From: Candidatus Poribacteria bacterium
GTDB lineage: Bacteria > Poribacteria > WGA-4E > PCPOR2b
Length of the DNA stretch: 64,000 nt
NCBI GenBank assembly: GCA_022826645.1
Contig: JAJDUM010000044.1
Location: forward strand, 1 to 64,000
Reading direction: 5' to 3'
Part shown: positions 1 through 64,000 of the stretch, piece by piece
Layout: the number at the start of each line of letters is the position of its first letter
Position numbering within the stretch: position 1 is the stretch's first letter
The notes under the pieces: model-generated
The model's database searches: none
What the model was told of the DNA's origin: nothing
What the model saw: only the letters and a program-made list of their open reading frames with translations
Position numbers and translations under genes: made by a program

Positions 1-130
1 ATGCTTGGGTTGAAGAACGGAATCGAAAAAAAGTCCGTGTCAAATGGCAGTTTACTCTCAACAACGCACGACAGAAATTCAAACGGTTTTATCATTATAC
101 AAAAGCATTATTTATCTGACAGAGTACTAG
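1..130. repeat. Intergenic left edge ending in a family-B MITE end
   Basis: No convincing gene is seen here; the open frames look incidental. The last 25 bases read, on the minus strand, CTAGTACTCTGTCAGATAAA, which matches the ends of the element at 9413-9661 (consensus CTAGTACAYYGTCMRATAA). The stretch is therefore probably one end of a second small non-coding element whose other end lies left of the window or has decayed. Its terminal CTAG is shared with the element that begins at 128. Confidence 0.5.
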
Positions 131-301
131 GGCGTGTTGACATTTTGCTTTTGCTGTCGCGAGAAACGCTCAAATCACTGGAAAAGCTGCCAGAAACCGA
201 GTTTTTTCTTCAAAACTCGGTTTCTTTTCTGGGGTTTTACGTCCGTGAACCGATTTATGTCTCTCTATTATCTAGTTACAATGAAATGTCAACAGAACCT
301 A
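128..301. mobile_element. MITE-like element, family A, copy 1
   Basis: A 174-bp non-coding element with near copies at 9241-9416 and 24891-25066. Its ends are inverted repeats: GGGCGTGTTGACATTT on the left, and GGTTCTGTTGACATTT on the right when read inward. It is flanked by CTAG on both sides, consistent with insertion at CTAG and duplication of TA. The middle holds a strong hairpin, GAAACCGAGTTTT paired with AAAACTCGGTTTC. CTAG/TA targeting is known for IS630/Tc1-mariner elements, so this is inferred to be a non-autonomous derivative. No transposase is present in the window. Confidence 0.75.
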
Positions 302-316
302 GACACTTTTGCCCCC

Positions 317-341
317 GGTAGGTGCGGTTTCCAACCGCACC
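317..341. repeat. Short dispersed palindrome GGTAGGTGCGGTT-N3-AACCGCACC, copy 1
   Basis: A perfect 9-bp inverted repeat (GGTGCGGTT / AACCGCACC) with a 3-base loop, preceded by GGTA. The same unit with a different loop occurs at 5412-5436 and 9588-9612, always between genes. It behaves like a REP or small palindromic element. The remaining intergenic DNA, 342-604, holds no recognisable gene. It contains a motif at about 418-449 that reappears at about 20186-20218. Confidence 0.7.
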
Positions 342-604
342 GCATCGACACTGTTAGAAACAGTGCCTACCCAACGGTAGAACGGTAGGTGTGGTATCCT
401 AAGCGCACTGGTTTGGAGTGTCTCATTAATTCTAAGGTCCACTATAATTTAAGGTGTGTTGACAGCGCGACCCAAGTTTCGCCCCTGCCCAAAATAGGTT
501 CCTCTCAGTAGACTCAAGAATGTTCTTGTTTTTTTTGATAAAGGTATGTTATTTTAGATTCATGTATTAGACTGACATGTTAGTATATATCGGTTAAGTC
601 AGAC

Positions 605-820
605 TTGATGCGTTCTCCTGTGTGTTACTGGCTAGAGAGAATAGATATAGAGGTAGACGAAAGCGAAGGTGGCGGTTGCTTCAACTACGACTTGCGTGGT
701 GAGTGCTACCGTGCCATAGGAAAAGAAGATCTCGCTAATGCCGATGACACCAGTGCAAAAGAATTCCGAAATGAAAGAGCTGAAAGTGAAAGACGTTCTC
801 AGCGATTTTGGGGAGTGTAA
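605..820 (+). pseudogene. TPR-like fragment, probable gene remnant
   Basis: A 71-codon frame whose middle (YDLRGECYRAIGKEDLANAD) resembles one tetratricopeptide unit of the type found in long TPR proteins. There is no ribosome binding site before the first ATG, no partner repeat and no continuation on either side. It lies in repeat-rich DNA just upstream of the 967-4890 cassette. The best reading is a decayed leftover of a TPR gene, though a real small protein cannot be excluded. Confidence 0.35.
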
Positions 821-929
821 ATATCCGATAAAATTCATTATCAGACGTTTTAAGCCATTTTTGGAAAATCTCAAAAACAAGATCCAGTCATAGCAAGGGT
901 TTTGAGAGTCTCAATAAGCAAAAAATATG

Positions 930-944
930 TCCGATAACTTGAAA
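930..944. repeat. Left copy of a 15-bp direct repeat flanking the cassette
   Basis: GTCCGATAACTTGAA lies 22 bases before the first gene of the cassette. GTCCGATAACCTGAA, with one mismatch, lies 40 bases after the last gene at 4930-4944. A second shared octamer, TCAATAAG, precedes both (912-919 and 4901-4908). The placement at both edges suggests an attachment-site-like or recombination footprint, but no integrase is present. Confidence 0.45.
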
Positions 945-966
945 AGGCGTGATCATGAGGTGAAAG

Positions 967-1602
967 ATGAATTCCAAAGATAGGATACTGAATCGAATTA
1001 ATAGCATACTTGATAGACCAGTAAATGAAGGAGAAGCCTATCTCACAGCAATTAACCTATTGGAAAATATTTATGGACCTAACTCGGAGCAACTCCAAGC
1101 AATGAAAACGGTGTATCAGAATATCTACGAGACTAGGCAAGACGAGTTTCGCAGAGACTGGGATGTAAAAGAATTTCTGAAAGGCTCTCTTGATGCGTTA
1201 AAAGCCGAGATTGAAGGAGGTCTCATAGAAAGCATCCAATCTCAGGCTCGGAGCGAAGTTTTGGGAGATTTCCTAACACTCGCTCGTGAATCACACGATG
1301 AAGGACACAAAGAAGTCGCAGCAGTGTTGAGCAGTGCTGCTTTGGAAGATGCGCTGAAACGGTGTGCAAAGGAACGGGGGCTTAATGTTCAAGGCAAAAA
1401 CATGATGACTGTGGTGAATGCGCTAAGATCCAACAATATCATCCTGAAATCACAAGCCAAAACACTAGGAGGATATACAGACTTCCGCAATGACGCACTC
1501 CACGCCGATTGGGATAAAATTGATAGCCCTACCGTCCGCAGCGTTATAGAGTTCACTGATGAATTCCTAGAGGAAAGTAAATATGCGAACTGTCAGGGTT
1601 GA
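967..1602 (+). CDS. HEPN-like protein (first gene of cassette)
   Basis: A 211-residue protein, predicted all-helical. It carries RNDALH at residues 174-179, which fits the Rx4-6H motif (RNxxxH form) of HEPN domains, in a C-terminal half like that of uncharacterised DUF4145-type proteins. Known HEPN proteins with this motif are often RNases in toxin, abortive-infection or CRISPR-linked systems; RNase activity here is inference. The start has GAGG at 957-960 in front of the ATG. The gene overlaps the next one by 20 bases, so the two are probably translated together. The N-terminal 90 residues match nothing I recognise. Confidence 0.7.
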   Translation: MNSKDRILNRINSILDRPVNEGEAYLTAINLLENIYGPNSEQLQAMKTVYQNIYETRQDEFRRDWDVKEFLKGSLDALKAEIEGGLIESIQSQARSEVLGDFLTLARESHDEGHKEVAAVLSSAALEDALKRCAKERGLNVQGKNMMTVVNALRSNNIILKSQAKTLGGYTDFRNDALHADWDKIDSPTVRSVIEFTDEFLEESKYANCQG

Positions 1603-2044
1603 ATGGGAAGGACCGCTCTCTCTTGACGAAGTGAAAGCGTTGGATGACGATGACGACGACTGCGGTTTATACCAAATCTACGGTCGCCACATCATCTTCG
1701 GAGACGATTCTTTGCTCTACGTTGGAATGACAACATGGGCTTTCGAGCGACGATTTTTTAGCGGAGGCGACCCTCACATTGATTGGCTGGAGGAGGAGGA
1801 GGGGGTGTCGGTTTATGTAGGTCGAATTGTGGAGGAAGATTATGAGCATGAGGCGGATTGGAAGCATGTACTCAAGGATGCTGAGGCACTTACAATCTAC
1901 TGGCACTCGCCGCCGTATAATTCGTCCAACATCGAGACATACAACGGTCAGTCGCTCATCATTGAAAATGAGGGTGAACGAGGAGACTTGTGTAAGCGAC
2001 TGTCAACTGATAAATTAAGCACTTATAAACTGATCGGCAATTGA
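1583..2044 (+). CDS. Divergent GIY-YIG nuclease-like protein
   Basis: A 153-residue protein. Residues 28-33 (GLYQIY) and 45-48 (LYVG) fit the two short strands that name the GIY-YIG fold. They are followed by arginines at 56-57 and by a later EALTIYWHSPPYN segment (101-113), which supplies the usual catalytic glutamate and asparagine region. Members of this fold cut DNA. A run of aspartates (21-26) precedes the domain. Its start lies inside the HEPN gene, indicating coupling. The C-terminal 35 residues have no recognised domain. An inactive binding version of the fold is possible. Confidence 0.65.
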   Translation: MRTVRVEWEGPLSLDEVKALDDDDDDCGLYQIYGRHIIFGDDSLLYVGMTTWAFERRFFSGGDPHIDWLEEEEGVSVYVGRIVEEDYEHEADWKHVLKDAEALTIYWHSPPYNSSNIETYNGQSLIIENEGERGDLCKRLSTDKLSTYKLIGN

Positions 2045-2074
2045 TTTTATCCATCTGTTAGAGCGAGGGAGTAT

Positions 2075-2467
2075 ATGGGTTGTGTCTATATCTTGAAGAA
2101 TGAAGCGATGCCGGGTTTAATAAAAATCGGCTATACACGGAAAACGCCTGAAGAACGAGCAGCTGAACTCTATGAGGGTATAACCGGTGTCCCAATGCCC
2201 TTCGAGGTAGCACACGCGTATCCTTGTGAAGAACCAGAGAAACTTGAACGCGAAATCCATAGGAAACTTACATCTCACCGTATTAACCAGTACCGAGAGT
2301 TTTTTAAGTATCCGGCTGACGGTGCGTTCCAAATGCTCCAAGAACTTCACCACATTAGCAGCTCCGCCGGGTGGCGAAAGTGGACATCACATTTTTTGAC
2401 GCGTTTCAGAAGAAAAACCGACGTGAGATCTGATATGGTTGAGGACGAAACACCAACAGCTAAATAG
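2075..2467 (+). CDS. T5orf172/MUG113-type GIY-YIG protein
   Basis: A 130-residue protein beginning with GCVYILKN and continuing with LIKIGYT (residues 15-21), an arginine-containing helix (EERAAELY) and an acidic helix LEREIHRKL (57-65) followed by REFF. This order matches the T5orf172/MUG113 branch of GIY-YIG domains, found in phage proteins and in some defence-associated genes. It is not a close copy of the preceding GIY-YIG gene, so the cassette carries two distinct versions. The C-terminal 40 residues are basic then acidic and unrecognised. The GAGGGAG at about 2065-2071 is a reasonable ribosome binding site. Confidence 0.75.
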   Translation: MGCVYILKNEAMPGLIKIGYTRKTPEERAAELYEGITGVPMPFEVAHAYPCEEPEKLEREIHRKLTSHRINQYREFFKYPADGAFQMLQELHHISSSAGWRKWTSHFLTRFRRKTDVRSDMVEDETPTAK

Positions 2468-2478
2468 GAGAAATATTT

Positions 2479-4014
2479 ATGAACGATAGACATGAAAACG
2501 GAGTGAATTTGAATGTGAACGGCAGCCCTTACCATAGTGCCGACAACGGATTTGCCTGTGCCGCAGCGGGCAGAGGTATCACAGAAGCATTGCAAGAACA
2601 TCTCAATGTTATTGTCCGCGATGAGGAATTAGAAATCGAAAGAAGCGATTCACAGATTCAAAAAGACATAGAAGGCTTGGTTGAGGATAAGGAACGCCTT
2701 GAGCAGCGGAAACTTGATTTGCAAGACAACATCAAGACCTTGACCGAAGAACGCGCTGTGAAAGCGGCAAAGGTTTCCGAATTGACAACAGAATTGGAAG
2801 CGCCCATAAAGGATGATTCGCCTCCGTCAGACCAGCGTGTTGACGAGTTGAAAAGCGCGATTGATGAAAAGACCGCAGCATTAGAGGAAAAGCAGGTCGC
2901 CCGCGTTAAAATCAAAACCAACTTGGAAGCGCCAACGGACGCCGAATTAAAACCGGCTGCTGCTGACAAGGCTCCAGTTTCACGTTTCTCCGCTCTTGAA
3001 AAGGGATTCGCAGGTTTAACCGCCCTTATTCTTGTCGGACTGGTTTGCTACCTCTTTATCTTTTATGCTTCAGTGGGAGATAGAACTTTCACAAAAGGTA
3101 TCGGAACTAATATAGAAAAGCAACATATTATTATTCCGCATGCTTTATCTGAAGCGTGGAAATCCCCCAAAAACTGGTTCGTCCTCATGTTCCCTTTTAT
3201 TTTCCTAACGCTTGCTGCTATCTTCTATTTTTTCGACGAACATTCAGAAAATAAGTATTCCAAGTGGATGCTACTCGGAGCTACCTTTCTTATTGATTTC
3301 ATCATTGCAGTCAAGATCTCAATGCAGATGCACCGGTTTAAGACAGGGGCCGAAAGCTATCCAGTGAACTTTGAAAATGTGGTAGAAATCGTGTCCGTTC
3401 TCCTTTTAGGGTTCGGAGTTTCATTGCTTCTCGGTTATGGCTTGTCTTGGGTTATCAGGGTGTGGAATAGGGGGAAACAACCGCAAGACGAATCTAAACG
3501 ATTAGAAATGGAAAAAAGAAAAGAACAGAACGACCGCTTGGTTCAACTCGCCGCTTTAACTGAAGAGGCGCAGCACTTGCAAAACAGAGTTGATCGTCTG
3601 AAGCAGGAGCGAGAAAAATGCGAAAGGGGTATTGAGGAGGCATCCAAGCAACGGCTAGATGCGCTTATTGAATCTCATAAGCACCCAATTCAGGTGGAAA
3701 TTTCCCGCTTAAACGCCGCAAAAGAACACTTGCAAAACCAGATTAATGAACTTAATGAACAGGTTGAAAGTATTCAGAAGGAAATTAATCGGTGTGAATC
3801 CGAAATCGAAGATCTGTTAAAGGATCAACGCAAAAAAGTCATTGACGTAAAGAAGTTAGAAGCGCAGGCACACGAGTTCGTGACCGGCTGGTGTCGATAT
3901 GTGGCACAGAGTAATACCGTTTTGTCTGCTGATGTCGCATCCCAAGTTAAAGACATTCAGCACTTGGCACATGAAACACTTGAAACATACAAAACATCCC
4001 TCGCAGTAGTTTAA
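2479..4014 (+). CDS. Coiled-coil protein with four central membrane segments
   Basis: A 511-residue protein. A long heptad-like N-terminal region (about 48-105 and 120-148) is followed by four hydrophobic segments at about 177-199, 233-252, 263-280 and 301-326. A second long coiled-coil fills 337-470. There is no signal peptide, so both coiled-coil arms probably face the cytoplasm. I recognise no enzyme motif. The start follows AGGAGA at 2467-2472. It lies 11 bases after the T5orf172-type gene and 12 before the VWA gene. A membrane platform or sensor that gathers the cassette's nuclease-like proteins is a guess from architecture. Confidence 0.7.
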   Translation: MNDRHENGVNLNVNGSPYHSADNGFACAAAGRGITEALQEHLNVIVRDEELEIERSDSQIQKDIEGLVEDKERLEQRKLDLQDNIKTLTEERAVKAAKVSELTTELEAPIKDDSPPSDQRVDELKSAIDEKTAALEEKQVARVKIKTNLEAPTDAELKPAAADKAPVSRFSALEKGFAGLTALILVGLVCYLFIFYASVGDRTFTKGIGTNIEKQHIIIPHALSEAWKSPKNWFVLMFPFIFLTLAAIFYFFDEHSENKYSKWMLLGATFLIDFIIAVKISMQMHRFKTGAESYPVNFENVVEIVSVLLLGFGVSLLLGYGLSWVIRVWNRGKQPQDESKRLEMEKRKEQNDRLVQLAALTEEAQHLQNRVDRLKQEREKCERGIEEASKQRLDALIESHKHPIQVEISRLNAAKEHLQNQINELNEQVESIQKEINRCESEIEDLLKDQRKKVIDVKKLEAQAHEFVTGWCRYVAQSNTVLSADVASQVKDIQHLAHETLETYKTSLAVV

Positions 4015-4026
4015 GGAAGGAGTAAG

Positions 4027-4890
4027 ATGAAGATCTTTGTAGTTGTAGGCATGGTATTTTTGATACTTTTGAGCGCAAACAAGTCCGACGGGCATGAATC
4101 ACCTTCGCTCCATGTGTTAAATGTCATTGTAATCCTTGATACATCAAATCGTGTATCTAGAGATAGACACCCAGATCAGATAGAAAGAGACATTGAGATT
4201 GAGAGAGAGATTGTTACCCGGTTTGAAGCAGTTGTTAAAAAGCATATTGATGACTCGGATGACCTTGCGTATGACGATTCTCTTACTATTGTTGTTCCAG
4301 GTCAGCTGACAGTGCCTCATCCATGGAGGATTGTGCAGAGGCTCAGAATTAAGGATCCCGGAGACTGTAATAATTACAACGGATGCCTTGAGCAGTTGAC
4401 ACAACAGAAAAACGCATTACTTAAAGAAATGTCTCAATTATACGAATTTGTTAATCAGCACCCCCAAACAGGGTCTGACATTTATGAGTGGTTTGAGTTT
4501 GAAGCAAAGGATTACTTTGACGAGGACAAGCGAAACCTTATCATCTGCCTTTCTGATGGCTATCTTAATTTTGACAAAAGCATTGAAGCGAGGCGTGAGG
4601 ATGGCACGCACATGAAAATCAGGGAATTGCGCGATGATCCGAACTGGAAAGAGAGAATTCTCAACGGTGAAGGCTTAAAGCCGATCGGAGAAGATTTTAG
4701 CCCTTACAATGTGAAATTCCTGATGCTCGAAATCGTGCCTCAAAATCAAAAAGACTTTAAGATTATCAAAACATATTGGGATACATGGCTAAATTCAATG
4801 GGAATTGAGGATAGCGACTTCAGGAAAAAGACGGGTCTTCCGATAGAGACGATTAAATCTTTTATTTCTGCCGAGAGCGAACAAGAGTAA
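4027..4890 (+). CDS. Secreted VWA-like protein (last gene of cassette)
   Basis: A 287-residue protein with a hydrophobic N-terminus (residues 3-17) that looks like a signal peptide or anchor. A strand ending in VIVILDTSNRVS (33-44) resembles the metal-binding loop of von Willebrand factor A domains, although the third usual serine is not in its normal place. A later strand, NLIICLSDGYLNF (170-182), fits the second conserved VWA acidic site. VWA domains usually bind partner proteins. AAGGAAGGAG precedes the start at 4013-4022. A periplasmic partner of the preceding membrane protein is plausible but not shown. Confidence 0.65.
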   Translation: MKIFVVVGMVFLILLSANKSDGHESPSLHVLNVIVILDTSNRVSRDRHPDQIERDIEIEREIVTRFEAVVKKHIDDSDDLAYDDSLTIVVPGQLTVPHPWRIVQRLRIKDPGDCNNYNGCLEQLTQQKNALLKEMSQLYEFVNQHPQTGSDIYEWFEFEAKDYFDEDKRNLIICLSDGYLNFDKSIEARREDGTHMKIRELRDDPNWKERILNGEGLKPIGEDFSPYNVKFLMLEIVPQNQKDFKIIKTYWDTWLNSMGIEDSDFRKKTGLPIETIKSFISAESEQE

Positions 4891-5394
4891 TCAAGGCTTA
4901 TCAATAAGAGTGCGGGCTATATCAATAACGTCCGATAACCTGAATTATTGGACATAAAGCATAATATCTTATGGCAGTCAATTCGTCCTATCCTGGTTGG
5001 TTTATCCCTCGAATGCTATGCTGAAATATACGATGAAAGATAAACTGTATGCCTTTGGCGGTTGTTTGTTGTGAGACCCTATTAATAATTCACCTTAGGT
5101 TATGTAAAAAGACGGTGCCAAGCGAGGTGATCCCACCGCTGTAACACCGCTGAAGTATAGTAGCCATCGGGGTTCTCGGCACACCCGCCAATTATGAATA
5201 CCCGTCTACGCCATTGAAAATATTTTTTTACCTGTCAGTGCCCTGCCAAACCTGTGAATCGGACCGGTGTGGGGTGTAAATAGCGATCCCGATTTGCTTT
5301 ATTAATGTTATTGTCAATTTCACAGGGGGTATCCTATTAATCTTTTATGGTGAATTCTAAAAATAAATAAACACTTTCGCCCCTCGGTTTCGAT
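4891..5394. other. Intergenic region after the cassette
   Basis: Apart from the direct-repeat copy at 4930-4944, I see no gene with a credible start, no recognised RNA and no clear terminator. A GC-richer stretch at about 5110-5215 contains short complementary runs and could be a structured remnant, but it matches no RNA family that I know. Confidence 0.4.
4930..4944. repeat. Right copy of the 15-bp direct repeat flanking the cassette
   Basis: GTCCGATAACCTGAA differs from the left copy (930-944) at one base. It lies exactly 4000 bp from the left copy and 40 bases after the VWA gene. It has the same companion octamer TCAATAAG upstream (4901-4908). Confidence 0.45.
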
Positions 5395-5436
5395 CCCGAT
5401 TTATCGGGGCCGGTAGGTGCGGTTTCTAACCGCACC
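5395..5436. repeat. Composite palindromes: CCCGATTTATCGGG plus GGTGCGGTT-N3-AACCGCACC
   Basis: Two short palindromes sit back to back. CCCGATTTATCGGG (5395-5408) belongs to a family also seen at 20150-20176 and 34023-34036. GGTAGGTGCGGTTTCTAACCG and its completion (5412-5436) is copy 2 of the palindrome at 317-341. The block lies 24 bases before a small hypothetical gene. Confidence 0.65.
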
Positions 5437-5459
5437 GGTTTGGACACGCGCATGTCTTC

Positions 5460-5738
5460 ATGATAGATGTAATGGAGGCATATGTTAAGGAGGAACTGCC
5501 TTTTGAAAAGGAGAGTCTTGGCTATCAATTTGTCGAGAAAATGCTTGTGAGCTATGCGGACTTTGTAACAACAGCGGACGACCCATGTGGACTTTATGAC
5601 GATTGGGATTTTGCTGTCCCTGTATTCGATGATGCCGTGACCAAAAGGCTACAGGAAATGTATGAAGAACGGTATGGAGATCGGAAAGTCAATCAGACTG
5701 AGGAGGAGCGGCATTCTGCTAACCCAGCACCCAAGTAA
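5460..5738 (+). CDS. Small hypothetical protein, possibly a gene fragment
   Basis: A 92-residue frame that is acidic and aromatic-rich (DDPCGLYDDWDFAVPVF) with a charged C-terminal tail. I do not recognise it. No good ribosome binding site precedes the first ATG, and the frame begins right after a repeat block, so the 5' end of an older gene may have been lost. A further unassigned open stretch (about 5754-5819) follows it and runs into the end of the convergent gene. Confidence 0.35.
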   Translation: MIDVMEAYVKEELPFEKESLGYQFVEKMLVSYADFVTTADDPCGLYDDWDFAVPVFDDAVTKRLQEMYEERYGDRKVNQTEEERHSANPAPK

Positions 5739-5819
5739 AGGAGAGATTGCATCGAACAAATTAACGGGCTGATGCAGCTGATCGACACAATAGAAGATAA
5801 TTTTGTAAACGATGGGCAC

Positions 5820-6770
5820 TTACTCTACAGTCGCTTTTTTTAAGGTTCCCCAGAGGGTTATTCGCATGTGCGTGTTTGGCGCAACGGCTAGCCCTGCGGG
5901 TACCCATGCAGGGGAAAATTCCTGCCCCGGATCTTGTGTCAACTGTTGAATCTCCCCATCCGCCGCACGAATCAGATGAATGTCCTTGTTGTTCCCCCGA
6001 GTTGATACGTAGGCAATCCGTTGTCCATCCGGCGACTCGGTAGGCTCTTCACAGGCTTGCGGAACGTTCGCCAACTTCCTCACATTTCCACCGTTGACCT
6101 CTATAGCAAATAGGGCAGCCACCCTTACATCAGCGAGCATATCGGTAGAAAAATAGATCTCTTTCCCGTCAGCCGACCAAGTAGGGTTGGTCGCAGATAC
6201 CTGTGTGACAGCGCGCTGCTTTTTGCCATCAGCGTTCATCAGATGGATAGCGCCGATACCATCAAGTGTGGTGCGAAATGCGATCCGCCCACCGTCCGGT
6301 GACCATGCCGGGGTTGAATTGTGTCCGCCCTTGTTTGTAAGCTGTTGGACCTTCCTGCCGTTTGGGTCCATTATGTAGATGTCCGTATCGGCCGCATGTT
6401 CCCTGTGGTGGTTGGAGGCAAATGCAATCCAGCGTCCATCAGGCGACCAGGCCGGATCGATGTCAGTCGCCTGATTGTTTGTTAACCGCCGAAATTCCTT
6501 GTTATTCATATCCATCACGTAAATTTCTGGATTGCCATCCCTGTGTGAAACAAAGGCAAAAGCACTACCATCAGGTGCCCATGTCGGAGAAGTATCATCC
6601 GACGGATGGTTGGTTAAGTTGACCGGATCCTTGCGATTGATATCCATGATATAGATATCAAGGTTTCCCGTCAGATCAGCAGTGAACGAAATCGTCTTAC
6701 CGCTCTCAGCGTTTAGCGTCAACAAGCTGCTTCCTAACAGCAACACCGTCCAAAATAATTTTTTCCTCAT
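5820..6770 (-). CDS. TolB-like beta-propeller protein, exported
   Basis: About 316 residues from the ATG at 6770, which is preceded by GGAAAG. The start used gives a clean signal peptide (MRKKLFWTVLLLGSSLLTLNA). The mature part consists of six to seven repeats of the type PAWSPDGxxIAFxS...DIYIMDxNG...LT, the WD40-like/PD40 repeat of TolB and of the N-domain of dipeptidyl peptidases. No peptidase domain follows. It begins 59 bases after a TonB-dependent receptor on the same strand, suggesting one transcript. A periplasmic binding or scaffold role for the receptor is inferred. Confidence 0.8.
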   Translation of the reverse strand: MRKKLFWTVLLLGSSLLTLNAESGKTISFTADLTGNLDIYIMDINRKDPVNLTNHPSDDTSPTWAPDGSAFAFVSHRDGNPEIYVMDMNNKEFRRLTNNQATDIDPAWSPDGRWIAFASNHHREHAADTDIYIMDPNGRKVQQLTNKGGHNSTPAWSPDGGRIAFRTTLDGIGAIHLMNADGKKQRAVTQVSATNPTWSADGKEIYFSTDMLADVRVAALFAIEVNGGNVRKLANVPQACEEPTESPDGQRIAYVSTRGNNKDIHLIRAADGEIQQLTQDPGQEFSPAWVPAGLAVAPNTHMRITLWGTLKKATVE

Positions 6771-6829
6771 CGAGAAATCTTTCCTATGTTCTGGTACTTT
6801 CCGGCCAATCAAGATATACTGTTACTGGG

Positions 6830-8848
6830 CTAAAATGCGACCGAAACACCCAATGTCGGCAGGATCGGCAACATCGGCTCTTCCTCAACTTCGCACCCGA
6901 GCAACATACCCGTTTCCTCGTCTCGTTCCTCGCTGAACGCATATTGATCGAGGTTAGACCGATTGTAGAGATTCAAGATTTGGAAATACCATGTGAGCTC
7001 CCACCGGGAATATGGATTCCGTTGCGTAAACCGAAAATCGAGACTGTGGTAGGGTGGTAGACGTGCCGAATGCGTCTCCCCAAACTGTCGATCACACGCA
7101 GCACTACCGTCTGGTTGGGAAACCAACACATGTGTCAACGGCGTTCTCGGTTGACCAGTATGGAAACGCCAAGTAAGGTAAAGATGCCGCCCCCGCGAAA
7201 GTTGGTGGCTGCTACTGAGGGCGAGCGAATGTCGCCGATCCGATGGTCGAAAAAATGTTCCATCTACTGTGCTTTCTTTTCCAACGGCATATGCATAGCC
7301 GACCCCCCACGTTAACCTATCTGAAATTGCATGTGTCACGAAAACATCTACTCCCTGTGCTGTTCCGGATTCCGGGGGTACAAAAAGTTGGGTCTGTCGT
7401 CCGAACTCCCTGAGCCGTCCTGTAAGATTATCCAATGTCTTGTAATACGCCTCCAAACGAAAGAAAAAATTGGCGTTTGGCTGGTATTCACCGCCGAGAA
7501 TGTAATGAGCCGCCTGCTCAGCACGCTCGACTGTCTGAACGTCATCTTCCACAGGAATATTCATCATAGAGATGGGTTGGTGATAGATCCCCCATGCACC
7601 ACGCAACACCACTTTATCTGTTGGTCGCACGGCAAGAGCAACCCGAGGTCCAATCTCATAGCTTTGAACACCGACGGCACGATAGTCCTGAAACACGTAC
7701 CGTCCGCCCACGTTCAGCGCGAATTTCGGATGCAGCTGCCACTCATCCTGAAGAAAAGCCTTGATTTCGCTTCCGCTACCTTCAAAATCTGCAACGATAC
7801 GTTTATACTGTTCTATTCCGGGTTGCCGTTCTTGGACATCGTAATCGTATGCGGCTTCCAACCAACGCCATTCGATTCCGCTGCGAAACAGATGACGATC
7901 TAAGAAACCAGCTGTGAATTCCGTTTTGGCACCAAAGAACTCGAACGAGCGGACGTCGAAATCAGCCGCTCCTGTCCGCCGATCTTGGGTTCCGTTTCCG
8001 CCGAATACGAATACATCAGACCACTTTTCCCTACCGAAGCGATGCCGCCACCGCGTCCACACGGTTAAATTGTCATACTGTGAATCTAAGTTGTTGTCAG
8101 CGTCCCCTTGCCGTATCCGGTTCTTGTCCCATCCATAGAGTCCATTCAGCGTAATCGTATCAGACTGGGCTGGCTCGTAAGTTAGTTTGCCATAGACATC
8201 CGCGTATTGTGGTTTATAGTCCTCGTCAAGGTCCATCAGTGCAAGAATTAGGTCAACGTAACCCCGCCGTGCTGACACGCGCCATGACCCTTTTTCCGAT
8301 AGGGGTCCCTCTACCAGCGCAGTTGTATTGATAAGATCAAGTCCGAAATTGGCAGCAACTTTCTCAATATGCCCCTCTTTCGTCGTGATGTCAAACACGC
8401 CGGCCATTTTATCCCCGTACGCTGCCGGGAAGCCCCCCATCAGTAGTTCAACGCGCTGAATCAGATCAAGGCCAACTAGTGATACAGCACCGCCAAAGTC
8501 CTGTAGGTGGTATGGATTGAAGAGTTCCATCCCATCTAATCTTACTAGAACGTCGTCCTTCTCGCTTCCGCGCACGCTGAATCGTGCACTGTAGTCACTT
8601 GCAACGACTCCCGGAAAAATATGGGCAGCCCGCATCACATCGTTATCCACCAACGGAAACCGCTCAATTCGTTGCTTTGAGAGTGATAGCCGTGAAGGGG
8701 TTCCATCATCAATCGCGAACCGACCCGGCGTCACTACAATCTCATCGAGCTGAACGGGTTCTGTTTCATCTTGTGCGGAAACGTCAAGCCAACTCACCAG
8801 TCCAAAAGACAGAAGATGTAGGAAGATTGCGTAGGCGGATCTGCGCAT
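6830..8848 (-). CDS. TonB-dependent outer-membrane receptor
   Basis: About 672 residues from the ATG at 8848, chosen because AGAGGAG precedes it and a signal peptide (MRRSAYAIFLHLLSF...) follows. LDEIVVTPGR at the mature N-terminus is the TonB-box-like segment. The plug domain follows (MRAAHIFPGVVASDYSARFS, then VRLDGMELFNPYH). The rest is a 22-strand-type barrel ending in phenylalanine (GVSVAF), as expected for outer-membrane insertion. The family imports large or scarce nutrients using TonB-ExbBD energy. The substrate cannot be read from the sequence. It is probably co-transcribed with the downstream TolB-like gene. Confidence 0.88.
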   Translation of the reverse strand: MRRSAYAIFLHLLSFGLVSWLDVSAQDETEPVQLDEIVVTPGRFAIDDGTPSRLSLSKQRIERFPLVDNDVMRAAHIFPGVVASDYSARFSVRGSEKDDVLVRLDGMELFNPYHLQDFGGAVSLVGLDLIQRVELLMGGFPAAYGDKMAGVFDITTKEGHIEKVAANFGLDLINTTALVEGPLSEKGSWRVSARRGYVDLILALMDLDEDYKPQYADVYGKLTYEPAQSDTITLNGLYGWDKNRIRQGDADNNLDSQYDNLTVWTRWRHRFGREKWSDVFVFGGNGTQDRRTGAADFDVRSFEFFGAKTEFTAGFLDRHLFRSGIEWRWLEAAYDYDVQERQPGIEQYKRIVADFEGSGSEIKAFLQDEWQLHPKFALNVGGRYVFQDYRAVGVQSYEIGPRVALAVRPTDKVVLRGAWGIYHQPISMMNIPVEDDVQTVERAEQAAHYILGGEYQPNANFFFRLEAYYKTLDNLTGRLREFGRQTQLFVPPESGTAQGVDVFVTHAISDRLTWGVGYAYAVGKESTVDGTFFRPSDRRHSLALSSSHQLSRGRHLYLTWRFHTGQPRTPLTHVLVSQPDGSAACDRQFGETHSARLPPYHSLDFRFTQRNPYSRWELTWYFQILNLYNRSNLDQYAFSEERDEETGMLLGCEVEEEPMLPILPTLGVSVAF

Positions 8849-9028
8849 CGGTTTGCTCCTCTTGATGTTTATTGTCTCCTCGATTATAGCATACCGGCAG
8901 CAAGCAGGCAACGGCAGGTAGAGACCTGTTTGAAAGATCCTTTCATCAGTTGTCCTATTATACCAATGTGCAACGATTTCGTGTTTTGAATTCCCTTGGA
9001 CGTTTGTATGACAACGAGTATGACGCTG

Positions 9029-9243
9029 CTAATGATGGTTGCTTTCCTCGGCTTCTTTAAGCGGAGCTAGAGCATTACTTTCTGATCTGAGCTCGGAATG
9101 ACTTATCTTCCCTCCCAAGTTTGCTGTCCATATCATCAATCCACAGACAACAATTGAAAGTACTAACCCTACAATAACCAAATTTTTTGGAACAGTATCG
9201 GTGTGCCGATAACGCCATAATGCACCTATGGCAAAAATGCCTA
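9029..9243 (-). pseudogene. 3' fragment of a membrane-protein gene cut by a MITE
   Basis: About 70 codons remain (LGIFAIGALWRYRHTDTVPK onward) with one clear membrane segment (NLVIVGLVLSIVVCGLMIW) and a WTANLGGKISHSE tail. This resembles the C-terminal end of DUF2231-like membrane proteins, a low-confidence match. The frame enters the gene directly from the right-facing end of MITE copy A2 (9241-9416) at CTAG. MITE-derived codons extend the open frame to 84 residues, starting at about 9283. I could not find the missing 5' part beyond the element. Confidence 0.6.
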
Positions 9244-9416
9244 GGGCGTGTTGACATTTTGCTTTTGCTACCACGAGAAACACTAAATCAATGAAAAAGC
9301 TGCCGGAAACCGAGTTTTTTCTTCAAAACTCGGTTTCTTTTCTCCGTTTTCTCCGTCAGTGAACCGGTTTATGCCTCTCTGTTATCTGGCTGTGATGAAA
9401 TGTCAACAGAACCTAG
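9241..9416. mobile_element. MITE-like element, family A, copy 2
   Basis: The same element as 128-301: left end GGGCGTGTTGACATTT, right end AAATGTCAACAGAACC, internal GAAACCGAG hairpin, CTAG on both sides. It has diverged from copy 1 at scattered positions. Its right CTAG (9413-9416) is also the left CTAG of the family-B element that follows. It interrupts a membrane-protein gene (9029-9243). Confidence 0.75.
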
Positions 9417-9661
9417 TACACTGTCCAATAAATTATGCTGGTGTATATTGATTGAAATCAAACGATATCACATATAATAATTTCAAAACTTATCTGACGG
9501 TGTACTAGTACATTGTCAGAAAAATGTAGCGCAAACTGTATAAGGTTTCAGAACATAAATCGGTAATTCTCTCTGTTCCCCGTGCCCGGTAGGTGCGGTT
9601 TGTAACCGCACCGGACATCGCAATGAAGGTGCTTATTATAATTTATTGGACAATGTACTAG
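9413..9661. mobile_element. MITE-like element(s), family B
   Basis: The ends are inverted repeats of about 24 bp with one mismatch: CTAGTACACTGTCCAATAAA inward from the left, CTAGTACATTGTCCAATAAA inward from the right. A third CTAG in the middle (9504-9507) has the same end sequence on both sides. The region can therefore also be read as two abutting small elements, 9413-9507 and 9504-9661, sharing one target. No coding sequence is present. An AACCGCACC palindrome (9588-9612) lies inside it. Confidence 0.6.
9588..9612. repeat. Short dispersed palindrome GGTAGGTGCGGTT-N3-AACCGCACC, copy 3
   Basis: Same unit as 317-341 and 5412-5436, with TGT in the loop. It lies inside the right part of the family-B element, so one repeat appears to have been carried or hit by the other. 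Confidence 0.65.
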
Positions 9662-9891
9662 TTGCCTGCGTCCAAGCCTATCGCGTCTATCTCGGTGTTT
9701 CCAGTCTGTCTGCAATATTCCACGGTTTTGGTGTGAGGAGGGTTGTGGATCAGCCAAAAGTTGGGCAGGAGGGGAATGATTACATCTTGGGATGATGATC
9801 TCAATATACGATAATCCTTGACCGGCATGTGATTGGGGATCCGACACGTATCCGAAAAATCCATCGAAGCAGTCTTCTCAATTTCCCGTGA
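9662..9891. other. Intergenic stretch with an unassigned minus-strand open frame
   Basis: A minus-strand frame from 9864 closes with a TAG that is supplied by the terminal CTAG of the family-B element. This could be the cut end of an older gene. Its residues (for example SSQDVIIPLLPNFWLIHNPP) match nothing I recognise, and its start lacks a ribosome binding site. I do not call a gene. Confidence 0.3.
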
Positions 9892-12204
9892 TTAAAATCG
9901 GTTATCAAGGCTTACAATCAGGTTGAACCCCGGTGCATTGATGCCGGACCCGTGTTCGCGATACCGTTTATCGAGCAGATTCTCAAGCGCGAGGGTGAGT
10001 CGATTGTATTGAGTTACCTGTATGCCACCGCGGAGGTTCAGCGTCCTCCAACCTGGTGAACCTTGCCCGATCGCTGCACCGTTCGCATCAAACCTCACTT
10101 CACCGGTGTCGCGGGTGGTTCCCGGAATCCGTGGGTCCCGAATATCGCTTCGATTCAAACGTCTCTGTTCGGTCGCGCCACGGACGAAGAATTCCGCCCA
10201 AAATCGTTGAGCAGGCGGTTGCCAGCGGATACCGACCATACCGTTAAGTGGTGGTTCGCGACGAATCCGCTCTTCCCACGGCTTATCCGGATCGGGTGCT
10301 GCACCGTTAATGACCAGTACTTTCCCACGTGTGAACGTCGCATTGCCGTAAACTGACACACCGTTCTGAATCGGAACCATTCCTGCAAACTCTACCCCTT
10401 GGATCTGCACTTCATCCACGTTATCGAATACATAGACATCAATGCCCGGATTGTTACGCTGGATCTCCTTTATCAGGTTTGGAAGCGGTTGTCCTGCGTA
10501 AGCATCTTCTACCGGAACACGGGTCACCAGATCACTGACGCGACCATGAAAAAGGGTCAATGAACCGATAAGCCATGGGTAACGCGCTTTAAATCCACCT
10601 TCCGCTGTCCACCCCCTCTCCGACCTGAGGTCGGGGGAAGGAGAATCGATACCTTCATTGGTAACCTCGACAGCCGTTGTGTCATTCAACGAAGGTGCTC
10701 GGAATGATGTCGCGAAATTCGCAACCGCGTTCAACCCGTCTGCGATACTTGCGACCACACCCGCGCTGCCGGTCAATGCGTTGCCAGATTCGTTAAATTC
10801 CTCAAATTGGGGGTCGCGCACGGAGAGGTCTGCATGTGTGTTATAAAGTGTATAGCGTCCGCCAAGTGTCAACTCAAGACGGTCATGCAGTTCAATTTCG
10901 TCTTGGACGTAAAGATTGGCATCCCAGAACTGTGAACCGTCGATAAACCTTCCTTTTGTGTCGTCTATATCTTCTTTGCCGGTTGTGATGTCGGTTTTGA
11001 TTGTTTGGCTTGCAAGCGTATCGAGGTAGAATTCACCGCCAGCGATGACACGCTGCCGCGGCAGTGATGAGTTGGTACCCTGTGCGCTAAGTCCCAATGT
11101 GTTGACAGTATCGAATCGCTCTCGACGTTCTGTTGCGTCGCGCTTAAGTTCGTTTCGGCCTTCTTTCTGACGATGATACGACGTGGTGAGTAGAATTTGG
11201 TCAATCAGCAGGGTTTCCGGTTTGGAGACGTATGTGGCGTACAGTAAATTCCGATCTTGCGGTTGAAAGAAAAATTCATCGAACTCACGCGGTGCAATCT
11301 TATCGTAACGAGGGGTTTGAGGTTGCCGCCAGAGTTGGTAGGCGAGGTTCACCGTGCTCGTGTCTGTAAGTTTGTAAGAGAGTTTAGCATCACCGTCGTA
11401 AGCATTCCAGCCGAGCGGCGTCTCAGAGTCTATCAGCCATTGGTCGGGTACGTCTTTGGGCGGACCTTCAAACACCTGCGCACCCTCTGGTTTCTCAGTG
11501 ACGATTTCGAACTTCCGGTTCTTGTGGTGCAAGTCGTAGCCGCTGCCGGGATTGATATTTCCGAACCATCGTCCGGATGCGCCGACCGAAAAGCCGAGTT
11601 GCTTTTGGCGACCGACCACTTCAAGCCGTCCAAGCCGCTCTGAACTGCCCGAAGCGAATCGAGTGAAAGCACGAGACTCGATGGTCCAATCGTCTGTTGC
11701 GTTATCAAGAATGGTGTCTTTGGTGAACATACTAATAACCCCACCCATCGCACCGCTGCCGTATAGCATCGAACCGGCACCACGTAAGACTTCAATCCGG
11801 TCAAGATTGTCCGGGCTGGTTGTTACCAGATATTGATTTGGACCGGAGCGGAAGGTGGAGTTGTTGAGTCGAACGCCATCGATTGCAAGAAAGGCTTGAT
11901 AACCGGTAAGTCCGCGCAGCAACGGTGAACCTTGACCAACTGTTGTTTGCTGTGCCCAGACACCCACAGTTTCGCTCAGAATTCGGGGGGTCGTTGGGGC
12001 GTTCATTCGCTCAATCTGTGCCCGGTCAATGACAGAAATTGCGTTCGGTGTTCGGAAGGTGTCTTTTTCGACACGGGTTATGACAGTGATTTCCTCAAGT
12101 TCAACCGGAGGGGTTTCCAGTTCATCGCCGTGGGAGTGGCCGAGGTTGATACTAAGAAAAAAAACGATCAAACTCATCAATAGTTGCTGCTGCATAGGTT
12201 TCAT
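9892..12204 (-). CDS. TonB-dependent outer-membrane receptor (heme/siderophore-receptor type)
   Basis: A 770-residue protein with a signal peptide and a histidine/acid-rich mature start (HSHGDELE). The TonB-box segment is LEEITVITR. The plug contains RILSETVGVW, LRGLTGYQAFLAIDGVRLNN and RIEVLRGAGSMLYGSGAMGG. The barrel contains NFATSFRAPSLNDTT and LTLALENLLDKRYREHGSG and ends in DNRF. This is the layout of receptors for heme, hemoglobin, siderophores or cobalamin. AAAGGA precedes the ATG. No transporter or regulator lies next to it, so the substrate stays open. Confidence 0.9.
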   Translation of the reverse strand: MKPMQQQLLMSLIVFFLSINLGHSHGDELETPPVELEEITVITRVEKDTFRTPNAISVIDRAQIERMNAPTTPRILSETVGVWAQQTTVGQGSPLLRGLTGYQAFLAIDGVRLNNSTFRSGPNQYLVTTSPDNLDRIEVLRGAGSMLYGSGAMGGVISMFTKDTILDNATDDWTIESRAFTRFASGSSERLGRLEVVGRQKQLGFSVGASGRWFGNINPGSGYDLHHKNRKFEIVTEKPEGAQVFEGPPKDVPDQWLIDSETPLGWNAYDGDAKLSYKLTDTSTVNLAYQLWRQPQTPRYDKIAPREFDEFFFQPQDRNLLYATYVSKPETLLIDQILLTTSYHRQKEGRNELKRDATERRERFDTVNTLGLSAQGTNSSLPRQRVIAGGEFYLDTLASQTIKTDITTGKEDIDDTKGRFIDGSQFWDANLYVQDEIELHDRLELTLGGRYTLYNTHADLSVRDPQFEEFNESGNALTGSAGVVASIADGLNAVANFATSFRAPSLNDTTAVEVTNEGIDSPSPDLRSERGWTAEGGFKARYPWLIGSLTLFHGRVSDLVTRVPVEDAYAGQPLPNLIKEIQRNNPGIDVYVFDNVDEVQIQGVEFAGMVPIQNGVSVYGNATFTRGKVLVINGAAPDPDKPWEERIRREPPLNGMVGIRWQPPAQRFWAEFFVRGATEQRRLNRSDIRDPRIPGTTRDTGEVRFDANGAAIGQGSPGWRTLNLRGGIQVTQYNRLTLALENLLDKRYREHGSGINAPGFNLIVSLDNRF

Positions 12205-12628
12205 AGTGTATCCTTTCTCATGAGGTCTCTCACATGATTATTGATGGATGATTGAATTCTTGATGCCATGCTCAACTAAATAAGCGCAAAATTTATGCCA
12301 AAAATTTTGAGTCGAAATCTGTGTCTACATGTGGATTTCTGACCGATCCTGCCCGAGATGGAACTTGGTGTTGTTCAATTTCTGGACAGTTGTGTTTCTG
12401 TTCTGGACAGTCCGGGCGTATGGAAAGAAAAGTTGAAATAGGTTATAATAGCCTGAGTCACTATCTGTGGTTCCGCTTCTGCGAGGCGAGATACGCTCTG
12501 TTCATCAGTCCAGGAGTTAATAGGTTCACTCATGTGTTAGTGATGATAGCAAATTAAGTTGACATATTCTCAGACCCAATGGCACAATACTTACAAAATT
12601 GCTACAGGCAAAAAAGGCGGTCCACATA
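12205..12628. other. Divergent intergenic region
   Basis: This must hold the promoters of the TonB receptor (leftward) and of the propeller lipoprotein (rightward), but I cannot place either with confidence. A decamer TTCTGGACAG occurs twice about 21 bases apart at about 12380-12412, roughly two helical turns. Such spacing would suit a regulator binding site, but I cannot name one. Confidence 0.35.
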
Positions 12629-15600
12629 ATGAATCAAGCAGCTCTGCACAGCTTAAAAATTTCTGCGCGTCATCTGATGTTGCTACTACTTGTTATAATG
12701 CCAGGGTGCACAACATTCGTTCCGGACGATCCAAACATACCGCTGGACGATTTCGATTCAAGTCCCCAGGCAGATAAGGAGTGGCGGGTGGAACGACGGC
12801 TCGTAAGTAATGAAGTCAACTGCATTGCTGCCGACCCACACAATGTGTGGTTTGCAACGCAAGCCGGTGTTTCGCGCTGGGATCGTGACCAAGACAGATG
12901 GCTCCACTATACGATGGAAGATGGTCTGTCCAACGATGCAGTGAACGCCCTTGCAATTGATGGGCAATGGGTGTGGTTTGCTACCGAGGAGGGGGTGAGT
13001 CGTTACGACACGCGGACGAACACCTTTTCTACCTACCGCACGATTGATGGCTTAGCAAGCGATCAGGTATCATCAATCGCCGTGGACGGGAACTATGTTT
13101 GGTTTGGCACATCTAACGGATTAAACCGTTATGACAAAACCATTGACAGTTGGGCGGTCCGAACCCGTAAAGATGGGTTGGTCAGTAAGGTGATTACAAC
13201 GATTGCTGTCGAGCCAGAGTACGTGTGGGTTGGTACGGATAGAGAGATCAATCCGGATCCCCACGGCTGGGAGGACGACCCGCGGTTTAGCAAAGGCGGG
13301 GTGAGCCGATACCATAGAGACACTGACTCTTGGAATAATTATAAAAAATCCGACGGCTTGATCGATAATGAGATTGCTACTATTGCGGTGGACGAAAATA
13401 GTGTTTGGTTTGGAACGCAAGACGAAGGCGTAAGTCAATACAATCAGGTTGACCAAGCCTTCATCAAGACGTTTACGAAGACCGATCTGCTCAAAAGCAA
13501 TATGATCTCCTGTATCCGTGCCGATGGGTTCCAGGTATGGTTTGGTACTGCCAATGCAGGTGTGCATCGATTCATCAAGCCGGTCAACACGTGGGTGCAC
13601 TACACCAAAGCGGACGGACTAGCAAGCAATCATGTGAGTTGGATTGAGACACAAGGAAATGATGTCTGGTTTGCGAGCAAAGAGGATGGAGTGAGCCGTT
13701 TTGATAAGGTGACGGGCGAGTGGACACGCTACAAACAGGCTGATTTTCTGGCGGATAACGATGTCCGGCACATAACACGTGATGCGGAAGGTAGCCTATG
13801 GATGGCGACCGCCTCTGGAATTTCAATTTACACCCCCTCAACCCGCAGTTGGGAGACGATCGCAAAGGAGGACGGACTGCCCTCACCCTATGTTACGGCA
13901 GTGGATGTTGCCGATCACCTGTCTGGGGCGGAGCAAAGCGAAGTGATCGAGATTTCTACTGGTGAGGTGACTGACGGGCGGCTTTGGATAGGTACAGATC
14001 GAGGGCTTGGTACGCGCTCATGGTCGGGCGGTGATTGGGCGTTTCATGTTCCACCGCAGTCGCAAGGCGAAGCTTTTGTTACAGCACTGGCTGCTACAGC
14101 GGACATGCTCTGGCTCGGTACAAGTTTGGGACCCGCCATGTATAACACGGCTACTCAAGAGTGGACGCAGCTTGCCCTGCCAAAACCCCACGCGAACGGA
14201 ATCGTGTCCTCCGTGCTGGTTTTCGATGAAATGATCTGGTTCGGTGGAGCGGAGGGGGTTTGGCGATATTCAATAGCGGATAAGGAGATACATCGCGTTT
14301 CCGAGCGGCTCCCTGCGAGCTACGTGAATGTACTATTGTCTACCGAGGGCACCCTGTGGGCGGGAACACGCGGAGGAGTCGCCCGCTATGACGCTATCCA
14401 AGGGCACTGGATACCGCTCCCGTTTAACGAACAACTGCCTGTTCAGAATGTTACCGCGCTTGAGTTCCGAGACGGTCTGCTCTGGATAGGTACACCCCAG
14501 GGGATGGGAAGCTATGCCATTACTTCTAATGTTTGGAGTTCTATCCCGGATCTGTCCTATAACGTGAGGCACATCCTTTCTGATGAAAGTGGGAAGCTCT
14601 GGTTAGCCACCTCGGTTGGGCTTGTCGAGTATAGCATCCCAGATGGAAGGAAAGTACTTCATCAATCACGGCCGGTCCGTGAACCGTGCCTCGAAACGAA
14701 AGTTTCACATGTCACATTCGATGGGGACTACATCTGGTTCAATAACTGGGCTTCTTCGCCGAACGGTGCGATTTTACGGTTTCATCGTCCCACAGCAACG
14801 TGGCAACGATTTACCCGCTTGGATATCCTGCGCTCTACTCAGAAAAAGTCGATGACTACGATTCGTTGGACCTATGTAGATACAGACGCGGTCTGGTTCA
14901 CCACGGACTATGGGGTACTCCGGTACGACAAAGCGGCGGATACTTGGGAGCATTTTACCCTAGAAGATGGACTCTCTACAAACGATATAGACCGAATCGC
15001 TGTGAGCCAATACAGCGTCTGGGTAATCCCAATGATCGGTGTCGAGTTGACCCATTATAGCAAAAAGACTGGAAAATGGAATATAATCGCCCCCGGAAAA
15101 GAGGTGCAGATCGAGCGATTGAACGCGCTGGCGGTTGATGGACCGGAGGTCTGGTTTGGGTCAGGTCGTGGCCTGCATCGTTATAATGAATTTACTGGTG
15201 AATGGCGTGATTTCACACCGAGGGATGGACTCGCCGGCAGAGGGGCTGAGTGGATTACCGCAGATGAGGAATTCGTCTGGGTGGCGCGCTCAGAGTGGGA
15301 CAGAGACAGCAACCGTCCGTTGTCACGATACGATAAGAAAACCAAGAAATGGGACACATTTTCAACCAGTGATGTGCTGGCTGCAGATACCATCAGACGT
15401 ATCATTGCAACAAAAGACGATGTCTGGATCCTCTACAGACCCTGGAATAAGGCTGGGGTCACCCGATATGATAGGCGCACCAAGGAATGGACAACAATTA
15501 AGTCGGGGCGCGGTACCCTTGAGTTGGCTACAGACGATGATTACCTCTGGTTGGCCGTTCCCAACAATGGACTTAGGCGATTTCACTTCGCATCCGGCAC

Positions 15601-16771
15601 CTGGACGGTTTTCAAAGATCTCAAAGGGATGCTGCATAACCATGTAGATGAGTATGGACTTGCCGTGGATGATAAGTATGTATGGGTAGGGACGCTGCGT
15701 GGACTTGCCCGTTATGACAAACAGAGGGAATCTTGGACTCCCTTCACAGCGATACCAACCCTTTCTGGGCGTACTATCCGAACGGTAGATACAGATGAGC
15801 GTTTTGTCTGGGTGGGCACCGACAACGGTTTGTCTCGCTACGATAAGGAATTGGGTACTTGGAAACAGTATCAGCAGGAGGGTGGTTCTGAGGAGATAGC
15901 CACCCATGGGGGCCATTGGCACCGATGGCGTCCCAAACGGAAAGATACACTGTCGGATAATTCGGTGAGTTCGATTGTAGTTGATGAGCAATACGTCTGG
16001 GTCGGGACGCGAGATGGCGCGAACCGCTTTGATAAACTCGCACTGCGTTGGGATCAGTACAAAACCGAGCATGGGCTGCCCGCTAATAATGTGACGTCTG
16101 TCAGTAACGATGGAAATAACATTTGGGTTGGTACCAACTCCGGGATTGGCAAGTATCCCCGAACCGCAGACGATCTGAACGCTTGGATCGCCTACACCTC
16201 CGGCACGGAAATCCAACCAGCATCCGTTTCCAAGGAATTCGCAGAATCGTTGGTCACCGATGAGATCTGGTGCATCGCCAGCAGCAAGAGTAATGTATGG
16301 GTTGGTACGCGACGCGGCGTGAGCCAATATAACATCGGCAAGGATACTTGGAAGACCATTACAACAGAAAATGGTTTGTCCAGCGATGAAATTAGTTGTA
16401 TCGCTATAGATGGCGAACGTGTATGGTTTGGAACGGATCGTGGCGTGACTGTCTATAATGAGGAAATGGAGACCTGGACTGCTTATACGACGCAGGAAGG
16501 ACTCGCCAGCAACAAGGTCACGTCGATTGGAGTTGATGGCACCGAGGTGTGGATCGGCACGTATAATGCCGGGGTGAGTCGATTCGATCCGTCAGCGAAC
16601 ACTTGGATAACGTACACCCGAGACGATGGGTTGGCTCACAACGGAATCCTCTCCATCGCGATAGGAGACACGTACGTGTGGTTCGGCACCTATCGTGGCC
16701 TGAGTCGCTTTGATAAATACACGGGAATCTGGACGACTTTCACAGAGTCTTATGGTCCGGAGGATCTCTGA
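12629..16771 (+). CDS. Giant sensor-type propeller lipoprotein (about 29 Reg_prop-like units)
   Basis: About 1380 residues from the ATG at 12629; an upstream in-frame codon at 12599 is possible. The N-terminus has a hydrophobic segment ending in VIMPGC, a plausible lipobox. The rest is built of about 29 units of roughly 43 residues with the pattern VWFGTxxGvsRYDkxtxxWxxYtxxDGLxxNxV. This is the two-component-regulator propeller repeat found in the sensor part of hybrid kinases. That number of units would make about four seven-bladed propellers. No membrane helix, kinase, DNA-binding or other output domain follows, so it is probably a surface or periplasmic binding protein. Confidence 0.8.
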   Translation: MNQAALHSLKISARHLMLLLLVIMPGCTTFVPDDPNIPLDDFDSSPQADKEWRVERRLVSNEVNCIAADPHNVWFATQAGVSRWDRDQDRWLHYTMEDGLSNDAVNALAIDGQWVWFATEEGVSRYDTRTNTFSTYRTIDGLASDQVSSIAVDGNYVWFGTSNGLNRYDKTIDSWAVRTRKDGLVSKVITTIAVEPEYVWVGTDREINPDPHGWEDDPRFSKGGVSRYHRDTDSWNNYKKSDGLIDNEIATIAVDENSVWFGTQDEGVSQYNQVDQAFIKTFTKTDLLKSNMISCIRADGFQVWFGTANAGVHRFIKPVNTWVHYTKADGLASNHVSWIETQGNDVWFASKEDGVSRFDKVTGEWTRYKQADFLADNDVRHITRDAEGSLWMATASGISIYTPSTRSWETIAKEDGLPSPYVTAVDVADHLSGAEQSEVIEISTGEVTDGRLWIGTDRGLGTRSWSGGDWAFHVPPQSQGEAFVTALAATADMLWLGTSLGPAMYNTATQEWTQLALPKPHANGIVSSVLVFDEMIWFGGAEGVWRYSIADKEIHRVSERLPASYVNVLLSTEGTLWAGTRGGVARYDAIQGHWIPLPFNEQLPVQNVTALEFRDGLLWIGTPQGMGSYAITSNVWSSIPDLSYNVRHILSDESGKLWLATSVGLVEYSIPDGRKVLHQSRPVREPCLETKVSHVTFDGDYIWFNNWASSPNGAILRFHRPTATWQRFTRLDILRSTQKKSMTTIRWTYVDTDAVWFTTDYGVLRYDKAADTWEHFTLEDGLSTNDIDRIAVSQYSVWVIPMIGVELTHYSKKTGKWNIIAPGKEVQIERLNALAVDGPEVWFGSGRGLHRYNEFTGEWRDFTPRDGLAGRGAEWITADEEFVWVARSEWDRDSNRPLSRYDKKTKKWDTFSTSDVLAADTIRRIIATKDDVWILYRPWNKAGVTRYDRRTKEWTTIKSGRGTLELATDDDYLWLAVPNNGLRRFHFASGTWTVFKDLKGMLHNHVDEYGLAVDDKYVWVGTLRGLARYDKQRESWTPFTAIPTLSGRTIRTVDTDERFVWVGTDNGLSRYDKELGTWKQYQQEGGSEEIATHGGHWHRWRPKRKDTLSDNSVSSIVVDEQYVWVGTRDGANRFDKLALRWDQYKTEHGLPANNVTSVSNDGNNIWVGTNSGIGKYPRTADDLNAWIAYTSGTEIQPASVSKEFAESLVTDEIWCIASSKSNVWVGTRRGVSQYNIGKDTWKTITTENGLSSDEISCIAIDGERVWFGTDRGVTVYNEEMETWTAYTTQEGLASNKVTSIGVDGTEVWIGTYNAGVSRFDPSANTWITYTRDDGLAHNGILSIAIGDTYVWFGTYRGLSRFDKYTGIWTTFTESYGPEDL

Positions 16772-16897
16772 AATAAAAAACTGAAACTATGCTTCTGGGT
16801 ATCTGATATGTCCGCTACAAAGTCACAAATGAACGAGACCTCTTCTCGCAGACTCACGTCATCTACGCTCCCTTAAACTAAAGGAGACTTCACCTTA

Positions 16898-19171
16898 ATG
16901 TTTTCAAACGCATCACTAAAATCTGGATCGGGATCTAGCGGCTCCACCTCAGTTCCCCAAGACGGGCACGGCTTCGGCACCGCACCTGTTTTCCTGACCT
17001 CTACCTGCACAATTCTCGGCGCAATTTTGTTCTTGCGATTTGGTTACGCTGTCGCGCACGTGGGACTTTGGGGTAGTCTCGCAATCATTGCTCTTGGGCA
17101 TCTCGTGACGATTCCCACTGTCTTGGCGGTGTCTGAGATTGCGACAAACCGCCGTGTGGCAGGCGGAGGAGCCTACTACATTGTCAGTCGTTCTTTTGGC
17201 CCGAGTATTGGCGGGACGATTGGGATTACCCTATATCTGGCACAAGCGATCTCGATTGCCTTCTATATGGTTGCGTTTGCAGAAGCTTTGCAACCCCTCT
17301 ATGACTGGATAGTTTCCACATACGACCTGAGACTTGACCGTCGCTGGGTGAGCCTTCCGTTCACTATCCTGCTTATCACGTTGATGTTAACTAAAGGCGC
17401 AGATCTGGGTGTCTGGGGGTTGTGGGCGGTCAGTGCAGTCTTAGCAGTGTCGATTGGCTTGTTCCTATTGGGAGAAGCGCCTAAGGAGATGCAACCCGAA
17501 GGGCTAAATATAACAGCACGCATTGAAGGTGGTGACAGTTTCGGTACCGTTTTTGCAGTATGCTTTCCCGCATTCACGGGTATGATTGCGGGGCTTGGGC
17601 TATCAGGCGACCTAAAAAACCCCCAGAAGAGCATACCTCTCGGTACGATCGGGGCAACGGTTGCCGGTATGATCATATACGCAATCGTTGCAGTTAAACT
17701 TGCCCAAAGTGCTACGCCTGAAGAACTTGCCGCCGATCAGTTTGTTATGACGAAGATTGCCTTGTGGGGTCCTGCAATCTATATCGGACTGGGCGCAGCT
17801 GCTTTGTCGTCCGCCCTTGGTTCGATACTGGTTGCCCCCAGAACCCTCCAGATGCTTGGCCGCGATAATGTGTTACCGTTTTCTCGGCTGAACCGCCTTA
17901 TGGAAAAAGGTGTGGGACAGACACAAGAGCCGGTGGTCGCGACCTGTGTGTCAGGTGCGATTGCAATCGTTTTTGTATTGGCGGGCGATGTGGACTTTAT
18001 TGCCCGAATCCTGACTATGTTCTTCATTGTGACATACGGTGTTCTTTGCGCCGTATCGTTCCTCGAGCACTTCGCAGGTAATCCGTCCTACCGTCCCACA
18101 TTTCATTCACGTTGGTACTTGTCACTGGTTGGGACCGTGATGTGTGGCTTGATGATGATCCAGATAAACGTGATTTACGCGGCTATCTCCATCTTTCTAA
18201 TGCTGGTAGTCTACCTTGCACTTCGGCACAGCCACAAGGGACAGCGTGATCTGACCGCGATTTTTCAAGGGACTATGTTCCAGCTAACCAGGTGGCTACA
18301 GATTACGCTACAGAGAAATCGTGGTGTCTCACCTGAAGGCGGCTGGCGCCCATCGATCGTCGGGGTGACCCGATTTGGGGAACGCCGACTCGGACATTTC
18401 GACGTGCTACGCTGGATCTGCCACCGGCATGGATTTGGACATTTTGTCCAGTTTTTCCATGGCGATTACTCATTTCTTGACGAAATTGAGGCACGTATGC
18501 ACGTGGACGAGTTAATCCAACGAACCGAGGTGAGCAGAGCCGGTATCTTTGTCGATACCCTGATTTGCCCAACGTTCCAACTCGCAATAGCCCAGACACT
18601 ACAGATGCCAGGAATCTCCGGTTTGCCCAACAACTCTATCCTCCTTGAATTTGATCGAGACAATCCAGATGAAATCAACGAAGTTGGGCAAGGCGCTCGA
18701 CTCGCTGCCAATTCGCTGTTCAACGTGCTCATCCTGAGATCGACGAAGTACCGATTTGGCTACCGCTCTGCGATCCACGTCTGGGTGACCGAGGAAAACT
18801 TGACGAACGCTCCGATGATGCTGTTACTTGCCTACATCATTGTAGGGCACCCTGAATGGAGACGGGCTGAGATTCAACTCTTTGCGTGTTTTGAATCTGG
18901 TGATGCTGAACGCGAGGCGGACAGGCTTTCAGCGTGGATGAGGGAAGGTCGTCTGCCGATTTCAGCGCATAACGTTACCTCCGTCTCGTGCAGCAACGGA
19001 AAGGCTTTAGAAGAAGAGGTAGCTCACCGATCCTCCCAAGCTGATCTAGTGATTGCAGGTTTAGTATCGGAGAACTTGGATCCGGAATCGGTGACTCAAG
19101 CACTGCAGCAATATGAGGGGGCGAATGATGTGCTTTTCGTCCATTCAATTGAACGGGTTGCTATCGATTAG
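16898..19171 (+). CDS. SLC12-like amino-acid/cation-chloride transporter
   Basis: A 757-residue protein. The first 460 residues form about 12 membrane segments with the APC-superfamily start GTAPVFLTSTCTILGAILFL and the loop RVAGGGAYYIVSRSFG. Both are characteristic of the SLC12 (Na-K-Cl/KCl cotransporter) branch. A cytosolic C-terminal domain of about 290 residues follows, as in that family. AAGGAG at 16881-16886 precedes the ATG. The actual substrate (chloride with a cation, or an amino acid) is not decidable. It stands alone on its strand between the propeller gene and idi. Confidence 0.8.
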   Translation: MFSNASLKSGSGSSGSTSVPQDGHGFGTAPVFLTSTCTILGAILFLRFGYAVAHVGLWGSLAIIALGHLVTIPTVLAVSEIATNRRVAGGGAYYIVSRSFGPSIGGTIGITLYLAQAISIAFYMVAFAEALQPLYDWIVSTYDLRLDRRWVSLPFTILLITLMLTKGADLGVWGLWAVSAVLAVSIGLFLLGEAPKEMQPEGLNITARIEGGDSFGTVFAVCFPAFTGMIAGLGLSGDLKNPQKSIPLGTIGATVAGMIIYAIVAVKLAQSATPEELAADQFVMTKIALWGPAIYIGLGAAALSSALGSILVAPRTLQMLGRDNVLPFSRLNRLMEKGVGQTQEPVVATCVSGAIAIVFVLAGDVDFIARILTMFFIVTYGVLCAVSFLEHFAGNPSYRPTFHSRWYLSLVGTVMCGLMMIQINVIYAAISIFLMLVVYLALRHSHKGQRDLTAIFQGTMFQLTRWLQITLQRNRGVSPEGGWRPSIVGVTRFGERRLGHFDVLRWICHRHGFGHFVQFFHGDYSFLDEIEARMHVDELIQRTEVSRAGIFVDTLICPTFQLAIAQTLQMPGISGLPNNSILLEFDRDNPDEINEVGQGARLAANSLFNVLILRSTKYRFGYRSAIHVWVTEENLTNAPMMLLLAYIIVGHPEWRRAEIQLFACFESGDAEREADRLSAWMREGRLPISAHNVTSVSCSNGKALEEEVAHRSSQADLVIAGLVSENLDPESVTQALQQYEGANDVLFVHSIERVAID

Positions 19172-19416
19172 TTGGAAATCCTGCGGAGCAAAGAGCACGT
19201 GCCTTGCTAAATTCAAAATCAAGATGATCCCTTGTGAAGACGGATCGAAAGTGGGTATAGGAATTATTTCTTGCGTTTGAACGATGTACGAAGAGGTGTG
19301 TTTGTAGGGGTAGATTCCCTGTATGGTGTCTATTTCTCTATCGTACCACGTATAATGATGTGCCCAACATGTGATAATATTTTGGAAGCACAATTATGTA
19401 CGAAAGGATATAAACT

Positions 19417-19956
19417 GTGCAAGAGCGGGTAATACTCGTTGATCGTCTAGATAGAGAAATCGGTACTGAAGAAAAGCTAAAAGCACATCACGAGGGTAAG
19501 CTGCATCGTGCATTTTCGATTTTCATTTTCAACGCTAAAGGGGAACTGCTGCTTCAGAAACGAGCCGAAACAAAGTATCACTCTGGTGGGCTTTGGACGA
19601 ATACCTGCTGCAGTCATCCACGTCTGGGTGAAGCTTATCATGACGCAGCAAGACGGCGGCTTAATGAGGAAATGGGTTTCGATTGTGAATTGACTGAGCT
19701 CTTCAGCTTTATCTATTATATCAAGCTGGAGAATAATCTGTTTGAGCACGAGCTAGATCATGTCTTTGTTGGACGCTATAATAGGCAACCGATACCAAAT
19801 CCCGACGAAGTGGACGATTGGAAATGGATGAATATTGACACGCTAAAGCGAGATATTGGAGAAAATTCCAATCATTATACACACTGGTTTAAATTGATAC
19901 TTAATCGTGCTCTAAAAGAGTACGAGGAAGTCGTCAGTTCTCAGAACAAAACCTAA
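19417..19956 (+). CDS. idi: Isopentenyl-diphosphate delta-isomerase, type I
   Basis: A 179-residue Nudix-fold enzyme that interconverts IPP and DMAPP for isoprenoid synthesis. LHRAFSIFIFN begins the fold. The catalytic cysteine lies in TNTCCSHPR (C64 or C65). The Nudix-like helix is RRRLNEEMGF, and the catalytic glutamate lies in FEHELDHVF (residues 109-117). The start is GTG at 19417, supported by AAAGGA at 19403-19408. Length and order match the family. Another isoprenoid gene, ispE, lies at 50.7 kb, so the organism probably uses the MEP route. Confidence 0.92.
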   Translation: MQERVILVDRLDREIGTEEKLKAHHEGKLHRAFSIFIFNAKGELLLQKRAETKYHSGGLWTNTCCSHPRLGEAYHDAARRRLNEEMGFDCELTELFSFIYYIKLENNLFEHELDHVFVGRYNRQPIPNPDEVDDWKWMNIDTLKRDIGENSNHYTHWFKLILNRALKEYEEVVSSQNKT

Positions 19957-20257
19957 TCAGTGCGTCCATGTAGATTTCGCCTCAATCTTTGCGTGCGTAC
20001 CGATCCGCAAATACAAGCAATTATAGTGGATTATAGAGATAAATGAGGGGTGCTCATAAATATCCTAAATTTTGAGTCATTGAAAATCCATTAACCGGGC
20101 ATTATTGTTGATTTGTTTAGTTTTTTGCTCCAGTTTTGAATCCCGCCTGTCCCGATGTATCGGGGATTTATCGGGGCTCATTCACGATGTCTCAGTAATT
20201 CTAAAATCTACCATAATTCCAAAAGATTCCAGTAATTCCAGAAGGGAAAACGGGACA
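19957..20257. repeat. Intergenic region with CCCGAT/ATCGGG palindromes
   Basis: TCCCGATGTATCGGGGATTT followed by ATCGGGG (20150-20176) makes overlapping hairpins of the family also at 5395 and 34023. A block at about 20186-20218 (GTCTCAGTAATTCTAAAATC and following) is a near copy of 418-449. No gene is seen. The ribosome binding site of the next gene (GAAGGG) lies at 20241-20246. Confidence 0.5.
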
Positions 20258-21340
20258 ATGAGTTGGCGCGTTGTAGAGCATTTTACTATCTACCGAGAAG
20301 AAGGTTGGTACGGAGCACACCCTAACGTGGTACGTACACCCAGCGGTGATCTGTTAGTTCTATTTCATCGTTCACCATACGTGGGATATTCTCATCACAG
20401 CCACCCATTATTTGATGTCCGTGCCTGTCGCTCGGAGGATGAAGGGCAGACTTGGAGCGAGCAGCATCTTATCACCACTGATCCGTTGGGAGGGGTACTT
20501 GATTTCGGCACCCATACCCTTTCAGATGGGAGTATCTTCCTGCACGCGTCCAACGTGGAATTAATCCCGCAAGATGAAAGCCGCGAAGGGGTGGGATGGG
20601 TAGCTCACGCTGGTATCCCCTTCTGGGTTCGTTCCTGTGATGATGGACGTACGTGGCCCCAACCAATCCGTTTCCCGCCCCTACCCGACGCCATATGGGG
20701 ACCTCCCGCTTCTCATTCGGGTATTTCCCGCAGTGGCTTGATACAGATGCCCGACGGGCGTCTGCTACTACCGAGCAAGGCAACCGACCACCCTGATGGA
20801 GCAATGCCATTTTTTGGAATGTTACGAGTGTCAAGGGACATGGGAGAGACGTGGGAATACGGCGGACGAATTGCAGAGGATCCCGTTGCTCACTTCAGCG
20901 AACCGGCTATCCATCTCACTCCTAGCGGACGGATCATAGTTCTTTTCCGGTGCCATCCTCGACCCGGTGCAACCAGTGAAGAGGTCTGTTTGGCGTTGGT
21001 CGAATCGGATGACGGTGGCGAAACGTGGGCTCCTTGGCGGAGAACGACAATTCGTGGTTGCCCCGGTCATATGCTTGGACTGCGTGACGGCCGAATCTTC
21101 ACTACCGTCGGCACACGATGGCCCGGACAACGGGGCTGCTTAGCACGGGTCCTCGAACCGGAGGGAAGCGACTTGGACACCGCCCCGGTGCTTGTTATCC
21201 GAAGCGATTCGCACGATTCGGACTGTGGTTACCCTTGGTCAGTTGAACTTGAAGATGGTCGCGTACTGGTGGTGTACTATTACGTCTATTCGGACGAGCA
21301 TCGAGGAATTGAAGGAACGATTGTCGAAGAGGTGTCGTGA
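20258..21340 (+). CDS. Sialidase-fold (BNR repeat) exo-enzyme-like protein
   Basis: About 360 residues from the ATG at 20258 (MSWRVVEHFTIYREEGW). Aspartate-box-like repeats (SEDEGQTWSE, SCDDGRTWPQ, SRDMGETWEY, SDDGGETWAP) mark a six-bladed sialidase/neuraminidase propeller. The start is set by the repeat boundary; the longer upstream frame runs through repeats. There is no signal peptide from this start, so it may act inside the cell. Sugar specificity is unknown. The next gene, a TIM-barrel isomerase-like protein, follows 65 bases later, suggesting a small sugar-handling operon. Confidence 0.78.
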   Translation: MSWRVVEHFTIYREEGWYGAHPNVVRTPSGDLLVLFHRSPYVGYSHHSHPLFDVRACRSEDEGQTWSEQHLITTDPLGGVLDFGTHTLSDGSIFLHASNVELIPQDESREGVGWVAHAGIPFWVRSCDDGRTWPQPIRFPPLPDAIWGPPASHSGISRSGLIQMPDGRLLLPSKATDHPDGAMPFFGMLRVSRDMGETWEYGGRIAEDPVAHFSEPAIHLTPSGRIIVLFRCHPRPGATSEEVCLALVESDDGGETWAPWRRTTIRGCPGHMLGLRDGRIFTTVGTRWPGQRGCLARVLEPEGSDLDTAPVLVIRSDSHDSDCGYPWSVELEDGRVLVVYYYVYSDEHRGIEGTIVEEVS

Positions 21341-21405
21341 TACAGGGTTGTCCGTGGGTGATTTGTCTTAGTTCAATCCGAATATCCATACTGATAGGAG
21401 CCAAT

Positions 21406-22194
21406 ATGAGTGAAGGACTTGATATTAAACTCGCATGTATGAGCCTGATGTGGGGCGGAGATCTTCCCAACGAGGATATGCCTGCTTGGATTGATGATGT
21501 GTCCGCGGCGGGCTATGCGGGTGTTGCTACATTTGAGAGGGTGCTACTTCGGTTTATTGAGGAAACAGATTTTGTCGAGCGCATAACGGACCGTGGACTT
21601 CCACTAGTAAGCGTTGATCTCGTCATAGACCGAGACTTCGATAGGATCAACCATGTGTGCGAAATTATGCAGCAGCTCGGTGCGAAGCATCTAGTAACGA
21701 TAGGCGGATTGGCGCAGAAAGGTGCAGATATGAACGAAATCGCAGATCTACTGAACCAGATTGGCGAGATCGCATTGACCTACAATGTCCACGCATGCTT
21801 CCACAACCACACCCACCATACCGGAGAAACGTTGGAAGAGACTGAGGAGTTGCTACACAGAACGGATCCCGCCAAATTCTTTGGATTCTTGGATGTCGGA
21901 CACGCGACAAAGGATTTCATTGGACATCCAGTAGAACAGCGTGCGGTAATGTTCCTTGAAAAAAACTGGGATCGTATTGACTTTCTGGAATTCAAGGATT
22001 GGCATGAGGAGTCAGACCTTCGGACGGAAGTCGGTGCCGGGTGTTGCGACTATGAAAGCGTATTCGACATTCTCAAAGCGAAACGATATTCAGGATGGGT
22101 GACGGTGGAGCAGAACGGTCCGACCGGCGATAAGACCCCGTTGCAATGTGCGAAAGCGAGTCGAGAGTTTATCCGGCAAGGTCTAGGGGTCTGA
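21406..22194 (+). CDS. Xylose-isomerase-like TIM-barrel protein
   Basis: About 262 residues from the ATG at 21406, preceded by AGGAG. It is a sugar-phosphate isomerase/epimerase-type barrel with metal-ligand-type segments: FHNHTHHTGETLEE (histidine and glutamate), FLDVGHATKDF (aspartate and histidine) and a C-terminal WVTVEQNG glutamate. It resembles inosose dehydratase (IolE) and related epimerases. The exact substrate is open. It follows the sialidase-fold gene on the same strand, and its 3' end overlaps the convergent methyltransferase gene by 12 bases. Confidence 0.82.
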   Translation: MSEGLDIKLACMSLMWGGDLPNEDMPAWIDDVSAAGYAGVATFERVLLRFIEETDFVERITDRGLPLVSVDLVIDRDFDRINHVCEIMQQLGAKHLVTIGGLAQKGADMNEIADLLNQIGEIALTYNVHACFHNHTHHTGETLEETEELLHRTDPAKFFGFLDVGHATKDFIGHPVEQRAVMFLEKNWDRIDFLEFKDWHEESDLRTEVGAGCCDYESVFDILKAKRYSGWVTVEQNGPTGDKTPLQCAKASREFIRQGLGV

Positions 22195-23397
22195 TTTATC
22201 GTTGATAAGTTCATAAACCGCGATATTTTCCCACTTCCGCTTGCTTCTATGGGTCGCCACCCGTTCCTTAAATCGGTTCAAAGTCGTTAGGCCCGCAGCG
22301 TCGATCATCGTTTCTAAGCGATTGATCGCTTTTGCGCCCGATGCATCAGCATAGCCGATGAGTACCTGTCCCATCGGGTTAAGGTAGCTTGGAAGATCGT
22401 TGAAAAAGCGCTGAAGCGTTTGCTGTTTCTCGTCGTGAATAGCAATCTCCGCCCGGTTCCGTGCGCGTGAGACTACCCACGGTGCGTTGAAAATAACTAA
22501 GTCGAAGTGGAATGCAGGCACCGTCTCGAAGAGATCTCCCGCCGGCATGATATGGATATGCGATTGATCGCTGTGTGCGTCGGGACGACGAAGGTTGAAC
22601 CGGGTTGTCGCAACCGCTTCGGGCAGTAAATCCGAGGCATAAATTCTTGCTCCCAAGTCCGCGACTTCCTGCGCAGCAAGCAATGTGAGACTCCCACAAC
22701 CACAACCCATATCAAGCACGGTTGCGCCTTGCGGTAGGTGCGGTTTTACGCTTCGCAGACCACGCTGAAACAGTTCAACCGTTTCTTGAGACTGGGGCGG
22801 AAGCACATTGTCCGAAGCATAAAGCGATACACCAAGTGCAAGAATCGGATATGTCTCCGCAAGTGCCTTTTGGATCTTCTGAATCCTCGTAAGGGGGATT
22901 AGAAACGGTCGTCCTGCATTGGCGTTCTGATCCTCGCCGACCCACTCAAGGAGGTACGGTAGGTCGGGCGGGGGATGTATCTGTAAAGTACCCGATGAAT
23001 CTGCCCAGCACATTAATCGGGACAATGATTCGACCTTTCCCTGCGCGGGATTGAAAGTTCTTCCACCCGAATGGAATTTACCTCTGTCAGATCCCATCCG
23101 GGGTTGCTGCCTATCCCTGTGCTTGCCTGACCACTTTGCCCCGCCCCGCTCCTCGCGGGATGGTCTAACCAACTCATCCTTTTTCCGCTCGATATAGTCC
23201 ATCACACCCGTCACGTGGTCCCAGTCGCCAGATACGATTGCCACACCACCGCGGCGCAGGTGGGTAAAAATTCGATCGAATTGGCTCAGCTCCCCCTGTG
23301 TAAATAACCTCCATGAGGCGTCCTCTGCAGCAATCTCTCTGAATTGGGTCGGTACGTAAACATCACCGATACCGGCTATACGGCGCACTGAATCCAT
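22183..23397 (-). CDS. Class I methyltransferase (RlmG/RsmC/PrmC-like) with an in-frame insertion
   Basis: A 404-residue protein. The C-terminal 190 residues are a SAM-dependent methyltransferase: motif I VLDMGCGCGSL, acidic motif YASDLLPEA, and NAPW in place of the usual NPPF/NPPY catalytic motif. RNA guanine or glutamine methylation would be typical of relatives. Residues about 77-137 (REERGGAKWSGKHRDRQQPR onward) are arginine/glycine-rich. They look unlike the rest of the protein, as if a palindromic repeat had inserted in frame. The bases GGTAGGTGCGGTTT at 22732-22745 also match the start of the dispersed palindrome. Confidence 0.72.
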   Translation of the reverse strand: MDSVRRIAGIGDVYVPTQFREIAAEDASWRLFTQGELSQFDRIFTHLRRGGVAIVSGDWDHVTGVMDYIERKKDELVRPSREERGGAKWSGKHRDRQQPRMGSDRGKFHSGGRTFNPAQGKVESLSRLMCWADSSGTLQIHPPPDLPYLLEWVGEDQNANAGRPFLIPLTRIQKIQKALAETYPILALGVSLYASDNVLPPQSQETVELFQRGLRSVKPHLPQGATVLDMGCGCGSLTLLAAQEVADLGARIYASDLLPEAVATTRFNLRRPDAHSDQSHIHIMPAGDLFETVPAFHFDLVIFNAPWVVSRARNRAEIAIHDEKQQTLQRFFNDLPSYLNPMGQVLIGYADASGAKAINRLETMIDAAGLTTLNRFKERVATHRSKRKWENIAVYELINDKSDP

Positions 23398-23437
23398 AGT
23401 GATTTAAGATGATTTGGCGAAGCTTTTCCTTTTATAG

Positions 23438-24763
23438 TTAAATAAGCCAGATATAGCGAGCTACGAAAAGCACTGCGAACAGGTAAATCAGCCAGTGCAC
23501 CTGCTTGCCTTGACGCGTGACTAGTTTTAATAGAGCGTAGGAGATGAACCCAAACGCGATTCCCTCCGTGATGCTGATGGTGAGAGGCATCATCAATAGG
23601 GTGAGGAATGCAGGGATTGACTCGGTCACATCGTCCCAATCGATGGAGACGACATTCTTGAGCATCAGGCTGCCAACGATAATCAGTGCCGGCGCAACGA
23701 TCGGATAGAGGTACGTATTTTCACCGATAGCGTAGCCCGCCCCCACCATCTTGATTAACGGGCTGAAAAACAGTGCGAGTAGCATCAGAACTGCTGTCAC
23801 GATACTGGTTAAGCCTGTGCGTCCCCCTGCGGAGATCCCCGACGCGCTCTCGATGTAACTGGTAACCGTTGATGTTCCAAGTAAAGCACCCGCACTCGTG
23901 GCAACGGCATCAGAAAGCAGCGCCTGCCTTGCTCTCGGCAGCTTGCCGTCCACCATAAAGCCCCCCTGTTCACCCACGCCGACCAGCGTTCCAACGGTAT
24001 CAAACAGATCCAAGAAGATGAAGATAATAATCACCGAAATCATCTTCGGGTCTACGAAAATGTTCGGGATTTCGAGTTTAAGGAACGTGGGAGCAATAGA
24101 TGGTGGGGCGGAAACGACCCCCTGAAATTTGACCATGCCGGTAATAAGCCCAACAATGGTCGAGGCAAGAATACCAATCAAAATTGCACCACGCACTCTT
24201 AGACCGAATAGAACCGCAATCACAATCACACCGAACAGTGAGAGCAGTGCTGGAGGCGATTTCAGATCGCCGAGGGTGATGTAAGTTGCAGGATGGTCAA
24301 CGATAAGACCCGCCCATTCCAAACCCACAAGCGCGATGAGCAATCCAATCCCAGCGGGAATAGCGTTCCGCAGTGAAACGGGCAAGATGGTCATTACCTT
24401 TTCACGCAGGCCGACAAAGAAGAGCAAGGTAAACAGTACCCCTGCAACAAAAACCGCACCGAGCGCATTTTGCCACGATACACCAAGAGTGAGACAGACT
24501 GTAAAGGCAAAGTAGAAGTTATGCCCCATCCCCGGCGCGAGAGCGATGGGATAGTTAGCGAGGAGTGCCATCAATACCATCGCCAAGGCGCTCGTAATAC
24601 ATGTCGCTGCCATTACTGCGCCAGAGTCCATCCCTGCAGCCGACAGCACCGCCGGTTGAACGAAGATAATATACGAGAGTGTCATGAACGTTGTGCAACC
24701 TGCAACAATTTCACGTTTGACAGTGGTCCCTAACTCTTGTAAGCGAAACAATTTTTCGAGCAT
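23438..24763 (-). CDS. AzgA-type purine (guanine/hypoxanthine/adenine) permease
   Basis: A 441-residue inner-membrane protein of the NCS2/AzgA family with about 13 hydrophobic segments. The family signatures are visible: REIVAGCTTFMTLSYIIFVQ near the start, ALAPGMGHNFYFAF, FLDLFDTVGTLVGV and TSTVTSYIESASGISAGGRT. It probably imports purine bases with protons. AAGGAGG precedes the ATG. The upstream 30 bases contain a duplicated start region (see the mini-ORF at 24767-24793). No purine riboswitch is recognisable upstream. Confidence 0.9.
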   Translation of the reverse strand: MLEKLFRLQELGTTVKREIVAGCTTFMTLSYIIFVQPAVLSAAGMDSGAVMAATCITSALAMVLMALLANYPIALAPGMGHNFYFAFTVCLTLGVSWQNALGAVFVAGVLFTLLFFVGLREKVMTILPVSLRNAIPAGIGLLIALVGLEWAGLIVDHPATYITLGDLKSPPALLSLFGVIVIAVLFGLRVRGAILIGILASTIVGLITGMVKFQGVVSAPPSIAPTFLKLEIPNIFVDPKMISVIIIFIFLDLFDTVGTLVGVGEQGGFMVDGKLPRARQALLSDAVATSAGALLGTSTVTSYIESASGISAGGRTGLTSIVTAVLMLLALFFSPLIKMVGAGYAIGENTYLYPIVAPALIIVGSLMLKNVVSIDWDDVTESIPAFLTLLMMPLTISITEGIAFGFISYALLKLVTRQGKQVHWLIYLFAVLFVARYIWLI

Positions 24764-24766
24764 CAG

Positions 24767-24793
24767 CTACCTCCTTGATAATTTTTCGAGCAT
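24767..24793 (-). other. Eight-codon leader frame duplicating the permease start
   Basis: The minus strand reads MLEKLSRR then TAG. It is in frame with, and exactly 30 bases upstream of, the permease, which itself begins MLEKL. The permease ribosome binding site AAGGAGG lies inside this frame. The shared GATGCTCGAAAAATT is a direct repeat. It may be a simple duplication scar or a translated leader that affects permease translation. Confidence 0.4.
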
Positions 24794-24890
24794 CACTTTT
24801 CTAAGTGTAATATCCTACACAGCCTCTCAAAAGTTTGACCAACCCATGTATCTGATTTTCTGGGGCGATACCGTGTAACCACCCCCATAT

Positions 24891-25066
24891 CTAGGGCGTG
24901 TTTACATTTTGCTTTTGCTGTCGCGAGAACCGCTCAAGTCATTGGAAAAGATGCCAGAAACCGAGTTTTTTCTTCAAAACTCGGTTTCTTTGCTGGGGTT
25001 CTACGTTAGTGAACCGATTGGTGCCTCTCTATTATCTGGTTATGATGAAATGTCAACAGAACCTAG
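24891..25066. mobile_element. MITE-like element, family A, copy 3
   Basis: Same element as 128-301 and 9241-9416, with CTAG on each side, the GAAACCGAG hairpin inside and right end AAATGTCAACAGAACC. The left repeat carries one change (GTTTACATTT instead of GTTGACATTT). No family-B element abuts this copy. It lies between the purine permease and a kinase gene and interrupts no recognisable gene. Confidence 0.75.
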
Positions 25067-25177
25067 ATTCATCTCTCAATACAATAATACTCTTTGGCGC
25101 AAACTAGACGGAAATCTTTGTTGTTTTGTTAAGTCTGTTTGTGAAACCCATAACACAACCCAAATTTAAAGAAACAA

Positions 25178-25738
25178 TCATATTTGCAAAACAAGGTTCA
25201 CAATCTCATCTATACTGGGTGAGTATTGCCCTTCTGTTGAGACATGAACTGTGGGCACGTTGAAATCCGGCGCCATATAGTTGCCAGGAGGCGACATTAC
25301 ACCAGTTTTCCTGTAGATGCTAACACGCTTATCGCCGTGGAAAAACTCCCGGTTCGGATTATCCAGGCCGCGTTGGAGATGGCGCTTTGCTGCCACCATG
25401 CCGTCAACGGAGCATACAACAATGTGAGGAGCACCCAATTCAAGGATTTTGGGAATCCTTGGTTCCCAGACCTTGTGCTGAAAGGCCGCCTCTATGACCA
25501 CAGAGATCTTACCGGCGAGGTACTGATTCACTATCTCAAAGAAGAAATTAGTGACCACGCTGTTGGTGTTCGGTGGAAGCTGATCGTGCTTGACGCCATA
25601 GGTGTTGACATAGCCCTCCTTGATCTTGTCACGACTGATGACCGGCATCCACAGTCGTTCAGCGAGTATCTTGGATAGACTTGTTTTCCCTGACCCCGGG
25701 CGACCTGTGACGATAATGCATTTGGGTTTACTGCCCAT
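25178..25738 (-). CDS. P-loop kinase, zeta-toxin/AAA_33-like
   Basis: A 186-residue protein beginning with a Walker A motif (IIVTGRPGSGKTSLSK, residues 8-23). VISRDKIKEGY follows, then VVIEAAF as the Walker-B-like strand and HLQRGLDNPNR as the lid-like arginine region. This fits small-molecule kinases of the AAA_33 group (shikimate kinase, chloramphenicol phosphotransferase or zeta-like). No antitoxin partner is adjacent, so I favour a metabolic kinase with unknown substrate over a toxin. The ribosome binding site is weak. Confidence 0.7.
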   Translation of the reverse strand: MGSKPKCIIVTGRPGSGKTSLSKILAERLWMPVISRDKIKEGYVNTYGVKHDQLPPNTNSVVTNFFFEIVNQYLAGKISVVIEAAFQHKVWEPRIPKILELGAPHIVVCSVDGMVAAKRHLQRGLDNPNREFFHGDKRVSIYRKTGVMSPPGNYMAPDFNVPTVHVSTEGQYSPSIDEIVNLVLQI

Positions 25739-25860
25739 GTTTCTGATGCCCTTCCAAGTTTGAATACGAATAGGGGGTATATCTCCGTCTATTCTGGAGA
25801 TATACTGAATTAAAGGCCTTTCAAACAGGTTCTAAGTCAATTTACCTATTGAAAAGTATA

Positions 25861-27312
25861 TCAATGGCACCTATTTTGCCCCAATTGATCTAATAAATCT
25901 TCCAATCCCGAACTCAAAGCAACTGGATATTTTTTCGCCTCCGTCAACCTTTTATAAGGTTCGAGTAACCTCCCTAGTTCGGTTTTTGCTTTCGCCTGCA
26001 TCGCAGCCAAATCAGGGAATGAATAGACTAATTCCCCCTTAAGAATCACCGGCACAAGCAGCGGTTCGCCATCTTGTAGGTTTTCATCCCAGAGGCTGAT
26101 CACATCTTTAATGTAGTTTCCATCATCATCGTATAGACGATGGAGCTGCTTTCTGCTAGGGAGGGTTGATTTGCTCCCATCCTCACTAAACTTCATTGTG
26201 ACGGAAACTTTTTCGCCTTCGACGCGCTCGACGTGCTTGTAGACGCCGGGCAGTGCCGACGGTCCACCTTCACCGGTCAGCGGATTGAAATTGGCGCCCG
26301 TCGCCAAACGAGTGCCAACGCCAAATCCATCGATAGGGGCACCTTCAGCCAATAGTTGGTCAATCTGAAATTCGTCAAGATCGTTACTGGCAAAAATTTG
26401 CACCTCGTCCAACCCAGTCTCATTGAAGATTTTTCTCACTGCCTTGCTCAGTGCTAAGAGATCGCCGCTATCAAGCCGAACACCTCTCAACTGTTCGCCT
26501 CTTTCCTTCATTTCTCGCCCGACAATGCAGGCGTTTTTTGCTCCCTGAATGGTATCGTAGGTATCAATCAGCAGGAGAGTGTTATGGGGGAAAGACTTAG
26601 CATAGTCTCGAAACGCCTCCAGTTCGGATGGACGGTCCATGATGAACTTATGTGCAACTGTCCCAACGTAGGGGATGTTGAAGTATTTCCCTGCAATGAC
26701 GAGGGATGTGCCGGCAGCACCACCAATGAATGAAGCCCGGGCAGCCAAGATGCCGGCATCTCGCCCGTGCGCCCTCCGTGCCCCGAAATCGAAGCAGGTG
26801 CGTCCGCACGCCGCATGAACGATCCGTGCGGTCTTCGTGGCGACAAGCGTCTGGAAATTCATCATGTTGAGAAGGTAGGTCTCAAAAATCTGGATGTCGA
26901 TCGACCTGCCTGTCACGTTTATCAGCGGCTCATTTGCGAAGACGGGAGTGCCTTCGGGAACCGCATAGACATCGCCATCGAATTTGAAGTGACGCAGATA
27001 ATCGAGGAAGTCATCGCTCATATCCGGGGTCGGCTTGTCCTGTTCCAAGGACTCCGATTTATCGGAGCTTTCCTTCAGCCATCTGAGATCTGCGTCGGTG
27101 AAACGTAGATTCAAGATGTAGTGGATAACCTGTTCCAGCCCTGCGGTTACCAGATATTCTCCTTGGGGGATAGAACGGACAAAGTAGTTCTCGGTGCAGA
27201 TCGCGTTATTACCACTATCAAAATCTGCCTTACCCATCGTGAGTTCGTAATAGTCCGCGAACAACGCCATATTCGATTCAGTAAGGAGGCCCGATTGGAG
27301 TGTCTTGGTCAT
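25861..27312 (-). CDS. pncB: Nicotinate phosphoribosyltransferase
   Basis: About 483 residues from the ATG at 27312. It makes nicotinate mononucleotide from nicotinate and PRPP in NAD salvage. Visible signatures: LFADYYELTMG at the start, FDFGARRAHGRDAGILAARA with the family's active-site histidine, LLIDTYDT, and RLDSGDLLALSK in the phosphate-binding region, then FGVGTRLATG. A longer upstream start would overlap the preceding gene and is unlikely. It starts 20 bases after the stop of the broken sulfatase on the same strand. The ribosome binding site is poor. Confidence 0.9.
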   Translation of the reverse strand: MTKTLQSGLLTESNMALFADYYELTMGKADFDSGNNAICTENYFVRSIPQGEYLVTAGLEQVIHYILNLRFTDADLRWLKESSDKSESLEQDKPTPDMSDDFLDYLRHFKFDGDVYAVPEGTPVFANEPLINVTGRSIDIQIFETYLLNMMNFQTLVATKTARIVHAACGRTCFDFGARRAHGRDAGILAARASFIGGAAGTSLVIAGKYFNIPYVGTVAHKFIMDRPSELEAFRDYAKSFPHNTLLLIDTYDTIQGAKNACIVGREMKERGEQLRGVRLDSGDLLALSKAVRKIFNETGLDEVQIFASNDLDEFQIDQLLAEGAPIDGFGVGTRLATGANFNPLTGEGGPSALPGVYKHVERVEGEKVSVTMKFSEDGSKSTLPSRKQLHRLYDDDGNYIKDVISLWDENLQDGEPLLVPVILKGELVYSFPDLAAMQAKAKTELGRLLEPYKRLTEAKKYPVALSSGLEDLLDQLGQNRCH

Positions 27313-27332
27313 AGTTGAGTGCCATTGGATTG

Positions 27333-28772
27333 TCAATTCAACTGCCGGAGTTTCTGTTGTAACCACTGTGTCATCGGTCCCACAGCCGGATCGCATACCT
27401 CAACCATACGCCCCGGCAACGATTGTCCAAGCAATCCTTCCACCTCCGCGCGACCGACCTGAACTACATCCGGGTGGTTCCTTGCCACGTTGTGGATTTC
27501 TGTCGGGTCATCAGTAAGGTCGAACAGTTCATCGCCATCCGGGTCATCATAACCGATAGCCGTGCAGAAGTTCCACTGGTCATTCCTCACGCTCACGCGT
27601 CCACGTGCATTGCCCGTCGTAAAATCCGCCCAGCCGATTATGATTCTGTCACGGATGGATTCCTGTTTGCCGGTCACCAGTTGCCAGAAATTCTCGCTGT
27701 CCGTCCAATCACACGGAATGCCAAGCTGATTCAGCAAGGTTGGCATTAGGTCGTGATTCTGAACAAATCCATCAACCTCCTTGGCTTGCTGCTGCTCGGG
27801 ATGGCGAATCAACAGATTCAGTTGAGTGTTAAATGGATGCAGCTGGTCAGGACCTTTTCCGAAACGTCCTTGGTCGCGAAGTTGAGTGCCATGGTCGGAG
27901 AGGACCACCACTAACGTGTCATCTCGTAATTGTAGCTCCTCTATCTTTGAGAGCAGCCGCCCAATACATTTATCAACAAAGGTTACTTCACCGAAGTAGA
28001 GCGATTCGACCCGGCGGAGTTCATCGTCCGTGGCGTCGCCCGTTTCATTGGCTGCACCCGGGATGATGAAATCCTTACCTGAATAGTCCGAGAAATATGC
28101 GTCCGCGTAGCCGGGCGGTGGATCCTACGGTTCATGCGGATCGAAACTATCTATCCACAGGAAGAAGGGACCTACTGTGTAGTTGTCGTCAAGCCAGTCA
28201 CAAGCCGCACGAAACACACAGGCACAGCTGTAATCATCTTCGGAGCGTCGATGCCGTTGGTTGAGTAGGTAGTTGATGAGTCCTGCGTGGCGTTGCCACT
28301 TAATCGGTTCCCTGACATGCTGCCGCAATTGATCTTCAATCAGTCGCGGATCACCGCTTCGCCAGTTGTCCGATTCCTGCCCGCGGACGAAATCTAAATG
28401 AGCAAATCCGCGTGAGAAGTTCATCGTCGGTTTAAACATGTGATAGGTATCCGCGATTAGTGCCGTCAGATAACCCCGCTCCAGCAACACTTCAGCGATC
28501 GTGTCCTGCTCCGGCGGGATTTTATGCCACCCAGCCGCATGGTGCCAGTGTCCCCGCCGATCAAAGTTGAAACGCCAAGGGAAACTCCTCATACCAGTAA
28601 ACAGTCCACGACGGATCTGGAGGGTGGGCTGACCTTCCCCGTATGCCTGTCTGAACCGGACACTTTCCGCTGCAAACGCGTCGAGGTTAGGCGTCTGTAT
28701 GTGGCTAAACTGCTTGCCCGGCCCTATAATATCCGCTCGAAATGTGTCTAAACAAACGCAAATGACGTTCAT
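27333..28772 (-). pseudogene. Sulfatase-family gene with an in-frame amber codon
   Basis: A 480-codon sulfatase-fold frame broken by a single TAG at 28125-28127. Reading stays in the same frame on both sides. The sequence around it (FFLWIDSFDPHEP, stop, DPPPGY) shows that the codon replaces the tryptophan usual in the family motif DPHEPWDPP, a TGG to TAG change. N-terminal metal ligands (VCLDTFRADIIG) and later FDPHEP and VLSDHGTQLRDQG are kept. The nucleophile motif C/S-x-P-x-R is absent: the matching place reads GQPTL. It lies between an epimerase (10 bases) and pncB (20 bases). Confidence 0.8.
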
Positions 28773-28781
28773 GATGTATTC

Positions 28782-29603
28782 TCAAGCCTCCTCCCATGCG
28801 CGCCGGACGAACGGGACAGCTTTTGCAAATCCCTCTTCTCCAGTACGGCTCGCCTCCTCGATACTCAACCACCCATCGAAACCATTACGCTTCAGGATGG
28901 AAAGAACCTGCTTTATCGGAGATGCTCCCGTGCCGACAAGGACAGTCTCAAATTCGCCTGGAGTGCGGATATCAAATATGTGAACCACAGCTATCCTGTC
29001 TATTACTGCTTCTAACAGTGCTATCGGATCCTCTTTGAGAACTAGCGCATTTGCCGTGTCAAAGCAGACTTTGAGAGAGGTGTCCGCCAGACTATTGAGA
29101 ATTTCCAAGAAGATTTCGCTGGGTTGTGAAAAGTCCCAATACTGCCAAGGTGCACCTTTGGTGTGGTTTTCGTAGACTAAGGTTATCCCCAGTCTGTCTG
29201 CTTCATCCACTACTTGGCGAAGCCCCTCAACTGCCCAGCGGATACCTGCTTCCCGATCGGTGCCGGGATGATTCTGGCCAGCGGTCACCCGTGCGTATTT
29301 GGCGCCAAGTGCCGCTGTCAGTTGCACATCCGCTTTCATCTGCTCTATCTCTCGTGCACGCTGTTCAGCGTTGGGATGTGTGAAATCAGGATAACACGCC
29401 AACGCACAAAACTCAATACCAATCCTCTCCCCTTCCGCAACGAGGGCATTAAGAGTGTCTTCGTCTCGGGTCGGAAAGAATTTTACGCTGAAATCTACCC
29501 CCTCGAGCCCTAAGGCAGCGGCAAAGTGGATCCAATCGCTAACCGATCGCTGCCCGCTAAAAATATCTTCATATAGTGAAACCGGTATACAACTTAACTG
29601 CAT
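28782..29603 (-). CDS. Xylose-isomerase-like TIM-barrel epimerase/isomerase
   Basis: A 273-residue sugar-phosphate isomerase/epimerase-type barrel. Segments that fit metal and substrate ligands are LVYENHTKGAPW (glutamate/asparagine/histidine), VCFDTANALVL (aspartate), VVHIFDIR (histidine) and WLSIEEASR (glutamate). A GAAGGTG segment precedes the ATG. The substrate is unknown. It leads a tight minus-strand set, followed by the sulfatase frame after 9 bases and then pncB. Such pairing of an epimerase with a sulfatase is typical of sulfated-sugar breakdown, which is inferred here. Confidence 0.82.
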   Translation of the reverse strand: MQLSCIPVSLYEDIFSGQRSVSDWIHFAAALGLEGVDFSVKFFPTRDEDTLNALVAEGERIGIEFCALACYPDFTHPNAEQRAREIEQMKADVQLTAALGAKYARVTAGQNHPGTDREAGIRWAVEGLRQVVDEADRLGITLVYENHTKGAPWQYWDFSQPSEIFLEILNSLADTSLKVCFDTANALVLKEDPIALLEAVIDRIAVVHIFDIRTPGEFETVLVGTGASPIKQVLSILKRNGFDGWLSIEEASRTGEEGFAKAVPFVRRAWEEA

Positions 29604-29648
29604 AGCTACACCTTCGTTCTTGCTGGATATGATAGTAAACCAAATGGA

Positions 29649-31604
29649 CTAGGGGAAAAATTGGTATAAAGGGGTATCAGTCAAAATACTCAGAATTCCC
29701 CAGATATTGCTCAATAAATAATCGCCCAACGCCAATCCCAAGAAACAAGGAATGGCACGACGATAGGTGCTAAGACCCCCATACCGAAGGATGACAACCT
29801 TACACGCCCATGCGACGAACAGGCAACTCCACAGGTTATACATCCCCCAGCTATCTGCCATCGCGTAGCCAAGAGGGTGGAGCGACCACCACAGGAAACG
29901 CCCTCTCAGAAACATCAGTATCACCGCGACTCCGAGTCCACCGCCCATGAAGGCAAGCGCGGGTTCATCGCGCTCTTGAGGGGAATTCAACCAACTTTCG
30001 AGACGGTTATAGATCCAGCCCCGTTGCGTGGTCGGTCCCATGTAGTATCCTGACTCGGCACCGTGACGATAGTAGTTGTCTAACAGGAGCCAATACGTTG
30101 CGACTGCGCCGACTAAGGTTGCAAGCACGATAGCGATGGCAATATGCCGAGGATTGATATTCCGCCTCTCAGAAATCTTGAAAGCTTCCAACTGCTGCGG
30201 CATCAGGTTGGTCCGATTCGCGAAAGTAAAGTGCATGTATAACGTGAAAACCGTGAGGGCGCCGGCTCCCAACCGACGCGTACCAAAACCGTCAATAATC
30301 ATGTGGTGCGGATCGACACTGTTTTGAAAATCATGGCACAAGAATCCCATTTCTGCACGCAGCCGTGCAATCATCGTTCCTAATAAGAAATAAATTCCGA
30401 AAAACAGTGGAATCACCCATAACGGCATACCCGCCTTATACGAAAATAGCGTCAAGAACAGTCCACCAAGTGCCACGCACATGAATGCCAGGCGGTATGG
30501 TATCGGTTCGTGAGAGTCATCCAGTTGTGATGTGGAGGTCGCACGGCTGAACAGATGACGGACCAACCTACTAAAATGTGCTCTACCCGTCCACAACGCG
30601 ACCGCGAATAGCCCTATATACACACCAAAACTCTGTTCTGCGATATAAGGAAAGCGTGGAAGACTCTGCCAGCCCATGACGTTCCCAATCATCAGTTCGA
30701 TCTTATAGATCCAGTAAAATACCCAGCACGAGAGTAGAAGGTCAAGCGGCATAAGAAAACTGATGCCAATGACGAAAGGATAGAAAGAGAGTCTTACGCT
30801 TCCCATCGCGTTCCAAGGGCGCTCGGTGAAATACTGATGGATGTACTGGCGTTTGACGGGGATATAGGGGAAGGCGGGGTAGATCGAATTGAGCAGATTC
30901 TCGACACTTATTAAGGCAGCGATACCGAAACCTAACCACATCAGTCTGTTCTTGAAGAAGCCAGATTTAGAATTGGTCATCTCCAGCGGGAGTTGAATCA
31001 GTGGATATGTCAACCGTTCGTGTTCCGTCCACTGCTTCCGCAACAAGGTGGTGAGTCCTAACATCACAACCATCAGGACGAATAGGAATGAAATCCAAGC
31101 AACGCCGGGGATGAGCCATGCCTTAAAATACCCCTCCTCGTAGAGAGTAGAACCTCCTTTGTAGAATGGTGTTAGGGCTTTCTCGTCCCGTACAGTAAGC
31201 CATTCGGGAAGATGTTTGAAAAGTAGCTCGCGCCAACCATTTTCGGGCGTTGCAAACCGAAACGGGTGTCCCAGGATCGGGACCAAGATCTCCATCATGT
31301 CATACGAGCAGAGGCAGGAAACGAAGCCCAACATAACATAGATGGTGAGGAGTTCCTGCTGAGAGATCCCAAGTATCGGAGAGATTTTGACAAGTAGTCG
31401 CTGAATCAGCAGAAGCCAAAAAATGACAAAAATTACATTGGAGAACGGATGGATGATTGTTGGGAAAGTATAGCGAACAACCTCAAGCTCGATAAGCCAG
31501 TACACAGTAAGCGGCATGAACAGCAAGGCGATAAGACCAGATTTAAGCGTCAAGCCTCTCTGGAAGGTGGTGGACATATCTTTCGTTGGGCTATCGCTTT
31601 GCAT
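29649..31604 (-). CDS. Polytopic membrane protein, DUF6785-type
   Basis: About 651 residues with roughly 14 hydrophobic segments, distantly like OPT-family transporters. LTIYVMLGFVSCLCSYDMME, RKQWTEHERLTYPLIQLPLE and ARLRAEMGFLCHDFQ fit the DUF6785 family as I remember it. The function is unknown. The start is uncertain: the first in-frame codon at 31625 is TTG, ATG at 31604 is adopted, and ATG at 31577 has a comparable context. It precedes the epimerase/sulfatase set by 45 bases on the same strand. Confidence 0.65.
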   Translation of the reverse strand: MQSDSPTKDMSTTFQRGLTLKSGLIALLFMPLTVYWLIELEVVRYTFPTIIHPFSNVIFVIFWLLLIQRLLVKISPILGISQQELLTIYVMLGFVSCLCSYDMMEILVPILGHPFRFATPENGWRELLFKHLPEWLTVRDEKALTPFYKGGSTLYEEGYFKAWLIPGVAWISFLFVLMVVMLGLTTLLRKQWTEHERLTYPLIQLPLEMTNSKSGFFKNRLMWLGFGIAALISVENLLNSIYPAFPYIPVKRQYIHQYFTERPWNAMGSVRLSFYPFVIGISFLMPLDLLLSCWVFYWIYKIELMIGNVMGWQSLPRFPYIAEQSFGVYIGLFAVALWTGRAHFSRLVRHLFSRATSTSQLDDSHEPIPYRLAFMCVALGGLFLTLFSYKAGMPLWVIPLFFGIYFLLGTMIARLRAEMGFLCHDFQNSVDPHHMIIDGFGTRRLGAGALTVFTLYMHFTFANRTNLMPQQLEAFKISERRNINPRHIAIAIVLATLVGAVATYWLLLDNYYRHGAESGYYMGPTTQRGWIYNRLESWLNSPQERDEPALAFMGGGLGVAVILMFLRGRFLWWSLHPLGYAMADSWGMYNLWSCLFVAWACKVVILRYGGLSTYRRAIPCFLGLALGDYLLSNIWGILSILTDTPLYQFFP

Positions 31605-31727
31605 TGCCAAAAATTGGAAATTCAATGATTCACTACTTTTGCCTCAGCAGATGCGCTATACTACTTTGATCTTGATAAGGTGGTAACTCCATTCAGGGTA
31701 CTCCAACGCGGTTCACGGCGATATTCC

Positions 31728-32123
31728 CTACCCAGACCCAATTTCGGCGATCGCTTCTACCTCGACAAGTAAATCACTATTGACTAACGTCGGTGTGGCG
31801 ACTGTGGCGCTTGCTGGTATATTGTTTGGAAATGCCTCGGTACGGGCTGCCGCATATTCTGCATACCGGCTCATATCGGTAAGGAAAGCCGTGATCTTCA
31901 CCACGTCCTCCATGTTTGCACCGGCTTCAGCGAGAACCGCTTCGATATTGACAAAGACTTGTCGCGATTGTGCGCTCATGTCGTCCCCGCCAACTAAATT
32001 GCCCTGCGGATCGAAGGCAACCTGTCCTGATACGTACACGGTATTTCTCACCCGCACCCCTTGCGCAATTCGGAATTGACTCGCCCAAGGCCATGGTGGA
32101 TTCAGTTCAACTCGCTCTGGCAT
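31728..32123 (-). CDS. RidA/YjgF family protein
   Basis: A 131-residue single-domain protein. RNTVYVSGQVAFDPQGN, QSRQVFVNIEAVLAEAGANM, DVVKITAFLTDMSRYAEY and PASATVATPTLVNSDLLVEV are the conserved RidA stretches. RidA hydrolyses reactive enamine/imine intermediates from amino-acid enzymes; many paralogues have other uses. AGGAGA precedes the ATG. The arginine usually found just after the PASAT stretch is not obvious here (TVATPTL instead of the common TRxxV), so activity may differ from archetypal RidA. Confidence 0.85.
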   Translation of the reverse strand: MPERVELNPPWPWASQFRIAQGVRVRNTVYVSGQVAFDPQGNLVGGDDMSAQSRQVFVNIEAVLAEAGANMEDVVKITAFLTDMSRYAEYAAARTEAFPNNIPASATVATPTLVNSDLLVEVEAIAEIGSG

Positions 32124-32375
32124 CTTAGATCTCCTACTGGTTGGGTTAGTAGTCCTGTCTATTGAATATTGGATACAGACCGAATGGCTCAGTGCTGCAT
32201 GGTCTTCGCTGCCATATTGAGTCCATATCCCCTGTTGCGAGGGATGTTATCACAGATTTTAGTGGGAGGCTACGCAAAACTTCTACCAATTAACCCAGCG
32301 AAATCTGCTCTGTTAGGCGGGATACGAGTTGAAGACGGCGCGGTTCTCTTTATCGGCTAAGGCACTGCTCTGATT

Positions 32376-33623
32376 TTACCGAGGTTGATCAACTGTGAGT
32401 AAAACGGCGTTGAGGACATCGCGTTCACGCTGTCCCGACGGACGATTCACGACCTCTCCATCGACAACGAAGGTGCTTGATGAACCGCCATCCAGATTAA
32501 TAGCTTCTGTCGCACCGAGTTCAATCAGGAGGCTTGCAAGCCGATACAGGGATAATCCCGTGCTATAACCCGTCCGTCGACCATCCGCCACAACTAAAAT
32601 CAGTTTTTCGTCGTTGTAACCGAGGGCAGTGCGCGGTTCATAGCTCAACACCAAGTCGCGCTGCCGCTTGCCAGGCGTATGCTTTTTCTGAGTGCGGTGG
32701 TGTTGCTCTATTGCTTCATTGACTTGCCCATGCCTCACAAGCCGTACTCGACCGCCAATTGCTTGAATTGCACTGTTCCAAATAGCCGGTTTGAGCTGGA
32801 TTTCAATCTTTCCGCGTTTTCCACTACCCAACTCTGTTTCCAATTTCTTATCGATTCGTGAACGAAGGGAAATTACCGCACCGTGTTCCGGAATCGGGTT
32901 GCTTCCGCCTCTCCCAAACCGATCAATAGCAAACTCGCTCTCATAGCTACCCATAATTGGCAGCTTGAGTCCGATCAGGATAATCTCATATGCCCGCTTG
33001 CGATTGGTATGTGTCGAGTCGCCCATCCGGGGAGTATAGAGGATCACTCGGCAGCCGTCAAGGAATCTTTGGTTCACGCACTCCAGCGGGAAGCTATACG
33101 TCCCTACAGTCACTGTCGCTTCCATTTCAACCGGACCAACCAAGAAATCGCCCTCCGATGTTACACCAAAACACGCCTCCTTATCAGATGCGGGCTGCGT
33201 CATCAATTCGCCAGCTTGAATATGCAGATTTTCTAAGGCACCGCCGTATCCTTTCATATCACCGAGAACACCAAATCCACCGTTGATAGCGACCAAAACA
33301 CGATGGTCCTCATGCTGTGAGCGTCGATGTGCGAGAGATCTAACGGTCTCCTTCCCTAAGATCTGATCTTTGGCGATTGCCACCTCGAAATGAAGGTCAG
33401 CATCCGAACGATTCATTTCGGCGACATAGGCGACACACCGCTCCGCATGCCAATCGTACCGATAGACCTTGAGGCCTGGGTGCAGACCGCCAAACAGAAC
33501 GGTGCGAGTCGGATTGGGACTCACTGGCGAGGTAGATGCGTCGCTTCCTCTGACAGCTTGGGGAGTAATAAGCAGGAGACACAAGAAAATTAGGGGGAGA
33601 AAAACAGGCGTTGATTTATCCAT
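32376..33623 (-). CDS. Exported phosphodiester glycosidase (NAGPA-like domain)
   Basis: About 415 residues from the ATG at 33623, preceded by AGGAAACG and followed by a signal peptide (MDKSTPVFLPLIFLCLLLIT). VAINGGFGVLGDMKGYGG near the N-terminus and LGYNDEKLILVVADGRRTGY, LLIELGATEAINLDGGSSST and a final arginine/asparagine segment are the signatures of the NAGPA/phosphodiester glycosidase fold. Relatives remove sugars from phosphodiesters or act on exopolysaccharide. The first codons overlap the end of folB by 8 bases, so the two are translationally linked. Confidence 0.8.
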   Translation of the reverse strand: MDKSTPVFLPLIFLCLLLITPQAVRGSDASTSPVSPNPTRTVLFGGLHPGLKVYRYDWHAERCVAYVAEMNRSDADLHFEVAIAKDQILGKETVRSLAHRRSQHEDHRVLVAINGGFGVLGDMKGYGGALENLHIQAGELMTQPASDKEACFGVTSEGDFLVGPVEMEATVTVGTYSFPLECVNQRFLDGCRVILYTPRMGDSTHTNRKRAYEIILIGLKLPIMGSYESEFAIDRFGRGGSNPIPEHGAVISLRSRIDKKLETELGSGKRGKIEIQLKPAIWNSAIQAIGGRVRLVRHGQVNEAIEQHHRTQKKHTPGKRQRDLVLSYEPRTALGYNDEKLILVVADGRRTGYSTGLSLYRLASLLIELGATEAINLDGGSSSTFVVDGEVVNRPSGQRERDVLNAVLLTVDQPR

Positions 33624-33984
33624 CGGAATTTCGTTTCCTATGGATCTCAACGCCGGCGTAGGTGAGCCTGGGCTCGATAGGAGGGGATAATTTTTTGACG
33701 GTGATTCGGACCTCCTCCACTTGGAATTGAGCGAGGATCATCTCCGTAATCGTTTCGGCAAGGGCTTCAAAGAGGCGGAATGACCGCTGCGTCCCAATTT
33801 CAACCACCAGTTGGACAACTTGGGCGTAGTCGATTGTATGCGTGAGATCATCGGATTTGCCGGCGGTGGAGAGGTCGGTCATCAACTCAAGGTCTATTTC
33901 ATACTTCTGCCCAAGCTGACGCTCTGCTTCTGCGACGCCGTGATAGCCGTGAAATCGAATGCCTTTGAGAATGATCTTGTCCAT
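33616..33984 (-). CDS. folB: Dihydroneopterin aldolase
   Basis: A 122-residue enzyme of folate synthesis. DKIILKGIRFHGYHGVAEAE with its active-site glutamate, DLTHTIDYAQV, the FRLFEALAETI segment and RITVKKLSPPI with the catalytic lysine are all in place. Full length for the family. No other folate gene is adjacent. Its stop overlaps the start of the phosphodiester glycosidase gene. Confidence 0.9.
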   Translation of the reverse strand: MDKIILKGIRFHGYHGVAEAERQLGQKYEIDLELMTDLSTAGKSDDLTHTIDYAQVVQLVVEIGTQRSFRLFEALAETITEMILAQFQVEEVRITVKKLSPPIEPRLTYAGVEIHRKRNSDG

Positions 33985-34003
33985 TGGTTATATGTCAATC
34001 CAG

Positions 34004-34070
34004 CCCCCGTAGACGGGTATCCCCCGATAAATCGGGATTTTCAACCTGCCCCGTCTATCCCCGGGCGTCC
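34004..34070. repeat. Palindrome cluster CCCCCGTAGACGGG / CCCGATAAATCGGG
   Basis: Between folB and the metalloprotease gene. CCCGATAAATCGGG at 34023-34036 belongs to the family at 5395 and 20150. GTAGACGGG and CCCCGTCTA flank it as a larger, imperfect inverted repeat. Related CTACGGG/CCCGTCTAC words occur in the tandem array at 37346-37480. Confidence 0.55.
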
Positions 34071-34104
34071 GTTGGAGTCGTGTAATTCAACCCGCGTGTC
34101 AATC

Positions 34105-37020
34105 CTACTTCAGAATCACCATCCGCCGCGTAGCGGAATAATCCCTCCGGTGAGGCACCGAGAGTCCAGAACGACCTGCGGACAGATGATAGAAATACAC
34201 ACCACTTGCCACCGGTTCACCGACATCATTTCTCCCATCCCAGTGGACTGCCTTCGACCGATTCTTATAGGCTGCTGCAATTCGATGCCCAACATCAAGA
34301 GTACGGATAGCCTGACCGCTCAAATCGTAGATAGTCAAGGTGACAAAAGCATCCTCTGCCAAGCGATACGGTATCCACGTCTCTGGATTGAACGGATTCG
34401 GATAGTTTGCGAGCAGTTCCGTCTCTGTTGGTGTCAGAGATAACAAGAGCTGCTCAAGCACCGCAAATCCGCGTTTCATGATGGGATCCCTAACCTCAAG
34501 TGCCCTTGCCTCAGTCAGCCAACCCTGCACCTCTACCGCCGTGAGTATCTCAGGTACTTGTAACTGCGCTGCAGGGGCAGCTGCCGCAACGTCAAACATT
34601 CCCGCAGCCAATATCAGATCCAGAATACTGACAACCCCATCTCGGTTGACATCCGCTGCTAAATTGGTCCCTTTAGCATCGAGATTGGAGGTAATCAAGA
34701 GCAGATCCAAGACATTCACACTACCATCGTTGTTGACATCTGCTGTTGTCGGTGGTAGTTCCGAATCGGCGATAGCGTAAAAAGTGACCGGCACGTCAAT
34801 TCCGGTGGCAGATGCTTCGACAGTGTTTGTTCCCAGATTTGGTCCTAGCGTGAGTGTAGTTTGTGCCCTACCCTTGGGATCGGTCCTTGTGATTGTGGTG
34901 TTGAGCGTACCGCCTCCTCCAATGACAGCAAACGTCACCGAAACCCCTACAAGCGCGGAACCGTTCTCATCTTGTGCTTCAACGACAAATGGCTGAGATA
35001 GTGATACGAAGGAGGCCCCTTTCTGATTATCACCTGAGATTTTTAACAGTGCGGGATGTGCTCGATTGTCAGACTCTACTGTAACCCCTTTGCTTCGGAG
35101 GATTGGGATGTGCGTATGGATAGATAGGTAACTCAAGGGGTTTCCTCGCACATAAACCTCGTCTCCTCTCCCCAATCCCGTATTGGCTACTAGAGGTGAG
35201 AGATCCGAAATGTTGTTCCAATCAAACCATAACCGTGTCAGGTCGGTCAATTCTATTATCGCTGAGATGTCCGAAATGTTGGTGTTATAAAGACTCAGTC
35301 CTCTTAGGTTGGTCAATCCTGCCAACACGGAGATGTCCGAGATACTGTTTTCATCAAGCCCGAGTCCTGTCAGGTCGGTCAATCCTGCCAACACGGAGAT
35401 GTCCGAGATAGCGTTGTGATCAAGACGCAGATCCTTCAGGTTCGTTGCACCTTCAAGCCCGGTCAAATTACGAATGTTGGCATCTCGTGCTTCAAGGCGG
35501 ATCAAAGTTTCCATCTCCGACGAGAGTATTGGAGTGCCTGGTGACACTTTGAGAGCGGTCTCAATCGCAGCGCGAAGGTTGGGATCGGGGATCTCCACTG
35601 TTACCGCTGTCAATACTGCCAAAAGACGTTCCAGTTCGACAATCCCTTTTTTCAGAATTTTATTTTCAACCTCGAGTTGTTTGGCGTGGGTTAGCCACTG
35701 CTGAACATCTGCTTCTGTGAACATTTCAACCGCTTGTTGAGACAGGGCAGGCATGTGTGCTGCAACTAGGAGCACATCGACAATATCGATAATCCCATTT
35801 TCGTTGACATCCGCCAGATCCTGCCCACGCTGACCGAAACGCGAGACAAAAGGTATCAAATCCGAGATGTTCACTACTCCATCGCTGTTCACATCTAAGG
35901 CGTTTTGGGCAGACTCTGCTTCATCCAACCGGATAGGAAAGGTCGCCCAGGTGATATTGCCACCTACATCGATAATTTGGAGTGTTATTCTATCAACGAG
36001 CTCCGCTCTTCTAACCACAGTTTCAACGGTGCCCGTTTTGCCGTTTAATCGTTTACAGTCGAACAATCTGTAAGCTCCCCATCCAGTGGCGTTGAGAATG
36101 TCTGGCACCAGCAACTGTGCTTGATGAAGCCCATCGGGATCTGTCACCTTAAAACGGAGGCTTATTACGTCTTGGTTATAAGCTCGTAACGAGAGAAGTT
36201 GAATTTCTCCCGGCTCATTGCGGAATTTTGATTTGGTATTAAAGAAACGGCTGACAGACAACCACTCAGCAGCACACTTAGACAAACGATTTGCACTGCC
36301 GAAACCCATAACATAGTTGCTGTTGCGACTTTTCCGAAAATCGTGGACTAATACAAAGACGTGTCCGAGTTCATGGAGAGTCAGACCTAATCTTTCAAAA
36401 TTAGTGCCAGATGCAGGAATTATGGCAATACCGCCCAGCGCTTCTTCTCCGACTGTTATATCTCTACCTCTCAGTCCGACCGTGACTCCTGAACCTATGG
36501 AAATAAAAAAATCGTCGCCGTGCCCGCCAGTAGAAGGATAAAAACTGACGCCGGCTAGACCCCCTGAATTTCCGCCATCAAGGGCTTCGTAACTGAGATC
36601 TATCGCAATCAAATAGGCATGCTGAAGTGCATCTATCTCGCTAAAGTGTTCGAGAAATTCTTTCCAGACTTTCAAATCGGTCAACGGCTCGTAATAATAA
36701 GCCTCGTTGAACTTCCCGTCAATCTGATGAATAAGAGGTTCTCCATCTGCATCGGCTTCAATAGTGAAGGTTTTTCTACCGAAGCCGTGTCTGTGCATTT
36801 CGTCAGCGTAAAACTGCTGTGCATCTTTAACCAACTGACGGAGTGCTGCTACTCTGTCCGGCCGGGCAGGGCGGTCGTTAGGGAGAAAGTAAACCACCCG
36901 CACCATTCCGTTAGCGTTGATAGAAGGTCTGTCAGAATCTGCGTGTCCTTGTTGAGTAATTGCTAGAAATAGGGTAAAAGCCAATAGGAACGCAAAGCCC
37001 CAAGGTCGTAGTTTTTTCAT
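34105..37020 (-). CDS. Secreted multidomain metalloprotease-like protein (dockerin, LRR, Ig-like, FlgD-like tail)
   Basis: About 971 residues from the ATG at 37020, with a signal peptide (MKKLRPWGFAFLLAFTLFLA). In order: a metalloprotease-like domain with LTLHELGHVFVLVHD (HExxH), a calcium-binding dockerin pair (DVNSDGVVNISDLIPF and DVNENGIIDIVDVLLV), leucine-rich repeats (NLTGLEGATNLKDLRLDHN... about five units), a Big/invasin-like Ig domain, a second dockerin pair (DVNNDGSVNVLDLLLI, DVNRDGVVSILDLILA) and a C-terminal FlgD-like module (LLANYPNPFNPETWIPYRLA) ending in RRMVILK, of the kind used for type IX-like sorting. The substrate is unknown. Confidence 0.85.
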   Translation of the reverse strand: MKKLRPWGFAFLLAFTLFLAITQQGHADSDRPSINANGMVRVVYFLPNDRPARPDRVAALRQLVKDAQQFYADEMHRHGFGRKTFTIEADADGEPLIHQIDGKFNEAYYYEPLTDLKVWKEFLEHFSEIDALQHAYLIAIDLSYEALDGGNSGGLAGVSFYPSTGGHGDDFFISIGSGVTVGLRGRDITVGEEALGGIAIIPASGTNFERLGLTLHELGHVFVLVHDFRKSRNSNYVMGFGSANRLSKCAAEWLSVSRFFNTKSKFRNEPGEIQLLSLRAYNQDVISLRFKVTDPDGLHQAQLLVPDILNATGWGAYRLFDCKRLNGKTGTVETVVRRAELVDRITLQIIDVGGNITWATFPIRLDEAESAQNALDVNSDGVVNISDLIPFVSRFGQRGQDLADVNENGIIDIVDVLLVAAHMPALSQQAVEMFTEADVQQWLTHAKQLEVENKILKKGIVELERLLAVLTAVTVEIPDPNLRAAIETALKVSPGTPILSSEMETLIRLEARDANIRNLTGLEGATNLKDLRLDHNAISDISVLAGLTDLTGLGLDENSISDISVLAGLTNLRGLSLYNTNISDISAIIELTDLTRLWFDWNNISDLSPLVANTGLGRGDEVYVRGNPLSYLSIHTHIPILRSKGVTVESDNRAHPALLKISGDNQKGASFVSLSQPFVVEAQDENGSALVGVSVTFAVIGGGGTLNTTITRTDPKGRAQTTLTLGPNLGTNTVEASATGIDVPVTFYAIADSELPPTTADVNNDGSVNVLDLLLITSNLDAKGTNLAADVNRDGVVSILDLILAAGMFDVAAAAPAAQLQVPEILTAVEVQGWLTEARALEVRDPIMKRGFAVLEQLLLSLTPTETELLANYPNPFNPETWIPYRLAEDAFVTLTIYDLSGQAIRTLDVGHRIAAAYKNRSKAVHWDGRNDVGEPVASGVYFYHLSAGRSGLSVPHRRDYSATRRMVILK

Positions 37021-37096
37021 ATTTCGCACGTTTTTTTGTGACAACACAAATAAGATCTTGATTTTTTGAACACCGATTGGGGTGATCATTTTAATG

Positions 37097-37327
37097 CTAA
37101 GTGGGGTGTGCACTAGGGTTCTCCATCAGGGCAGCTTCGAGAGCCATGGCTAAAAAAGCGATGGCTTGTGCACGCTTGACTGTAGGAAAGCCCTCCAGAA
37201 AGCGTTCCAGGGAGTCCCCAGCCTTAAGATAATCGATTAGTATTGCGACAGGAACACGCGTACCAGCAAAGACGGGCGTTCCGCTGACTATTTCTTCATC
37301 CCATGCAATAATCTGTTCTTTTTTCAT
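37097..37327 (-). CDS. DUF433 family protein (antitoxin-like)
   Basis: A 76-residue protein. GTPVFAGTRVPVAILIDYLKAGDSLERFLEGFP is the DUF433 core, a small winged-helix-like domain found in antitoxins paired with DUF5615/PIN-type toxins. No such toxin gene follows: the next gene on the strand is the metalloprotease. It may be an orphan antitoxin or a solo regulator. No ribosome binding site is evident, and a tandem repeat array precedes it. Confidence 0.75.
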   Translation of the reverse strand: MKKEQIIAWDEEIVSGTPVFAGTRVPVAILIDYLKAGDSLERFLEGFPTVKRAQAIAFLAMALEAALMENPSAHPT

Positions 37328-37345
37328 GGGATTTGATTTTTCTAA

Positions 37346-37480
37346 TCGTGGCGGGGCAAGATGCCCCGCCTACGGGGTCGTAGTTTGTTTCCTATGCATG
37401 GTGGTAAGCGAGATGTCCCGTCTACGGGGTTGGGTTTGTTTCCTATGCATGGTGGTGGGAAAGATGTCTCGCCAACGAAG
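37346..37480. repeat. Tandem array of about 2.5 units of 51-52 bp
   Basis: Units begin near 37351, 37403 and 37454. Each contains a sequence like AAGATGCCCCGCCTACGGGG followed by GTTTGTTTCCTATGCATGG. The last unit is partial and more diverged. The first half of the unit is itself a hairpin (GCGGGGCAAGATGCCCCGC). ATGCAT occurs in units 1 and 2. The array separates the DUF433 gene from kamA-like. Confidence 0.7.
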
Positions 37481-37517
37481 TGAGAGTTATTTTCTTTTTC
37501 AAATAGATTCTAAAATC

Positions 37518-38579
37518 CTACCAATCCTCATCGTAGAAGGAGGTGCTTGGATAGCTGTAGGTGTTGCCCTCGTAATTTTTCAATTGGATCTCATCATCAT
37601 CAAACGACACAACTGGATCCGGGATAAGCGCGATTTTACCCCCGCCGCCGGGGGCATCAACCACGTAGTGCGGCACACCGAGTCCAGAGATATGCCCGCG
37701 CAGCGCCGACACAATGTCGAGTCCCGTTTTTATCGATGTGCGGAAGTGATCTGTCCCGTAGACGAGGTCTGCTTGATAAATATAGTAGGGTCTCACGCGA
37801 ATTTTGAGTAGTTTTTTCATCAAATCAACCATGACTGCGGGGTCGTCATTTACGCCTTTAAGCAAGACAGTCTGATTGCCAACAGGAATGCCGGCATCCA
37901 CCAGCATACCACACGCCTTCTCAGTTTCCGGCGTAACTTCTCGCGGATGGTTGAAGTGCGTGTTAATATAAAAAGGGTGGTACTGCTTGAGAATCGCACA
38001 CAACTCCGGTGTGATACGTTGGGGCAGAGTAACGGGAACGCGTGAGCCAATTCGGATAATCTCAAGGTGTTCGATTGCACGGAGGCTACCGACTATATAA
38101 TCAATCTTCCGGTCGGTCAACATCATTGAATCACCGCCAGAGATAATCACGTCACGAATTTCGGGGTGGCTGCGGATATAGTCCAAGCCCATCTCAACAT
38201 TGTTGTCGGGAATAGAATCCGGGTCGCCTACCTTACGCTTTCTGGTGCAAAAACGGCAGTAGATAGGACACATGTAATTGACATAAAACAATACCCGATC
38301 GGGATAACGATGTGTAACGTTGGGAACATGGCTATCATCTTCTTCGCCGAGCGGATCGTCCTCCTCGAAACCGGTCCTGATTAATTCTTTTGGATCCGGG
38401 ACAACCTGTTTCCAGATTGGGTCTCCCGGTTCCTCGATCAGGCTCAAATAGTAAGGGTTGATCCGAATAGGAAATACGTCGTGAACCCGCTGTATCTCAT
38501 CAATATCAACATCGAAGATAGCCGCAAGTTTTTCAGGTGTATTGACTGTATCCCGAACGAGCTGTCTCCAGTCTTCCAT
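37518..38579 (-). CDS. KamA-family radical SAM protein (lysine 2,3-aminomutase-like)
   Basis: A 353-residue protein. VNYMCPIYCRFCTRKRKVG holds the CxxxCxxC iron-sulfur motif (about residues 103-110). DVIISGGDSMML, RIGSRVPVTLPQRIT, FYINTHFNHPREVT and PYYIYQADLVYGTDHFRTSI are the family's SAM, PLP and lysine-binding stretches. KamA makes beta-lysine; the related EpmB acts in elongation factor P modification. The protein is shorter than clostridial KamA, near the EpmB-like size. No epmA or efp gene lies next to it, so which branch it belongs to is open. Confidence 0.85.
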   Translation of the reverse strand: MEDWRQLVRDTVNTPEKLAAIFDVDIDEIQRVHDVFPIRINPYYLSLIEEPGDPIWKQVVPDPKELIRTGFEEDDPLGEEDDSHVPNVTHRYPDRVLFYVNYMCPIYCRFCTRKRKVGDPDSIPDNNVEMGLDYIRSHPEIRDVIISGGDSMMLTDRKIDYIVGSLRAIEHLEIIRIGSRVPVTLPQRITPELCAILKQYHPFYINTHFNHPREVTPETEKACGMLVDAGIPVGNQTVLLKGVNDDPAVMVDLMKKLLKIRVRPYYIYQADLVYGTDHFRTSIKTGLDIVSALRGHISGLGVPHYVVDAPGGGGKIALIPDPVVSFDDDEIQLKNYEGNTYSYPSTSFYDEDW

Positions 38580-38607
38580 CAGTTCTTTTGCCTTTCTGGA
38601 TAAATCA

Positions 38608-39165
38608 TCAGTTGTTTTCTGCGGTCGTCGGATGGTAGTCGTTGAGTGTAATTTTTTCTATTTTATCATCTTGTCGCAGCTGATCAAGCACATCCACCCC
38701 TTCTATGACGCGTCCAAAGGCGGTGTATTCACCGTCAAGATGCTGGTACCCTTGGGGATCCGGATTCAAACAGATATAGAATTGACTTCCCGCAGAATTC
38801 GGTTGTTGAGTGCGTGCCATTGCGACGACACCTTTCTCGTGCTTCGGCATTCTCGCTTTGAGCTCGGTGTCCTGAAATTCACCGTAGATTGTCCAACCCG
38901 GTCCTCCGGTGCCATCGCCTTTTGGGTCGCCTCCTTGGATCACAAAATCGGGCACATAGCGATGGAAGGAGAGTCCATCGTAGAAACCTTGTTGGATGAG
39001 CGTGGCAAAATTATCCACCGTTTTCGGTGCCGCATCCGGATAGAGCTCGATGACAATCCGCCCTCTGTTCGATTCCAAGACCGCAGTGGGTTTGGATTTG
39101 CTACACCCGTTGCAACTGATAAGACTAACTATCCACAACCATATCAAAGAGTTTATATTCGGCAT
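38608..39165 (-). CDS. Cyclophilin-type peptidyl-prolyl isomerase, lipoprotein
   Basis: A 185-residue protein with a short hydrophobic N-terminus ending in SLISC, a lipobox, so probably anchored in the envelope. The cyclophilin fold follows: GRIVIELYPDAAPKTVDNF, GLSFHRYVPDFVIQGGDPKG, GVVAMARTQQPNSAGSQFYI (catalytic and substrate-binding residues R and Q/F conserved), then FGRVIEGVDVLDQL. It assists folding of exported proteins. It lies 28 bases upstream of the KamA-like gene on the same strand. Confidence 0.9.
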   Translation of the reverse strand: MPNINSLIWLWIVSLISCNGCSKSKPTAVLESNRGRIVIELYPDAAPKTVDNFATLIQQGFYDGLSFHRYVPDFVIQGGDPKGDGTGGPGWTIYGEFQDTELKARMPKHEKGVVAMARTQQPNSAGSQFYICLNPDPQGYQHLDGEYTAFGRVIEGVDVLDQLRQDDKIEKITLNDYHPTTAENN

Positions 39166-39220
39166 TAATGTGAAAAAAGACTCTGCACTTTTGAGCCTTA
39201 TTTCGTCTCCAGTATGTTGT

Positions 39221-39253
39221 AGAAACCGAGTTGCTGGTAATGACTCGGTTTCT
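39221..39253. repeat. Hairpin AGAAACCGAGT / ACTCGGTTTCT between argD and the cyclophilin gene
   Basis: An 11-bp perfect stem with an 11-base loop. The stem is identical to the core hairpin inside the family-A MITEs. It could act as a transcript end for argD on the minus strand, but there is no run of T after it, so a terminator role is uncertain. Confidence 0.45.
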
Positions 39254-39290
39254 GGTTATATTCAATGTAGAAATTACTTTGCCGCCTACC

Positions 39291-40481
39291 CTAAGTTGTC
39301 TCGGCGAGGGAACTTTCGAGAATCGAAACTGCCTCGTCGATATGTGCCGTGGTGATGTTAAGCGGTGGTAGGAAGCGCAGCACGTAGTCGTTTGTACAGA
39401 TCGTGATTAATCCATTTTCGATACACTTTGCAGCGAGCGCATTGGCATCGACAGACAGCACCAAACCCCGCAGCAAGCCTTTACCGCGAACCTCTTTGAT
39501 TGGGTAATTATCTTTGAGCGCCATCAATTTGCTTTCCAGATAATCACCCATCTTGATGGCATTTTCACCGAGGTTTTCATCGAGGATGGTTTTTACTGTT
39601 GCACACGCTGCGGCAGTTACGAGCGGGTTTCCTCCAAACGTCGCTGCATGAGTGCCGGGAACAAAACTCGCTGCGATATGCTCCTTGGCAAGCATCGCAC
39701 CGATTGGTGCGCCACCACCGAGTGATTTTGCCATTGTGATGATGTCGGGGATAACTCCGTAGCTTTCATACCCGAAAAGTGGGCCGAGGCGTCCCATCGC
39801 TGTTTGAACTTCGTCAAGGATGAGCACCAAATTGTGTCTATCGCAAAGTGCGCGTAGCCCTTCAATGTAACCGCTACTGGGTGTGTTGACACCTCCCTCA
39901 GACTGAATTGCTTCTACAAGGATGCCACAAGTCTTTTCGCTAATTGCTCCTTCTACAGCCGAGAGGTCGTCGTACGGGACATAGGTGAATCCCGGAACCA
40001 TCGGCTCGAATCCCGCGTGATATTTCGTTTGAGCGGTTGCCGTTATCGTTGCCATTGTACGCCCATGAAACGAGTTGTCCATTGTGATGATCTCGTAGGC
40101 ATCCGTTCTGCCCTGATCTTTGGTGAATTTCCGTGCCAACTTGATCCCTGCTTCGTTAGCTTCGGCACCACTGTTGCAGAAGAAACACTGATCCATATCG
40201 GAATTATCGATCAATAGCTTTGCCAACTGGGCTTGCGGCTCAATGTAATAGAGATTGGACACGTGCAAGAGTTTTCCTGCTTGCTCGCGGATGGCTGCCG
40301 TTACGTTAGGATGGCAGTGTCCCAATCCATTAACGGCTAATCCGCCCAAGAAATCGAGATATTTTTTCCCATCCGCATCCCACAGATAAGCTCCCTCTCC
40401 ATGAACGAACGCAAGCGAGCGTTCGCCGTAGGTATTCATGATGTACTTTGTAGCCATCGCTTTAATTTCAGCGGTTGTCAT
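39291..40481 (-). CDS. argD: Acetylornithine/succinyldiaminopimelate aminotransferase
   Basis: A 396-residue class III PLP aminotransferase: it transfers an amino group to N-acetylglutamate semialdehyde in arginine synthesis. GLAVNGLGHCHPNV, CNSGAEANEAGIKLARKF (PLP phosphate loop), SFHGRTMAT, LILDEVQTAMGR (cofactor aspartate) and TMAKSLGGGAPIGAM with the PLP lysine (about residue 249) are all present. AAGGAG precedes the ATG. No other arg genes adjoin it. 4-aminobutyrate aminotransferase is the main alternative, but VLRFLPPLNI favours argD. Confidence 0.88.
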   Translation of the reverse strand: MTTAEIKAMATKYIMNTYGERSLAFVHGEGAYLWDADGKKYLDFLGGLAVNGLGHCHPNVTAAIREQAGKLLHVSNLYYIEPQAQLAKLLIDNSDMDQCFFCNSGAEANEAGIKLARKFTKDQGRTDAYEIITMDNSFHGRTMATITATAQTKYHAGFEPMVPGFTYVPYDDLSAVEGAISEKTCGILVEAIQSEGGVNTPSSGYIEGLRALCDRHNLVLILDEVQTAMGRLGPLFGYESYGVIPDIITMAKSLGGGAPIGAMLAKEHIAASFVPGTHAATFGGNPLVTAAACATVKTILDENLGENAIKMGDYLESKLMALKDNYPIKEVRGKGLLRGLVLSVDANALAAKCIENGLITICTNDYVLRFLPPLNITTAHIDEAVSILESSLAETT

Positions 40482-40808
40482 TTTGTATCTCCTTCTTTTT
40501 GGGCGCGCCTATGTCCCCTCATTGACCAAGCGAACCACTGACTGACTTGAGGTAATCGGTTAAATGGTAAAAAATATACAATGTTACAGCGCGTATTCAC
40601 CAAGTACGAGAAATTCTTCTTGTACATACGCCTGAATCAAATCCGGTGTCGGAGTAAAAGTTTGGTGAGTTGGTATATTAGATCGTTATAGTGTCAAATA
40701 TTATAAGAGAAACACGGCTGATATTCAAGATCAAAGTCATCGACATTAGGAAAATTCCGACAGCCAGGTTGATCAGGCTAAGTGCTGACTTGCTATCGTC
40801 CCTATATC
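40482..40808. other. Intergenic region upstream of argD
   Basis: No gene, RNA or clear repeat is seen. Plus-strand open frames in this stretch lack a ribosome binding site and resemble nothing. Confidence 0.4.
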
Positions 40809-41021
40809 TTATTGATGATCATCTGTTGTCGAATTTATGTCCTGTTTTTGCGGATGGTAGCCGGGACAGGTAAGCACCGGTAGACGTGGGTATTTCTGAA
40901 AATCCGCGTTGGAATCTGAGAGGAGGCACCGATAGAAACGGCTCTGATTGACGTTTTCAACTGTTTTAACGTGCTGGCAAGTTTGGCACAATCCGATTTC
41001 TATCCGGTTTTTATTTTTCAT
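40809..41021 (-). CDS. Small cysteine-rich protein, conserved type
   Basis: A 70-residue protein with GLCQTCQHVKTVEN, FYRCLLSDSNADFQKYPRLP and LTCPGY. Two CxxC/C...C pairs suggest a small zinc-binding fold. The pattern resembles short uncharacterised bacterial proteins containing a KYPRLPV-C-PGY core. Its ATG overlaps the stop of the preceding gene as ATGA, so the two are translationally coupled. The function is unknown. Confidence 0.65.
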   Translation of the reverse strand: MKNKNRIEIGLCQTCQHVKTVENVNQSRFYRCLLSDSNADFQKYPRLPVLTCPGYHPQKQDINSTTDDHQ

Positions 41022-41260
41022 GTGGGGTAACTGTAATCCTGTCCCTCGGTGAGATCAGAATTTTCTTTAAGGTAGGTGCATACAAGTGTTTCGACGTATG
41101 GATCGGTGATCTGCCGCAGTTTGAAAATGTCAACCGCTATGTCCTTTTCCGGGGTGTCTCTCCCAAACAGTTTCAGCCTCCGCTGGTTGCGTGGCCCGTC
41201 CCGAGTGGAAAGGCTATGACATGTGTAAGATTCGAATGGAACGATAACGGTTGCGTACAA
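41018..41260 (-). CDS. Small hypothetical protein, coupled to the cysteine-rich gene
   Basis: An 80-residue protein starting at a TTG at 41260, supported by AAGGAG seven bases upstream. I do not recognise it (DIAVDIFKLRQITDPYVETL is its most structured part). Its stop overlaps the ATG of the cysteine-rich protein. That overlap and the ribosome binding site are the main evidence that it is real. Confidence 0.5.
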   Translation of the reverse strand: MYATVIVPFESYTCHSLSTRDGPRNQRRLKLFGRDTPEKDIAVDIFKLRQITDPYVETLVCTYLKENSDLTEGQDYSYPT

Positions 41261-41496
41261 CCTTCAACTCCTTCCTGTGGAAAGGCTTCAGGATATTTCG
41301 CGACAACATGCCACATATCAGTCTATGTAATGGACTGCGTTTTGTCAAGCGTTTTGCTCGTCCAAAAAACTACCCCCAGTTTCGGGATTTGGCGTTGAAA
41401 AATAGCTGTTAATATGAGATAATGAGAATCCTTGCAATGTGATCCGAGTTGAATATTCGGACCAAGTTTTTCGGCTTTCTTATTGGAGGTCAAACG

Positions 41497-43419
41497 GTGA
41501 CAGGACCAAATATGCCAGAAGATCTGGTATCTATTAAGGCAACTGAGATTTCTGCTCCACCGGCGTGGGCACTGATCGAGCGTCAGCTTATTCACCTTAT
41601 GGAAAAGGCGGTTGATCTAGCCGCACAGAAATACGGTCGCCTCGATGGAACCCCCTATAATGTGAACGATGTTGATGATACATACGAAGCGCACTCATAC
41701 AAAGGGCTCCTCTATGCCATCGGGGCGCATGAAAGGGTGCTTGAGATCGGTCTTCAAGAGTGGAATGCGATTACGCGGCTTTATGACGATGGCGTTGCGC
41801 GCCGGGATGATGAACCACAACACCCAGAGTTTCGCGTACAATTACATAATGAATACTATAACCTAAACGGTCCTGCCGACTGGTTCCACATGGGTGAAGG
41901 AAATCAGTCTTTTTACTCCTTCGGTTTGGCAGACCCAACCCATCCCGAAAATATCAGACGTGCAAAGCGGTTCGCAGCCATGTACATGGCTGAGGATCCC
42001 GATGCACCCAACTATGACCCTAAGCATAAAATCATCCGTTCCCCTTTCCACGGCAGCGTCGGTCCCCGTTTTCATGCGGATCTCGAGATGGCAAAGGTTC
42101 TGCTCGACCCAATCTACTATCCGGGAGGCGTCGCACACGGACACGCTCAGCGATCTAACCTCTACCCAATTGTCAAGGACTTGGAAGAGGATTGGTTTGA
42201 AAATTCAGAGCGAGCCGAAGAGATTCTAAAGATCTTCGACGAGGTCATTCTTAACGGAGATATCCCCGACAATCTGGCGGCGACCAGTCTGATAACCAAT
42301 GCGTATCTTTACACCGGGGAAGAGAAATATAAGCGATGGGTTCTTGACTATACTGAAGCTTGGATGGATCGGACACGCGCAAACAACGGGATTATTCCGG
42401 ACAACGTCGGACCTACAGGGAAGGTAGGTGAGCAGCGTGACGGTCAATGGTGGGGCGGATTCTACGGCTGGAATAGTCGTAATTCTGCTCGCAACGCATT
42501 CTTAGCAGCAACAATCGCCTCCGAATGTGCCCTGTTGCTCACCGGAGATTATGGTTATCTTGAGTTTATCCGCTCGCAGATAGAATTCCTGTTGAGTCTT
42601 GCCCAGATCCGAGAGGACGGTCAACTGCTTGTTCCAACACGGATCACTCCGGATGGGTGGGAAGGCTATCAACCGAGGGGAATTCAGTGGCTGGCGCGGG
42701 TGTACCATGCATCAATGGACCCAAGGGATTATGAGTTGATTACGAGGCTGCGTGCAGGGGAAAAAGAAACCGATTGGAATGAGGTCGATGTTGCGGGCGA
42801 TCGGAGCGGCGGGAATTTGGAAGCACGTTTTAACTACTACGATGGCAGAAATCCAGACTGGCCCGAAAAACGGCTCCAGACGGAGTATCAATACGTCTTG
42901 GCGATGTATGAGTTTATGTGTCGAGATCCACGGGATATACCACAAATCATAGCCGACAATCGCTGGCCCCCCAATCCTGTCGTTACCAAAGGACTGACGC
43001 AGGTGACGATGGGCTCGCCACAGCCCATCTATAACGGTGGCCTCTTACGGGCAACGGTGCGTTATTATGATATGGACCTTGGTCGCCCCGGCCTTCCGGA
43101 AGATGTTGCCGCTTTGGTCGATAACGTAGAAGCTGACCGGGTGGGTATCCAGCTGGTAAACTTGAACCGAATAAACCCTCGGAATGTGATTGTACAAGCG
43201 GGCGCGTTCGGGGAACATCGATTCACGCAAGTACAGTTTCTGAGCACCGACCAAGATGAGAAGGCGGAGGCGACTGTCCCTGTTAATAACAAATACTTCG
43301 TAGTCAAACTGCCACCTTCCACCAGTATCCGCTTGGAGTGCGGAATGCAGCGTTTTGTGAATCAACCGAGCTATGCCTTCCCGTGGCATGGCGAGAGGAT
43401 GCCTATACCGTTTCAGTAG
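41497..43419 (+). CDS. Uncharacterised protein, likely alpha/alpha-barrel carbohydrate-active enzyme
   Basis: About 640 residues from the GTG at 41497, chosen because GGAGGT lies six bases upstream; ATG at 41512 is an alternative. The helical central region has the paired-helix pattern of six-hairpin glycosidase folds (ITNAYLYTGEEKYKRWVLDY, WWGGFYGWNSRNSARNAFLA, ASECALLLTGDYGYLEFIRS). A beta-rich C-terminal domain of about 120 residues follows. No signal peptide from this start. It lies just before a GH5-like gene (45 bases) and an epimerase, so a joint role in sugar breakdown is inferred. No specific family can be named. Confidence 0.55.
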   Translation: MTGPNMPEDLVSIKATEISAPPAWALIERQLIHLMEKAVDLAAQKYGRLDGTPYNVNDVDDTYEAHSYKGLLYAIGAHERVLEIGLQEWNAITRLYDDGVARRDDEPQHPEFRVQLHNEYYNLNGPADWFHMGEGNQSFYSFGLADPTHPENIRRAKRFAAMYMAEDPDAPNYDPKHKIIRSPFHGSVGPRFHADLEMAKVLLDPIYYPGGVAHGHAQRSNLYPIVKDLEEDWFENSERAEEILKIFDEVILNGDIPDNLAATSLITNAYLYTGEEKYKRWVLDYTEAWMDRTRANNGIIPDNVGPTGKVGEQRDGQWWGGFYGWNSRNSARNAFLAATIASECALLLTGDYGYLEFIRSQIEFLLSLAQIREDGQLLVPTRITPDGWEGYQPRGIQWLARVYHASMDPRDYELITRLRAGEKETDWNEVDVAGDRSGGNLEARFNYYDGRNPDWPEKRLQTEYQYVLAMYEFMCRDPRDIPQIIADNRWPPNPVVTKGLTQVTMGSPQPIYNGGLLRATVRYYDMDLGRPGLPEDVAALVDNVEADRVGIQLVNLNRINPRNVIVQAGAFGEHRFTQVQFLSTDQDEKAEATVPVNNKYFVVKLPPSTSIRLECGMQRFVNQPSYAFPWHGERMPIPFQ

Positions 43420-43463
43420 CGCGCAAGGATTACATTTTTCAAACATACCGAAGAGGAGATGAT

Positions 43464-44492
43464 ATGCCGAGAAAAACTGCCGTAAGTATTACTGGCGATG
43501 CGTTTTACATCAATGGAAGCATCACCTATCCCGACCGGTTCTATAAAGGATATAAGATCGAAGGACTACTCATGAATTCGCGCATGGTGCAGGGGGTATT
43601 TGACGATCGGAATTCTGAGACTGTCAGCATGTGGGCTTATCCCGACACGGGAGAGTGGGATGCGGAACGGAACACGCGTGAGTTTCTTGATGCAATGCCT
43701 GATTGGCGGTCTTACGGATTGCTTGCGTTGACAATCAATCTCCAAGGTGGGAGTCCCGAAGGATACTCAAAAGGGCAGCCGTGGCACAATTCAGCGATTG
43801 AAACCGATGGCAGCCTAAATCCTGACTATATTGATAGATTGAGGCGCATCATTGATCGTGCTGATGAACTTGGGATGATTGTGATTTTGGGTTACTTCTA
43901 TTTTGGGCAAGATGAGCGTGTGCGTGACGAAGCGGCGGTCATTCGTGCCGTGGATAATATCACGCACTGGATCTTTGATCAGGGGTATACTAACGTTCTT
44001 GTTGAGGTCAACAACGAGTGTAACGTACAGCGATATGTTCACGATATCCTGATGCCGGATCGTGTTCATGAGTTGATTGAGCGGGTTAAGGGGATAACCC
44101 GCGACGGACAGCGGTTACTCGTTGGGACGAGCTACGGCGGCGGCAGAGTTTCTCGAGAAAACGTTGTGCACACATCAGACTTTCTACTGATGCACGGCAA
44201 CGGTGTCAGCGATCCTAACCGTATTGCAGAAATGGTTCAGCAGGCGCGACAGGTCCCGGGCTACCGAACCATGCCAATCTTATTCAATGAAGATGATCAC
44301 TTTGATTTTGATAAACCGCTCAATAACTTTGTCGCTGCGATTAGTGAATACGCGTCGTGGGGTTATTTTGATCCGGGTGAGAATAACTACTGCGATGGCT
44401 ACCAGAGTGTGCCGGTGCAGTGGGGGCTGAATACGGAACGTAAAAAGGCTTTCTTTGAGAAGGTTCGAGAAGTTGCAGGCGATAGCGCGTAA
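43464..44492 (+). CDS. Glycoside hydrolase family 5-like protein
   Basis: About 342 residues from the ATG at 43464, preceded by GAGGAG. The TIM-barrel order of GH5 cellulase-like enzymes is visible: DELGMIVILGYFYFG, then VLVEVNNECN with the acid/base glutamate after asparagine (about residue 184), FLLMHGNG, and PILFNEDDHF with a candidate nucleophile glutamate (about 275). Real hydrolase activity is likely but unproven; the substrate is unknown. Co-directional with the preceding barrel enzyme and the following epimerase. Confidence 0.68.
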   Translation: MPRKTAVSITGDAFYINGSITYPDRFYKGYKIEGLLMNSRMVQGVFDDRNSETVSMWAYPDTGEWDAERNTREFLDAMPDWRSYGLLALTINLQGGSPEGYSKGQPWHNSAIETDGSLNPDYIDRLRRIIDRADELGMIVILGYFYFGQDERVRDEAAVIRAVDNITHWIFDQGYTNVLVEVNNECNVQRYVHDILMPDRVHELIERVKGITRDGQRLLVGTSYGGGRVSRENVVHTSDFLLMHGNGVSDPNRIAEMVQQARQVPGYRTMPILFNEDDHFDFDKPLNNFVAAISEYASWGYFDPGENNYCDGYQSVPVQWGLNTERKKAFFEKVREVAGDSA

Positions 44493-44541
44493 ATGGATAT
44501 GGATTTATCTTTGAACTATAATTAATGCATAGGAGAACAGT

Positions 44542-45309
44542 ATGAGATTTGGTGTTTGTGCTCCGCTCGAAAAGATTGATCGACTCGCAGCGGTTGGCTA
44601 TGATTATATCGAATTGGGAGTGAGGAACGCGCTCATTCCAGAGGAGAGCGATGCAGAATTTCAAAAAATTCAGGATCGCGTGGCGCAGGCTGAACTGGAG
44701 CCCGAAGCCTACTCCGGTTTTCTTCCCGGTGACCTACGTGTCGTTGGGGATGCCGTTGATTTTCCAAGGTTGTCGCGTTATGTCGAAACGGCGTGTCGTA
44801 GAGCGAAGGCTATTGGTGGCGAGATTATTGTCTACGGGAGCAGCGGTTCTCGCAATCTTGAAGGGGATTATTCGGAGGAGAGGGCATTAGATCAGATTGC
44901 GGAATTTTTGGACATGGCTGCGGATCACGCAGAAGCAAACGATATTACAATCGTGATTGAGCCGATTTGCCACCGGGAGGGGAATATCCTCCGCACTGTT
45001 GCTGACGGATTGGAGATGGCGCAACGGGTCAACCGGGAAGGGATTCAGTTGCTGGCAGACCTCTACCATGTTTGGCAAGAGGATGAGCCGATGGAGGATA
45101 TTATCTATGCCGCGGAGTGGTTGGCGCATGTCCATATCGCCGAGCCGGCCAAACGTTCGTATCCGGGCAACGATGATTTCGATTTCGAGGAGTTTTTTGC
45201 TGCGCTTGAACAGGCTGGCTATGATGGGCGTGTCTCCTGTGAGTGCAGTTTTGATGATTTTGATGCCGATGTGGAGACAGCTCTCCGGACGATGAAAGCG
45301 TATGTCTAG
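44542..45309 (+). CDS. Sugar-phosphate isomerase/epimerase-like TIM barrel
   Basis: A 255-residue barrel of the xylose-isomerase-like group: DITIVIEPICHREGNIL (glutamate, histidine), IQLLADLYHVWQ (aspartate and histidine), LAHVHIAEPAKR (histidine) and VSCECSFDD (glutamate) fit the metal-binding set. AGGAGA precedes the ATG. It closes a three-gene plus-strand carbohydrate set. The third epimerase-like paralogue in the window, but only weakly similar to those at 21406 and 28782. Confidence 0.8.
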   Translation: MRFGVCAPLEKIDRLAAVGYDYIELGVRNALIPEESDAEFQKIQDRVAQAELEPEAYSGFLPGDLRVVGDAVDFPRLSRYVETACRRAKAIGGEIIVYGSSGSRNLEGDYSEERALDQIAEFLDMAADHAEANDITIVIEPICHREGNILRTVADGLEMAQRVNREGIQLLADLYHVWQEDEPMEDIIYAAEWLAHVHIAEPAKRSYPGNDDFDFEEFFAALEQAGYDGRVSCECSFDDFDADVETALRTMKAYV

Positions 45310-45329
45310 ACCGATTTTCGATACAGCTT

Positions 45330-46055
45330 TTACTGTTCAGCCCTTTTCTCTTTAATTTTTGCTTCGATCTTGGTCAACTCCGATTCAAGCATTGCGAGAA
45401 ATTCTGGGGACTCCATTTTCTGTTTCCCCCGATTCTCTGGTTTGCGAATATCTTTGATGGGGCGAATCTTTTCCTCTAAAAGGGCAACCTCCTCTGGAGC
45501 TTTAACCGCATTTTTAATAAGTCGAAATGCCATCTCCACTGGAAGATTCAAGCAATATTTTTCCTTAAAAAGAGCTAGGTAAAATTGGGCGATCTTATAT
45601 TCTTTACCATTCTCTTTTAGTGTGTTGATTCTTGGGTATAGTGGAGGTAGTAGCGGATACAACCCATCATAAAACGACCATCCAGTTCCCCATGCGTTTC
45701 CCCATGTGCGTTTTTGAAGGAAGAGGATCAGTTCTTCTCCCACTTTGAATCTTGGGACAGTTGAAATCTCCGAGCCTATGTTTCCCCAGATGCCGCCTTC
45801 GATTCTGAATCGAACGGTATGTTTATCAATGTTGGGTTGCCCTTTAAGGGTTTTAGACACAGTGATAGTAACGTCGGTGTAGATATCACCCCTGTAAATG
45901 TATTGGATATCTGAAACTTTGCCTGCGACGATTAGGACAGCCTGTTTGGTCTGGCTGACAAGTGTGTCATCACCGACTAAATAGGAGCCAAATCCCTTTT
46001 GGGTGATCAACGCCAAGCAGAGGAATAAAGGAGTGAGAACAACTTTCGTTTTCAT
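45330..46055 (-). CDS. Hypothetical exported protein
   Basis: A 241-residue protein with a signal peptide (MKTKVVLTPLFLCLALITQK). The middle (VIVAGKV-type strand, VTITVSKTLKG, FKVGEELILFL) resembles small beta-rich domains of uncharacterised exported bacterial proteins, and the C-terminal 60 residues are charged and helical. No enzyme motif is recognised. It is convergent with the preceding epimerase gene, 20 bases apart. Confidence 0.6.
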   Translation of the reverse strand: MKTKVVLTPLFLCLALITQKGFGSYLVGDDTLVSQTKQAVLIVAGKVSDIQYIYRGDIYTDVTITVSKTLKGQPNIDKHTVRFRIEGGIWGNIGSEISTVPRFKVGEELILFLQKRTWGNAWGTGWSFYDGLYPLLPPLYPRINTLKENGKEYKIAQFYLALFKEKYCLNLPVEMAFRLIKNAVKAPEEVALLEEKIRPIKDIRKPENRGKQKMESPEFLAMLESELTKIEAKIKEKRAEQ

Positions 46056-46172
46056 TGTAATGTCTCCTTATAGACATTAAAACTATAACATCGTTCTAAG
46101 TGGGTTTCAATATAAACTCCCGACTGTGAGGTTTACCTACAGTTGGCGCGAGATAACAACCTCCAACGCTAA

Positions 46173-47141
46173 ATGTTGCTTATGGATACGATTCAAGGGC
46201 GAGTTATTCGAGCGAGGACCAGTTTCTATGATGTTCAGGACAGCGACACAGTGCTGCGTTGTCAGCTGCGTGGGCGGGTTAAGCGTGCCCAGCGGTCCGC
46301 GGAAGGTAGGCAAATCTACGCCGATCCCGTTGCTGTTGGCGACGAGGTTATTGTGACGCCGCTCGACAATGAGGAGGGAGTCATTGAGGAGATTTTGCCG
46401 CGTCGAACCAAATTTTCGCGCAGATACCCCGGCAAGCGCGATCCGATTGAGCAGATTGTTGTCGCGAACGCGGATCAAGTAGTCACGGTTCTCTCAACTC
46501 GCCAGTCTGACCTTAACCTACGCTTCTTGGATCGATTCCTGATTTTAGCGGAAGTTGGGGAGATGGATGCCGTTGTTTGCCTGAATAAAATCGACCTGAT
46601 CGATTCAGCGGAGCAGCGACGATTGGGTGCAGTTTTAAGTGCCTACGAGCGACTCGGCTATCCAGTGCTCTTTACCAGTATCAATCACTCACAGAGTATC
46701 GGCCGCCTTCGGGAGCTGCTACAGGGTAAGTTCAGCGTTGTTGTCGGTGCGTCAGGTGTTGGAAAGTCAAGCCTGCTGAATGCGATTCAACCGGGGCTAG
46801 GTTTGCGCGTCGGTGAAGTAGGAGCGAAAACAGGGAAGGGCAGGCATACAACGACGTTGGTTGAGCTTTTCTGTTTAGAAGTTGGGGGTGAGGTGGCGGA
46901 TACCCCAGGCATTCGAGAGGTTGGTTTGTGGGGCGTTGATAAGGAAAATCTTGACCTCTATTTTCCGGAGATGGAAAGCTATCTCGGCAAGTGCAAATAC
47001 GCAGATTGTGTCCATCTATCTGAGCCCAGTTGTGCGGTTACGGACGCCGTTAACACAGGCAAAATTAGCGAGGTCCGATATGTGAGCTATGTGGCGTTGA
47101 AAAGTGATGAAAACATAGAGGATTCGACCTCGATTCCGTAA
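46173..47141 (+). CDS. rsgA: Small-ribosomal-subunit-dependent GTPase A
   Basis: A 322-residue circularly permuted GTPase that matures the 30S subunit. An OB-fold N-terminus is followed by CLNKIDLID (G4), GASGVGKSSLLNAI (G1), GKGRHTTT (G2) and ADTPGIREVGLW (G3), then a zinc motif CKYADCVHLSEPSC (C-x5-C-x-H-x5-C). The G4-G1-G2-G3 order is diagnostic. The start at 46173 lacks a ribosome binding site; ATG at 46182 is an alternative. It is divergent from the exported-protein gene and convergent with pth. Confidence 0.93.
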   Translation: MLLMDTIQGRVIRARTSFYDVQDSDTVLRCQLRGRVKRAQRSAEGRQIYADPVAVGDEVIVTPLDNEEGVIEEILPRRTKFSRRYPGKRDPIEQIVVANADQVVTVLSTRQSDLNLRFLDRFLILAEVGEMDAVVCLNKIDLIDSAEQRRLGAVLSAYERLGYPVLFTSINHSQSIGRLRELLQGKFSVVVGASGVGKSSLLNAIQPGLGLRVGEVGAKTGKGRHTTTLVELFCLEVGGEVADTPGIREVGLWGVDKENLDLYFPEMESYLGKCKYADCVHLSEPSCAVTDAVNTGKISEVRYVSYVALKSDENIEDSTSIP

Positions 47142-47174
47142 GCGGTTCTTCCATCCACTTGATACCAGAGCACA

Positions 47175-47765
47175 TCACGGATTATCTTCCACTGGGACAC
47201 GTCCATTAAACCGGTTCATTGCTGTCTGAACGCCCTCCGTGACAAATGTCTCAATGGCGTCGGAGGCACGCAGAATTGTCCCATCAATGTATTCTCTTTC
47301 AGCATCGGAAAATTCGTTCAGCACGTGATCCATCCAATTTCCCTCTACCTGTCCAATTCCTACCCGCAAGCGCGGAAAATCCTGTGTGCTGAGATGGTGG
47401 ATAACTGACTTCATGCCGTTATGTCCGCCATCGCTTCCTCCCTTTCGCATCCGCAACACACCAATGTCCAGGTTCAGATCATCATAGATGATGCATAGAT
47501 CCTGCGGAGAGATGTCAAATTTCTTGACCATCAGGCTGACTGCCTGCCCACTATTGTTCATGTAGGTCATCGGTTTGGCAAGGATTACTTTCAAGTCATG
47601 CCATTCTGTTCGCGCGATAAGTGACTTACACATTGGCTCTAATCGGGTCAGCTGCGATCTCAGGAGGAGTTCGTTGACAACCCAAAATCCGAGGTTATGC
47701 TTGGTTTGTTCGTACTTGGGACCCGGGTTCCCGAGCCCAACGATCAGTTTTGTTGGCGTTGACAT
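47175..47765 (-). CDS. pth: Peptidyl-tRNA hydrolase
   Basis: A 196-residue enzyme that releases peptides from stalled peptidyl-tRNA. LIVGLGNPGPKYEQTKHNLGF contains the catalytic histidine (H23) and LAKPMTYMNNSGQAV the conserved asparagine region. CIIYDDLNLDIGVLRMRKGG with DGGHNGMKS completes the active site. Full length. Downstream of the rplY-amidase-GerMN run, an order partly kept in other bacteria (ispE ... rplY ... pth). Confidence 0.94.
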   Translation of the reverse strand: MSTPTKLIVGLGNPGPKYEQTKHNLGFWVVNELLLRSQLTRLEPMCKSLIARTEWHDLKVILAKPMTYMNNSGQAVSLMVKKFDISPQDLCIIYDDLNLDIGVLRMRKGGSDGGHNGMKSVIHHLSTQDFPRLRVGIGQVEGNWMDHVLNEFSDAEREYIDGTILRASDAIETFVTEGVQTAMNRFNGRVPVEDNP

Positions 47766-47820
47766 TATCGGTTCCTAATTTCAGGAAACCTCGGAAGGAA
47801 TTCTGGACTCAAGAGTGGCT

Positions 47821-48579
47821 TTATTGATCTGCTGCGGGCGCGCTAACTTGGTTTGTTTTCAATTGCTCTGCTTCCATCTCGGCTTCCGTAGGCGCTTCTT
47901 CTACCTGTTCCGCTTCCGGTGACTCCGCTTCCGGTGATTCTACCTCTATCGATTCCACCTGCCTACTTACGACTTCCAAATCCAATGAAAGACTCAACGG
48001 CTTCGAAATATCGATATGCCCCCCAATCGTATCTGTCTCAAGTCCTTCAATAAGAATCTGTACCTTTCTAATATGATCCGCGAAATTCATCCTAACGGTT
48101 CGCAGAATTGCAGCTATGGTAAGGGCTTCGCTTGTTGTGCCGCCAATATGTTCGTCCTTGAGATGGTGTGAAAAATCCAGATAGGCTGTTGATTGCTCAT
48201 CGACATAAACTTCATAAAGTAAAGTTCCTTTGGGGATAGTTTGGTATAAACCGCTGATAGAGCCCCCAAGGAGTTCGGTAATGGTCTGTTTGAGACGTTC
48301 GGTAACATCTTGGGATAGATCTAACTCACGTTCTTCGCTTGCGAGCCTGAGTGAGTTGATGTCAAAAAAGAAAACTGTACATTTTTGCAGCTGGATGTCT
48401 GCGAGATCAGATATAACAACGGGTGGAGTGGGAGGAGGTGAGGTCGAATCCGTCTGTTCAGAGTCACATGATATTAATAGTATCAAAATGACAACACCGG
48501 TTACGAAAGTGGCGATTGAGAGCACAGTTTGCCGAATCTGCCAGAAACTCAGATTTTTGTGGATAAAATTATCAGTCAC
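47821..48579 (-). CDS. GerMN-domain lipoprotein
   Basis: A 252-residue protein. A long hydrophobic segment ending in LLISC marks a lipobox. CTVFFFDINSLRLASEERELD begins a GerMN (spore-germination-like) domain, with SEALTIAAILRTVRMNF and VQILIEGLETDTIGGHIDIS closing it. GerMN domains are usually envelope-associated and often lie near amidases, as here. The C-terminus is an acidic low-complexity tail (VESPEAESPEAEQVEEA). Its start overlaps the end of the amidase gene by 8 bases. Confidence 0.8.
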   Translation of the reverse strand: MTDNFIHKNLSFWQIRQTVLSIATFVTGVVILILLISCDSEQTDSTSPPPTPPVVISDLADIQLQKCTVFFFDINSLRLASEERELDLSQDVTERLKQTITELLGGSISGLYQTIPKGTLLYEVYVDEQSTAYLDFSHHLKDEHIGGTTSEALTIAAILRTVRMNFADHIRKVQILIEGLETDTIGGHIDISKPLSLSLDLEVVSRQVESIEVESPEAESPEAEQVEEAPTEAEMEAEQLKTNQVSAPAADQ

Positions 48580-49723
48580 TTGCAGCTTCCTCTGCTTGAT
48601 CTGATTCTGCGATATACGTCTGAATTGCTTCCACTATCTCCTTTGCGATGGATGCAAGGTTATCTGCATCAGTGAGCCGCGCTTCGTCGGCTTCATTAGA
48701 TAGATAACCAATTTCAATCAGAACTGATGGCATATAAACTGCTGCCAATGTTGCCAACGGTATCTCGGTCAGGAGAATCGGTGTAGGCGAGAGCGTCTCT
48801 AATTCTGTCTGGAGAATCCTGCCAAATCTGCGACTTTGTGCTAGATACTCTTCTTGAGAGACAGCTTCCATAGTTGCGCCGGGCAGTGAAGTCTTGTCTA
48901 CATCTGTTGGTAAACGGTCGAGTTGGGTGATGCCCAAGGAGTTGCTAACGTAAAGATGGATGCCTGCAGCGCGGTCCGAAAAAGACGCGTTACAGTGCAA
49001 ACTGAGAAAGAGTTTTCCCTGGTTCTTCTGTGCAACGTCGATTCGTTCTTTCGGGCGCTGCTCAAAATCTGAATCCCGTGTTAGTACCACCTCCACCTGA
49101 TTCTGAAGCGCAGCCTCTTTAATCTTTTTCGCAAGATCAAGAACAATATCTTTCTCTGCCACTCTTGTGCTTCCAAGGTAACCTGTATCTGAGCCACCGT
49201 GTCCAGGATCGAGGATGACGAGAAATTTTTCCGATCCTTCCGTAATCAGTGTCGGATTAAGATCAGGGAGTGGCGCATCTTTTTCGGTTATGTGTATCGT
49301 TTGTATTAGAGGGTTATGGGTCACCCCAAAATCCGTTATTTTGGGGAGGAGGTCAGTAAAGAATGTGAGGGGAAGCATCAATTGACCGTCGATGATCAAT
49401 GGGGGTTGAGAGAGGGACAATTTGGTTTCATCGGAATCGACACTAACAGATAGTGATTCAAGCCGCAGATGCAGCTGCTTCCCTTTCAAATTTAGGGTCA
49501 GTCGTTTCGTTAGGGAGCTGTACTGCTGTTTCATCCCCGGATCAAATGCTTCCCGCAGGGTTTGAACCGGAAGATACAATCCACCGCTTTGCTCCGTAAC
49601 CTCGGCTTGGACGAGCGTCTTGCCACTTCCATCAACAAAACGCACCAGCGAGGATTGAGCAAAACTATAGCTGATACAGCTCCATAACAAAATTGTAGTG
49701 GATAGGATAAGTTGACGCACCAT
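48572..49723 (-). CDS. N-acetylmuramoyl-L-alanine amidase (Amidase_3)
   Basis: A 383-residue exported protein that cuts peptidoglycan stem peptides. A signal peptide is followed by a copper-amine-oxidase-N-like domain (VDGSGKTLVQAEVTEQSGGL..., about 25-150). The catalytic domain has VILDPGHGGSDTGYLG (zinc histidine), AEKDIVLDLAKK (glutamate), FLSLHCNASF (zinc histidine) and VLIEIGYLSNEADEARL (catalytic glutamate). Zinc ligands are complete. It overlaps the GerMN lipoprotein gene, suggesting joint work at the cell wall. Confidence 0.9.
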   Translation of the reverse strand: MVRQLILSTTILLWSCISYSFAQSSLVRFVDGSGKTLVQAEVTEQSGGLYLPVQTLREAFDPGMKQQYSSLTKRLTLNLKGKQLHLRLESLSVSVDSDETKLSLSQPPLIIDGQLMLPLTFFTDLLPKITDFGVTHNPLIQTIHITEKDAPLPDLNPTLITEGSEKFLVILDPGHGGSDTGYLGSTRVAEKDIVLDLAKKIKEAALQNQVEVVLTRDSDFEQRPKERIDVAQKNQGKLFLSLHCNASFSDRAAGIHLYVSNSLGITQLDRLPTDVDKTSLPGATMEAVSQEEYLAQSRRFGRILQTELETLSPTPILLTEIPLATLAAVYMPSVLIEIGYLSNEADEARLTDADNLASIAKEIVEAIQTYIAESDQAEEAASD

Positions 49724-49906
49724 TAAGCACCTAGCTACAAGATTCTAGTAGAATGGTTCCGATAATCGGGTCTTACTTTGCCAAATCTGTTGAGGCTATT
49801 TTGTCACTTTTTATTCTGATGACCTATCGTAGAGTAAGTGGAGGAACCGTGTTACCTATCACAAATCCTATAGCCACGAATTGTGCATCGACGAGATGCC
49901 ACCTGC

Positions 49907-50578
49907 CTATTCTTCATCTTCGTCGTCATCATCGCTGCGGCGCGAAATGACTTCAGGCTCTGCATCTTCGTCGATTGCTTCCTCTTCCCCTTCAATCTCT
50001 TCCTCTTCCGTCGGTTCTTCCTCTATTCTTGGTGGGACGACGGCCACGATCCGTGTATGTGGATCATCCAGAATTTCAATCTCTTCAGGGAGAGAAATAT
50101 CTTCGACAGAAAGCCGGTCATCAATGTCCAATTCGCTGATATCGACCTCAATTTCCTCAGGTAAAAGCGTGGGGAGACAGTGTAACGTTAGCTGCCGATG
50201 TGGGAACTCAAGGATGCCTCCCTCTTGGATGCCGGGAGCCGATCCGACTAAGACGATAGATGCTGCTGCTGTAATCGGTTCGTCCATCGAGATGCGCAGG
50301 AGATCGGTGTGAAGCAGCTGATTGCTCACGGGATCTCTCTGAATCTCTTTCACCATAACGTTTTCCGTGCCATGATCTGCAATTTCCAGATTAATAAAAG
50401 CGTTCTCACCGTAGTTTTGCAGAAAATCCTGAAATCCTCGTGCATCGATTCGGATCGGGATAACCTCGTTCTTACGACCATACAGGACTCCAGGAATATG
50501 CCCTGCACGTCGCATGCCACGCGCGGCTCCTTTGCCAGCAGTCTCCCGTTTCTGAGCTTCAAGTCTAACTTGTTGCAT
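49907..50578 (-). CDS. rplY: 50S ribosomal protein L25/CTC family
   Basis: About 223 residues from the ATG at 50578, chosen because GGAGG lies eight bases before it. The N-terminal L25 domain binds 5S rRNA (VRLEAQKRETAGKGAARGMR, GHIPGVLYGRKNEVIPI). The second, CTC-type beta domain follows (PITAAASIVLVGSAPGIQEG). The C-terminus is a long glutamate/aspartate tail. It lies just downstream of tRNA-Gln, with a hairpin between the two. Confidence 0.92.
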   Translation of the reverse strand: MQQVRLEAQKRETAGKGAARGMRRAGHIPGVLYGRKNEVIPIRIDARGFQDFLQNYGENAFINLEIADHGTENVMVKEIQRDPVSNQLLHTDLLRISMDEPITAAASIVLVGSAPGIQEGGILEFPHRQLTLHCLPTLLPEEIEVDISELDIDDRLSVEDISLPEEIEILDDPHTRIVAVVPPRIEEEPTEEEEIEGEEEAIDEDAEPEVISRRSDDDDEDEE

Positions 50579-50602
50579 ATCGTATTCCTCCAAAACATAA
50601 GA

Positions 50603-50632
50603 AAGCCGTAGCTGTGACGCTAGCTACGGCTT
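50603..50632 (-). terminator. Hairpin between tRNA-Gln and rplY
   Basis: An 11-bp perfect stem (AAGCCGTAGCT / AGCTACGGCTT) with an 8-base loop. On the minus strand it follows the 3' end of the tRNA and precedes rplY by about 25 bases. A T-rich stretch comes next (TCTTATGTTTT). It could be a partial terminator or attenuator, or a processing signal for the joined transcript. Confidence 0.55.
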
Positions 50633-50641
50633 ATGAAAATG

Positions 50642-50713
50642 CTGGGCGGGTAGGGATCGAACCTACGCATGCGGGTGCCAAAGACCCGTGCCTTACCGCT
50701 TGGCGACCGCCCA
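50642..50713 (-). tRNA. tRNA-Gln (UUG anticodon)
   Basis: A complete cloverleaf on the minus strand: acceptor stem TGGGCGG/CCGCCCA, D arm with GCCAAGCGGTAAGGC, anticodon loop CTTTGGC giving UUG at 50679-50681, and T arm GTAGG-TTCGATC-CCTAC. CCA is not encoded at the 3' end. The 5' nucleotide directly follows the TGA of ispE, so the mature end must be cut from a joint transcript. Confidence 0.93.
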
Positions 50714-51598
50714 TCAAAAGATACGTACTCCCGTGCCACTCATGGGGGTTGCTCTACAAAAAGCAAAATCGCTCTCGAAATTCGTGGCCGCCAGATTCGC
50801 TTGAACCTCGCTTTGCATAAACGCAAACACCGTTGCGCCGCTTCCTGACATGAGCACCCCGCAGCTGCTTGGGTATTTGTTCAGTTCTGTTTTTATTTTA
50901 TTAATAGCGGGGTATTTCGAGAGAACAGGTACTTCTAAGCCGTTATAAAGATGGCGCGCGATGTCGACAAAATCGTCATTCCGCAAACAACGAACCAAGA
51001 TTGTAACATTTTTTTTCGGGCGAGTCAATGATAAATTGATCTGTTGGTAAGCCCAAGCGGTGGGACTTTCAAAGCCGGGATTTGCCAGCAAGATCCACGC
51101 CTTCCCCAAAGGCGGAAGCGGCGTTAAAATTTCACCGATACCGCGCCCAAGTGCGGCTCCACCCAGTATACAGAACGGCACGTCAGCACCGAGCTGCACG
51201 CCCAATCGCATCAGATCTGTTCGTGTGAAACCCAAATCGAACAGGGCGTTCATCCCACAAAGCACCGCAGCAGCATCCGCACTGCCGCCGCCAAGTCCCG
51301 CCGCAACCGGTATCCGTTTCTGTATCTTAATATCTACGCCGCTTAATTCAGGTATATCGTCAAGTAGCAGTTTCGCTGCGCGATAAGCAAGGTTGCGTGG
51401 GTCGCACGGCACATGTGGGTGTTCACAGTGCACACTGATCTGTCTATCAGGGCGTCTGCGGAGGTAGACGTCGTCGTGTAGTCCGATAGAATGAAAGATC
51501 GTTTCGATCTCGTGATACCCATCAGGACGTTTTCCAATTACGTCGAGGTACAGGTTGACCTTCGCGTGTGCATGTAGGCGTATGTCGAAATCTGCCAT
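50714..51598 (-). CDS. ispE: 4-diphosphocytidyl-2-C-methyl-D-erythritol kinase
   Basis: About 294 residues from the ATG at 51598. A GHMP kinase of the MEP isoprenoid pathway: HAKVNLYLDVIGKRPDGYHE at the start, IPVAAGLGGGSADAAAVL as the ATP loop, and CGVLMSGSGATVFAF near the end. Together with idi at 19.4 kb this supports a MEP route. The start lies within the end of the LolB-like gene, and the stop touches the tRNA-Gln gene. Confidence 0.93.
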   Translation of the reverse strand: MADFDIRLHAHAKVNLYLDVIGKRPDGYHEIETIFHSIGLHDDVYLRRRPDRQISVHCEHPHVPCDPRNLAYRAAKLLLDDIPELSGVDIKIQKRIPVAAGLGGGSADAAAVLCGMNALFDLGFTRTDLMRLGVQLGADVPFCILGGAALGRGIGEILTPLPPLGKAWILLANPGFESPTAWAYQQINLSLTRPKKNVTILVRCLRNDDFVDIARHLYNGLEVPVLSKYPAINKIKTELNKYPSSCGVLMSGSGATVFAFMQSEVQANLAATNFESDFAFCRATPMSGTGVRIF

Positions 51599-51599
51599 G

Positions 51600-52439
51600 T
51601 CATTTCCCCAAAATTCGACGTGGAGTACCGTGCTGCAAAAATCGCTCGAAATCAAACTTACTGTCATTGATATTAAGGTTGATTTCAGGTTTTACAATCC
51701 TCAGCATAACTCGCGTTTCTTCGATCGGACGTTCGATCTCAATTTTATGCGGTCTGAGGATGCCACCGACCTCTCGATAGTCTGAGAACTTTGCCCTCTG
51801 AATAGTCATACCGGTCGTATTTCGGATCTCCCAGTCACTGACCTGTGGCTCGGAATCACGCACAAAGATAGTTATCTGCTCAGTTTGACCGGAGACTATA
51901 CCGGGACGCGTCACCACATATTTTGCGCCGGAATGTGCTAACGCTAACTCGCTCGTTCGTCCGTCGAGAAAGGGGTTCGCGAAAATAGCGCTACGAACAT
52001 CAGATACCCGGAGATCTACCCCGAAAATTTCTTGGAGCACCTGATCTTCCAACGGTTCAAAAATCACCTCTTCTTCATTGACAAGATATAGCAGAAACTG
52101 ATTTCGTGCAGCAATAGCAACCACTCGGGGTTCATTCAGCGGACCCATCGCTTGAATATGCAGTAGATCGCCATCTGTCTCGGATTTTTTGTACCAAAGC
52201 GACTCTCGGACCTCTTCTGTTTTTCCCTCTTCCTCGATGGTCACAACCAGCTGTAGGATTCTCAAGGTCGAAGTCAAATCATAACTCAATTGGAGTTCCG
52301 CGAGAATTGGATTCAACTTTTCCGCGTCAGCGGGAGATAACTGAAAGGTTGCAGCCGAGCCCCCGCACCCAGTGAATGCTATCAGTATGCAAGTAATGCT
52401 TGCGAGGAGGGACCACATGAAACCTCTACAGGATTGCAT
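51600..52439 (-). CDS. LolB/DUF4292-like outer-membrane lipoprotein
   Basis: About 279 residues if started at the ATG at 52439, which gives a lipoprotein signal (MWSLLASITCILIAFTGC; lipobox AFTGC). Longer starts at 52535 overlap the preceding gene. The mature part is a beta-rich, LolA/LolB-type shell (LQLVVTIEEEGKTEEVRESL, VVAIAARNQFLLYLVNEEEV, ITIFVRDSEPQVSDWEIRN). In E. coli, lolB overlaps ispE in the same way, which supports a lipoprotein-insertion role. The start is not certain. Confidence 0.7.
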   Translation of the reverse strand: MQSCRGFMWSLLASITCILIAFTGCGGSAATFQLSPADAEKLNPILAELQLSYDLTSTLRILQLVVTIEEEGKTEEVRESLWYKKSETDGDLLHIQAMGPLNEPRVVAIAARNQFLLYLVNEEEVIFEPLEDQVLQEIFGVDLRVSDVRSAIFANPFLDGRTSELALAHSGAKYVVTRPGIVSGQTEQITIFVRDSEPQVSDWEIRNTTGMTIQRAKFSDYREVGGILRPHKIEIERPIEETRVMLRIVKPEINLNINDSKFDFERFLQHGTPRRILGK

Positions 52440-52536
52440 TAAGAACCTGTATGTCCCACGACCGACTCCGATTTTTGAGATCTCGAAAAAGGGACGTGAA
52501 ATGTTAAACATCAAACACGTGGGTCTAAAATTCATG

Positions 52537-53883
52537 TCATCGCCCTTGGGTGTCGATTCTTGAAATCTGCCACCCATTTTCAGATTCAGTCAATGAAAAA
52601 AATAGTTTGCCCGAGAGCATCGAGGGTGAGCTTCCTACCGGCGTTAAGGTGGCGAAATAATCTGCGTCAACTCTTGCTGTGCCGGTTTTGCCTTGAACGC
52701 GCAGCCTCTCCAACGAAAATTCAATTTGCGTAAATCTGCGGAACACATCCGCCATCTTTTTTCGCAACTGCTCGTAATCCTCACCATCTCTTAAATAACT
52801 AGGTGATATAGTTGCCATCAGCCCGGAAAGATCGCGATTTGTATAAGCGGTCGCATATCGGTGGATCACGCCTTCAATAGATCCTTGTGGCGTGATTATT
52901 GGGTCCGCCTCTAACGCTGAAAAATCCTCGAAAGCGGGGGCAGCTATGTCTGACGCCGACGCCGCGGTCGATTCCTCTGCGAAAATCGCATCAAGCATCC
53001 GTTCATCAGCAGTATCGTGGCTTGCTGGCATTGAAGACGCTTCGTCCTTCTTCTCAAGTCCATAAATCTCGATTTCAGTCAGGCGAATCGTCCCGCGCAT
53101 AGAACGGAGACTGGTGCGACTATATATGCCGCGAACGAAGCCAACAGAACGCCGTTTGTCGTAGATTTCCGTGTCATTTGTCAGCCGAATAAGCAACCGA
53201 ATCCGTGACGTCCGCACCGGTTTAAAGCGCACGACAACGCGGCCCTGCTTGTTGTTACGGATACTGTTATGTTGGTCTCCAATTTTTTTGCCGATCCGAT
53301 CAACGTTCTTCCAACCGTTTGCGTAGGGTGTCCAATATTGCACAACAAAGTCACTGATACCGTACTGTCTGGCGGGATACTTCTCCGAATCAACGGTGTG
53401 GACAATAACACGGGTGACCAGTTCTTCCTCCGGGAACTGCATAACAGCCCACCCCACCGCTGAAGATCCAGTGCTATCCATTCCTGACCCGTAAAGATCT
53501 ACGCTGCCGTAATCTCTCTGATTTCTATCCTGTCGGGGGCGTCTTGCGGCTGCCCCCATGCCGAAGCTTGCTAACTGCTCACGTTCTCCTACCTCGAGAT
53601 ATCCTCCATATTCATATTCACCGTCAAAGCGCGATTCCCACCCCTCACCTTTATCCCAATCTTGGGAGCTAACGATCCCGTTTGTCAAGGTTGCAGCGGG
53701 GTGATCAGGGTTATCTTGAGAGACATAAATCACCCCTCCATTTTCAGGCAGAGCATAGTTGACAAGCTGTTTGTCAATTTCACTCGCCTCAGTAAAAACC
53801 TGCTTTAGCGGTGTCTGGCAGCAACAGATCAATGCCACATATGCAATAATGAAAGTTATGGTCTGAAAATTCTTCATAGACAT
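52537..53883 (-). CDS. Exported protein with galactose-binding-like and NTF2-like domains
   Basis: A 448-residue protein with a short signal sequence ending near ALICCCQ, possibly a lipoprotein. The middle third (ISDFVVQYWTPYANGWKNVD, VVVRFKPVRTSRIRLLIRLT, RLTEIEIYGLEK) has the pattern of an F5/8-type, discoidin-like carbohydrate-binding domain. The last 120 residues (IEGVIHRYATAYTNRDLSGLM) look like a SnoaL/NTF2-like domain. No catalytic residues can be assigned. The start codon lacks a clear ribosome binding site. Confidence 0.65.
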   Translation of the reverse strand: MSMKNFQTITFIIAYVALICCCQTPLKQVFTEASEIDKQLVNYALPENGGVIYVSQDNPDHPAATLTNGIVSSQDWDKGEGWESRFDGEYEYGGYLEVGEREQLASFGMGAAARRPRQDRNQRDYGSVDLYGSGMDSTGSSAVGWAVMQFPEEELVTRVIVHTVDSEKYPARQYGISDFVVQYWTPYANGWKNVDRIGKKIGDQHNSIRNNKQGRVVVRFKPVRTSRIRLLIRLTNDTEIYDKRRSVGFVRGIYSRTSLRSMRGTIRLTEIEIYGLEKKDEASSMPASHDTADERMLDAIFAEESTAASASDIAAPAFEDFSALEADPIITPQGSIEGVIHRYATAYTNRDLSGLMATISPSYLRDGEDYEQLRKKMADVFRRFTQIEFSLERLRVQGKTGTARVDADYFATLTPVGSSPSMLSGKLFFSLTESENGWQISRIDTQGR

Positions 53884-53966
53884 TTACCGGGGAACCCTCA
53901 AGAATGGGCTGCGGGTGTAGAGCCATGTTTCCATAGATGGTTGGCTTCGGACGAATACATCCCGTG

Positions 53967-55241
53967 TTAAAGTTTCTCAACTATGGCCACTGTTTTTGCG
54001 ACAATCAGGTCCTCAATCCCCTTTGCAAACGGGGCAGGGCGCAAAAAGTAGAAGTGTGAGCCATCTACCTCGTATCCGCCGAGATCGTACGTCTCCTTGC
54101 TTGGCACATACGCGATTAAACCATTGCTGTAAGCCACTGTGATCGTCGTTGCAGGTTGGAGTGCGCTTTTGATGTGTAGACCTATTTCGGCTAACACCTC
54201 ACCGCCGAGGAAAACTGCTCGTATCGTTTCGTTGAACTGTATCACCTGAATTTCCTGCGGACAACTCTTGGGCAATCCGCCTGCTTCACATAGCTTGAGC
54301 ATTTCTGATGCCCAATGTCTGATAAACGGATTGGTGTGGTTTTCCGCCTGATTTTGGAGAGTGGCAGCATCGGGTAGTTCGGAATAAGGCAGATGATGAA
54401 ATTCATTTGTGATACACAATCCTTCAGCACTTACTGGAGTTTGGTTCCGTTGGGACTCCATTACCTCAGTCGCAATGCGTTCGGATGCGACTTCCAATTC
54501 TTCGAGGGAAGGTGTGTTAAACCCGTCGTTCTCTCCTCTAAACCAAGGACGAATATTTCCCGCACAGCCGGTCGAAAAAAAGGACGGTGCGCCTGTTTGT
54601 TTGCTCAGCGCACGACACAGAAAGCCAGGGTAATCCCCACCAAGCAGATACCCGCCTCGGCTTGTTGGGTGGCATCCGAAAATAGTTAGGCTGCCAATCA
54701 GTTCCCCGCCTACATTGCTGAACCAGAGTGTATCTAGATCCTGATCCATCGGGCCATCCGGATTTGGTGCGAATAGCACACCTCCCTTACCATCGGGCAG
54801 GCGACGACTGACCCCAAATTCCGAGCGCCCCCTTGAAAATGCGACTGTTCCTTCAACCTGTTGAGTCTTTGCCGAAACCGAAACGTCAACAAGCCGGTTC
54901 AGGAGAAATTCGGCGTACCCTTTCTCAACCTCGCCCGGCATCGCCATTGGATAGAAGAACGGGGCACAATGGGTGTGCGTCGCCGTTAAAACGACTTGAC
55001 GCGGTAACAAGCCGACAGATTCTGCAATCCGGTTCTTCGCTGCTGCTGCGTAGGCGAGGTCGTATCCGATGAGGTCTGCCGTTAAAATCAATGCCTCGTC
55101 TGTGTCACCAGTGATAGAGATAGCTCCCGCGATGAGCGACTGATAGATGCCTTCCGATCTGTGGTCGCGGTTTCCATAGCCCGTTAGCCAGACAGGCTGC
55201 TGAGGTGTTATGTCAATGCTCGCAATACCAATCTTTGTCAT
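53967..55241 (-). CDS. Neutral/alkaline ceramidase-like hydrolase (N-terminal domain only)
   Basis: A 424-residue protein. GIASIDITPQQPVWLTGYGN, ALILTADLIGYD, VVLTATHTHCAPFF (zinc-ligand histidines) and GCHPTSRGG are the marks of the neutral/alkaline non-lysosomal ceramidase N-domain. The GSPNGY-type segment (AYSNGLIAYVPSKETYD) closes the active site. Full ceramidases are about 650 residues or more; here the C-terminal Ig-like domain is missing, as in many bacterial homologues. No signal peptide. The substrate is probably an amide, not necessarily ceramide. Confidence 0.85.
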   Translation of the reverse strand: MTKIGIASIDITPQQPVWLTGYGNRDHRSEGIYQSLIAGAISITGDTDEALILTADLIGYDLAYAAAAKNRIAESVGLLPRQVVLTATHTHCAPFFYPMAMPGEVEKGYAEFLLNRLVDVSVSAKTQQVEGTVAFSRGRSEFGVSRRLPDGKGGVLFAPNPDGPMDQDLDTLWFSNVGGELIGSLTIFGCHPTSRGGYLLGGDYPGFLCRALSKQTGAPSFFSTGCAGNIRPWFRGENDGFNTPSLEELEVASERIATEVMESQRNQTPVSAEGLCITNEFHHLPYSELPDAATLQNQAENHTNPFIRHWASEMLKLCEAGGLPKSCPQEIQVIQFNETIRAVFLGGEVLAEIGLHIKSALQPATTITVAYSNGLIAYVPSKETYDLGGYEVDGSHFYFLRPAPFAKGIEDLIVAKTVAIVEKL

Positions 55242-55436
55242 GAACTTCCTCGTTTCACACTTGCCGGTTTCATTAGGATTTACTGAGGGGCATATTTTCT
55301 CTTATATTCCTCATTTTACCATAATCGAGAGTATTGGACAAGTGTGAAGGGAATACGGGAAATCCGCAGATCTGAAGTTGCAGAGCAGTTAATTCTGCTG
55401 ATTTGTCGGTATGCCTATTTCGATGCGCTTATGATA

Positions 55437-55466
55437 TTGCACAAGAGAGCAAAAATGGGGTATACT
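55437..55466 (+). promoter_or_regulatory. Probable housekeeping promoter upstream of leuC
   Basis: TTGCAC (55437-55442) and TATACT (55461-55466) are separated by 18 bases, close to the sigma-70 pattern. The predicted start site lies about 50 bases before the leuC ATG. No leader peptide or leucine attenuator is visible between them. Confidence 0.5.
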
Positions 55467-55525
55467 AAAATAACATCCGAAATTAAAACAAATTTTCATA
55501 AGCTGTTCATACGCAGGAGAGATAG

Positions 55526-56929
55526 ATGACACCGAAAACGATGTTTGAAAAAATTTGGGATGCACACATTGTCCACGAAATACCGGGCGAAACGACGATC
55601 CTCTATATCGACACCCACCTTGTTCATGAAATTACCTCCGCGCAGGCGTTTGAGGGACTCCGTCTCGCGGGGCGCAAGGTCCGCAAGCCCGATCTCACTT
55701 TCGCAACCATGGATCACAATGTGCCTACCACAAACCGACTGCTTCCGATCCAGGATGAAATTGCTGCTAAACAGATGGAGGTCTTAGCGCAGAACTGCGC
55801 TGAAACTGGCATCACGCTGTACGACTTGCATAGCCCCAATCAGGGAATCGTACATGTGATCGGTCCCGAACTTGGCATCACCCAACCGGGAAAGACGATA
55901 GTTTGTGGTGACAGTCACACCTCAACGCATGGGGCATTGGGCGCACTTGCTATCGGGATAGGAACCAGTGAGGTGGAACATGTCTTGGCGACACAGTGCC
56001 TCTTGCAACAGCGCCCCCAAACCTTCAAAATCGACATTGACGGTACACTCGGACGCGGTGTTACCGCAAAAGACATCATTTTGGGAATTATCGGCAGAAT
56101 CGGAACGGCCGGCGGCACCGGCTCCGTCATTGAATACACCGGCTCTGCCATTCGGGCGTTGAGCGTTGAGGAGCGGATGACAGTCTGCAACATGTCCATA
56201 GAAGCGGGGGCACGTGCCGGCATGATTGCCCCCGATGATAAGACGTTTGAATACCTCGCCGGTCGTGAATTCTGTCCACAGGACGAGGCATTCGATCGCG
56301 CTGTCGAAAAGTGGAAACAGCTGCCAACAGATGAGGGAGCGGTCTACGACAAATCAATTGCGATTGACGCTGCAACCCTCGCACCTCAAGTTACATGGGG
56401 AACGAATCCAGGCATGGTGACCGAAGTCACGGGACAGGTGCCGGATCCGGACAAGATGCCGACGCAGGATGAGAAACAGGCAGCGGAACACGCGTTGGAA
56501 TATATGGACCTAAAGCCCCTAACGCCGATTGAGGAAATTCAGATCGATAAGGTGTTCATCGGGAGTTGTACCAATTCACGGATTGATGATCTGCGTGTCG
56601 CCGCTGAGGTTGCCAAGGGACGTAAGGTTGATCCAACAGTAAACGCTCTCGTTGTGCCGGGGTCGCAGGCGGTCAAACGAGAGGCGGAAGCAGAAGGTTT
56701 AGACGAAATTTTCCGTGAGGCAGGTTTTGAATGGCGTGAGTCCGGTTGTAGCATGTGTCTCGGTATGAATCCCGATATTTTAATGCCGGGCGAGCGGTGT
56801 GCAAGTACATCGAACCGAAACTTTGAGGGCAGACAGGGCAAGGGAGGACGAACGCATCTCGTCAGTCCACAGATGGCTGCAGGCGCTGCGATTTCTGGGC
56901 ATTTTGTGGATATTCGAACGTGGGAGTAG
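55526..56929 (+). CDS. leuC: 3-isopropylmalate dehydratase large subunit
   Basis: A 467-residue aconitase-family enzyme of leucine synthesis. [45 protein letters not shown] and [12 protein letters not shown] carry the substrate and iron-sulfur residues (cysteines near 349, 409 and 412). GGAGAG precedes the ATG. The small subunit leuD is not adjacent: the next gene runs the other way. The two subunit genes must therefore be separated in this genome. Confidence 0.94.
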
Positions 56930-57009
56930 TCACGTATTGATTCCTCTATTCAGGGTATAATCGGGTTTGTAGTGAAAATTTCCATTCTTATAAGCTAGAT
57001 ATGCTCATT

Positions 57010-59208
57010 TCATGGATTGCCGAATAGACTTATTTGTTCAGGAGCGGAAGCCTCACGTCGCTTGGCAAGTTCATTCTGAGCTGCGGTATCACCTTGTTTA
57101 GCAGCCTTGCGAAACCATTCGATAGCCGCTTCACTGTCTTGAAAAACGCCCCTGCCATTGGCGTACATCACACCAAGTTTATATTGGGCTTTAGGATAAC
57201 CTTTTCGATGATTGGCATAACCTTGTTGGGCAGCTTCTTGGTACCATTTGACTACTTCCGCATCGTCTTGAGGAACACCTCTACCCTCTTCATACATCTT
57301 GCCAAGTCTGTACTGGGCTTGTTGAGTCGCTTGCCAATCAGTGGAATAGCGTTGTTGAGCAGCTTTTCGATACCATTTAACCGCCTCTACATCGTTTTGA
57401 GAGACCCCTCTGCCATTGGCATACATGATTCCAAGAAGTAGTTGGTCAACAGCAGACCCAAATTTAACGATATCGCTATACCACTTGAACGCTTCTTCAT
57501 CGTCCGGTCCAATACCTCTGTCCGCATCATACATCTTGCTAAGTTTTTGCCATGTTCTGGCACTCCGCTGTTTTGCGGCTTTTCGATACCATTTGACTGC
57601 CTCTTCATCGTTCTGCTCTACCCCTTTGCCATATTCATATATCTCCCCAAGTTTATACTGGGCTGTGGTATGTCTTTGTTTTGCGGCTTTTCGATACCAT
57701 TCGATTGCCTTCCCGCTGTCCTGTTCGACACCTCTGCCCTCTTCATATACCTTGCCAAGAGTATATAGGGCTCCGTATAATCCCCTGTCAGCGGCTTTCT
57801 GATACCATTCGATCGCTTTCCTGCTGTCCTGTTCGACGCCTCTACCACCTTCATATATCTTGCCAAGAGTATATAGAGCTCCGTGTAATCCCCTGTCAGC
57901 GGCTTTCTGATACCATTCGATTGCCTTCTTACTGTCTTGTTCAACTCCCTTGCCATCTTCGTACATCTTGCCAAGTTTGTACTGTGCTTCGGCGTGTCCT
58001 TGTTCTGCAGCTTTGCGAAACCACTTGGTCGCCTCTACTTTATAATCTTCGACCTCGCTATAGTCTCTGAGGCAGACTTCAATATCTTCATCCATTTCAA
58101 TATCTTCATATATCTCGCCAAGTTTGTACTGTGCTTCGGCGTGTCCTTGTTCTGCAGCTTCAATATACCAATAAAGTGCCTCTGCCTTAGAGACTTCATA
58201 GTACTCGATGAAGTCTCTGACATCACTATCTTTACCTTCATATATTTCACCAAGTCTGTACTGTGCTTCAGCATGTCCTTGCTCTGCGGCTTGGTGATAC
58301 CATTGGAACGCCTCCTGATCACGGAAATCATCTTCACACATTTGGCCGAGGGTATGTTGTGCTTCAGCATGTCCTTGTTCTGCGGCTTTTTGATACCATT
58401 TGACCGCCTCATCTTCATCCGAAACGGCCGCACCGTACTTATACATGTTACCAACGCGGAACTGGGCTTCGACATGTCCTTGTTGGGCAGCGTCGCGATA
58501 GTACTTGAACGCTGCACTACGGGACCGGGACCCTCCTTTACCAGCTGCCCACATTTCGCCAAGACGGAACTGGGCATCGGCATCGCCTTGACGAGCACGC
58601 GGGAACAATTCTGATCGTTCTTTCTCTTCTACTTCAATCCGTTCTTCATATTCCCTAAGTACCTTCAACGCTGCACTACTTGAGCTACCTTCAAGATATT
58701 CAATCGCCATCTGCACGATAAATCCTGGGCTAAATCTACCATGTTCCCTGTCTAGGAAATGTCCCTTGTTTAGGATGTGTCGGATGAGAGGAAGAAATTG
58801 ATCGAGCGAATCGGGATAGATTTGGAGGTGGGCAAACAATTGATAAATCGCTTTGTTCCTTAGATTTGAGTGGATCGATTTTAACCGGGGTTCAAGATAA
58901 GTGCAAAATTTACCGCTGAGCCGCTTTAACTGGTCAACTATTCGCATGTCAGGTTTCTTGGTAGCTGCTTCTATAATCGTCTGAAGATTGGTGCTTTCTT
59001 CTTTCCCTCTCAAAAGGGCGTGGCAGTTTCCGCAGAGGGTGATACCGTTGTCAATCTCGGTAGCAAAGTCACGATATTTTTCTAACGGTTTGATATGGTG
59101 TATATGGAGATTGAGATGTACTCCACATATACGACAAGCATCTTCATCGCGCAGTCTGATATCTCGTCTCCACCGTTTATATTCTGGTGATTTGCGAATA
59201 TCTTGCAT
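57010..59208 (-). CDS. HNH endonuclease domain fused to about 14 Sel1-like repeats
   Basis: A 732-residue protein. Residues 22-65 form a classic HNH nuclease: CRICGVHLNLHIHHI (C25, C28, H37-H38), NGITLCGNCHALL (N54, C59, C62, H63). A helical linker (about 70-205) follows. Then about 14 Sel1-type repeats fill 206-715 with the pattern AEAQYxLGxMYExGxGVxQD-EAxKWYRKAAEQG. Sel1 repeats bind proteins. No signal peptide is present, so it acts in the cytoplasm. It follows a shorter Sel1 protein by 34 bases in the thiamine-operon transcript. Confidence 0.88.
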   Translation of the reverse strand: MQDIRKSPEYKRWRRDIRLRDEDACRICGVHLNLHIHHIKPLEKYRDFATEIDNGITLCGNCHALLRGKEESTNLQTIIEAATKKPDMRIVDQLKRLSGKFCTYLEPRLKSIHSNLRNKAIYQLFAHLQIYPDSLDQFLPLIRHILNKGHFLDREHGRFSPGFIVQMAIEYLEGSSSSAALKVLREYEERIEVEEKERSELFPRARQGDADAQFRLGEMWAAGKGGSRSRSAAFKYYRDAAQQGHVEAQFRVGNMYKYGAAVSDEDEAVKWYQKAAEQGHAEAQHTLGQMCEDDFRDQEAFQWYHQAAEQGHAEAQYRLGEIYEGKDSDVRDFIEYYEVSKAEALYWYIEAAEQGHAEAQYKLGEIYEDIEMDEDIEVCLRDYSEVEDYKVEATKWFRKAAEQGHAEAQYKLGKMYEDGKGVEQDSKKAIEWYQKAADRGLHGALYTLGKIYEGGRGVEQDSRKAIEWYQKAADRGLYGALYTLGKVYEEGRGVEQDSGKAIEWYRKAAKQRHTTAQYKLGEIYEYGKGVEQNDEEAVKWYRKAAKQRSARTWQKLSKMYDADRGIGPDDEEAFKWYSDIVKFGSAVDQLLLGIMYANGRGVSQNDVEAVKWYRKAAQQRYSTDWQATQQAQYRLGKMYEEGRGVPQDDAEVVKWYQEAAQQGYANHRKGYPKAQYKLGVMYANGRGVFQDSEAAIEWFRKAAKQGDTAAQNELAKRREASAPEQISLFGNP

Positions 59209-59241
59209 AGGAATTTCCCCATCTCATAGAGGATAGTGATG

Positions 59242-59772
59242 TTATTCCTTTGTTTGCCTCTTGATTGCTTTTGCGTCGTTCTGCTCAATGCCTCTACCAT
59301 TTTGGTACAGCCAATCAAGATTATCTTGAGCTGCGAAATAGCCACCTTCAGCGGCTTTTCGATACCACTTCACCGCCTCCGCATCACTTTGCGGGACACC
59401 TCTGCCGTGCTGATACATCCAGCCAAGGTTGTCTTGGGCTTTTGCGAGATTGCCACCCTCAGCAGCTTTGCGAAACCATTTGACCGCTTCCACATCGTCT
59501 TGCGGGACACCTCTGCCGTGCTGATACATCCAACCAAGATTGTCCTGAGCTATTGCATAACCTTGTTGGGCAGCTTTTCGATACCATTTAATCGCATCTC
59601 TGTCATCCTGAGGGACTCCCCTCCCATTTTGATACATCCAACCGAGGTCATTCTGAGCGGCGGGATCTCCATTCCCGGCAAGTTGTTGCAACTGCTTTAA
59701 TGTTTCTGTTTCCGGTGTTTGTCCTGCGGCTTCAATCCGTTGATGTCTTGATGGTGTGTGGTCATCTGACAT
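59242..59772 (-). CDS. Sel1-repeat protein
   Basis: A 176-residue cytoplasmic protein with four Sel1-like repeats (AAQNDLGWMYQNGRGVPQDD, then units with AIAQDNLGWMYQHGRGVPQD). The repeats are nearly identical to one another and of the same style as those in the HNH fusion. There is no enzyme domain. It starts 16 bases after thiG and ends 34 before the HNH-Sel1 gene, so all are likely on one transcript. A partner or inhibitor of the HNH protein is a guess. Confidence 0.85.
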   Translation of the reverse strand: MSDDHTPSRHQRIEAAGQTPETETLKQLQQLAGNGDPAAQNDLGWMYQNGRGVPQDDRDAIKWYRKAAQQGYAIAQDNLGWMYQHGRGVPQDDVEAVKWFRKAAEGGNLAKAQDNLGWMYQHGRGVPQSDAEAVKWYRKAAEGGYFAAQDNLDWLYQNGRGIEQNDAKAIKRQTKE

Positions 59773-59787
59773 GGGAATTTTCCTTAA

Positions 59788-60564
59788 TTATTCTTGACCA
59801 ATCATACCTTCCAAAGGACTCGAAGCTGTCGCGTAGAGTTTTCTTGGAATCCGTCCCGCCAGAAATGCCTCTCTACCCGCCTCAACCGCCTTTCGCATAG
59901 CACTTGCCATCAGTACCGGCTGACGGGCTTTGGCAACCGCCGTGCTGAGTAGTACGCCGTCGCAGCCGAGCTCCATCGCGATCGCTGCGTCAGAGGCAGT
60001 TCCCACTCCTGCATCAACAATCACGGGCACACTGACCGTGTCACGAATGATCTGAATGTTGTAAGGATTCCGGATGCCCATACCCGATCCGATCGGCGCA
60101 CCCAACGGCATCACCGTTGCACACCCGATGTCCTCCAACTTCTTACACGTAATCGGATCATCGTTGCAGTACGGCATCACAGTGAACCCATCTTTAACCA
60201 ACGTCGCTGCTGCAGGCAACAACTGCTCAACATCGGGAAAGAGTGTCTGATCATCGCCAATAACCTCCAGCTTAACAAGAGAGGTATCGAGCGCCTCACG
60301 CGCCAGTTGGGCTGTTAACACAGCGTCCTTCGCTGTGAAGCAGCCTGAGGTGTTGGGTAAGATCGTGTATCCCTTCTCGCGGAGGAGATTGAATAAATTC
60401 TCCCCTGAAGCGTCGCTGAGTTTTACTCGACGCATGGCGACGGTGGCAATTTCCGCTCCGCTCGCTTCGAGCGACCTGATCATTAGGTCGAAGTTGGGGT
60501 AACCGGCGGTACCGATTAAAAGTCGGGATTGATAAACGGTATCACCAATTTTGATTCCTTCCAT
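59788..60564 (-). CDS. thiG: Thiazole synthase
   Basis: A 258-residue TIM barrel that builds the thiazole phosphate of thiamine. The Schiff-base lysine lies in [16 protein letters not shown] (K98). [26 protein letters not shown] and [17 protein letters not shown] complete the active site and phosphate site. Its first codons overlap the end of the DNA methyltransferase gene by 23 bases, and GAGGAAA within that gene serves as the ribosome binding site. Confidence 0.94.
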
Positions 60565-61345
60565 CTTTTTCCTCTTTCGTCATTATTTGAAGTCTTCTCA
60601 ACCCAATTTTGATATAATCTTCGTCTATCTCTATCCCAATTGATTGACGCCCCAATTTTTTTGCAACAAAAGATGTCGTAAACGTGCCAGCGAAAGGGTC
60701 TAAAACAAGGTCTCCGGGGTTTGAGCTGGCGCGAATAACCCGTTCAAGCAGCGCAGTAGGCTTCTGAGTAGGATGTTTTTCGTATTCAGCCATCCTATAG
60801 CGGACACGTGGAAATTCCCAAACATTACCCGGTACTTTTCTCGAACTGTACTGTGTGGGCACTGGCTTTCGGTAATCGATTAATTTACGCTTTGCCCCTG
60901 TCTTTGCCTCAACAAGGATATCATCTGCGTTGAAGGTGTACCGCTGCTTATCTTTTACACAAAAAAGAATAGGTTCATATAGAGAACCGTAATATTTTTT
61001 GGCTTGGACCCCCGAACTATCGTACGACCAAACAATACGAGAAAGAATGCAGATTTTGTCTCGTAGGTAGATATCAAAGAAGGGCATATTTTGGGTGGCC
61101 GCCATGAGATAAAAACTACCTTTGTCTTTTAGTTTGCAGAGGCAAAGGTCAATCCAATTGTAGCACCATTCAAGGTACACCTTTTCAGAAATCCATTTGT
61201 CCTTTCTGCCGTTGAAGTTCTTACCGATATTGTAGGGAGGATCTGCAAAAACTAAGTCTACTGAGTTATCAGGAATTTTGCTCGACAAGGCATCAAGCGT
61301 ATCTCCCCAAATTATCAGATGATTTCCTTTTTCCAAGGCTTCCAT
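60542..61345 (-). CDS. YhdJ-like DNA adenine methyltransferase
   Basis: A 267-residue methyltransferase. [10 protein letters not shown] (35-44) is the catalytic motif and [10 protein letters not shown] (215-224) the SAM loop, so the motif order is that of the YhdJ type. Long stretches follow the E. coli YhdJ sequence as I remember it ([58 protein letters not shown]). YhdJ methylates ATGCAT; the same target is inferred. It is inserted between thiS and thiG and overlaps thiG by 23 bases. A nuclease partner of the classic type is not adjacent. Confidence 0.9.
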
Positions 61346-61369
61346 AATCCCTCATTTCGGCTTGAAAGT

Positions 61370-61576
61370 TTAGCCTCCCTGCGCCGCCCGGATGATCTCG
61401 ATCTCGCTGTCCGGTTGGATTTCCGTTTCCTCCCACTCCGTTCTGGGGACTACTTCTTGATTGACTGCAACAGCTATCCCCGGTCGGGAGGGATTGATGT
61501 CCAAGTCTAAAAGCAGTTGTTGGAGGGTTAATCCCGGTGAAACTTCTTCGGCTTCACCGTTCACTTTTATGTTCAT
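61370..61576 (-). CDS. thiS: Sulfur carrier protein ThiS
   Basis: A 68-residue ubiquitin-like protein ending in AAQGG, the glycine pair that takes sulfur as thiocarboxylate for thiazole synthesis. MNIKVNGEAEEVSPGLTLQQ and IAVAVNQEVVPRTEW match the family. It follows thiO by 18 bases and leads into the methyltransferase gene. ThiF and ThiH are not in the window. Confidence 0.92.
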   Translation of the reverse strand: MNIKVNGEAEEVSPGLTLQQLLLDLDINPSRPGIAVAVNQEVVPRTEWEETEIQPDSEIEIIRAAQGG

Positions 61577-61594
61577 GTCTTCCCTACCTGATTA

Positions 61595-62749
61595 TTAAAA
61601 CCGAGACAATTTGAAAGGTGCAATAGTTTCCGGAGTTTCGCCTGTCAAGACGAGTGAGGTGATTTCACGGGCGGTGATGGGGGTAAGAAGTATCCCGTTC
61701 CGGTAGTGGCCAGTTGCCATGATGAGATTTTCGATCCCCGTCTCACCCAAAATCGGTGCGTTGTCCCGACTACCCGGACGCAGACCCGCCCAAGTCTCCA
61801 AAACCGGAAGATCATAGATACCCGGTACAGCTTCCCAAGCACCTCTGAGAAGCTCAAATAGACCCCCTGCTGTGAGGCGTGTGTCGAAGCCCATCTCTTC
61901 GCTGGTAGCGCCGATCACCAAGCGACCATCATCCTTCGGAACCAAATAGACATCCGTCGGATACTTCGCGCGTGGGGCACGGATGACCTTTTGAAGAGCA
62001 ACGCCTTCCTCCATCCGCAACGCGAGCATCTGCCCCTTAACCGGACGGACAGGTGGTTGCACCGCTTTGGGCAATCCATTAATATCGCTTGACCAACATC
62101 CCGCCGCTAACACAATGACATCGGCTTCTTCCAAATTGTCTTTGACCCAAATCCCTTTAGCTTTTCCGTCGACAATCTCAATTTTGTCTACAGATGTGTC
62201 TTCGTGTAATATCCCGTTTGTGTTCTGATAGGCTCTGATCAGTGCTTCAACCATCGCTCGGTTGTCAACCTGATGGTCATCCTTGCTCCAAATCGCTGCA
62301 GTGATTTTAGGAGAGAGTAGCGGCTCTATCTCACGTGCTTCCCTACCACTGATCCACTCCACTTTCAGATCCAAGAGTTTCTGAGATTCATAGAGGTGTT
62401 CCAACTCGCGTGCGTCGTCCCGATCCACCCCGACGATGAGTGTCCCTTCTGCCCGGTATCCGACGTTCATACGACTGTCAGTCTCTAACTCGACAACCCA
62501 CTCAGGGTACATCCAACAACTCTGAATGCCCATGTTGAGGAGTTCACGTTCCTCAAAGTGCACTTCTGCGTGCGGTGCTAACATTCCTGCGGCTGCCCAA
62601 GATGCAGCGCGCCCCGCTTGGTCTCGTTCATAAATTGAGACAGTGCAGCCTGCTTTTGCGAGCTGCCAACCGATACCGAGTCCAATTACCCCGCCGCCCA
62701 CAATAAGTGCACGTTTATTTGAATGTGTGTTGCTGATTGACGTAGTCAT
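61595..62749 (-). CDS. thiO: Glycine oxidase ThiO
   Basis: About 384 residues from the ATG at 62749; the upstream start at 62788 is less likely. FAD-dependent enzyme that oxidises glycine to the imine used by ThiG. ALIVGGGVIGLGIGWQLAKA is the FAD loop. GRAASWAAAGMLAPHAE, YRAEGTLIVGVDR and LRPGSRDNAPILG are family stretches, and TGHYRNGILLTPITA closes the flavin site. Use of ThiO instead of ThiH indicates an oxygen-using thiazole route. Confidence 0.92.
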   Translation of the reverse strand: MTTSISNTHSNKRALIVGGGVIGLGIGWQLAKAGCTVSIYERDQAGRAASWAAAGMLAPHAEVHFEERELLNMGIQSCWMYPEWVVELETDSRMNVGYRAEGTLIVGVDRDDARELEHLYESQKLLDLKVEWISGREAREIEPLLSPKITAAIWSKDDHQVDNRAMVEALIRAYQNTNGILHEDTSVDKIEIVDGKAKGIWVKDNLEEADVIVLAAGCWSSDINGLPKAVQPPVRPVKGQMLALRMEEGVALQKVIRAPRAKYPTDVYLVPKDDGRLVIGATSEEMGFDTRLTAGGLFELLRGAWEAVPGIYDLPVLETWAGLRPGSRDNAPILGETGIENLIMATGHYRNGILLTPITAREITSLVLTGETPETIAPFKLSRF

Positions 62750-62883
62750 AGACAGGCTTCCAAGCTGTTGCTTAGTCAGGGAAAACATTTCCAGAAACGC
62801 AGGCTACTGCACGGCACAGCCTTCCTAATTTTAGCGCACTTTTACCCCCGCTGCAATGAAAAAATTTCTATTTGGAAATTCCG

Positions 62884-62913
62884 TTGCGTCTTTCTGCCCA
62901 GTTGTGCTATACT
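62884..62913 (+). promoter_or_regulatory. Probable promoter of rpsA
   Basis: TTGCGT (62884-62889) and TATACT (62908-62913) are separated by 18 bases. A strong ribosome-binding-like AAAGGAGGAG follows at 62971-62980, but the start codon it best fits (GTG at 62984) is followed at once by a stop in its frame. Confidence 0.5.
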
Positions 62914-63042
62914 ATATATGCTTAACCTATATCAGAAGTTTGACCCAGATAGGTCGTTAGTGACCCTAGAAAAGGAGGAGCTGGTGAATTAAATCTATCA
63001 AATCTAGTGACGTTATTGAGTTTGAATAGAGCCAGTTACGTG

Positions 63043-64000
63043 ATGAACGAGGATTCAAAAAAGGAACAGGAAACAACGGATCAGCCCACGGTCGAAGTGG
63101 AAGCCACTGATGAAGTTGAAACTGAGGAGGAACTGGACACCTCTCCAGTGACCGACGACGACCAGTCGGAGGAGCAACCTGCGGCTGCAGATCAGCCACA
63201 AGACGAGCAGCAGGATGCACCGTCAACGAAGGAGACAGAGGACAATGGCGAGGAGATCTCTCTGTCTGAAGATGAATCGGCAGCAGTAGAAGCGTCCGCT
63301 GAGACACCGGAAGCAACTCCGGAGCTTGTGGAAGTCGAATCCCTGGAAGAGGCTTATGATAATTCCCTCAAAGCTTTTTCGGAGGGCGAAATTGTCAAGG
63401 GTACTGTGATTAACGTCGATCATGACGAAGTTATGATTGATATCGGGTTCAAGTCAGAAGGATATATCCCGGTATCGGAGTTCCCAATTGGGGAGGAAAG
63501 TGCACCTCCCGTAAATGTCGGTGACCAGATCGATGTGTACATTGTCCGGAGAGAAGATTCCGAAGGTCAACTTGTCCTATCCAAGGAAATCGCTGACCAG
63601 AAACTGGTTTGGGACGAAATTACTGAGGCTTATGAAGCGGAACAGGTGGTGACCGGAACCGTCGTGCAGCGCATTAAGGGTGGGCTGCAGGTAGACCTTG
63701 GTAAGTTACGCGCCTTCCTGCCGGCATCTCAGGTTGAATTGCGGCCTCCACAAGATTTTGACCAATATATCGGTCAGACACTTGAAGCCAAGGTTGTTAA
63801 ATTGAGCAAGCGTCGCCGCAATATTGTCCTGTCACGCCGCGTAATCCTCGAGGAAGAGTTAGCAGCACAAAAGACTGCTCTCTTCGAGAACATCGAAACC
63901 AACCAGCTGCGACCAGGGGTTGTGAAGAGTATCACGACCTTTGGTGCGTTTGTTGATCTTGGTGGTATTGATGGTTTACTCCACAAAACAGATATGTCGT
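63043..64000 (+). CDS. rpsA: 30S ribosomal protein S1, 5' part (runs off the window)
   Basis: An open frame from the ATG at 63043 to the window edge, 319 codons visible. The first 110 residues are highly acidic (glutamate/aspartate-rich). S1 RNA-binding repeats then begin: GEIVKGTVINVDHDEVMIDI (about 115-185), GTVVQRIKGGLQVDLGKLRA (about 203-270) and a third cut off at LHKTDMS. S1 brings mRNA to the ribosome. The acidic N-terminal extension is longer than in E. coli S1. The true start is uncertain because no ribosome binding site lies near 63043. Confidence 0.88.
   Translation, partial: MNEDSKKEQETTDQPTVEVEATDEVETEEELDTSPVTDDDQSEEQPAAADQPQDEQQDAPSTKETEDNGEEISLSEDESAAVEASAETPEATPELVEVESLEEAYDNSLKAFSEGEIVKGTVINVDHDEVMIDIGFKSEGYIPVSEFPIGEESAPPVNVGDQIDVYIVRREDSEGQLVLSKEIADQKLVWDEITEAYEAEQVVTGTVVQRIKGGLQVDLGKLRAFLPASQVELRPPQDFDQYIGQTLEAKVVKLSKRRRNIVLSRRVILEEELAAQKTALFENIETNQLRPGVVKSITTFGAFVDLGGIDGLLHKTDMS

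Follow-up and report, generated by a model that had tools for sequence, protein, structure and literature searches.

Five plus-strand genes lie tightly packed near the start of the window, a 64,000-nucleotide stretch of a Candidatus Poribacteria contig, and raise the question of which of them form a unit and what that unit does. Their open reading frames occupy positions 967-1602, 1583-2044, 2075-2467, 2479-4014 and 4027-4890. These limits, the 20-base overlap between genes 1 and 2, and the gaps of 11 bases (genes 3 and 4) and 12 bases (genes 4 and 5) given in the initial annotation are confirmed on the coordinates; the gap between genes 2 and 3 is 30 bases. The conserved unit is composed of genes 3 to 5 (window 2058-4890), which encode a nuclease, a membrane core and an exported VWA protein. 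By DNA similarity to the closest relative (genome G002), the boundary of the module lies at 2058..4868 on the plus strand (blastn, 79.5% over 2869 columns). The similarity begins 17 bases upstream of gene 3 and stops within gene 5. The dN/dS values against the closest relative, 0.26 for gene 3, 0.22 for gene 4 and 0.47 for gene 5, indicate that the three genes are more than chance. A literature search of open-licence PMC papers found no description of this gene set.

Strong relatives of the core (over 100 bits) are found in 22 of the 84 genomes of the phylum. Six genomes with a sole match of 19-26 bits are left out of this count because such matches were taken as coiled-coil noise; with them, the count at E 0.001 is 28/84. 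The VWA gene is present in all 22 core-bearing genomes, and two further genomes that hold only a VWA fragment are left out (24/84 with them). The genome-contig scan looks for short patterns that match exactly, and the VWA gene was used to retrieve its 22 loci. As for whether gene order is kept across genomes, 22 of 23 loci keep the nuclease-core-VWA order, and the remaining one is interrupted by a contig end. In 12 of 22 loci, among them the three broken copies L115, L122 and L126, the nuclease and the start of the core form a single open reading frame. The core of G028 contains a stop, and the G030 remnant and three of the gene 5 matches are flagged for one as well. The contig G044:C307 (L068) was rejected as a separate locus, being 99.97% identical to G002:C116 over all 3083 bases. 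This contig, probably mis-binned, is left out of alignments A1 and A2 and of the locus counts, and G044 retains its own locus on C167. Viral-contig scans with A1, A2, A7, A8 and P0001 gave nothing useful, nor did core proteins and one divergent VWA protein searched against plasmids, or gene 5 and P0001 searched against phages.

Gene 3 (2075..2467, plus strand) encodes a nuclease of 130 aa. Its description as a GIY-YIG protein is borne out by a Pfam match to T5orf172/MUG113 above the cut-off (T5orf172, E 8.7e-16). Among 14 aligned members, G2, Y5, KIG, R28, E58, H62 and R74-E75 are invariant. The alignment contains the GIY and YIG motifs and the Arg and Glu of the T5orf172 branch, to which we assign catalytic roles from knowledge of the GIY-YIG family. 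The closest PADLOC model is PDC-S57 (T5orf172), at E 2.5e-31. T5orf172 domains are common elsewhere: 32 of 58 genomes and 110 phage records hold relatives of gene 3. In five loci, an HSDR_N domain of the PD-(D/E)xK type takes the place of the GIY-YIG domain. HSDR_N_2 is over its curated cut-off in four of these five replacement domains and reaches 24.2 vs 25 bits in the fifth, and D41, E56 and K58 (D...E-x-K) together with Q...Y are invariant in all five. DNA cleavage is an activity common to the GIY-YIG and HSDR_N families. An in-place swap is seen between L116 and L121, where the flanks are 80-90% identical. Their fused proteins share 62% identity starting at residue 130/108, and nothing aligns upstream of that point, in the region of the nuclease domains. 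The core tree requires at least two changes of nuclease type. By these alignments, two unrelated nuclease folds hold the same position on the same membrane base.

Gene 4 (2479..4014, plus strand) encodes this base, a core of 511 aa arranged as coiled coil, four TM segments and coiled coil. The four TM segments proposed for it correspond to hydrophobic segments at 3007-3063, 3178-3234, 3268-3324 and 3379-3435 (hydropathy of the window core, plus strand), and 17 of 17 aligned cores have four such segments. The long coiled coils, also part of the initial description, appear in the model as long helices on both sides of the TM region. The model is all-helical, with a pLDDT of 77 and a low pTM of 0.40, and its structure search returned coiled-coil matches only. 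PADLOC scans with the core likewise gave coiled-coil matches and nothing else, and matches of gene 4 to SMC, JetC, LmuB, PbeC and DndD models were set aside as coiled-coil, low-complexity similarity. Two motifs mark the family. Across 17 cores, the invariant positions are N1, G2, S7, G11 and F12 in the entry motif NGxPYxSxxNGF (2518..2553, plus strand), and F454, G457, W458 and R460 in F..GWCR near the C end (3877..3897, plus strand).

Gene 5 (4027..4890, plus strand) encodes the exported VWA protein of 287 aa. The earlier VWA-like assignment is supported by a confident model (pLDDT 87) with a VWA-type alpha/beta fold, although the scores are weak. In Foldseek against the PDB, most of the best matches are VWA-type proteins, a designation that we draw partly from family knowledge; the best E is 1.5e-3, none reaches E 1e-3, and the TM-score by query length is at most about 0.4. 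Gene 5 has no Pfam VWA match and no PDB sequence match, and PADLOC scans with the VWA protein gave no match. An alignment of 19 members places DTSNR, TGSD and SDG at 4138..4560 (plus strand), with D151, S176, D177 and G178 invariant and D38, S40 and T148 nearly so. We take these residues to be MIDAS-like, assuming the classical rule D-x-S-x-S, T, D. The D-x-S, T and D of this metal site are retained and the second Ser is replaced by Arg, so that presumably one of the five classical MIDAS residues is missing. A clean lipobox is present in 7 of the 19 aligned proteins; 12, including that of the window, are without one.

Comparison of related genomes shows turnover of the module at sites that stay fixed. 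Flank identity is 84-98% for the pairs L107/L122 and L113/L118, whereas module identity is 27-40%. For L109/L119, the corresponding values are 74-91% and 28-45%. Of 10 other genomes fetched, 9 lack the module at site C and have its two flanks side by side. At site B, sister genomes hold different multi-gene cassettes, which matched no named defence system. One member of a site B cassette has ZorA-type matches. In L118/L119, the module has a dS of 0.08-0.11 vs 0.20-0.90 in eight flanking genes, and this is the only one of five shared-flank pairs in which the module is clearly younger by dS; the difference is mixed or slight for L113/L109, L113/L112 and L116/L115, and there is none for L116/L121. 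On the core tree, with 17 of 20 rows labelled, four switches from one to the other of two host families are required. Most of the flanking genes scanned at the three sites have metabolic or repair functions.

What would such a module do? We consider it rather probable that genes 3 to 5 are a mobile anti-invader module, in which an inner-membrane nuclease and a periplasmic VWA sensor act together and DNA is cut at entry. The core would span the inner membrane, its two coiled coils lying on the cytoplasmic side, and would keep the DNA nuclease near the membrane through fusion or through a complex with the separate gene product. The periplasmic VWA protein would sense, or be displaced by, the entry machinery of the intruder or a disturbed envelope. 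A signal passing through the four TM helices would then release or position the nuclease, which would cleave DNA during its entry. The host chromosome would be spared because the nuclease is tethered and kept inactive. Working from sequence, we infer the defence role, with phage as the target and DNA entry as the trigger, as well as the sensing, the complex formation and the topology in the cell. SNIPE, a tethered GIY-YIG nuclease shown to cut incoming phage DNA, is a precedent that supports cutting at the membrane (PMC13190303). The shared occurrence and kept order of the three genes, the fusion, the nuclease exchange, the turnover and a CRISPR-locus relative in Runella also speak for this reading. 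Against it count the coiled-coil-only or absent PADLOC matches, the unnamed cassettes at site B, the mostly unclear dS comparisons, the low pTM of the core, the weak fold matches of gene 5, the missing lipoboxes and MIDAS residue, the broken copies and the wide occurrence of T5orf172 domains. The membrane-linked, nucleic-acid-cutting defence or conflict module first proposed for all five genes thus survives as the best reading of genes 3 to 5, but not for the HEPN protein and gene 2.

A relative outside the phylum places the core and VWA parts in another setting. On a Runella plasmid, core and VWA relatives are joined in a single chain (hhalign, core E 7e-19 and VWA E 6e-18), encoded ahead of the primase-polymerase, cas2 and cas1 genes of a type III-B CRISPR locus. 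As judged from these profile matches, Runella proves spread beyond Poribacteria. The F..GWCR motif of the core is retained as F..GW.R. An extra hydrophobic segment lies between the core and VWA parts, and the VWA part would therefore face the membrane side opposite the coiled coils. A more speculative reading, to which we give only a small chance, is that core and VWA protein form a portable "entry-port" platform that recognises the crossing of the inner membrane by foreign DNA and recruits a DNA-processing enzyme. Just as tentatively, this enzyme would be an exchangeable DNase in Poribacteria, and in Runella the platform would stand in line with the primase-polymerase, Cas2 and Cas1, and would thus channel entering DNA to spacer acquisition. 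The CRISPR-linked relative raises the testable question of whether position at the membrane influences what DNA is taken up as a spacer.

Other readings of genes 3 to 5 compete with cutting at entry. In an abortive infection device, the VWA protein and core would sense an envelope breach and a freed nuclease would destroy the cell's own DNA. The anatomy would be the same as for entry cutting, and free SNIPE nuclease that lacks the TM poisons its host (PMC13190303). However, nuclease and core are one chain in 12 of 22 loci, so that cutting would stay confined to the membrane; we regard suicide as unlikely. Cells bearing SNIPE survive a high phage dose. The module could also be a general gate for entering DNA, directed not at phages but at plasmids, conjugative elements or free DNA, given that nothing in the anatomy is phage-specific, the nuclease is placed at the membrane and the module turns over between genomes. 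The closest analogue, SNIPE, does not block plasmid transformation (PMC13190303), and a general gate seems improbable. A non-defence envelope device, for example a nutritional DNA-uptake nuclease or a surface-stress signalling complex, would fit the mostly metabolic or repair flanks. VWA proteins have many envelope functions and Poribacteria are known from sponges, which also count for such a device. Its patchy presence (22/84), the nuclease exchange, the replacement between near-identical flanks and the CRISPR-locus relative all speak against it and leave it a slim prospect.

The weakest alternative, that the HEPN / GIY-YIG / GIY-YIG / membrane / VWA operon of the initial annotation is the true functional unit, draws on dense packing and the 20-base overlap in the window's genome alone, and we rejected it as highly improbable, since DNA similarity to the closest relative spans only 2058-4868 and the regions fetched around the other 22 loci yielded no relatives of genes 1 and 2. 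As a conserved set it is largely refuted, and a local functional link is possible; the proposed co-occurrence of homologues across genomes holds for genes 3 to 5, which travel together, and not for genes 1 and 2. Gene 1 (967..1602, plus strand) encodes a HEPN-like protein whose RNxxxH motif is present, as claimed, in the form RNDALH. Its Pfam/NCBIfam matches to DUF4145 and HepT-like families are all below cut-offs, R-N-x-A-x-H is kept in four weak relatives, and the first genome-contig scan with gene 1 gave nothing useful. The absence of its relatives beside the other loci places the HEPN protein outside the conserved system. Gene 2 (1583..2044, plus strand), also outside the module, encodes a separate GIY-YIG-like protein, an assignment that stands by motif (GLYQIYG, LLYVGMT and E..YN). 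Gene 2 itself has no Pfam match, and two of nine family members match PF01541 (best E 8.7e-5). It belongs to a multi-copy family that has different neighbours in sister genomes, and a profile comparison with the gene 3 family gave no result. PDB sequence searches with genes 1, 2, 3 and 5 and the HSDR_N domain found nothing below E 0.03.

Among known systems, PDC-S57 resembles the module in the nuclease region only (model positions 6-101 of 212) and has no match to the core or VWA protein. vWA and transmembrane proteins near CRISPR loci are associations reported for UAS sets, and this description fits the Runella relative (PMC10910872); the likeness is one of description, and the Poribacteria modules differ in carrying nucleases. 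Zorya likewise combines a membrane part, a periplasmic part and a DNA-cutting effector (PMC12904381). Unlike Zorya, genes 3 to 5 have no MotA_ExbB or OmpA matches in Pfam, and among the best 25 of 30 matches gene 4 has one to ZorA, at E 0.095 and in the tail half of the model. SNIPE (PD-lambda-1) shares an inner-membrane-anchored GIY-YIG nuclease, here a prediction, and the similarity of gene 3 to the PADLOC PD-Lambda-1 models lies at their nuclease end, with a best E of 2.6e-9. In contrast to SNIPE, genes 3 to 5 lack DUF4041 (no PF13250 match at E <= 1); DUF4041 proteins are absent from the window's genome and occur separately in 8 of 84 genomes. The module nuclease is N-terminal or a separate open reading frame with four TM segments downstream, whereas SNIPE has an N-terminal membrane region followed by a nuclease near the C terminus, and SNIPE homologues are predicted to have one TM (59%), two (7%) or none (PMC13190303). 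The module further differs in its VWA partner and its HSDR_N-exchangeable nuclease. By these features, the module is distinct from SNIPE, although its proposed mode of action is similar. Defences at the point of DNA entry, such as SNIPE, Zorya and Kiwa, are recent and few. If the reading is true, the module would be an independent design in which the membrane and sensor parts stay constant and the DNA cutter is exchanged, and this exchange would make the part that sets specificity testable by domain swaps.

Genes 3 to 5 form a real, mobile three-gene module composed of a nuclease, a membrane core and a VWA protein. The five plus-strand ORFs lie where the initial annotation placed them (967-1602, 1583-2044, 2075-2467, 2479-4014 and 4027-4890), with genes 1 and 2 overlapping by 20 bases and gaps of 30, 11 and 12 bases thereafter; its proposal that all five make up one system did not survive comparison. 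When the window's first 8000 bases were compared with G002, the genome of the nearest relative, DNA similarity covered 2058-4868, corresponding to genes 3 to 5, and none was found for genes 1 and 2 or the flanks. The dN/dS values against G002 (0.26, 0.22 and 0.47 for genes 3, 4 and 5) indicate purifying selection. The comparison took in 23 loci, the window and 22 retrieved through their VWA gene. In 22 of these, including the decayed L115, the nuclease is followed by the core and then by the VWA gene; the 23rd, L125, is interrupted by a contig end. In the surroundings fetched for the other 22 loci, no relative of the HEPN-like gene or gene 2 was found; they were seen to adjoin the module in the window only.

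Gene 3 is certainly a GIY-YIG protein, of the T5orf172 type in Pfam. The description of gene 4 as a four-TM protein with coiled coils is borne out by four hydrophobic segments flanked by coiled coils. The structure model of gene 5 has a pLDDT of 87, and its top fold matches are mostly VWA-type (TFIIH p34, the INTS13-INTS14 complex, Ku80 and CMG2), every one with E > 1e-3 and a low TM-score. Gene 1 carries an RNDALH motif, and its matches to HEPN-type profiles are weak and below the cut-off. For gene 2, the GIY-YIG assignment stands by motif; two of nine family members also match the Pfam GIY-YIG profile (best E 8.7e-5). This gene is one member of a GIY-YIG family that has multiple copies in the genus; others, some of them truncated, lie in L092, L093, L094, L096, L097, L099 and L101. 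The L094 copy lies behind an HSDR_N protein, and among the scanned copies those of L096 and L101 adjoin seryl-tRNA synthetase genes.

The nuclease and core are one ORF in 12 of 22 loci (counting the broken copies L115, L122 and L126) and separate ORFs in 10. An HSDR_N domain takes the place of GIY-YIG in five loci, L111, L116, L120, L122 and L124; four score 36-40 bits against Pfam HSDR_N_2 and the fifth 24.2 (cut-off 25), and the D, E-x-K and Q...Y residues are invariant in all five. Both folds are typical of DNA nucleases. L115 has short matches to both types. In a tree of 20 cores, well-supported branches force the conclusion that the nuclease type has changed at least twice. The tree also contains four changes between two host families (17 of 20 rows with known family) and therefore does not follow the hosts.

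Three chromosomal sites are common to several genomes. Site A, between hydroxyacid dehydrogenase and XPB-like helicase genes, holds L111, L115, L116 and L121, with one additional ORF on the dehydrogenase side in L111, L115 and L121. L116 and L121 are 80-90% identical in the flanks, 62% in the fused protein beyond the nuclease domain and 72% in gene 5, and the nuclease domain has been swapped in place. Site C, between PNKP and NosD-like genes, holds L107 and L122, where flanks 91-98% identical enclose modules of 27-38% identity with nucleases of different type. Ten other genomes were fetched from 43 with the flank gene; the flanks are directly adjacent, without the module, in nine, and the PNKP gene is missing from the site in the tenth (L150). 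Site B, beside a PLP enzyme, holds L109, L112, L113, L118, L119 and L125, with flank identities of 84-96% (L113/L118) and 74-91% (L109/L119) and module identities of 28-45%. Of ten other genomes fetched for this site, L163, L164, L166 and L167 lay outside the content scan. L161 is empty and L162 holds a dockerin/NPCBM protein. HSP70 clusters with large proteins (L159:4236-9182, L160:10698-13397, L165:5736-8297) are possibly further conflict cassettes. A Pfam scan of L158:3188-13020 (genome G024) found MotA/ExbB-like coiled-coil, OmpA and Tubulin_2 proteins, together with a large protein whose resemblance to MreB is faint; this cassette resembles the Zorya motor pair, but its partners are unfamiliar. 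L166 and L167 are similar to it by gene sizes only. At two sites, six loci carry a homologous gene close to the module (L107:4793-5545, L118:3623-4471, L122:2592-3386 and four more places); the two copies that were scanned are Uma2, a putative restriction endonuclease. The TolB-like and TonB neighbours of the module in the window are kept without it in G003, G004 and G005; the opposite flank is the contig end.

The age of the module was compared with that of its flanks by dS in five locus pairs with common flanks. Values for L118/L119 were 0.105 and 0.079 in the module and 0.195-0.904 in eight flanking genes. Module values were 0.28-0.51 for L113/L109 (flanking 1.23, 1.31, 0.51 and 0.47) and 0.23-0.51 for L113/L112 (flanking 0.30-1.22), and gene 5 of L116/L115 gave 0.57 (flanking 0.64 and more). 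L116/L121 showed no difference. One pair thus shows clear recent exchange of the module, some pairs suggest it and one shows none.

A search of named genome contigs with the gene 5 alignment gave 22 loci, all in Poribacteria MAGs. Strong core matches (>100 bits) occur in 22 of 84 phylum genomes, in four genera and two families only, and six more genomes have core matches of just 19-26 bits. Gene 5 relatives are found in the same 22 genomes, with fragments alone in G076 and G030. Gene 3 relatives are more widespread than the module (32 of 58 genomes; 110 of 50,697 phage records). A scan of viral contigs for module relatives gave no match, nor did a search of plasmids with gene 4; gene 5 matched one plasmid record. 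The 3083-base contig G044:C307 (L068) is 99.97% identical to G002:C116, which belongs to another family, and is probably mis-binned.

The analysis shows the parts of the module and how they are linked, the fusion, the replacement of one nuclease fold by another and the turnover at sites. The likeliest reading is a nuclease that is tethered to the membrane, acts at DNA entry and can have its cutter exchanged. The nuclease would be tethered to the inner membrane, the VWA protein would serve as a sensor in the periplasm, and DNA would be cut on entry. We consider this defence mechanism somewhat favored.

The sole plasmid match, a protein of 704 aa, is encoded on pSP2_2 of Runella sp. SP2 (L168:6591-8705). 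Profile comparison aligns its TM region with the core over 151 columns (E 7e-19) and its end with the VWA family over 257 columns (E 6e-18). An extra hydrophobic segment lies between the two parts; an even segment number before it would place the VWA across the membrane from the coiled coils, and this implied side agrees with the proposed module topology. The protein lies within a type III-B CRISPR locus with cmr4, cmr5, cmr6, csx2, a Csx20-like gene and an opposite-strand WYL gene, and is followed directly by primase-polymerase, cas2 and cas1 genes with gaps of 30, 20 and 4 bases. It is one case; searches outside Bacteroidota genomes, phage records and viral contigs among them, gave no second. 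An earlier list (PMC10910872) already records genes for vWA and transmembrane proteins as associated with neighbouring CRISPR loci, so the Runella link may overlap with it.

A search of open-licence papers found no description of the three-gene module. The closest worked-out case is SNIPE, a tethered GIY-YIG nuclease that cuts phage DNA at injection (PMC13190303); SNIPE, Zorya and Kiwa are grouped as membrane-localised defences in a review (PMC12904381). Apart from the module, DUF4041 (SNIPE-type) proteins occur in 8 of 84 phylum genomes (G013, G023, G042, G054, G056, G071, G074 and G078). Though it falls outside SNIPE on DUF4041 and on architecture, the module would, by analogy, work in the SNIPE manner.
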